From Bacteroidota bacterium (GTDB taxonomy: Bacteria; Bacteroidota; Rhodothermia; Rhodothermales; Bin80): a stretch of DNA of 33,089 nucleotides. The notes beneath the pieces are model-generated. The model was not told the origin of the DNA. It did not search any database and worked only from the letters and a program-made list of their open reading frames with translations. The stretch spans positions 1 to 33,089 of the forward strand of contig JAPOTS010000119.1 in the NCBI GenBank assembly GCA_026709065.1, in the 5' to 3' direction. Position 1 is the stretch's first letter, and every line of letters begins with the position of its first letter. Positions 1-33,089 of the stretch are shown here, one piece after another. The position numbers and the translations under genes were made by a program.

Positions 1-204
1 ATGAGCTATATGCCTGCGCCAGAAAATGAGTTTAACCTAATTTTGAAACAACCCCCATCGTTAGGATCATTTTCAGCGCATAGATGTTTTCAATGATTTA
101 GAGATTCAATTTAGAAACTCATGTATGTTGATTAGCTGACACTTTGTCATACTTCGTAGATTGGCCCAGTTTTTGATCTTAAAAATAGTACAAATCACTT
201 ACTA
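1..204. other. Upstream region of lon
   Basis: AT-rich stretch before lon. An ATG at position 1 opens a 31-codon frame ending at 96, which resembles nothing I know and may be chance or the end of something outside the window. I see no convincing promoter match to the Bacteroidota TAnnTTTG consensus here. The 20 bases before the lon ATG lack a Shine-Dalgarno sequence. Confidence 0.4.
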
Positions 205-2691
205 ATGAACTTACATTCCTTAGCTAAATCCGAAGAAGAGACCCCCGAGAATCCTCCATATGCTAGGTCCGAAGAAGAGGAGGAAGGTGAGAGATTCAAG
301 GAAATTCTTGAAGAGCCTATCCCTGTATTAGCCCTTCGCAATACAGTTCTTTATCCTGGTGTGATCATGCCCATCAGTGTTGGGCGTGAGGCCTCTCTTA
401 AATTAGTCCGAGATGCATCTAATCATAACAAAATTTTAGGTGTCATCTCACAACGAGATCAGAAAGCGGACAGCCCTGACTCTGATGATCTATACGAAGT
501 AGGAACCTTGGCAAGGATTATGAAGATGCTTACGATGCCAGATAACTCAAAAAGCATCATTATTCAGGGAATGGAACGGTTTAAAGTTAAAGAATTTACC
601 CAGACAGATCCGTATTTCAAGGCATTAGTGGAAATTATGGACGAAACCGAGAAGTTTGACAGCGATGTTGAAGAACATGCATTAATTCGGACAATAAAGG
701 AATCATCTATTGAGATTGTCAACCTTTCTCCAAATATTTCCAGCGAGGCTATTGAGGCGATTGAAAATATAGAATCACTCACATATTTGATCTATTTTAT
801 CGCTTCCAACCTGCAAGTTGTCGTCACAGATAAACAAGAGCTATTGGAAACCTCTGATGTCGGTGATCGCGCACGTTTGTTAGTGAAACATCTTAATAAA
901 GAGCTTGAAGTTCTTAAACTTTCAGATGATCTTCGTACACGTATGAAGAGCGATGTTAATCAACAGCAACGAGAGTTTTTGCTTCGGCAGCAGATGAAAG
1001 TGATTCAGGATGAATTGGGCGAAGGGACTGAGTCCAATGATCACGATGCTTTAAAAGAGCGTGCGAAAGAAAAAAATATGCCTGAACATGTGATGAAGGT
1101 ATTTGAGAAGGAGATGAAAAAACTTGATCGCACTAATTCAGCTCTACCAGATTATGCGGTCACGCGTAATTATGTTGACTGGATTCTTGACTTACCATGG
1201 ACTGAATACACCGAAGACAAACTTGACATATCTAACGCAGAGGTCGTACTTGATGAAGATCATCATGGGTTAGAAAAAGTTAAGCAACGTATTTTAGAAT
1301 ACTTGGCCGTCTTAAAACTCAAAGGAGACATGAAGGCCCCAATTTTATGTTTCTATGGCCCACCAGGAGTCGGCAAAACGAGTTTAGGAAAGAGTATTGC
1401 AAGAGCAATTGGCCGCAAGTTTGTAAGGATGAGTTTAGGTGGTGTTCATGATGAGGCAGAGATCCGTGGGCACAGACGAACCTATATCGGCGCGTTGCCT
1501 GGCCGAATCCTGCAAGGGCTAAAAAAAGCTGGTTCCGCAAATCCAGTATTTATGTTGGATGAAATTGACAAGGTTGGCGATCGCCACCGTGGTGACCCAT
1601 CAAGTGCGTTACTTGAAGTATTGGATCCAGAGCAGAATATTGCCTTTAACGATCATTACATTGAGCTTGACTATGATCTTTCCAAAGTGCTGTTTATTGC
1701 AACGGCCAATTCGCTTCATACCATTCCTGCCCCTCTGCGTGACCGGATGGAAGTGATTAATATTACGGGCTACACACAAGATGAAAAGCTGGCTATTGCT
1801 AAAGGATATTTAGTTCCTCGCCAAATTGAACGCAACGGCCTTAATGAAGACCAGTTTTCCATTGATGATCCTGCATTAAATTATATCATTGATGCCTTCA
1901 CTCGTGAGTCAGGAGTACGAAATCTTGAACGTACGATTGGGAGTGTCATTCGCGGAGTAGCTAAAAAAGTAGCCACTGATGAGGTTGAATCCTCTGCAGT
2001 TCAAAAAGATGATATTGAAGAGTATCTCGGCGCACGTCAATACTTTAATGAAGTGGCTGAGAGAACCGAAGTACCTGGCGTTGCGACTGGGCTTGCTTGG
2101 ACACCTACTGGCGGAGATATTCTGTTCGTTGAGGCATCAGTATCTAAAGGAAATGGTAAACTCATCTTAACAGGTAGTCTCGGCGATGTGATGAAGGAAT
2201 CAGCCAAAGCTGCACTCAGTTATGTCAGAGCCCGTGCAGAAGAATTAGAAATTCCAGAGAACGCATTCAAGTATTATGATATTCATGTTCATGTTCCAGC
2301 GGGAGCCGTATCCAAAGATGGCCCGAGTGCTGGGATTGCACTCCTATCGGCATTAGTATCAATCTATTCCCAGAGAAAGGTCCATCATAATCTCGCTATG
2401 ACGGGTGAGATTACTTTGCGTGGACTGGTTTTACCTGTGGGAGGAATCAAGGAGAAAGTTCTGGCAGCAAAGCGGGCTGGAATAAAACATGTTCTGCTCC
2501 CAGAAAAGAATGAAAAGGATATCAAGGATATCAAATCAAATATGTTGGAGGGAATGGAAATTAGTTATGTACGCCGAATGAGCCAAGTCTTAGATATGAC
2601 GCTCACAGACCAACAGATTCAAGACCCGTCAGAATTATTCAGTACGCCTGTTCCGACCAACGGAGTCACCGCAAGTACGGCTTCAACTTAA
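205..2691 (+). CDS. lon: ATP-dependent Lon protease (LonA)
   Basis: Cytosolic AAA+ serine protease that unfolds and degrades damaged and short-lived regulatory proteins. At 828 residues it is of usual LonA length. An acidic Glu-rich leader (about 9-37) precedes the N-terminal substrate-binding domain (about 38-240), followed by a helical region. The AAA+ module has Walker A GPPGVGKT at 385-392 and Walker B VFMLDEID at 448-455. The C-terminal protease domain has the Ser-Lys dyad: Ser708 in DGPSAG and Lys751 in GGIKEK, matching Ser679/Lys722 of E. coli Lon. The ATG at 205 has no Shine-Dalgarno but gives a normal N-terminus. The gene stands alone. Its TAA lies in a TTAA tetranucleotide shared with the stop of the convergent small gene. 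The identification is secure from the motifs. Confidence 0.98.
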
Positions 2692-2924
2692 GCTGACGGA
2701 TCCTCAGGAGAATCTTTTTCAGTCTCGGGAGCGTCTGCCTCAGAGGAATTAAAGAATTGCGTAAATTCGTCAGCTAATCTATCTGCAGCTGTGGTCAGTG
2801 CTTCCACCGCTGTATTGACAGATTCTGTGACTAAGAAAACTGCTTTTTGCTCAAGTTCAAGGTCTTTAAAACTATCTTTGACCTTTGAAAATAGGTCGGA
2901 GTGGGTGTCTTTAGGATTGTCCAT
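2688..2924 (-). CDS. Small acidic protein of unknown function
   Basis: A 78-residue product if translation starts at the ATG at 2924; an in-frame ATG at 2957 would add MRKHYLILYNK. I prefer 2924 because the extension looks unlike the rest and the shorter form leaves room for divergent promoters towards rsgA. The sequence is a predicted amphipathic helical segment (around DLFSKVKDSFKDLELEQKAV and a following Ala/Thr-rich helix) with a very acidic, Pro/Ser-rich tail ([12 protein letters not shown]). There is no signal peptide or membrane segment. It looks like a real soluble small protein because the composition is coherent and the gene exactly fills the space between lon and rsgA. I do not know a function and assign none. 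Its stop overlaps that of lon through a palindromic TTAA. Confidence 0.6.
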   Translation of the reverse strand: MDNPKDTHSDLFSKVKDSFKDLELEQKAVFLVTESVNTAVEALTTAADRLADEFTQFFNSSEADAPETEKDSPEDPSA

Positions 2925-2993
2925 TTTGTTGTAGAGAATTAAATAATGTTTACGCACTCGGTAGAATGCATGTTTCAGAATTAGTTATTCATA

Positions 2994-3929
2994 ATGCCAA
3001 AAGGTACGGTCATTAGATCAACGGGAAGATGGATAGATGTACTAGTTGACTCCACAGTGATTGCATCTCGGATTCCAGGGCGGATGCGTTTGATTCATGG
3101 TGATGAAACGCAACCAGTGGCTATTGGCGATCAAGTCACACTTGAAATTCTTCATGATGATTCTGGAATCATTCATGAAGTCCATCAACGGCAGAATTGT
3201 TTATTTCGACGTGCAGCAGGGCGTAAAATAGGCAAGCGTCAAACAATCGTCGCTAATGTTGATCAGATTTGGGTTGTCCAGTCCACATGCCAGCCCGATC
3301 TCAATGTGGGTTTGATTGATCGATTATTGGTTGCATGTGATGCCCAAGAAATTTCAGTTGGAATCATCATTAATAAATCCGATCTTGCATCAACTGATTT
3401 GATGCACACGATGGATGGTCTTGTAGACCAGTATGGTCAGTTAGGATACCCCGTATTGTTGACGAGTATTGAAAAACCAGACTCTATTGATAGACTCCGA
3501 AACGTTCTCGCCAACAAGGTGAGCCTCTTGATGGGGCCATCAGGAGTTGGGAAATCGTCTCTTCTTAATGCACTTGAATCAAGTCTTAACATTCCAGTGG
3601 AGAAAATCAGCAAAAAAACGAATAAAGGGTGCCATACCACCGCTCATGCAAGGCTTTATCCATTGAGTAATGGAGGGAGTGTCGCTGATACTCCCGGAAT
3701 ACGAGAGTTCGGGTTACTGGACATTGAGCCATGGGAACTGGCACATTTTTTTCGTGATCTTAAGCCACATCTTCAAAAATGTCATTATTCAGCCTGTACC
3801 CACGACCACGAACCACGATGCGGTGTCAAAGATGCAATAGAAAAAGGTGAAATAACCCCCTCTCGATATAATAGTTACCTGAATATTTTATACTCCCTGC
3901 ATTTAGGGGACTTGGATACTGGTCGGTGA
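2994..3929 (+). CDS. rsgA: Ribosome small subunit-dependent GTPase A
   Basis: Circularly permuted GTPase that acts late in 30S subunit maturation. At 311 residues it is of normal length. The order of motifs is the permuted one expected for the YjeQ/RsgA family: an N-terminal OB-fold (about 1-75), then G4 NKSD (127-130), G1/P-loop GPSGVGKS (181-188), the G2-region HTT (214-216) and G3 DTPG (232-235). A zinc-binding knuckle follows, with Cys263, Cys268, His270 and Cys276. The ATG at 2994 lacks a Shine-Dalgarno, as do its neighbours. The gene diverges from the small minus-strand gene and converges on topA with a 25-base gap, so it is probably transcribed alone. Confidence 0.97.
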   Translation: MPKGTVIRSTGRWIDVLVDSTVIASRIPGRMRLIHGDETQPVAIGDQVTLEILHDDSGIIHEVHQRQNCLFRRAAGRKIGKRQTIVANVDQIWVVQSTCQPDLNVGLIDRLLVACDAQEISVGIIINKSDLASTDLMHTMDGLVDQYGQLGYPVLLTSIEKPDSIDRLRNVLANKVSLLMGPSGVGKSSLLNALESSLNIPVEKISKKTNKGCHTTAHARLYPLSNGGSVADTPGIREFGLLDIEPWELAHFFRDLKPHLQKCHYSACTHDHEPRCGVKDAIEKGEITPSRYNSYLNILYSLHLGDLDTGR

Positions 3930-3954
3930 TTCTTTTTCACAGAAAGTTAGTCAT

Positions 3955-6351
3955 TTATCTCTTTTTACGGCGCCCGCGCATTTTTTTGGGTCGTGCTTCT
4001 TTGGCATTCAAAAGTTGAATCGCTTCATCTAATGTAATATCACCAACATCCTGATGTTTCCTTACAGATGCATTTACTTTTCCACGTTTTACAAAGGGAC
4101 CATAAGGCCCTTTATCAAAGAATACTCGCTCACCTTTTTGGGAATCAATACCTAGTTCAACTGGATACCTAAGTAACTCTAATGCATCTTCAAGAGATAC
4201 ATCTTCAAGATTTATTCCCTTTTTGAGTGATTTTCTAATCGGTTTTTCTTTTGATCCTTCGGTTTGGACAACTTCAATGTAGGGGCCATAGTTTCCATTT
4301 TTGACAACGATCGGCAGGCCAGTTTGTGGATGGAGTCCGAGTTCTTTGGGAGGAGTTTTTGTCTGTGTGAGAAGTGAAATGAGTTTTTGATCATCCACAT
4401 CTGCTGGCAACCAGTCATTGGGCACACTTGCCTTTAATTGCTGTCCATTGATTGTGGCTTCCACATATGGCCCATATCGTCCGACACGAACCACGCAGTC
4501 ATTCCATTTTGGGGAAACAATTGTAGAAATTTTTCGTGGATCTACCTCTTCTAAGGCAATTTCAACTCGTCTCTCAAGTCCTGCTTCGCCTTGATCAATG
4601 GAATGCAAAAATTCTTGCCCTTTGACTTTTCCGAGAGAAATTTCATCAAGTTTTTTTTCCATCTGAGCTGTAAATCCTGTATCAACTAAAGGATCAAAAC
4701 GTTCTTGCATCACCGCATTGGTTGCAAAGGCACGAAATGTAGGAACAAGGGCGGTCCCAGATTTGATTGCACTTCCCCGATCTTGGATCGTACTCATAAT
4801 CGTTGCATAAGTACTTGGGCGACCGATTCCGTCCTGCTCAAGCTGTTTGATCAAAGATGCTTCGGTATAACGGGCAGGGGCTTTGGTTTCGTGAGATTTT
4901 GATTCAATAGCTTGACAGGCTAATGATTGACCAGTTTTTAATTCGGGTAAATACTTTTCCGCGCTTTGCTTTTGATTATCGGGTTGGTCACTACCCTCAA
5001 CATAGACAAGTAGAAATCCAGGAAATAAAACGCGACGGCCGGTGGAGCGAAATTCTGCTGTAGTCCCATCAGAAAGAATGGCATTAGAAACGGCTTTTAG
5101 ATCTTCAATGCGAGCAGAGGCCATTTGGCTTGCAACGGTTCGTTTCCAGATCAGATCGTAGAGTTTCTTTTCATCCCCATCAAGTCCTAATTGGCTTGCA
5201 GTTTTCATTTCCTGGCCGGCGGGGCGAATGGCCTCGTGGGCTTCTTGGGCATTAGCGACTTTGCTTTTATACGTGCGCGTATTTTTGCTGAGGTTCTCCT
5301 CCCCATAAGTTTGCGTAATGGTTTTGCGGGCAGATTTGATGGCCTCTTGGGAGAGGGTAACGGAATCTGTACGCATATAAGTTATAAAACCTTTTTCATA
5401 GAGTTTCTGAGCAACCATCATCGTTTGTTTAGCGCTCCAGCGAAATTTACGACTCCCTTCTTGTTGTAATGATGAGGTAATAAATGGTGCAGCAGGATTT
5501 CGAGTACGCTCTTTTGACGTGACACTTGCAATGCGCCACTCAGCAGAGGGGAGGCGTTCGGCCAAGGTTTCAGCTTCTTGTTGTCCAAGAAGTAGGACAT
5601 CAGATTCATTGATTGATGCTTTTAGCCGGCCAGAATGATCATCAAAATCTCTTCCAGTAGCAAGCCGCTGCTTTCCAAGATGAGTCATCACGGCAGAAAA
5701 TTCGGATGAATCCGCTTTCAAGGTCGCTTCAAGGTCCCAGTACTGAGCAGGAATGAATTCCATCCGCTGTTTTTCTCGATCAACTAATAATCGGACTGCA
5801 ACACTCTGAACACGACCAGCACTGGTACCTTTACCGATTTTTCTCCATAAGACAGGGGATATCTTATATCCAACCAAGCGATCAAGGACACGTCTAGATT
5901 CCTGTGCCGCGACCAGGTTTTGGTTGATTTCACGGGTGGACTCAAGAGCTTTTTCTATAGCACTTTTGGTAATTTCGTGAAACACCATCCGTCGAATAGA
6001 AACCGTAGGCTTCAGAACTTGAATCAAATGCCAGCCGATGGCTTCGCCTTCGCGATCCTCATCTGTTGCGATCAGGAGTTCAGTTGCATTGGAAAGGGCC
6101 GACTTGAGTTCTTTAACCACTTTCCGCTTATCGGGGGGGATAATGTACAGAGGGCTAAACTGGCCGTTTTCTATCTTCACAGCCAGAGTGCTCCAGGGCT
6201 CTTTTTTGTATTTAGCAGGGATTTCCCGGGCATTTTTGGGCAAATCACGGACATGTCCAAAGCTGGCCATGATTTTATACTGAGAGGAGGGCAAAAAACG
6301 GCTAATTGTTTTTGCCTTAGTTGGAGATTCAACAATGACTAATGTGGACAT
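3955..6351 (-). CDS. topA: DNA topoisomerase I
   Basis: Type IA topoisomerase that relaxes negative supercoils. The N-terminal TOPRIM domain has Glu8 (VESP) and the acidic triad D97/D99/E101 in TDEDREGE. The core carries SAGRVQS (177-183) and the catalytic Tyr325 in GFITYMRTDS; the RPSTYATI motif follows later. The C-terminus has no four-cysteine zinc fingers. It has at least three repeats of the form GxYGPYV/F (RYGPYVEA, NYGPYIEV, PYGPFVKR), as in the zinc-free topoisomerase C-terminal repeat family, and then a very basic tail ending GRRKKR. The 798-residue length fits this architecture. It is divergent from ppdK and convergent with rsgA. A G7 run at 6133-6139 lies in frame within the TOPRIM coding region, where it encodes Pro-Pro. 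Confidence 0.97.
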   Translation of the reverse strand: MSTLVIVESPTKAKTISRFLPSSQYKIMASFGHVRDLPKNAREIPAKYKKEPWSTLAVKIENGQFSPLYIIPPDKRKVVKELKSALSNATELLIATDEDREGEAIGWHLIQVLKPTVSIRRMVFHEITKSAIEKALESTREINQNLVAAQESRRVLDRLVGYKISPVLWRKIGKGTSAGRVQSVAVRLLVDREKQRMEFIPAQYWDLEATLKADSSEFSAVMTHLGKQRLATGRDFDDHSGRLKASINESDVLLLGQQEAETLAERLPSAEWRIASVTSKERTRNPAAPFITSSLQQEGSRKFRWSAKQTMMVAQKLYEKGFITYMRTDSVTLSQEAIKSARKTITQTYGEENLSKNTRTYKSKVANAQEAHEAIRPAGQEMKTASQLGLDGDEKKLYDLIWKRTVASQMASARIEDLKAVSNAILSDGTTAEFRSTGRRVLFPGFLLVYVEGSDQPDNQKQSAEKYLPELKTGQSLACQAIESKSHETKAPARYTEASLIKQLEQDGIGRPSTYATIMSTIQDRGSAIKSGTALVPTFRAFATNAVMQERFDPLVDTGFTAQMEKKLDEISLGKVKGQEFLHSIDQGEAGLERRVEIALEEVDPRKISTIVSPKWNDCVVRVGRYGPYVEATINGQQLKASVPNDWLPADVDDQKLISLLTQTKTPPKELGLHPQTGLPIVVKNGNYGPYIEVVQTEGSKEKPIRKSLKKGINLEDVSLEDALELLRYPVELGIDSQKGERVFFDKGPYGPFVKRGKVNASVRKHQDVGDITLDEAIQLLNAKEARPKKMRGRRKKR

Positions 6352-6505
6352 TAAAGGATTAATTTTGCATGTTCACGCGAAAGTCGGTTCAACGTTCCTT
6401 AGATTAAATTGTATCATAATTATCTAAAAAAAGAATTTTTGAAGTAATTTCATGGTTTCGTAGCATTAATTCATCGCCTATCTTATTTAACTACTCAAAC
6501 AGATT
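6352..6505. promoter_or_regulatory. Divergent topA/ppdK promoter region
   Basis: A 154-base AT-rich gap between two divergently transcribed housekeeping genes must hold both promoters. I could not find a clean TAnnTTTG -7 element in either direction, so no exact promoter positions are given. Neither start codon is preceded by a Shine-Dalgarno sequence. Confidence 0.45.
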
Positions 6506-9139
6506 ATGTCTACCCAATATGTGTATCGCTTTGGAAACGGAGCGACAGAAGGATCAAAAGAAATGAAGTCTTTGCTTGGTGGCAAAGGGGCCAATCTTGC
6601 CGAAATGAGTGCAATTGGACTCCCAGTACCTCCAGGGTTTACAGTGACCACTGAAACATGTCATTACTACAGTAGCAATCAACATTCGTGGCCAGTTGGT
6701 CTCAATCATCAGATAAAAATTGGATTACAGCATGTAGAGCAGGCCCTTGGGCGTACGCTTGGAGATCCATCTAAACCACTTCTGGTATCTGTACGAAGTG
6801 GAGCTGCTCAATCAATGCCTGGAATGATGGATACCGTCTTGAATTTAGGCATGAATGATGAGGTTGTTGCTGGTCTTGCCCAAGAAAGTGGCAACGAACG
6901 CTTTGCCTATGATGCCTACAGGAGGTTCATTGATATGTTCGGTGATGTAGTCATGGGAGTTCATCACCATTATTTTGAGGAGGCGATTGAATCTATGAAG
7001 ATGGCAAAAGGGGTGACCGAAGATCTGGAACTTGATACAGAGGATTTGAAACAATTAGTAGAACAATTCAAATCCATCTACGAAACGCATGCGGGGCATT
7101 CGTTTCCCACAGATCCGCATACCCAATTGGAGCATGCGATCAATGCAGTGTTCAACTCGTGGGATAGCAATCGTGCCATCAAATATCGTCGCATCAATAA
7201 AATCACGGGCTTATTAGGCACCGCGGTCAATGTGCAAGCCATGGTGTATGGTAATATGGGCGATAGTAGCGGAACAGGAGTCTGCTTTACACGCAATCCA
7301 TCCAATGGTGAACCTGAGTTATATGGTGAGTATTTAGTTAATGCACAAGGGGAGGATGTGGTGGCTGGGATACGGACACCAAAGCCAATTTCTGAAATGG
7401 CCGAGGAATTTCCAACGTCTTATGAAGAACTTATGAGAATGACCACTGACCTTGAAAAACATTATCAGAACATGCAAGACATAGAATTCACGATTCAAGA
7501 TGGATCGCTCTACATCTTGCAGACGCGCAATGGAAAGCGCACCGGGCGTGCAGCACTGCGAACAGCTGTTGATCTGGTAAGTGAAGGAATTACAGACAAA
7601 GTCACAGCTGTAAAGGATCTTGTGGAGCCTGGACATCTTGATCAATTGCTTCATCCTGGATTTAAAGACGAGCTCGCTTATCAAGAGGATGTCTTAGCAA
7701 CTGGGCTTCCTGCATCGCCAGGCGCCGCAGTGGGGCAGGTGATCTTTACTGCTGATGAAGCCGAGTCTTGGGCCCAAGATGGGAAAAAAGTGATTCTGGT
7801 TCGGATTGAAACTAGCCCCGAAGATGTCGGAGGCATGGATGCTGCGCAAGGAATATTGACTTCACGGGGTGGAATGACCAGCCATGCCGCGGTGGTGGCG
7901 CGCGGGTGGGGCAAACCTTGTGTCGCAGGATGTGGAGATGTTGCTATTAAGTATGCAGATAAGTCGTTCACTGTTGGGGGAAAGACGATTAGGGAGGGGG
8001 ACTGGATTAGCATCAATGGTTCAACTGGTGAAGTGATTCACGGAGCGCAAGAACTCGTGAGTGCTCAGATGAGCGAAGATTTTGTGACGTTCATGAAATG
8101 GGCCGACGACGTGCGCCCTATGAAAGTGCGAACCAATGCTGATACGCCTGAGGATGCCAAGAAGGCAATTTCTTTTGGCGCTGAAGGAATTGGTCTCTGT
8201 AGAACCGAGCACATGTTCTTTGAGGGGAATAGGATTCAGAGCGTGCGGGAGATGATTTTAGCAAAATCTGATGAAGTGCGCAAATCTGCACTCAACAAGT
8301 TGCTTCCATTTCAGCGAGATGATTTTAAGGGTATTTTCCGTGCGATGACTGGAATGCCCGTGACTATCCGATTACTTGACCCCCCTTTACATGAGTTTCT
8401 TCCACATGATGAGGCAGGAAAACATGAGATGGCCGAATTGATGGGAATCTCAGTGGGTGAGGTAGAAGCAAAACTTCATGAACTGGAAGAATTTAATCCG
8501 ATGTTGGGGCACAGAGGATGTCGTTTAGGCATTACCTTTCCTGAAATTACAGTCATGCAGACGCGGGCCATCATTGAAGCAGCAGTGGAAGTGAGAAACT
8601 CGGGATTTGACCCTTATCCAGAAATCATGGTACCTCTTATTGGAACGGTTGAGGAATTCCAGAATCAGAAAAAAGTGATTCAAGAAACGGCCGAAAAAGT
8701 CTTTGAGCAGGCTGGTACTCGAATTGACTATTTGATTGGAACAATGATTGAAGTTCCGCGAGCCGCATTAACTGCGACAGCCATTGCTCGGGAAGCCGAC
8801 TTTTTCTCTTTTGGCACGAATGATCTCACCCAGATGTGTTTTGGATATAGCCGTGATGATGCAGGAAAATTCCTTCCTGGGTATGTTGAGCATAAGATTC
8901 TCCGTGATGACCCATTTCAAGTTCTAGATCAAGAGGGTGTTGGTCAACTCGTTCAGATGGCGACTGAGCACGGAAGGGATGCAAATACAACGTTGAAGGT
9001 TGGGATTTGTGGGGAGCATGGAGGTGACCCAGAGTCCGTGGGATTTTGTTATCGCTTAGGGTTTGATTACGTGTCGTGTTCCCCATTCAGAGTTCCGATT
9101 GCCCGGTTATCCGCTGCACAGGCCCATCTATCCAAGTAG
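6506..9139 (+). CDS. ppdK: Pyruvate, phosphate dikinase
   Basis: Interconverts pyruvate + ATP + Pi with phosphoenolpyruvate + AMP + PPi in the cytosol, allowing reversible PPi-linked glycolysis/gluconeogenesis. All domains are present in the 877 residues. The N-terminal ATP-grasp domain has [12 protein letters not shown] at 23-34. The swivelling phosphohistidine domain has [13 protein letters not shown], with phospho-acceptor His460. The C-terminal PEP/pyruvate TIM barrel has LCRTEH, GTNDLTQ and the catalytic Cys835 in GICGEHGG. The length and the long first domain separate it from PEP synthase and PTS enzyme I. The stop is followed 11 bases later by the next gene on the same strand, so co-transcription with the asparagine-synthase-like gene is likely. 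Confidence 0.97.
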
Positions 9140-9150
9140 TGCAGTGAGTG

Positions 9151-10845
9151 ATGGGCTGGTTGGTCGGATTTTCAGGTCCATCGATTCCATCACACCTTGT
9201 GATTAAACAAGACGGGGCGCTCTTTGAGATCAACGAAGAGTGTCTACATGCACAGGCTGGAGGCATCCCAGAGACTTGTTGTAGGGGTGAACTTGAGTCG
9301 GGTGCTCAATTCTTGATTTCTGGGATTGGTATTTCTGGTGGGCGGATTCTGCAAACTAAGGATTGGATTACGCTTTTGAGTCAGAGTCGGGTAGACTTTG
9401 ACGCGATGAATGGTCATTTCATCGTGATGCGCTGGAATTCTGATGGGGTTGAAATTTTTACTGACTCGGCAGGCGTGCGCACATTGTATGGACGAGAGTG
9501 TTATGGTGGGCTGTTTTTCAGCAGCCGTCTAGATTGGCTTGCAAAGTTGACAGGGCCTCTTGACATTGATTTGGTCAAATTTGGATCTCAGTGGATTCTA
9601 CCCAACTCTATCAATACCTCAAGTGTGATCAAACAAGTCCATCGCTTTGGGCCAAGTACTGTTGCAGTCGTGAATCAAGGAAAGTTACACAACACATCTA
9701 AACCATGGAGTTGTCCAATCACCCATGAGGATACGACGGGGGTAAAGTTTGAGCGAACGCTCCGTGAGGCAATGAACTTGAGGGGAGCATTTCCTTGGAG
9801 TCTAGGATTGTCAGGTGGGTTAGATTCACGCGTGTTATGTTCAATTGGAGAGAATATCTCGGCTCATAATTGGGGGCCCTCAGATCATCCAGATGTTCAG
9901 ATTTCTTCTAAACTGTCAGATGCTCATCAGATTGATCGTCATTATATTCAGAGTGATATTCCTGAGGTAGATCAATGTATCCATCTTCTGCGTCAGCGTG
10001 TGGGATTAACTCAAGTTATTACGCCTGCCTCTGCATCAATTGAGCGGAGTGGATATGGTCAATTGCATGCCATGGGGCTCGGGGTGATAGATGGAGGATT
10101 CGGAGAAATTGCCCGCCGTCAACTCTTCAATCAAATTGTGTTTAGACGTTTGATGTGTATGGATTCATTAAATGTATCATTGAAATTTCCTACAACGGCT
10201 AAGGCAATGATTTTTAACCCTGAGGTTCATCAGGCTATGATTCTCAACGCGGTTGAAGAATTAAATTCTGTATGGAGAAGTCTGCCTCAATCAATGACTG
10301 TTTCGGATAAGGCAGATCTTTTGAGTATCCGATCTCGGTTGCCTAATTTTTTTGGGTTTGAGCAGAATTATCTAGATCATGTATGTATTTCCTACATGCC
10401 GTATGCTCAACCTTCGGTGCTGAGGGCATTATTTCAGGTTCCATTGCGGCTACGTTGGAATGGTCGGTTATTGCGTAGAATGATCCAAAAGCATGCCCCG
10501 AATTTGTCAAAGTATCCACTTGTGAAGGGTACAATGATGTACCCTTTTCGTTTAGGTACAGTGAGTTCATATGCCTACACACTCCTCAAAAAGCGATTCA
10601 TACCTTGCTATTGGGATCCGCGCCCACAGGCATACATTGGTCATATGAAAGAATATATTTTGGATACACTGCGAAGTGATTCAGTTCGTCATTATGAACC
10701 CTACGATCAGGTGAAATTGCGCCAAATTGCGGATAGGTTTGCAGTTGGGGATATGCAATACACGGCGCAGTTAGATTGGTGGCTTACGTTTGATCTATGG
10801 AGGAGGGTTTTATCAGTCAACACTCTTGATAGTGAGGTTCGTTGA
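9151..10845 (+). CDS. Asparagine-synthase-like protein without glutaminase nucleophile
   Basis: A 564-residue protein with two halves. The C-terminal half is an asparagine-synthase/PP-loop ATP pyrophosphatase domain, with LSGGLDSR (221-227) as the PP-loop that binds and activates a substrate carboxylate as its adenylate. The N-terminal half (about 1-190) resembles a class-II glutamine amidotransferase fold (NGHF, DSAGVRTLYG, FFSSRLDWLAKL) but starts Met-Gly-Trp instead of Met-Cys, so the catalytic N-terminal cysteine is absent. It would therefore need free ammonia or another amine, or form an intramolecular amide, as in lasso-peptide cyclases and other AsnB-like amide-forming enzymes. No leader peptidase or peptide-precursor partner is recognisable nearby. 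ATG 9151 is preferred over the GTG at 9148. It lies 11 bases behind ppdK. The true substrate is unknown. Confidence 0.8.
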   Translation: MGWLVGFSGPSIPSHLVIKQDGALFEINEECLHAQAGGIPETCCRGELESGAQFLISGIGISGGRILQTKDWITLLSQSRVDFDAMNGHFIVMRWNSDGVEIFTDSAGVRTLYGRECYGGLFFSSRLDWLAKLTGPLDIDLVKFGSQWILPNSINTSSVIKQVHRFGPSTVAVVNQGKLHNTSKPWSCPITHEDTTGVKFERTLREAMNLRGAFPWSLGLSGGLDSRVLCSIGENISAHNWGPSDHPDVQISSKLSDAHQIDRHYIQSDIPEVDQCIHLLRQRVGLTQVITPASASIERSGYGQLHAMGLGVIDGGFGEIARRQLFNQIVFRRLMCMDSLNVSLKFPTTAKAMIFNPEVHQAMILNAVEELNSVWRSLPQSMTVSDKADLLSIRSRLPNFFGFEQNYLDHVCISYMPYAQPSVLRALFQVPLRLRWNGRLLRRMIQKHAPNLSKYPLVKGTMMYPFRLGTVSSYAYTLLKKRFIPCYWDPRPQAYIGHMKEYILDTLRSDSVRHYEPYDQVKLRQIADRFAVGDMQYTAQLDWWLTFDLWRRVLSVNTLDSEVR

Positions 10846-11224
10846 AATCAATCAACATCCTCTTATCAGAGTAACTGGATTATATTCTATCGATATGTAA
10901 TAGGGTTTGCCCCTTATGTGCGATTATCATTGGATTAAAATGCTTGGTGAAATTCAGTGACGCTCTTCATGTATAGATGACACGGCTTACCTCCAAAGAT
11001 CGGTTGAAATTCAGTCATTATTCTTGAATCCATAGCTCTCAATACTATGAAAGTCAGTAGTGATGTCCAGAGATTCTATATTCCCGACAACTATTGCATC
11101 AGGCTTGGTGAGAATAAATACATTGGGGGCATTACCCCGAAAGTACAGATGTCATCAGCTCAAAGTTCAAGATCCATTGTTGCATTGTGATCAATGGCAT
11201 GTGTCCACTGAAAATGATGAGATC
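10846..11224. other. Intergenic region with a short unassigned frame
   Basis: This gap separates the asparagine-synthase-like gene from the convergent acyl-CoA dehydrogenase gene. It holds two imperfect copies of GGTGAAATTCAGT (around 10946-10960 and 11002-11017). It also holds one 47-codon frame at 11047-11190 on the plus strand (starting MKVSSDVQRFYIPDNY), which I do not recognise and do not call as a gene. I saw no tRNA-like fold and no clear terminator hairpin with a T-tract. Confidence 0.4.
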
Positions 11225-12430
11225 TTATGGAGATGAATCACCAAGAGGAACAAAGGCTTGGATTCCAGTCAGTGCACGCCCAAGGATGAGTCCATGAATA
11301 TCATAGGTTCCCTCGTATGTATTGACGCTTTCAAGGTTAACCATATGATGGATGACTCTGAATTCACCACTGATACCATTGCCTCCTAACATATCGCGGG
11401 CAGTTCGTGCAATTTCAAGTGCTGTATTACAATTACTTCGTTTAGCAAGGGAAACCATTTCAGGGATACACTGATCAGAATCCATCAGTTGACCCACACG
11501 CCATGCAAGGAGCTGCATTTGGGTGATCTGAGTGACCATATTGGCAAGTTTTGTCTGTACGAGTTGGGTAGCTCCCAGCGGATTGCCAAATTGACTGCGT
11601 TCTAGGACGTACTGACGTGCTCTCTGAAAACAGTTTTCAGCAGCGCCACATACGCCCCAGATAATCCCATAACGGGCACTATTGAGGCAGGTAAACGGTC
11701 CTCGCAGTCCTTGAACCTCAGGAAAGACTCTTGAGTCGGAGACAAAAACATCTTGAAGTACGATTTCTCCAGTAATAGAGGCACGTAGACTCATCTTGTT
11801 TCCAGTCTTGGGGGTTGTGAAACCGTCACTCCCACGTTCAATAATAAATCCTCTGATAACTCCTGGATCATCAGCCGACTCTTTGGCTTTTGCCCAGACC
11901 ACAGCAAGATCTGCAATGGGTGAATTAGTGATCCACATTTTTGCACCATTGAGTTTCCAACCACCTGACTGGCGCACTGCAGTGGTTTCCATTGAGCTAG
12001 GATCAGATCCATGATTGGGTTCAGTTAATCCGAAGCATCCAATGATTTCGCCAGTTGCAAGGCGGGGTAGGAACGTTGTTCTCTGTTCTGGTGTACCAAA
12101 CTTTAGGATGGGTAGCATCACCAATGAAGATTGAACAGACATAAATGACCGGTACCCAGAATCAATACGCTCAAGTTCCCTTGCAACAAGCCCATAGGCG
12201 GTATAACTGACTTCGGCCCCACCATATTGCTCTGGAATAAATGCACCTAAGAGCCCTATTTCTCCCATTTCTCTTGGGATATCCATATGAAAGACCTCCT
12301 GCTGATTTCCTTCTAAGGCACGAGGCTCTAATTTTTCCTGTGCGTAGCGTCTTGCAGAATTTTGAATCAGGATTTCTTCTTCCGTTAATGTCTCATCTAA
12401 ATGAAGAACATCATCTATGTTAAGTGACAT
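11225..12430 (-). CDS. Acyl-CoA dehydrogenase, glutaryl-CoA dehydrogenase-like
   Basis: FAD-dependent acyl-CoA dehydrogenase of 401 residues, normal for the family. The helical N-terminal domain is followed by the beta-domain signature [13 protein letters not shown] and [16 protein letters not shown]. The C-terminal helical domain ends with the catalytic-base motif [19 protein letters not shown], with Glu373 as likely base. The segments [12 protein letters not shown] and YEGT(Y/H)DIH are typical of glutaryl-CoA dehydrogenase, which oxidises and decarboxylates glutaryl-CoA to crotonyl-CoA in lysine and tryptophan catabolism, passing electrons to an electron-transfer flavoprotein. The gene is monocistronic here, with no other lysine-degradation gene nearby, so the substrate is inferred from the motifs alone. 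A short- or branched-chain acyl-CoA substrate remains possible. Confidence 0.9.
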
Positions 12431-12603
12431 CGTTGAATAATTTGTAAATTAATGAGTGTTGAACAATTTAATCTCAAATAAGTGATGATCATGGAGAACC
12501 TTTTGATCAAAATTATTGATGATTGGCAACAAATAACAGATCTTTTGGTTCCATCCTTTGTTGTGTTTCCCTGATTAACAATTACACTGATTGCACTAAG
12601 ATA

Positions 12604-13116
12604 ATGCATTTGAGTTCTGTAAGAATCTACATTTTATTGTTTCTTTTACTTGGCGTTGTTTCCGATCTTGAGGCCCAATCGTTACAACCGAGATTAGGAT
12701 TTGGGTTAAGTATTGTTGGAGGCACGACTGAAAAGGCGGTAGGCTTGGGTATTGATGTACGTGGAGCTTGGGTGATCAATCAAGATCTTTCAGTTGGTGT
12801 GAGTGCTAATTTTGTGAATCATGTTCTTGATGGACGTGAGGGGGCTGCATATTTTTTTCATCCTAATGCTGCGGCAATTATCACATTAAACTCCGCAGAT
12901 GCTCGCTCGCCATATCTAATTTTAGGGCTTGGTGGAAATATTCCATTAGGAGGTACTGCGAACTCTGATGAGTCTGGTCCTTCAATCCATGCAGGCTTGG
13001 GTTGGGCCTTTGCTTTACAATCAACATCTTTGTATTTAGAGATTACTCCTATCATGACGGTTGTACAATCCGCAGTTGAGTTTCAGCTCCCCGTTCGGTT
13101 TGGCGTAATTTTATGA
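12604..13116 (+). CDS. Probable small outer-membrane beta-barrel protein
   Basis: A 170-residue protein starting at ATG 12604. The frame extends upstream to 12523, but only the 12604 start gives a normal signal peptide: a hydrophobic stretch (YILLFLLLGVV) and a likely signal peptidase I site after DLEAQ. The mature part alternates glycine-rich amphipathic strands (RLGFGLSIVGG, GLGIDVRGAWV, LSVGVSANFV, YLILGLGGNIPLG, IHAGLGWAFAL, FQLPVRFGVIL). That pattern is typical of small 8-stranded outer-membrane barrels of the OmpA/opacity type. I cannot assign a specific function. It is divergent from the acyl-CoA dehydrogenase gene and upstream of hemW, separated from it by a 136-base gap with several stem-loops. 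Confidence 0.72.
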   Translation: MHLSSVRIYILLFLLLGVVSDLEAQSLQPRLGFGLSIVGGTTEKAVGLGIDVRGAWVINQDLSVGVSANFVNHVLDGREGAAYFFHPNAAAIITLNSADARSPYLILGLGGNIPLGGTANSDESGPSIHAGLGWAFALQSTSLYLEITPIMTVVQSAVEFQLPVRFGVIL

Positions 13117-13143
13117 GGATGAAAATTTTCTCAGAAGTGACAC

Positions 13144-13228
13144 AGCGGTATATCGCTAAGATGTGAACTTTGATTACCCACAGCAAATTATAGTGTCTCT
13201 GATGGGTAATGAGGACTTTGAATAGTCC
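13144..13228 (+). repeat. Three consecutive stem-loops before hemW
   Basis: Three inverted repeats lie in about 85 bases between the barrel gene and hemW. The first is AGCG/CGCT (13144-13147 with 13154-13157). The second is ATTACCCA/TGGGTAAT (13173-13180 with 13203-13210, 22-base loop). The third is GGACT/AGTCC (13213-13217 with 13224-13228, 6-base loop). None has a following T-tract, so a simple intrinsic terminator is unlikely. They could structure the hemW leader or the 3' end of the upstream transcript. Confidence 0.4.
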
Positions 13229-13252
13229 GCTAAGATCTTTAAATGATTCCCA

Positions 13253-14413
13253 ATGCCGTCACATTCTCGTGGCATTTCTCTATATGTGCATGTTCCATTC
13301 TGTGCTCAGCGGTGTACGTATTGTGATTTTTTCTTTGTTACGACCAAGCAAGGTTACGACGACTTCGTTACCACGCTCTGTCAAGAGGTCGCTCAATTCG
13401 GAGATCAAAACTCGGGTCAATCATCAAATACGATCTATTTTGGAGGAGGCACTCCTTCAAGACTTTCCCCACAATCAATCAGGCATATTCTTCGAGCGAT
13501 TGATCAATGTTTTGACACAGCCAATGTCAGTGAGATTACATTGGAAGCAAATCCTGAGGATATTTCAGCTTCAAGGCTAGAACAATTCCTTGACTCAGGC
13601 GTGACTCGCATCAGTCTTGGCGTTCAATCGTTTTCAAATCAGGATTTAAAATTCATGAATCGGTCTCATGACGCTCACCAAGCCATGAACGCCTGCACTT
13701 TGATTGATGCTGCAGGCTTTGAGAGTTGGTCACTGGATTTGATTTTTGGAGTCCCTGGAACGTCCTTACTTGACTGGGAAAAGAATCTAATTTTAGCTAT
13801 TGAAACGGGGGTCTCACATATTTCTTCATATAGCCTTTCGATTGAATCAAATACCCCCCTGCATAAGCAGGTCAAGAGGGGGATCGTTAACCCTGTCACT
13901 GATTCTGAGATGTCAGATCAGTATCAGATGACCATCGATACACTTGTAGATGCTGGCTTTGAGCATTACGAAATATCAAGTTTTGCATATCCAGGACATC
14001 GCTCTCAACACAATTCAAATTATTGGTCTCATCAAAACTATCTAGGTTTTGGTCCAAGCGCACATTCCTTTTGGTGGGATAATGAAATGATTGTCAGATG
14101 GAAAAACGTCTCCAATCTACGATCCTATCATGCACTGATTCGTGAAAAAAAATCACCTGCTAATTTCAGAGAATCCTTGACAATACAGGATTTAATTCGT
14201 GAAAAAATCATGCTTTCTATACGTACTTCGGTGGGGATAAACCTGTCAGATCTACGGGAAAGATATGGCTATGCATTGGTTGAAGATAAGCGAGATGAAT
14301 TATTAGCCATGGAGTCAAACGGACTAATTTATTATGATCAAACATCAATACGTCTGACAGAAAGGGGAAAACATATTTGCGATCAAATTACTGAGCAACT
14401 TTGGCCTACTTGA
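13253..14413 (+). CDS. hemW: Heme chaperone HemW (radical-SAM family)
   Basis: HemN-like radical-SAM protein that binds heme and is thought to deliver it to respiratory enzymes. It is often mis-annotated as oxygen-independent coproporphyrinogen III oxidase. The cluster motif is C17-x3-C21-x2-C24 in CAQRCTYCDF. GGGTPS at 64-69 is the SAM-binding glycine motif. The H253-N-S-N-Y-W258 motif (HNxxYW) is typical of HemW and not of true HemN, and the N-terminal extension with the extra HemN cysteine is lacking. A HemN C-terminal winged-helix-like domain is present (about 300-386). At 386 residues the length fits HemW. The ATG at 13253 has no Shine-Dalgarno. Its 4Fe-4S cluster would depend on the Suf system encoded downstream in this window. 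Confidence 0.94.
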   Translation: MPSHSRGISLYVHVPFCAQRCTYCDFFFVTTKQGYDDFVTTLCQEVAQFGDQNSGQSSNTIYFGGGTPSRLSPQSIRHILRAIDQCFDTANVSEITLEANPEDISASRLEQFLDSGVTRISLGVQSFSNQDLKFMNRSHDAHQAMNACTLIDAAGFESWSLDLIFGVPGTSLLDWEKNLILAIETGVSHISSYSLSIESNTPLHKQVKRGIVNPVTDSEMSDQYQMTIDTLVDAGFEHYEISSFAYPGHRSQHNSNYWSHQNYLGFGPSAHSFWWDNEMIVRWKNVSNLRSYHALIREKKSPANFRESLTIQDLIREKIMLSIRTSVGINLSDLRERYGYALVEDKRDELLAMESNGLIYYDQTSIRLTERGKHICDQITEQLWPT

Positions 14414-14774
14414 TCAAATTGTGATTCATTGAATGAGATAGACAGATCATGAATCAGATGTAAAATCACGAAATTTCTCGCAACAATATGTGCATCAAAT
14501 GATAATCGCAAATAGTGGTACAAATAATAATAAGTAGCGTATCATTGTTTTGCATAGAAGAGTAACCCAAAGTGAAAAATAAAGAGGAACGTTAATGATT
14601 GGTAGTTCTTGTTACCCCAATACATGATCACAAATGCCGATTAGTATGATCAATCTATCCTATGTATGGCTTGTTTAATGAGAAAGGGTAGAAATCATCA
14701 TTACTTAAAGAATTAGGTTCATAGATTCTTGTCCCTCATGATACCATCAACATTTTAATTTAATCTGTATCAAG
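14414..14774. other. Intergenic region, mostly featureless
   Basis: AT-rich gap of 361 bases between hemW and the large secreted-protein gene. Just after the hemW stop is an 8-base perfect inverted repeat TGATTCAT/ATGAATCA (14422-14429 with 14449-14456, 19-base loop), possibly part of hemW transcript termination, but without a T-tract. I found no convincing open frame, tRNA or promoter motif in the rest. Confidence 0.4.
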
Positions 14775-17700
14775 ATGGAAAAAGTGTCACATTTCAAGAA
14801 AGAAATCTTATTTGTATGCCTGAGTAGTGCGATGATCTATGGCGTTATTTTCGGAGTATTCACTTTTTCAGATAATCATCAGCCACTCTCTGTAACTGAA
14901 ATCCGCTCTGAAAAATCTCAACATCTCAATAATCCCCTCGGGCATCCTGACAAGTTCGCCGAATATTTCAATGTAGCCATAGGCGCAGATCAAGGATATA
15001 CCCCATACCCTCAGGGCTATCAAATGCGTCAACACCAAGATGCACTTTTAAAAAACGCCAAGAGGGGAAGGGCCTCCGTAGACTTGGCTTGGGTTGAACG
15101 TGGCCCAGGAAATGTTGGAGGTAGATCTCGTGCCGTAGTTCATGATCCAGCTGACCCCACACTCAACACTTGGTTTGTTGCATCTGTCGGCGGTGGGGTA
15201 TGGAGAGGCCAGAGATCAATTAATACATTTGGATTGGATAACATTGAATGGACTCCACTTACCGATGATCTACCTAGCCTCGCGGCCACAACCCTGGCGA
15301 TGTCTACCAACAATCCAGATGTTATGTATGTTGGTACTGGGGAAGGGTTCTTCAATGTTGGCGCAGCAAGTGGATCAGGAATTTTTCGAACTAATGATCG
15401 AGGGATTTCATGGACACAAGTGTCTGGTTCAGTAAATCCTCAAACTAACGACTGGAATTATGTAAATCGGCTGATCGTCCACCCAGACAATCCAGATATA
15501 GTGGTTGCAGTGACCAATACCGGAATTTTTCGTACAGAAAATGGTGGTCAGTCGTTTAACAAGGTCTACTCTTCAACGGCGAAGGTTCAGGATTTGAAGG
15601 TGAATCCAAGAAACTTTAACATTCAGTTTGCCGCTGTTAATGAAACATCAATCCTCCGTTCAACTGATGGAGGAAAAAGTTGGCAAATCTCCCTGAATTC
15701 ATTTCGCTATCCACCAGATCGAATAGAGTTGGCTATTTCACCATCAAATCCTGATGTGATATGGGCATCAGCCTTTGGCAATGGTAGTAGAAAATTTGAA
15801 TTTTTTATTTTTAGCGAGACAATTTCAGATTTGTATCGCTCCCTTGATGGAGGGTTGACTTGGAGACGGATTGAATTTTCTGATAATTCGCGGGAATTTG
15901 ATACGGCATTTCTGGGAAATCAAGGATGGTACAACAACTCAATTGCAGTGCATCCGTTTTCGCCTGACAGCGTTTTCATCGGTGGTGTCCTTTTACATCA
16001 GGCATCAATTGATAAAGGTCAAGATGTCCAAATGGGGGTCTTTGGGCAGATTACAAATTATCCTTTCCGAAATTTTCCAGATTTTATTCAACTCCAACGA
16101 TTTGATGCATCTTCTGCAGGCGGGTCAATTGAGTTTGGATATCTTGATGATAACGAGGCAAATGACGTGCAAGATGTCACATTGGAAGATATGGTTTCCA
16201 TAGAGGTTAGGTTTGGGTCTGGTCTCAGTCAAAAGGGGCACCGCTTTACAGTACCACCAAATGGTGGGTCTTCTGGGGATGGAGGGGCTGGAATTCCATA
16301 TTCTCAGTATGTTTACGAAGATTATATTGATCTTCCTTTTCAAGTCTGGGATACCGACAATAATCAACAGTTGATGGTTTCATTTAGAGATCAGGCACGC
16401 GATGGCCAGTGGACCTTAGCCCCCTCCAATACTACGGGATCAGGAATCACACACTCTAGGGAATACATCTTCATTTCCAAGTACGATTATGATGCCTCAA
16501 ACCCTAATCCCGATTTAGCAACAATTGCCGGTCTGAGAAAGGGACTATTATATTTCTTTTGGCCAGTGCTTGATGCCACAGGGCAGACATGGGATCCAAT
16601 TTCTCCACCCTCAGGAACCATTGACTTAGATTTTGGAATTGGCACAGAATCCGTAGAGATAGCCGATATTGCGCTTTGGGATGATGCAAATGATGGAGTC
16701 CATGTGGATCACCATGCATTAATCACACTGCCAGATGAGGGTAGAAATTTTCATATCCTCAATACCAATGATGGAGGGTTTGCATTTTCTCAAGACAGTG
16801 GAAGAAAATGGAAGGAGGGAGATGCAAGCACTGGGATGAATACTTCTCAGTTTTACGATGCCACCAAGCAACCAGGGATCCAACGTTATATTGGAGGGAC
16901 TCAAGATAATAGTACTTGGCTTTCAGAAATTAATCCCGATAAGGATGATCTTTGGAAAAAACATCTAAATGGAGATGGCTTTGATGTGATTTGGACTATC
17001 GGGGATTCTCTCATGGGGACATCGCAATTTAATGTGATCAGTCGTTCATTAGATGGGGGAGTAGAATGGACTAATGTGAGCCCAAATGCTTGGAGAGGAC
17101 AGTTCTTAACCACACTCGGCTGGACACCTGAGTCGGGTCAGACAGTCTTCACCTTCTCTCCCGAAGCAGGTGCTTTACGCTCAAGTGATTTTGGTGAATC
17201 ATGGCATCCGTTGTATCCAGATTGGGCTCCAATCTCTAGGAGTCATTCTAAGTTGCGTGTGTCGTTGGCGGATCCATCAATTGTATGGTTTGGCAACTGG
17301 TTAAAATCACCAGGCGAACCAGGTAATCTACATGTATCTGAGGGCGCATTGAATTCTATCTCAGAGGTAAAAACCCGTGAAGTGACTATTCCAGAGGGGG
17401 CTCCCACAACAACAATTACTGGGGTAGCGACACACCCTTTAAGTTTACAAACCGCCTACATAATGTACTCGGTATGGTGTCAACCTAAATTATATCGAAC
17501 CGTAAATCTTGGTCAGTCATGGGAGCAACTATCAGGATTTCCAGAGGATAGACCGGTAAATTCAACAGCTCCATGTCTTGGCAGTAAAAATGGATTTCCT
17601 AATACAAAGGTGTATGATCTTGAGGTATTCCCTGATATTCCATCAGTAATATGGGCAGCGACCGATATTGGAATCTATGAGTCACGTGATCATGGAGAAA

Positions 17701-18125
17701 CTTGGGCATATTCAGATAATGGACTCCCTGCCGTAAGTGTCTGGAGAATCAAAATCATTGACGATGAAGTCGTATTAGCAACTCACGGGCGCGGTATTTG
17801 GACGTTGCCAATTGATCAAGTGCAGACGCACGCGAAGCAGGAAGTACTTGAAATTCCTGATTCGTTTGAGCTATATGGTAATTATCCTAACCCATTCAAT
17901 CCCACAACAACGATCTCTTTCAAACTTGCAAATGATAGCCATATACGATTGATCGTATTTGATATGCTGGGTCGTAAGGTAGCTATATTAGCTGATCAAC
18001 CATTTAAAAATGGTCGTCATGAGCTTCAGTGGAATGCATCTAACGTCAGTAGCGGTCAATATATCTATCGGATGGAAGTTGATGGAAAAGTGATTGGAGC
18101 AAAACCAATGGTCTTGGTCAAGTAG
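14775..18125 (+). CDS. Secreted Asp-box (VPS10/sortilin-like) protein with T9SS sorting domain
   Basis: A 1116-residue exported protein. A hydrophobic segment at 11-30 is the signal or anchor. WVERGPGNVGGR (106-117) opens a propeller-type region with at least nine Asp-box/BNR motifs of the form S/T-x-D/N-x-G-x-S/T-W/F (for example FRTNDRGISW, LRSTDGGKSW, YRSLDGGLTW, LRSSDFGESW, YESRDHGETW), typical of sialidase- and sortilin-like beta-propellers. About residues 410-640 interrupt the propeller with a segment lacking Asp-boxes. The last 88 residues (1029-1116) form the C-terminal domain, with YPNPFNPTTTISF, MLGRKV and SGQYIYRM, which directs export by the type IX secretion system and surface attachment or release. 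The propeller may bind or hydrolyse glycans or proteins. The substrate is unknown. The gene stands alone. Confidence 0.88.
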   Translation: MEKVSHFKKEILFVCLSSAMIYGVIFGVFTFSDNHQPLSVTEIRSEKSQHLNNPLGHPDKFAEYFNVAIGADQGYTPYPQGYQMRQHQDALLKNAKRGRASVDLAWVERGPGNVGGRSRAVVHDPADPTLNTWFVASVGGGVWRGQRSINTFGLDNIEWTPLTDDLPSLAATTLAMSTNNPDVMYVGTGEGFFNVGAASGSGIFRTNDRGISWTQVSGSVNPQTNDWNYVNRLIVHPDNPDIVVAVTNTGIFRTENGGQSFNKVYSSTAKVQDLKVNPRNFNIQFAAVNETSILRSTDGGKSWQISLNSFRYPPDRIELAISPSNPDVIWASAFGNGSRKFEFFIFSETISDLYRSLDGGLTWRRIEFSDNSREFDTAFLGNQGWYNNSIAVHPFSPDSVFIGGVLLHQASIDKGQDVQMGVFGQITNYPFRNFPDFIQLQRFDASSAGGSIEFGYLDDNEANDVQDVTLEDMVSIEVRFGSGLSQKGHRFTVPPNGGSSGDGGAGIPYSQYVYEDYIDLPFQVWDTDNNQQLMVSFRDQARDGQWTLAPSNTTGSGITHSREYIFISKYDYDASNPNPDLATIAGLRKGLLYFFWPVLDATGQTWDPISPPSGTIDLDFGIGTESVEIADIALWDDANDGVHVDHHALITLPDEGRNFHILNTNDGGFAFSQDSGRKWKEGDASTGMNTSQFYDATKQPGIQRYIGGTQDNSTWLSEINPDKDDLWKKHLNGDGFDVIWTIGDSLMGTSQFNVISRSLDGGVEWTNVSPNAWRGQFLTTLGWTPESGQTVFTFSPEAGALRSSDFGESWHPLYPDWAPISRSHSKLRVSLADPSIVWFGNWLKSPGEPGNLHVSEGALNSISEVKTREVTIPEGAPTTTITGVATHPLSLQTAYIMYSVWCQPKLYRTVNLGQSWEQLSGFPEDRPVNSTAPCLGSKNGFPNTKVYDLEVFPDIPSVIWAATDIGIYESRDHGETWAYSDNGLPAVSVWRIKIIDDEVVLATHGRGIWTLPIDQVQTHAKQEVLEIPDSFELYGNYPNPFNPTTTISFKLANDSHIRLIVFDMLGRKVAILADQPFKNGRHELQWNASNVSSGQYIYRMEVDGKVIGAKPMVLVK

Positions 18126-18654
18126 TCTTACCATCTTCGCTTAATATTGAAATAATCCTCAAAGATACCATAACTGGAATCGCTATGAATAATGAGATTT
18201 GTCCTTACCATAGCTCCAAGAGTGATTGACTGATAAAAGAAAATTCACAAGATTTAACTTTCATGAATAAGATTATAGTGCATAACAATAACGAAATTGT
18301 TCTATGCGTTTTCTATATTTGGAATACTTTTTAGAAAACAGTTTCAACTCATGCTGAATAATAAATACACTCTCTCATACTAAAATAGAATCAATATGGG
18401 CTTGAGTGTAAGAGGAGGCGAATTATTTCTCAAATTGTAGTGGTCAATGACAGCATTATTGATTAATCAAAAACAAGATCCTTTGACTGCAATCACTCAA
18501 TAGAGTGATGAGAAATTAACACTGGTAAATGATGATAAATGAAGCTGGATTTTAAGTTCTGTTCACTATCAATACTCCATTGAGATATATAAATTTGGAC
18601 CCTGATTGTCATTAAGGACGTATAACATTATTCAACTAATCAATCAAAAATAGT
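18126..18654. other. Long intergenic region upstream of the envelope cluster
   Basis: A very AT-rich gap of 529 bases. It contains two matches to the Bacteroidota -7 consensus TAnnTTTG: TATATTTG at 18314-18321 and TAAATTTG at 18590-18597. The second is well placed for the next gene. A small perfect hairpin TCACTC-AATA-GAGTGA lies at 18493-18508. A purine-rich AGGAGG (18413-18418) is not followed by a plausible gene. No coding frame of note was seen. Confidence 0.4.
18590..18597 (+). promoter_or_regulatory. Candidate Bacteroidota-type -7 element
   Basis: TAAATTTG matches the TAnnTTTG consensus recognised by the primary sigma factor of Bacteroidota. It lies 58 bases before the ATG at 18655. 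I did not find a clear TTG-type -33 partner at the ideal spacing, so this is a candidate only. Confidence 0.35.
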
Positions 18655-19299
18655 ATGATCTTATTCACTGTAGGCGTTCTCTCGCTTATTGGCTATATGT
18701 GTTTTGCACATATCTATATTTTCAAACACAGGGAGCGTCGTATTTTAGCATTACATGCATCACTAAAACGACGGATGGATTTAATAAAGAGAGAATGTAA
18801 GGATGACATATATCGGTTAAAAGGTGCATTTGAGGCTAAAATGTTACTCATGGAAGCGAGGATTAACCATATAGAAGACAATGTAGATAGTGTGACTAAC
18901 AGATTTGGGATTCAGATGCATGATGAATTCAGGCCTAAATTGAAGTTTGATCAGAGATTGTTACGTATGCAGGGATTACTTCATACTCAACCGAATAAAT
19001 CTGAACCCGTGAATGAAATTACTGGTGCATCATCAACGTTAGATAAATCCATTCAAGAGGGCTTCTTTTTGACGATTAGTGCTACAGATCCTCCAAAAGT
19101 ACATGTTTCAGGTACAAACAATCTCAATGAGGTTGAACCAGTCTCTGGTCATCTAACATCATCATCATTTAAGATTCGTTACACCTTACCGGATCAATTT
19201 TCTGCTCAAAACTGGTTAATCACTCACAGACAAAGCGTTCATGAGACACACAATCATCGTATTGATGGTCTTGATTTTGATACCGAGGTGCTCAAGTGA
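18655..19299 (+). CDS. Membrane-anchored coiled-coil protein of unknown function
   Basis: A 214-residue protein. Residues 1-23 are a single hydrophobic transmembrane segment, followed at once by a basic stretch (KHRERR), so the N-terminus is anchored in the membrane with the bulk probably cytoplasmic by the positive-inside rule. Residues about 30-85 are charged and heptad-like (KRRMDLIKRECKDDIYRLKG, MEARINHIEDNVDSV), predicting a coiled coil. The remaining part is polar with no recognised domain. I do not recognise a family. The 3' end overlaps the start of the next gene by 59 bases in another frame. That is unusually long, so either the overlap is real or the last codons have been extended by loss of an earlier stop. 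Confidence 0.6.
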   Translation: MILFTVGVLSLIGYMCFAHIYIFKHRERRILALHASLKRRMDLIKRECKDDIYRLKGAFEAKMLLMEARINHIEDNVDSVTNRFGIQMHDEFRPKLKFDQRLLRMQGLLHTQPNKSEPVNEITGASSTLDKSIQEGFFLTISATDPPKVHVSGTNNLNEVEPVSGHLTSSSFKIRYTLPDQFSAQNWLITHRQSVHETHNHRIDGLDFDTEVLK

Positions 19300-19696
19300 G
19301 CCAGAACAACTTCCCGTTGGAACGCTTAGTTTTATTCGTGATAGCGGCGATGTAATTCGTACTATAGAGGTAGAGTTCGCAGAAGACGAAGAGTCGCGTG
19401 CCTCTGGACTCATGCATCGTAGGCAACTTTCGTTGAGTGAGGGAATGTTATTTGTTTTTCCTGCGCCAGATTCGCTGAGTTTTTGGATGGCAAATACTCC
19501 CCTGCCACTTGACATTATATTTGTAGGATCCGATTCTAGTATTGTAAATATTGCAAAAAGGACAATACCGTTATCCCGCGAATTTATTCGGTCCACTGAT
19601 CTAGCTCAGTATGTTGTTGAAGTTCGAGGAGGATTTACGGATCGATTTGATATTGATACAACGGCTAGTATTAAATGGGTCAAGTATGAGGAGTAA
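19241..19696 (+). CDS. DUF192 family exported protein (copy 1)
   Basis: A 151-residue DUF192 protein. The N-terminus MRHTIIVLMVLILIPRC is an export signal ending in a cysteine that could be lipidated, although Arg before the Cys is not a classical lipobox. The domain shows the family hallmarks: an acidic strand then EFAEDEESRASGLMHRR, GMLFVFP, FWMANTPLPLDIIFV and the closing QYVVEVRGGF segment. The family is a small beta-barrel fold of unknown biochemical function, common in envelope or secreted proteins. ATG 19241 lies inside the 3' end of the coiled-coil gene. The stop is 22 bases before the chosen start of the second DUF192 gene, suggesting a single transcript. Confidence 0.85.
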   Translation: MRHTIIVLMVLILIPRCSSEPEQLPVGTLSFIRDSGDVIRTIEVEFAEDEESRASGLMHRRQLSLSEGMLFVFPAPDSLSFWMANTPLPLDIIFVGSDSSIVNIAKRTIPLSREFIRSTDLAQYVVEVRGGFTDRFDIDTTASIKWVKYEE

Positions 19697-19718
19697 ATCA
19701 CATTTTCTAAACGGATCA

Positions 19719-20195
19719 ATGAACTTGTCATTTCTGCGCATCCTGTGTATAGTTTTTGTGGGCATTTCTTGTCAGAATTCCTCTGATCCTGCTCCTACCC
19801 CTGCCGAAATTCCGTTTAGAGTAGACGGAGCGCTTGATCTTGTGAGGGCTGGGGAATCTATTTTAACATTAAGCATTGAAATCGCTGATACCGACTCTCT
19901 TCGTGAAAGGGGAATGATGCAGCGAACTTCATTTCCTTCCAATTCTGGTATGTTGTTTTTATTTGATACTCAAGAGATTCGTCAATTCTGGATGGGGAAC
20001 ACGCCTATGTCTCTTGACCTGATCTTTATATCCAACGATTCAACGATTGTTGATATTTCAAAATATGCCAAGCCCTATTCCGATGATCCCATCATTAGTG
20101 GTGCGCCCGCACAGTATGTGTTAGAAGTTCCGGCAGGTTTTGCAGATACTCAGGGAATTGTGGAAGGCGATAAAGCACGCTGGGCCCGTAAATAA
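19719..20195 (+). CDS. DUF192 family exported lipoprotein candidate (copy 2)
   Basis: A second DUF192 protein, 158 residues from ATG 19719. This start is chosen over the upstream ATG at 19686 because MNLSFLRILCIVFVGISC is a compact signal with a possible lipidation cysteine at residue 18. A Pro-rich linker (SSDPAPTPAE) follows and then the domain: DSLRERGMMQRTSFPSNSGM, FWMGNTPMSLDLIFI and QYVLEVPAGFAD. It aligns along its whole length with copy 1 (FWM-NTP-LD-IFV/I-DS-IV and QYV-EV-GF shared), so the pair arose by tandem duplication followed by clear divergence. The biochemical role is unknown. Cell-envelope location is inferred from the signal. Confidence 0.87.
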   Translation: MNLSFLRILCIVFVGISCQNSSDPAPTPAEIPFRVDGALDLVRAGESILTLSIEIADTDSLRERGMMQRTSFPSNSGMLFLFDTQEIRQFWMGNTPMSLDLIFISNDSTIVDISKYAKPYSDDPIISGAPAQYVLEVPAGFADTQGIVEGDKARWARK

Positions 20196-20450
20196 CTATT
20201 GGTCTTTTTTTCTTTGGCGACTTTCAAATCTGTGTATTCAAAGATATGACTTGAATTTTTAGTCTCATGAACTGGTGATTTTTCTGATTTAATTAGCTTA
20301 TAATTACTGCGCTGATCATGGTTGTGTGTTACGAATTGTTCCTCTGAATTGGTGTCTAATGAGCATAAATATTCCTATTCTTCAGAAAACTAAAAAGTAT
20401 CATAGATAATACTCATATTCGGTAATTTCACTCCAAATATTTTTTGAATC
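20196..20450. other. Boundary before the restriction-modification island
   Basis: AT-rich gap of 255 bases. A T7 run (20203-20209) just after the DUF192 stop is preceded by only a weak possible stem, so I do not call a terminator. No tRNA, integrase or direct repeat marking an insertion point was seen. Confidence 0.3.
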
Positions 20451-21437
20451 ATGTCTTCAAATCATGCTGATAGAAATCGAACACTCAGGTGTACTCCAGA
20501 AGAGCTGTCCGACTTATCCAAGGCGATCATGTCTGTTGAAGATTCAGTGAGTATAGAAGACATATCTGGGCAACTGATCAAAGGCAATTTTCATGAAATT
20601 GCCTACTTTCTTCCAGAGCAGTTCATTGATTTATTGATTCTTGATCCCCCCTACAATCTGACTAAGAACTTTAATGGCAATCTATTCAAGAAACAGGATG
20701 ATCAACAGTATGAGGAGTGGTTCAGGCGAGTGATTGAATCAATTGTTCCGTTGATGAAATCTAATGCGACAGCTTATATATGCTCAGATTGGATGACCTC
20801 TACGATCATTGTTCCTGTTCTTAAAGATTACTTCAGTGTCCGCAATAGAATTACATGGGAGAGAGAAAAAGGGCGGGGCGCAAAACGGAATTGGAAAAAT
20901 AATACTGAGGATATCTGGTTTTGCACTAAATCCGAAGAATATTATTTTGATGTGGAAATAGTGAAGCTTAAGCGCAGAGTATTAGCGCCTTATCGATTGA
21001 AGGGTATGCCAAAAGATTGGACTCAGGAGGCGGATGGAAACTATCGACTTACGCATCCATCAAACATCTGGACTGATATTACAGTGCCTTTTTGGTCAAT
21101 GCCTGAAAACACTTCTCACCCTACACAGAAACCAGAAAAATTATTCGCAAAGTTGATTCTTGCTAGTACAAAAGAAGGTGACTTTATATTTGACCCATTC
21201 GTTGGAAGTGGTACAGCTTGTGTGGTCGCAGAAAAACTTCATAGAAATTGGTGCGGGGTTGATATCAATGAAGAATATCTGTGTTGGGCAAAAAAACGCA
21301 TTAATGATGCCCATCATAACCAAAGTATTCAAGGCTATTGTGATGGAGTATTCTGGGAAAGAAACTCTACTCCCCAATCCTCCAATGCACCAGTTGATGA
21401 TGGAAACACCGATATCGCTCAGCTAAAAATATTTTAA
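20451..21437 (+). CDS. Type II DNA methyltransferase, probably N6-adenine, beta class
   Basis: A 328-residue SAM-dependent DNA methyltransferase. Motif order is catalytic first, then SAM site: motif IV DPPY at 65-68, motif X HPTQKP at 223-228 and motif I FDPFVGSGT at 247-255, which defines the beta class. DPPY (rather than SPPY) favours N6-adenine methylation. The protein is of single-domain Type II size with a short C-terminal extension (about 285-328). Its stop overlaps the ATG of the next gene by one base (TAATG), so methylase and nuclease are translationally coupled. It presumably protects the host at the site cut by its partner nuclease. The recognition sequence cannot be read from the sequence. 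Confidence 0.93.
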   Translation: MSSNHADRNRTLRCTPEELSDLSKAIMSVEDSVSIEDISGQLIKGNFHEIAYFLPEQFIDLLILDPPYNLTKNFNGNLFKKQDDQQYEEWFRRVIESIVPLMKSNATAYICSDWMTSTIIVPVLKDYFSVRNRITWEREKGRGAKRNWKNNTEDIWFCTKSEEYYFDVEIVKLKRRVLAPYRLKGMPKDWTQEADGNYRLTHPSNIWTDITVPFWSMPENTSHPTQKPEKLFAKLILASTKEGDFIFDPFVGSGTACVVAEKLHRNWCGVDINEEYLCWAKKRINDAHHNQSIQGYCDGVFWERNSTPQSSNAPVDDGNTDIAQLKIF

Positions 21438-22107
21438 TGAGATCAAAATTTTACTATCAAGGGGGAAATATAATAGTTGCCAACGCCATCAAAGATTATC
21501 TTAATTCGCTGAGTAATTTTATTTCACCTGAAATCGCTGATAGTACGAGAGCCATTGGAGATGCACTACAATTCCATGTGGCTCAAAAGCTAGAATCTCT
21601 ACTTGGGAATTGGTGTAGAGAGTATTCTAAAGATTTTGCACGTCGAGCAATGGCCGATATAGCCTTTACTGATATTGAAGACATTTACTCAATTATAGAT
21701 GTAAAGACTCAGCGAAAAGACACACATTTCAATATGCCTAATCTTACATCAGTTGAACGATTGTCACGTTTATATGAATCAGATGTGAATGTATTCTCGC
21801 TCATTATCATCAAATATTCAGTCAAGGGAACTAATGTGAATATTTCAGATTATTGTTTGTACCAATTGAATTTATTGATTGGGAATGTCTTACGATTGGT
21901 GCTCTAGGTTGGGGCCAAATTCAGATTGCTAATGCAAATAATATCAAAATATTACCTCAGAATTCAAGACGAGATTGGATGTTAAAATTATGTGATGCTT
22001 TGATGCTATTTTATCCAAGAGAGATTGAGAAAATTACTGATCGAATTCAACGTTTTGAAGACGTTAAATTATTTTGGGAAAATAAGAAAGATGTGTGGAT
22101 GAAATAA
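21437..22107 (+). pseudogene. Frameshifted Type II restriction endonuclease, HincII-like
   Basis: Two overlapping frames together make one nuclease. The first (21437-21907) carries the PD-(D/E)xK-type site: Asp74 in MADIAF and D88-V-K90 in IIDVKTQR, with spacing and surrounding residues close to the HincII pattern D-x13-D-x-K. It then loses homologous sense after about NISDY and ends in LLIGNVLRLVL. The second frame continues the protein from about 21850 (FVPIEFIDWECLTIGALGWG, QIQIAN, SRRDWMLKL) to 22107, and resembles the C-terminal part of such nucleases. Joining them requires gaining one base near 21845-21855. No canonical -1 slippery heptamer is seen, so a single-base deletion or a sequencing error is more likely than programmed frameshifting. 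As written, the enzyme is truncated and probably inactive. Confidence 0.75.
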
Positions 22108-22453
22108 TTGGTTTGTAGCTTGTTATTATAGTAGATTGCAGAGAATGTTAGAAAAATTAAATATTCTAATTCGTATCAAGTGTGCAGTTTACGGTCAGAG
22201 AATGTATCTCTACACTTGGTGGTATATGACCTAAATTATAATAATTGCTTTCAGAGTACTGTACTACTCTGGTTATCCAATTTATTTCATGGTGGGGCTA
22301 TTTTTGGAACCCTTCTAGAGAAGATGATTACTCAACTGGGAAGGTCATTCATGTTTTATTGAAGTTCATCAACATATATCAAGTGAACCAATAGTCTGAT
22401 ATTTCTGTTACATTTGTAAGACTTCTATTCAATATAAGATTCACAATTATTCA
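22108..22453. other. Gap between the two restriction-modification systems
   Basis: A strongly AT-rich stretch of 346 bases. It holds only short frames (a 29-codon ATG frame at 22145-22234 and a GTG-started 60-codon frame at 22180-22362) that I do not recognise and do not call. A TACATTTG at 22409-22416 matches the Bacteroidota -7 consensus, 37 bases before the next ATG. The short frames could be decayed remains of an island gene. Confidence 0.35.
22409..22416 (+). promoter_or_regulatory. Candidate -7 promoter element of the second R-M system
   Basis: TACATTTG fits TAnnTTTG and lies 37 bases upstream of the methyltransferase ATG at 22454. No clear -33 TTG partner was found. It would give the second system its own promoter, independent of the first. 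Confidence 0.33.
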
Positions 22454-23671
22454 ATGCCAGTCACCTTCTCAGAGACTGATCCAGAATACTCTGATTTATT
22501 GGAACTCTTGGGGAAACCCAGTTGCCCTACAGAGTTTTGTGTTCACATCTTAGAAAATGGTAGCTCTACTAGTGATAAAAGAGAGGCATTATCTTCAATT
22601 GGACGCAAGAAAGATGCTATCAATAAACCATTGTTATTTCAATATGCTGACCATCGAAACCCAGAAGTTGCTATGCAAGCTATCAGAGGATTGCTTGTTT
22701 TCAGAGGTGATCAGGATGTTTTAGATTTGTTGCACAAATTGTCGAGTCATCCAAATGACATGATCAAAGATCTTATTGATCATGAGATCATGAGTGAAAA
22801 TCAAACAAATGAAAACTCTCATAGTGAATCTCCTGACAAGTTGAAGAATGTATTAATTGAGGGCGATGTTTCAAAAATTATTCGGTGCATACCAGATGAT
22901 TCTATTCACTTGACCTTTACATCACCACCTTACTACAATGCACGTGATTATTCTATCTATTCCAGTTATACTGAGTACCTAAATTTTTTAGAAACAGTTT
23001 TTCTTCAACTACACCGCGTGACCAAAGAAGGTAGATTTTTTGTTCTAAACACATCTCCCGTCATCATTCCTCGTGTCGGTCGCAAGTATTCAAGTAGGCG
23101 ATATGCGGTCCCTTTTGATCTTCATGCTCGGTTAGCTCAGATGGGCTGGGATTTTATTGATGACATAATTTGGGCAAAACCTGAGAAGAGTGCAAAGAAC
23201 AGAATTTCAAATTTTAATCAGAACAGAAAGCCTCTCACATATAAGGCTAATTCCTGTACTGAGTATGTTATGGTTTACCGCAAAAAGTCAGGCAGACTGA
23301 TTGACTGGAATTTGCGTCAATATGATAAAGATGTTTTGCGAGCGAGTTTAGTGGATGATCATTTTGAGCGTTCAAATATTTGGCAAATTCCTCCCAAATC
23401 AAGTAAGTTACACACTGCGATATTTCCAGAACAACTATGTAGCCAAGTCATCAAGCTCTACTCTTTTGTTGGCGATTTGATTTTTGATCCGTTCGCTGGT
23501 AGTGGCACACTAGGTCTTGTTGAGAAGCAACTTCAGAGAAATTATCTTCTGACCGAATTATGCAAAGAATATGCAGATGTGATTGAGAATCGATTAGGAT
23601 TGCCAGAAATCAATAGTAGTGTTTTTCGTAGAATGACACTACAGCAGTTTATTGATGACATTAGATCGTGA
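22454..23671 (+). CDS. HEAT-repeat/N4-cytosine-type DNA methyltransferase fusion
   Basis: A 405-residue protein with two parts. Residues about 35-115 form HEAT-like helical repeats (REALSSIGRKKDAINKPLLF, HRNPEVAMQAIRGLLVF, DVLDLLHKLSSHPNDMIKDL), and a polar linker follows (about 116-130). The catalytic domain has motif IV TSPPY with S157-P-P-Y160, and motif I FDPFAGSGT at 344-352, in beta-class order. SPPY is typical of N4-cytosine methylases. The 3' end overlaps the CfrBI-family nuclease gene by 17 bases, and known CfrBI methylase is also an N4-cytosine enzyme, which supports the pairing. The HEAT segment is not part of a minimal Type II methylase. It may mediate protein contacts, for example with the nuclease, but that is inference. 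Confidence 0.9.
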   Translation: MPVTFSETDPEYSDLLELLGKPSCPTEFCVHILENGSSTSDKREALSSIGRKKDAINKPLLFQYADHRNPEVAMQAIRGLLVFRGDQDVLDLLHKLSSHPNDMIKDLIDHEIMSENQTNENSHSESPDKLKNVLIEGDVSKIIRCIPDDSIHLTFTSPPYYNARDYSIYSSYTEYLNFLETVFLQLHRVTKEGRFFVLNTSPVIIPRVGRKYSSRRYAVPFDLHARLAQMGWDFIDDIIWAKPEKSAKNRISNFNQNRKPLTYKANSCTEYVMVYRKKSGRLIDWNLRQYDKDVLRASLVDDHFERSNIWQIPPKSSKLHTAIFPEQLCSQVIKLYSFVGDLIFDPFAGSGTLGLVEKQLQRNYLLTELCKEYADVIENRLGLPEINSSVFRRMTLQQFIDDIRS

Positions 23672-24551
23672 GATTATTCAATTGGGTGTGGCTTCATTGC
23701 TCAAAGGGCATGACCATAGAAAGCTTGTGTACAAGCTTGTAAGCACAAGTTTTATTGAGGTAGCTATATCGTTTTTCAAGAAAGTTGTAGAAGTAAAATT
23801 GGGGAATGATTCTATTGATCTATCATGGTACAGGCAAGCATTTATTGAATATGAATATGTGAAAGAGTCCATTGCCGCTAATGCGGGGCTTTCTGATAAA
23901 TCAATTACTAACGCCAGAGGTACAACACGTAAAGAAGTTGTTCTACATGAAGCACTATCTAATTTTGATGAACTTGTTTCTATCATCAACTCATTATGTG
24001 ATACTCATAGCGACGTAGAGATCCAGCTATCCATTACATTTAATTCTGTGACTGTCCAGCTTAGTCTTAATGAAAGTTTGTTAGTCATCAATGCATTGGG
24101 TATGAAACGTAAGCAGATTGCAGGTGGAATATGGAGTAGCTTCGGTAAGCAAGCAGAAACACCTCTCTTAGAAGCTATGTGTAAGATCTTTATGGTACCC
24201 GAAGAACATTATGAATCAGAACACCGAACGGCAGTCAGAGAAGTAGACTTCAGCCTTATTGATTCAGAGGGTAATAAGAAAAAATGTGAGATAAAACTTA
24301 CTGGACGTGGGAATCCAGAGGGAGCTGATTCAACGTTTGCCCGAGATTCCGATGTGTTTATCGCGGGCACATTATCAGAAACGAATACTAAACAACTCAA
24401 TGACAGAGGTATACACTGGGTAGAATTGATGAAGTCACATGGTTTCCTTAGGTTTGGTAAAGTGTTAGCGGATCTAAACATCCCACATCAACCCCTTGAT
24501 CCAGAATGTGATATTGACGAAATCATAGATAACACCGTGGTGGAGATATAA
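23655..24551 (+). CDS. CfrBI-family Type II restriction endonuclease
   Basis: A 298-residue protein from ATG 23655; a TTG at 23652 is one codon earlier. The recognisable part is the C-terminal nuclease region. REVDFSLIDSEGNKKKCEIKLTG supplies the Asp and ExK residues of a PD-(D/E)xK site, followed by GNPEGADSTFARDSDVFIAG, LSETNTKQLND and HWVEL, the pattern I associate with the CfrBI family (CfrBI itself cuts CCWWGG). The N-terminal half has helical segments without a known motif. The frame is intact. Overlap with the methylase gene suggests coupled translation. The recognition sequence may resemble that of CfrBI, but this cannot be concluded from the protein alone. Confidence 0.85.
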   Translation: MTLDREIIQLGVASLLKGHDHRKLVYKLVSTSFIEVAISFFKKVVEVKLGNDSIDLSWYRQAFIEYEYVKESIAANAGLSDKSITNARGTTRKEVVLHEALSNFDELVSIINSLCDTHSDVEIQLSITFNSVTVQLSLNESLLVINALGMKRKQIAGGIWSSFGKQAETPLLEAMCKIFMVPEEHYESEHRTAVREVDFSLIDSEGNKKKCEIKLTGRGNPEGADSTFARDSDVFIAGTLSETNTKQLNDRGIHWVELMKSHGFLRFGKVLADLNIPHQPLDPECDIDEIIDNTVVEI

Positions 24552-24846
24552 GATAAAACTATTCAATAAAGCAATGGCCAACTCATATCTCACTCTCCAA
24601 ACCGAAATTTTTAATTGACGTTAGACCTAACTGATAACCTAACTCGGCATTAAAGCCACAGTTTTCAGCAAACTGGTAACATCAAATAGTGGAATCTGGA
24701 CATGAGCAATCGTCACCCTGAAAGAAATAGAATGAAACGTAGAATCTCAGATGAGTAATTTAGACTAATTGCAATGGCACATACAGCAGAGATGATGGAT
24801 CAAACGAGACTGAGTTCAAAGCAGTAGGGCTTCTCAGATCTTGCGA
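24552..24846. other. Gap between the R-M island and the suf locus
   Basis: A 295-base gap between two convergent genes. It contains GTTAG-AC-CTAAC (24620-24631) followed by another CCTAAC (24638-24643), but no T-tract. No gene, tRNA or obvious island boundary repeat was seen. Confidence 0.3.
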
Positions 24847-25182
24847 TTAAAGTCCAAATGATTCGCCACATGCACAAGTCCTAGATGCCTGTGGATTTGA
24901 GAAATGGAATCCTTTGCCCTCCAATCCATCGGTAAAATCTAATTCAGTGCCTTCAAGGTACAGTCCACTTCTCTGATCAATGACGATCGGTAATCCAGCC
25001 AATTCTATTTGGGTGTCACCCTCTCTCACTTCGGTATCCCATCCCAAATCATAAGTCAAACCAGAGCATCCACCCTGAATCACTGCTAAACGAACATAGG
25101 ATTTATTGAGATCGATATTTTCAAGATCTGCTACAGCTCTAATTTGTTCTCCAGCTCGATTTGTAATCGTTAAGGTCATCAA
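24847..25182 (-). CDS. A-type iron-sulfur carrier protein (HesB/IscA/SufA family)
   Basis: A 111-residue HesB-like protein that accepts Fe-S clusters from the Suf scaffold and passes them to apo-enzymes. The three ligating cysteines are present: Cys39 in QGGCSGLTY, and Cys103 and Cys105 in RTCACGESF. The length is normal. Two consecutive ATG codons (25182 and 25179) make the exact start ambiguous by one residue. It diverges from sufB over a 130-base gap, so its link to the suf operon is through a shared control region. SufA, ErpA and IscA cannot be told apart by sequence alone; the location favours SufA, so I leave the symbol open. Confidence 0.93.
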   Translation of the reverse strand: MMTLTITNRAGEQIRAVADLENIDLNKSYVRLAVIQGGCSGLTYDLGWDTEVREGDTQIELAGLPIVIDQRSGLYLEGTELDFTDGLEGKGFHFSNPQASRTCACGESFGL

Positions 25183-25312
25183 TAAGTCGCAAATAATTTA
25201 AATGATTTATTTTAAGCATAAGGAACGAATAAAACAGCTAACTGTTTACCACCCTCCTTAAGATTATGATGGCAAACTCCTACTAATAGTAACTTAATTT
25301 GCTCCCAAAATA
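25183..25312. promoter_or_regulatory. Divergent control region of the suf locus
   Basis: A 130-base gap between the A-type carrier and sufB. A 6-base perfect inverted repeat AAACAG-CTAA-CTGTTT lies at 25232-25247, near the middle, and is a candidate operator. TTAATTTG at 25294-25301 is one mismatch from the TAnnTTTG consensus but lies very close to the sufB ATG. No Fe-S-sensing regulator gene (IscR or SufR type) is in the window. Confidence 0.4.
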
Positions 25313-26773
25313 ATGAATACAGATACACAGTATCTACATGAAGTCGCAGAAAGTGACTATGAACATGGCTGGTCTACTGATATTGATGCGGATACAATCC
25401 CAAAGGGGTTAAATGAGGATGTAATTCGGTTAATCTCATCAAAAAAACAGGATCCTTATTGGATGTTGGAAAGCCGTCTTCGTGCCTTTCGACACTGGCA
25501 AACCCTATTGGCTGACTCAGAAAAATATCCACGCTGGGCACATATTAACTATCCACAAATTGACTTTCAGGAAATCAGTTACTATTCCGCTCCTGGGAAT
25601 AAGCCAAAGTATGAGAGCCTTGATGAGGTTGATCCAGAGTTGATTAAAACGTTTGAAGCTTTAGGGATTCCACTTGAAGAGCAAAAGGTACTTGCAGGTG
25701 TAGCTGTAGACGCGGTTATTGATAGTGTTTCGGTTGCGACAACATTCAAAGAAGAATTAGCAAAGCATGGTATCATATTTTGCTCCTTTACCGAAGCAAT
25801 TGAAAATCATGGCGATCTTGTACAAAAATATATGGGTAGCGTTGTACCATATACTGACAATTTTTATGCTGCTTTGAACTCTGCCGTTTTTAGTGATGGC
25901 TCATTTTGTTATATCCCTGCAGGTGTTCGTTGCCCAATGGAATTATCAACCTATTTTAGAATCAATGAGGCAGGTACCGGACAGTTTGAGCGGACACTGA
26001 TTATTGCCGAGGAGGGATCATATGTCTCCTATCTTGAAGGGTGTACTGCACCTAGGCGAGATGAAAATCAGCTTCATGCCGCTGTGGTTGAAATTATCGC
26101 CCATAAAGATGCCGAAGTAAAATATTCTACCATACAGAATTGGTATCCAGGTAATGAGGATGGAAAAGGAGGAGTCTACAACTTTGTTACAAAGCGAGGA
26201 ATTTGTGAAGGGCAAGGGTCAAAAATTTCTTGGACTCAGTTAGAAACCGGGTCAGCGATCACATGGAAATATCCAAGCGTCATCCTTAAAGGCGATCATT
26301 CAATTGGGGAATTCTATTCTGTTGCATTCACCAAAGGTCGTCAGCAGGCAGATACAGGAACCAAAATGTTGCATCTTGGACGCAATACCTCAAGTACCAT
26401 TATTTCAAAAGGAATTTCAGCAGACCGATCAAATAACAGTTATCGGGGCTTGGTACGCATTAATAAAGGTGCCTCCAATGCAAGAAATTTCACTCAGTGC
26501 GACTCAATGCTTCTGGGAGATCGCTGTGGAGCACATACATTTCCCTATCTGGAGATTCACAATCCTACGGCTCAGGTGGAGCATGAAGCAACTACAAGTA
26601 AAGTTGGTGAAGACCAAATGTTCTACTGCCAACAGCGTGGAATCAGTGAGCAGGATGCAATTAAATTACTGGTGAGTGGATTCTGTCAGGATATTCTCAC
26701 GCAGTTGCCGATGGAGTTTGCCGTTGAGGCAAGAAAACTACTGGCAATTGAATTAGAAGGATCTGTTGGATAA
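25313..26773 (+). CDS. sufB: Fe-S cluster assembly protein SufB
   Basis: Core scaffold subunit of the SufBCD complex in which new Fe-S clusters are built. At 486 residues it is full length. The C-terminal beta-helix carries Cys405 in [13 protein letters not shown], exactly the position of the essential Cys405 of E. coli SufB, followed by [15 protein letters not shown] and the closing [21 protein letters not shown] motif that contacts SufC. It is the first gene of sufB-sufC-sufD-sufSE-sufT. The 31-base gap to sufC and equally short later gaps mark a single operon. The ATG has no Shine-Dalgarno. Confidence 0.98.
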
Positions 26774-26804
26774 TCCATCAGATCTATTTGAATTAAAAAC
26801 ACGA

Positions 26805-27560
26805 ATGAAACCAATTATAGAAATCAAAGGACTCAAGGCCTCCGTAGAAGGGATGCCCATCCTAAAAGGCGTTGACCTTACAATTAATTCTGGAGAGGTT
26901 CATGCAATCATGGGGCCCAATGGATCTGGCAAGAGCACCCTTGCATCTGTCCTTGCGGGGAATGAGGATTATGAGATTGAAGATGGAACTGTAGACTATC
27001 TTGGACATGATCTTCTAGAGATGGATGTAGACGAGCGTGCAAGAGAAGGAGTATTTCTCGCGTTTCAATACCCAGTGGAGCTTCCAGGAGTGAGCACAAT
27101 GAATTTTTTGAAGCAGGCCGTCAATTCTGTCCGAGAGCATCGCGGTCAAGAGCCACTAGGAGCTGCTGCATTACTTCGTCTTGCCAAAGATAAGGCTGCG
27201 TTGATCGAATTAGATGCACGCCTGAAGCAAAGATCCGTTAATCAAGGATTCTCTGGGGGCGAAAAAAAGCGTAATGAAATTTTTCAACTCGCCATGCTAG
27301 AACCAACGCTTGCAATTCTGGATGAAACAGATTCTGGGCTAGATATAGATGCATTAAGAAGCGTTTCTCATGGAGTCAATCAACTCCGCAATCCAGACAG
27401 AGGATTTTTAATCATTACACACTATCAGAGACTGCTCAATTACATTGAGCCTGATTTTGTCCATGTGATGGCAGGCGGTCGTTTAGTCCGATCGGGTGGG
27501 AGAGATCTGGCGGTTGAATTGGAGGAGCATGGCTATGATTGGATCCAAACTGACCATTAG
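26805..27560 (+). CDS. sufC: Fe-S cluster assembly ATPase SufC
   Basis: ABC-type ATPase that drives conformational change in SufBCD. From ATG 26805 it is 251 residues, the usual SufC length. The frame opens at a TTG inside sufB (26766), which is not a likely start because family proteins begin close to the IEIKGL strand. Walker A GPNGSGKST is at 37-45, signature FSGGEKKR at 149-156, Walker B LAILDE at 169-174 and switch His206. The ExxQL-type segment FQLAMLEP and the DSGLDID D-loop are typical of SufC. There is no membrane partner, consistent with the soluble Suf complex. Confidence 0.97.
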   Translation: MKPIIEIKGLKASVEGMPILKGVDLTINSGEVHAIMGPNGSGKSTLASVLAGNEDYEIEDGTVDYLGHDLLEMDVDERAREGVFLAFQYPVELPGVSTMNFLKQAVNSVREHRGQEPLGAAALLRLAKDKAALIELDARLKQRSVNQGFSGGEKKRNEIFQLAMLEPTLAILDETDSGLDIDALRSVSHGVNQLRNPDRGFLIITHYQRLLNYIEPDFVHVMAGGRLVRSGGRDLAVELEEHGYDWIQTDH

Positions 27561-27581
27561 AATCATCTAAGAACACCCTCA

Positions 27582-28859
27582 ATGATGGATCACCGAGTAG
27601 AAGATCGTTTCTTAGCTGCTTACGAACGTTTTCAGTCCCTGAATGGAACAGCTACACCTCTTTTAAGTCTTTCCCAAAATGCCATTGAGCGTTTTGTTAA
27701 AAAAGGATTTCCAAAGCGAAAAAATGAATCGTGGAAGTATACGAATATTACCCCAGTCATCAATCGCACCTATCAGATTGTAGATCCGGTAGATGCTACC
27801 GTGAAAGGGCTTGACGGATTAGATGCCCATCAGGCCGTATTTGTGAATGGTCGTTTTGCCCCAGCCCTCTCCAAATTAGACAGCTTACCGAAAGGTGTCA
27901 TGGTTGAGAGTCTTTGTGACGTATCAGATAATGACCTCATTCAATCACATCTTGGCTCTTATGCCAACTACGAGGATGAGCCATTTACTGCATTGAATAC
28001 AGCATTTCTGAAAGATGGAGCAGTGATTCAGGTTTCGTCGGATACTAAGCTTGATCAGCCTGTTCACATTATTAATCGGATCATTTCAGGTGAACCAGCG
28101 ATTGTTCAGCCCAGAATTTTCATATATGCAGATAATAGATCTTCGTTACAGGTCGTTCATTCTAAAGAGTACACAGACTCTATTTCTGCCCTAACCAATA
28201 GTGTGATTGAGATATATGTAGGACAAGAAGGACAGGTTGATTTTCTTGATCTACAGATTGGAACTCCTCAGACTTCTCAGGTAACGAATCTTAGTGTTTA
28301 TCAGCAGTCTGATAGTAAATTTCAGAGTGATGTATTTACATTCGGGGGCGAGATCGTCCGTAACAATCTTTCGATTCATGCTGATGCCGAGCACTGTGAG
28401 AGTATCTTGAATGGATTATTTATGGCCCGTGATCGGACACACATTGATAATAATACATTTGTTGATCATGCCAAGCCTAATTGTTTTAGTTCTGAGTACT
28501 ATAAGGGAATTCTTGATGATCATGCCGTAGGGGTTTTCCATGGTCAGGTTCTTGTGCGTGAAGATGCGCAACTGATCAATGCGTATCAGACCAATCGAAG
28601 TGTTTTGTTGACCGATACTGCACGAATGTTCTCTAAGCCTGCCCTAGAAATCTATGCTGATGATGTAAAATGTTCTCATGGAGCTACGACTGGACAACTT
28701 GATAAAGATGGATTATTTTATCTTCGCTCCCGGGGAATCTCAGAGGAAAATGCACGACAGTTAATGCTTACCTCTTTTGCTGGGGATATTATTGAAAAAT
28801 CACCTGTTAAGGCATTGCATGAGATGCTCTACAATGAAGTGGAGCGCATGCTACGTTGA
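27582..28859 (+). CDS. sufD: Fe-S cluster assembly protein SufD
   Basis: SufB paralogue that completes the SufBC2D scaffold and takes part in iron acquisition. 425 residues. The N-terminal part has the RKNESWKYTN motif, and the central part is a beta-helix. The C-terminal signature DDVKCSHGATTGQLD contains Cys364 and His366, which correspond to the conserved CSHG of E. coli SufD (His360 there). It ends with the SufC-docking segment YLRSRGISEENARQLMLTSF. It starts at the first of two adjacent ATG codons, 21 bases after sufC, with no Shine-Dalgarno. Confidence 0.96.
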   Translation: MMDHRVEDRFLAAYERFQSLNGTATPLLSLSQNAIERFVKKGFPKRKNESWKYTNITPVINRTYQIVDPVDATVKGLDGLDAHQAVFVNGRFAPALSKLDSLPKGVMVESLCDVSDNDLIQSHLGSYANYEDEPFTALNTAFLKDGAVIQVSSDTKLDQPVHIINRIISGEPAIVQPRIFIYADNRSSLQVVHSKEYTDSISALTNSVIEIYVGQEGQVDFLDLQIGTPQTSQVTNLSVYQQSDSKFQSDVFTFGGEIVRNNLSIHADAEHCESILNGLFMARDRTHIDNNTFVDHAKPNCFSSEYYKGILDDHAVGVFHGQVLVREDAQLINAYQTNRSVLLTDTARMFSKPALEIYADDVKCSHGATTGQLDKDGLFYLRSRGISEENARQLMLTSFAGDIIEKSPVKALHEMLYNEVERMLR

Positions 28860-28877
28860 CACTGGTGTGGATACACC

Positions 28878-30575
28878 ATGCCAAAACAATCTATAAAAGA
28901 TTCTCAAATCAGGGATTGCTTTCCTACACTCCAACAGAAAGTGTACGGACACCCTTTGGTCTATTTGGACAGTGCTGCATCATCTCTCAAGCCAGAATGT
29001 GTCATTGACTGCTTGAGTAATTATTATGCGAATGAACATAGTAATGTCCATAGGGGCGTTCATTATTTGAGTCAGCGTGCTACCGAACGTTATGAAGCGG
29101 CTCGAACTCGCATTGCCCAGTTTATTGGCGCTCCAAGTGAGCGATCAATTGTATTTACTCGTGGAACAACAGAGTCCATAAATCTAGTTGCCTCTACATT
29201 TGGATCAACCTTCATTCATTCTGGAGATGAAATACTCACCACCGTGATGGAGCATCATTCAAACCTAGTTCCATGGCAACGATTAGCTAAGCAACGTAAC
29301 GCACAACTGCGTGTTCTTGATGTATCTATGACTGGTACAATCACCACGGATGCATTCGTGAGGCAGATGAATGATAGAACCCGTCTCATTGCATTGGCGC
29401 ATGTTTCCAACAGTTTAGGAACTCTGCACCCAGTTGAGGAGTTGATTGAAGAGGCGCATAAACGCGATATTAAGGTTTTATTAGATGGTGCTCAGGGGCT
29501 TCCGCATCTTCCCCTGAATATGCAAGAGCTTGATTGCGACTTTTACTGTGCTAGTAGCCACAAAGCCTATGGACCGACTGGAGTCGGATTTTTGTATGGG
29601 AAGGAGGAACTTCTAGAACAACTGCCTCCGTGGCATGGTGGAGGAGATATGATAGAAGAGGTTCACCGAACGTATTCAACATGGGCCGATGTCCCTCATA
29701 AATTTGAGGCTGGTACTCCAAATATTGCAGGGATCATTGGGATGGCTGCTGCAATTGATTATATGGACAGTATTGGGATGAGCATTTTGTTACAAAAGGA
29801 ACAAGATCTCTTGAAGTATGCTCACCAGCAGGTCAGGTCGGTTCAGGGACTCAAGGTCGTCGGGACGGCTTCAAAGAAAGTAGGAGTATTGAGCTTTCTC
29901 TTAGGAGGTCATCATCCTTATGATGTTGGTTATGCTTTAGATCAAGGCGGAATTGCTGTTCGCACTGGACATCACTGTACAATGCCATTGATGGAGTATT
30001 ACGGAATTCCAGGAACAATCCGAGCCTCACTGGGGGCTTATAATACCTATGAAGATATTGACGCACTTGTTGCACGATTAAAAGAAATTGTTTCGGGTGC
30101 TAAGAGCCATCATAAGCCTATCATGACCAATGGTGTTAGCACATCAGATTTAGACAATCATAAGTCAATAGAGATCCGTAAAGCGGATTTACTTGAGGAT
30201 TTGGAGTTGTTTGATGAGTTAGATGAACGCCGAGAATATCTCATTGAACTTGGTGAAAATCTGAAGCCCATGGATTCATCACTGAAGATTGAGGCCAATC
30301 GGATTCATGGATGTCTTGCAATGGTCTGGCTTCATAGCACATTAAGCAATGGACGGATCTATTTCAATGCAGATAGTGATGCGCTCACGACTCGAGGAAT
30401 GATTGCATTGTTGATTCAGTTATTAGATGGGCAATTTCCGAGAGATATTCTTGAGACGGATCTTGTTAGCCTGATTGAAGAGGTTGGTCTTCCGAGTCTG
30501 ATTACCGCACGTCGAAAAAACGGATTAAATCGTATGATTGAACGAATTCAGAAAGAAGCATCTATTGCTATATGA
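28878..30575 (+). CDS. sufS: Cysteine desulfurase SufS fused to SufE
   Basis: A 565-residue fusion. Residues 1-about 405 are a complete SufS-type PLP cysteine desulfurase: His126 in VMEHHSN, the PLP-binding Lys229 in SSHKAYGPTG, and the catalytic Cys367 in RTGHHCTMPLM. After a linker (about 406-428) comes a complete SufE domain (about 430-565) with the sulfur-accepting Cys479 in NRIHGCLAMVWL. The desulfurase takes sulfur from cysteine as a persulfide and the SufE part accepts it for transfer to SufB. Fusion would make the relay intramolecular and fix the 1:1 ratio of donor and acceptor. The gene takes the place where separate sufS and sufE would be expected, and there is no stop or frameshift between domains. 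Confidence 0.95.
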   Translation: MPKQSIKDSQIRDCFPTLQQKVYGHPLVYLDSAASSLKPECVIDCLSNYYANEHSNVHRGVHYLSQRATERYEAARTRIAQFIGAPSERSIVFTRGTTESINLVASTFGSTFIHSGDEILTTVMEHHSNLVPWQRLAKQRNAQLRVLDVSMTGTITTDAFVRQMNDRTRLIALAHVSNSLGTLHPVEELIEEAHKRDIKVLLDGAQGLPHLPLNMQELDCDFYCASSHKAYGPTGVGFLYGKEELLEQLPPWHGGGDMIEEVHRTYSTWADVPHKFEAGTPNIAGIIGMAAAIDYMDSIGMSILLQKEQDLLKYAHQQVRSVQGLKVVGTASKKVGVLSFLLGGHHPYDVGYALDQGGIAVRTGHHCTMPLMEYYGIPGTIRASLGAYNTYEDIDALVARLKEIVSGAKSHHKPIMTNGVSTSDLDNHKSIEIRKADLLEDLELFDELDERREYLIELGENLKPMDSSLKIEANRIHGCLAMVWLHSTLSNGRIYFNADSDALTTRGMIALLIQLLDGQFPRDILETDLVSLIEEVGLPSLITARRKNGLNRMIERIQKEASIAI

Positions 30576-30576
30576 C

Positions 30577-30912
30577 ATGAACTGTGAAGTAATTGATAAC
30601 GCAAAAACGCCTGGTCTTGCTGATGAAGTTGTCGCTTCTATACGGCAAGTCTATGATCCTGAAATCCCGATCAACGTCTATGATTTAGGATTGATCTATA
30701 AAATTCATGTTGACAAAGATGACAGGGCATTTGTGACAATGACGTTGACTACCCCAAATTGTCCAGTGGCCGATAGCCTTCCTAGTCAGGTAGAGTCTGT
30801 TGTCATGTTAACTGAGGGGGTTACAGATGCTCGGGTTGAACTGACATTTGAGCCTCCATTCACCATTGACATGATGAGTGATGAAGCAAAACTAGAACTC
30901 GGATTCATGTAG
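30577..30912 (+). CDS. sufT: SufT, MIP18/DUF59 family Fe-S maturation factor
   Basis: A 111-residue DUF59 protein from ATG 30577, only one base after the sufSE stop. The frame extends upstream to a TTG at 30538, but that overlaps sufSE and adds non-family sequence. It has the family core DPEIPINVYDLGLIY (about 27-41) and the cysteine motif TLTTPNCPVADSLP, then a C-terminal EPPFTIDMMSDEAKLELG segment. SufT-like proteins help maturation of Fe-S client proteins and are commonly the last gene of suf operons, as here. Confidence 0.94.
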   Translation: MNCEVIDNAKTPGLADEVVASIRQVYDPEIPINVYDLGLIYKIHVDKDDRAFVTMTLTTPNCPVADSLPSQVESVVMLTEGVTDARVELTFEPPFTIDMMSDEAKLELGFM

Positions 30913-31444
30913 TGACCAATGCGAGTGGATTTTCTCATCGGATGCTTGGGGGTTTTATATTTGGGAATTATATACGTGAGTCACCCATCTTAGACGGGCC
31001 CTCCAACCGTTTCCATTTCACGGATCATAGGAGTCTCTCACGAGAACGCTCCTTCATGTGCAGTAGCCCCAATCTGGAGGCCAAGACATTCGCAGACGAA
31101 TTGTAGCCCGCATGATCCGCATGGTAACAGACCATAATACACTTAAGTTACTCTGAGTCTTACGATTATCCTTGCATATATGCCCACACATTGTGCTGAA
31201 CATTTTTATAGGCAGACTGTTGAAGATTTGCGGGCTATATACTAACTGTAATCATCAGAATGACATGGTTTTGTCTAGTGAAATAAGGTCATCCGCTCTA
31301 GTTTGAATGCTTATTCATTCAAATTGCTGACTTTTGATTGCACTTAAAGGTCTTACAGCCATATCAGTAATTTCCAAAATTAAATAAGTTTTACGTAGAT
31401 TAAAATTGGATACGTTCACTTTCATCATTGATCACCACTTTATC
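30913..31444. other. Intergenic region between suf operon and FN3 protein gene
   Basis: A gap of 532 bases. A GTG-started 64-codon frame (30912-31106) overlaps the sufT stop by one base and resembles nothing I know, so I do not call it. TATATTTG at 30956-30963 matches the TAnnTTTG promoter consensus but faces no obvious gene. A clear 8-base perfect inverted repeat lies at 31302-31323. TAAAATTG at 31401-31408 is a one-mismatch -7 candidate upstream of the ATG at 31445. Confidence 0.4.
31302..31323. repeat. Perfect inverted repeat upstream of FN3 gene
   Basis: TTTGAATG (31302-31309) and CATTCAAA (31316-31323) are perfect inverted repeats around a 6-base loop CTTATT. The repeat lies about 120 bases before the ATG at 31445. 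It is low in GC and lacks a T-tract, so it fits a protein-binding operator better than a terminator. Confidence 0.5.
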
Positions 31445-31726
31445 ATGAGATTTTTCACTTGTGTCACCAGTCTAATTTGCTTTTTATTCTTAGGCAATGG
31501 AGCTATTGTAAGCACGGAATCTTTCCTTCATGACTCAAAGGATTTTGCACTTAATGCTAATGATTCTCTATCCCCTCGGGGGATATCAAAGGGACATGCG
31601 TTCTTGAACATAGAGGCAGTTTCATTTTTTGAACATCATTTCACAAACAGATCAAACGAAAATACTATATTTTGTAATCATACTCCACATTTGTTAGACA
31701 TCATTTCTCCCCCCCCCCATTTTTAA
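31445..31726 (+). CDS. Signal-peptide 5' segment of FN3 surface protein, ends at poly-C tract
   Basis: Starting at ATG 31445, this frame encodes 93 residues. MRFFTCVTSLICFLFLGNGA is a good export signal, and the rest is a polar segment with no known domain. An upstream in-frame start at 31406 would put extra residues before the signal and is less likely. The frame runs through a run of ten C residues (coding Pro-Pro-Pro) and stops at TAA 31724-31726. At the same tract another frame continues openly to the window end as a fibronectin-type-III protein. I read this as the N-terminus of that protein, separated by a one-base frame difference at the poly-C. As an independent 93-residue secreted peptide it would be odd. 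Confidence 0.6.
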   Translation: MRFFTCVTSLICFLFLGNGAIVSTESFLHDSKDFALNANDSLSPRGISKGHAFLNIEAVSFFEHHFTNRSNENTIFCNHTPHLLDIISPPPHF

Positions 31727-33089
31727 ATGAACACTCACCCAGTGGGGAAATCATCACCCATCGGGTACGACCAATAGACGCAGAGACGAACTTCGGGATC
31801 CTGCGTGATTCCTTCCCTTTTGAAGTATTGGATGTGGATGCCTCTATCCCAAGCCGATCTCCCACAGCGTCCATTGAAGACATTCCTTTTTTCAACTACA
31901 GCTTCATTCGCCCGTCTGGCGTGCCCACTGAGTCCGTAATGGAAGCATCCACAGCTCCAGGCAGCAATGTGCCCCATCGGATTACGAATCCGATGAAGCA
32001 TAACGCGGTATCTGCGGAGTCTCATGCTGGTCTGCTTCGGCAACCTCCCTTGCGTGCTAACAACTCTGTAAGGACATTAGATAACTCCAGATTTGATGAT
32101 GAAGCCGCTCCTGGTGCCCCAACGAATCTAACGGCAACGGCGATTGGGACATCGTTGATTAAATTGTCATGGGATGCCCCCACGAATACTGGAGCTGGTC
32201 TTACTGTATACTTTCTTGAGCAATCCACAGATGGAGATGCCGAAAGCCCTACATGGAGATTAATAACTAATCCTTTATATCCCCAAACAACCCGACTGGT
32301 ATTAAGTCATACTGCCGCAACGACCTATTGGTATCGAATACGGGTAACAGACAATGCAAGTGAATTGAGCCCTTATTCCAATATAGCTAATGCCACGACG
32401 GGTGACGCAGCCGCCGCTCCCGGTACACCCACTTCACTCACCGCAACCGCAGATGGGCCAACCACCATTAATCTCAGTTGGACAGCACCAACAAGTACGG
32501 GAGGCACAGCCATTACAGGATATAGAATTTTAGTTTCTCCAAATTTATCTTTTAACTATACAACTGTAGTTGCCAATACAGGCAATACAAACACATCTTA
32601 TTCTCACACGGGATTGAGGGCAGGCACCAGATATGACTACCATGTTCTTGCCATCAACGCAGCAACAAATATAGGCCCCAACTCCAGTAGTGCTACCCAT
32701 GCTACCACTGCGGCAGCCACTGCCCCCGGTGCACCGACTTCGCTTACTACTGCTGCTGATGGGCAAACCACCATTGATTTGAGTTGGACAGCTCCAACAA
32801 GTGATGGCGGAGCGGCCATCAGCGGCTACCGGATTGAGGTATCTACAGACGGGGGAACGAATTTCTCGCAACTGGTAGCAAGTCAGAGCGGGACCAGCTA
32901 TTCCCACACTGGCTTGACCGCTGGCACTGCCCGTCACTATCGGGTGCGAGCCATCAACTCGGTAGGCAGTAGTGGATGGTCCAATACAGCGAATGCGACG
33001 ACTGCGGCCGCCACTGCCCCTGGTGCACCGACTTCGGCCGCCACTGCCCCTGGTGCACCGACTTCGCTTACCGCTACTGCTGATGGGCA
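31678..33089 (+). CDS. Fibronectin type III repeat protein, N-terminus out of frame, 3' end beyond window
   Basis: An open frame from after the stop at 31675-31677 to the window end, with no export signal or convincing start of its own. The first part (31719-32100) is polar, rich in Ser/Pro/Thr and without a known domain. Then come FN3 domains: one at about 32104-32403 (APGAPTNLTATA, KLSWDAP, TYWYRIRVTDN), a second at about 32410-32712, and a third at about 32713-33006 (TIDLSWTAPTSDGGAAISGY, HYRVRAINSVGSSGWSN). A fourth is cut by the window edge. Linkers are Ala/Thr/Pro-rich. FN3 arrays of this kind occur in large secreted or surface adhesins. In the intact gene the signal peptide would come from the frame starting at 31445, across the poly-C tract. 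The C-terminus is not in the window. Confidence 0.75.
31709..31718 (+). repeat. Homopolymeric C10 tract, candidate phase-variation switch
   Basis: Ten consecutive C residues, the longest G/C homopolymer I saw in the window. The signal-peptide frame enters the tract and stops eight bases after it. The FN3 frame passes through it and stays open. One added C or two removed would join the two frames into a single secreted protein. Confidence 0.65.
33007..33066 (+). repeat. Perfect 30-base tandem duplication in FN3 linker
   Basis: The 30-base unit at 33007-33036 is repeated exactly at 33037-33066. It encodes AATAPGAPTS twice, in frame. The unit spans the end of the linker and the first strand of an FN3 domain, so the first copy is a stub not followed by the rest of a domain. 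It may be real slippage or recombination, or an assembly error in a repeat array. Confidence 0.85.

Follow-up and report, generated by a model that had tools for sequence, protein, structure and literature searches.

Poly-G/C contingency loci have been described in Campylobacter and Helicobacter (PMC8355987, PMC2823697, PMC4965091), in which homopolymeric tracts lie within reading frames and changes in their length yield out-of-frame OFF states. Length-variable repeats also mark the phase-variable type III mod methyltransferases, or phasevarions (PMC6265453, PMC8125046), and phase variation typically affects surface and restriction-modification (R-M) genes (PMC8355987, PMC6265453). The same gene classes are prominent in sponge symbionts, whose metagenome-assembled genomes (MAGs) are enriched in FN3/cadherin adhesins and R-M genes (PMC8163846). 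Here we describe a poly-C tract between a putative export leader and an FN3 body in a Bacteroidota MAG, which is very probably a translational phase-variation (contingency) locus and one of a genome-wide set in a genus of sponge symbionts.

The window analyzed here comprises 33,089 nucleotides and is one whole contig (G000:C95) of a 3.34-Mb MAG in 139 contigs, hereafter G000. On its forward strand, a leader of 88 codons (31445–31708) begins at the ATG at 31445 (MRFFTCVTSLICFLFLGNGAIVS...); its N-terminus is hydrophobic and, judged by eye from its composition, contains a plausible export signal (MRFFTCVTSLICFLFLGNGAIVSTE...). The leader runs up to a C10 tract (31709–31718), a simple repeat of a potentially hypermutable kind early in the reading frame and the proposed slippage switch, which is followed by ATTTTT (31719–31724), the 3′ half of a recurrent C9+ATTTTT motif (AAAAATG9+ on the opposite strand). 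At the assembled length, the leader frame reads CCC CCC CCC CAT TTT TAA and terminates at the TAA at 31724–31726. The FN3 surface-protein body (31720–33089, codons 31720–33087) lies in another frame, open without interruption from 31678 to 33087 at the contig end, and has neither a start nor a signal of its own. It contains at least three fn3 domains (PF00041, E = 2e-30 in domain searches); the full gene is not visible because the contig stops at 33089 inside the FN3 repeats. An earlier note on this DNA had placed the leader start at 31445, the tract at 31709–31718, the leader stop at 31726 and an FN3-encoding frame from 31678 onward, all of which matched exactly on recheck. Its proposal that C11 or C8 would fuse the two frames is borne out by the rule that leader and body join only when the tract length is 2 modulo 3 (8, 11 or 14). 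Runs of C8 or longer occurred at one site in the window (three overlapping matches, against 0.26 expected), a count reached in 1 of 100 dinucleotide shuffles.

In the mechanism we propose, slipped-strand mispairing would reversibly alter the number of Cs. At 8, 11 or 14 Cs, translation would continue from the leader into the FN3 body, and the resulting long adhesin-like protein would be exported, possibly for surface display and adhesion to sponge tissue; at any other count, including the assembled C10, it would halt within or just past the tract and give no useful product. The assembled C10 in this MAG may itself be off by one base, and the OFF state is thus uncertain. A broken frame seen in a single strain could also signify a pseudogene, an adhesin gene in decay whose frameshift is fixed, but we give this reading almost no credence: the body extends for 456 codons without other disruption, dN/dS against relatives was 0.24–0.57 in the comparisons made, and the break falls exactly in a tract common to paralogues, six of which are in frame. 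The substitution pattern indicates that the body is under purifying selection despite its out-of-frame state. Upstream in the window, a SufS-SufE fusion protein points to CAR4_bin_2, CAR3_bin_16 and RHO1_bin_46 (74–81% protein identity) as the nearest named relatives, all of them Bacteroidota MAGs whose isolate names appear to fit the sponges of PMC8163846; CAR3_bin_16 and RHO1_bin_46 carry other genes after the suf cluster, where the window carries the FN3 gene.

We then compared the stretches around tracts in this genome and its relatives, calling frames at FN3 loci from leaders that begin with Met and contain a hydrophobic core. The order of leader, tract and body was common to 11 FN3 loci in G000 and the sister species G002. 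Leader and body were in frame at six of them (L021 C10, L023 C10, L170 C9, L187 C13, L193 C9 and L198 C10) and out of frame at the other five (the window C10, L016 C10, L192 C9, L195 C9 and L197 C11); all three phases were represented, with the out-of-frame loci off in both directions. The in-frame product of L170 comprises 1510 aa with eight fn3 stretches, and its C-terminus gave a weak, below-cut-off match to Por_Secre_tail (E = 5e-4), as a sorting domain would be expected there in cargo of type IX secretion; the window gene loses this region to the contig end. Three further FN3 paralogues in G000 lack the tract and encode leader and body in one frame, thereby showing what the uninterrupted gene would look like. 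At the FN3 loci of G003 and G005, a few codons separate the start from the tract, which precedes the hydrophobic core (MRKPCNSTTRMSHRFPFNLAI-PPP-...LGLLLLVILISPVEALAQ) and has lengths of 9–16 and mixed phases. The earlier note had looked to orthologues for a conserved tract of other lengths; homologues in this genome and the sister species indeed keep the junction tract, in both states. This family-wide tract, its length differences and the mixture of in-frame and out-of-frame copies support the phase-variation reading put forward there.

Tract lengths also differed between orthologues whose flanks are ~90% identical (L202 C16 and L219 C11; L206 C14 and L215 C10; L208 C9 and L226 C10; L026 C10 and L199 C9). 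A DNA methyltransferase provided a parallel case, carrying a tract at one position with C13 in G000, C10 in G003, C13 in G009 and C11 in G002; a copy in G007 (C16) lies at a contig end and was left out of the count. Only in G002 does the gene form a single 810-aa frame (ON), while in the other three it is split into frames of ~570–580 and ~285 aa. The tractless homologue in G029 has a proline linker of near-equal length (DIQDVPPSPADDSVARSGE vs QIDEEKSPPPDFSLVRSGE), which argues that the tract and its T-run arose in place within the linker. Arrival of the motif as a mobile insertion is thus unsupported in the methyltransferase set, the sole family in which this was tested.

Across the genome, C/G runs numbered 65 at length 7 and 8, 11, 14, 4, 1 and 1 at lengths 8 to 13, respectively. 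This distribution has a second mode at 9–10, which a simple decay would lack, and 31 tracts reach at least 9. One of the C10 runs (L014, G000:C55:91020–91029) lies in frame in a FolD-like gene (HPPPFLAVVLVGDNPAS) without the flank and is probably a chance proline run. Pfam domain searches showed that tracted genes with recognized domains are mostly adhesin-like (fn3, Big, Calx-beta, cadherin, LRR) or belong to R-M systems (TypeIII_RM_meth with N6_N4_Mtase, Type_ISP, Eco57I/N6_Mtase, EcoRI_methylase, C5 methylase, and HEAT with N6_N4_Mtase). The TypeIII_RM_meth/N6_N4_Mtase genes were assigned by Pfam for L223 and L009 and by homology to those for L201 and L168. A few tracted genes had no Pfam match, and the tract at L024 closely precedes a WD40-repeat gene.

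These comparisons bear on the possibility of a consensus error, in which the true tract would be C11 (or C8), the gene intact and the homopolymer miscalled in assembly. Homopolymers are difficult to call, a single assembly represents the locus here, and the body is conserved, yet we regard this explanation as unlikely. Even if one length were wrong, the range of lengths (9–16), the occurrence of both phases, the differences between orthologues and the gene-class bias would persist, and the error would affect which state the switch is in but leave the switch itself in place. Sequencing error is also insufficient because dozens of tracts concentrate in adhesin and R-M genes with a common flank.

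Several additional loci were recorded. Within the window, two DNA-methyltransferase-like genes (20451–24551) each precede a gene that is restriction-like or unknown; the HEAT and N6_N4_Mtase-like gene at 22454–23671 has no tract, while its apparent G005 homologue with the same domain pair (L246) carries C9ATTTT near its start. Two loci that appear methyltransferase-like by eye, L293 (G000:C119) and L296 (G000:C117), have C9 tracts that split or precede the frame and are followed by GATTTT and ATTAAATTTT, respectively. An EcoRI-type adenine methylase in G002 (L243) and G003 (L244) bears an antisense C9AATTTTT near the 3′ part of the first frame, and in G003 it is present as two similar copies in tandem. 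Finally, a repeated secreted-protein family in G003 and G005 (L227–L234; a signal, then DTYYVDT...) has a G9 at or adjoining the start codon (AAAATGGGGGGGGG); its ~11 copies over the two genomes have nearly identical flanks, and many lie at contig ends.

Many of the tracts share the sequence that follows them. Among unselected C9+ runs listed for G002, G003, G005 and G009, 44 of 107 were directly followed by ATTTT, or 28 of 87 after identical flanks were collapsed, compared with ~0.25% of short C runs in the same DNA. Binomial values for this difference are not to be taken literally, given partial dependence among the copies, but the enrichment is plain to see. C9ATTTTT occurred 12, 16, 12 and 16 times in G000, G002, G003 and G005, respectively, while the reversed control pattern had no match in these four genomes. 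The other six of the ten genus members examined contained the motif 0–3 times. A set of 395 genomes drawn from across the phylum included 386 from outside the family; just 2 of these carried the motif, with a single hit apiece, and it is therefore no general feature of the phylum.

The motif recurs in unrelated genes on either strand: FN3 genes carry it C-sense, whereas most R-M genes carry it G-sense (AAAAATG9+), which indicates a property of the DNA and not of one RNA. This bears on a further explanation, programmed slippage of RNA polymerase or the ribosome on the C run and adjacent T run, whereby some full-length protein would be made at any length and the DNA would remain unchanged. C9+ adjoining T5–7 does form slippery sites, at which some leak in the OFF state is plausible. 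Programmed slippage as the explanation of the locus nevertheless has very little probability in our estimation, since it would fix one phase, whereas relatives span all three, and since the RNA sequences differ (C-rich followed by U in FN3 genes, A/G-rich in R-M genes), which again favours a DNA-level property.

Relatedness between loci also changes at the tract. Past the tract, the window body is 100% identical to that of L197 in G002 over the first 150 bases and 88% identical over ~1.2 kb, whereas the two leaders are unrelated. The window leader had no match in the ten genus genomes, and a search of G000 for the G002-type leader matched no more than 33 bases, which lie at the query's far upstream end and outside the leader itself. 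The same discordance, switching exactly at the tract, was observed for L021 and L023 against L195 (98–99%), L202 against L226 (97%), L219 against L226 (95%) and L207 against L213 (89%). L204 and L213 present the reverse case, with leaders 94% identical and bodies weakly alike. On this comparative evidence, leaders and bodies appear to reassort exactly at the tract. An assembly chimera, in which leader and body were wrongly joined at the tract and their frame relation is meaningless, would account for a leader that is unique in the genus and a body that matches another leader in G002, and FN3 contigs do break nearby. We nonetheless consider it very unlikely: the join has only ~10–20 shared bases, below the usual assembly k-mers, and the same discordance is found in G003 and G005 and in mid-contig genes. 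A chimera is possible in individual cases but unlikely in all, because some of these genes (L219, L225) lie well inside contigs.

A more speculative proposal, possible but on balance doubtful, would unite the flank with this reassortment. The sequence (A5–7)T(G9+) may be a lineage-specific, strand-neutral DNA module that has arisen repeatedly in unrelated genes, either because slippage is enhanced by the flank or because some factor is recruited to it. The module might double as a site of recombination at which adhesin bodies exchange their export leaders and promoters. Sponge symbionts would thereby gain a surface repertoire that combines on/off switching with mix-and-match assembly.

Returning to phase variation by slippage, we asked whether loss of mismatch repair could underlie the tracts. 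MutS was present in all ten genus members, which rules out this cause; a high switching rate thus gains no support from mismatch-repair loss. The mutS gene of G000 (L292, G000:C123:15500–19200) itself contains a G9 ~280 nt before its 3′ end; the frame is intact (869 aa) and the run lacks the ATTTT flank. The mutS of G003 was the other one compared by coordinates, and it contains no C9 run. A change in the length of this G9 would alter the MutS C-terminus, although the run itself may be due to chance.

Sponge symbionts live for long periods inside an animal, among phages and phagocytes. Random on/off switching of surface and defence genes is probable in this uncultured lineage, and with a genome-wide set of switches spanning adhesin-like genes and R-M methyltransferases, cells would carry different random combinations. 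If so, cells with different surface and methylation types would coexist in each symbiont population, a mosaic that the MAG consensus hides. The common flank and the swapping of leaders further raise the question of why one short DNA context recurs, and whether it acts as a recombination joint besides being a slippage site.

How far, then, does the locus resemble the systems described previously? For sponge symbionts, the open-access literature searched contained nothing direct on phase variation; the gene classes and the kind of host are the same as in PMC8163846, but that study, from whose text the word 'phase' is absent, reports no phase variation of FN3, cadherin or R-M genes. The same literature yielded no description of the constant flank or of leader swapping, which is weak evidence of novelty. 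Compared with phasevarions, length-variable repeats are again found in TypeIII_RM_meth/N6_N4_Mtase genes, but the repeat here is a G tract with an AAAAAAT flank. With the Campylobacter and Helicobacter loci, the present set shares similar tract lengths in reading frames, out-of-frame OFF states, surface and R-M genes as carriers, and tracts that also occur late in reading frames; it differs in its phylum, in the constant A5–7T flank and the reassortment of leaders and bodies, and in the presence of MutS. In its sequence features, namely tract site, frame switching, length-variable homologues and gene class, the locus conforms to the contingency class.
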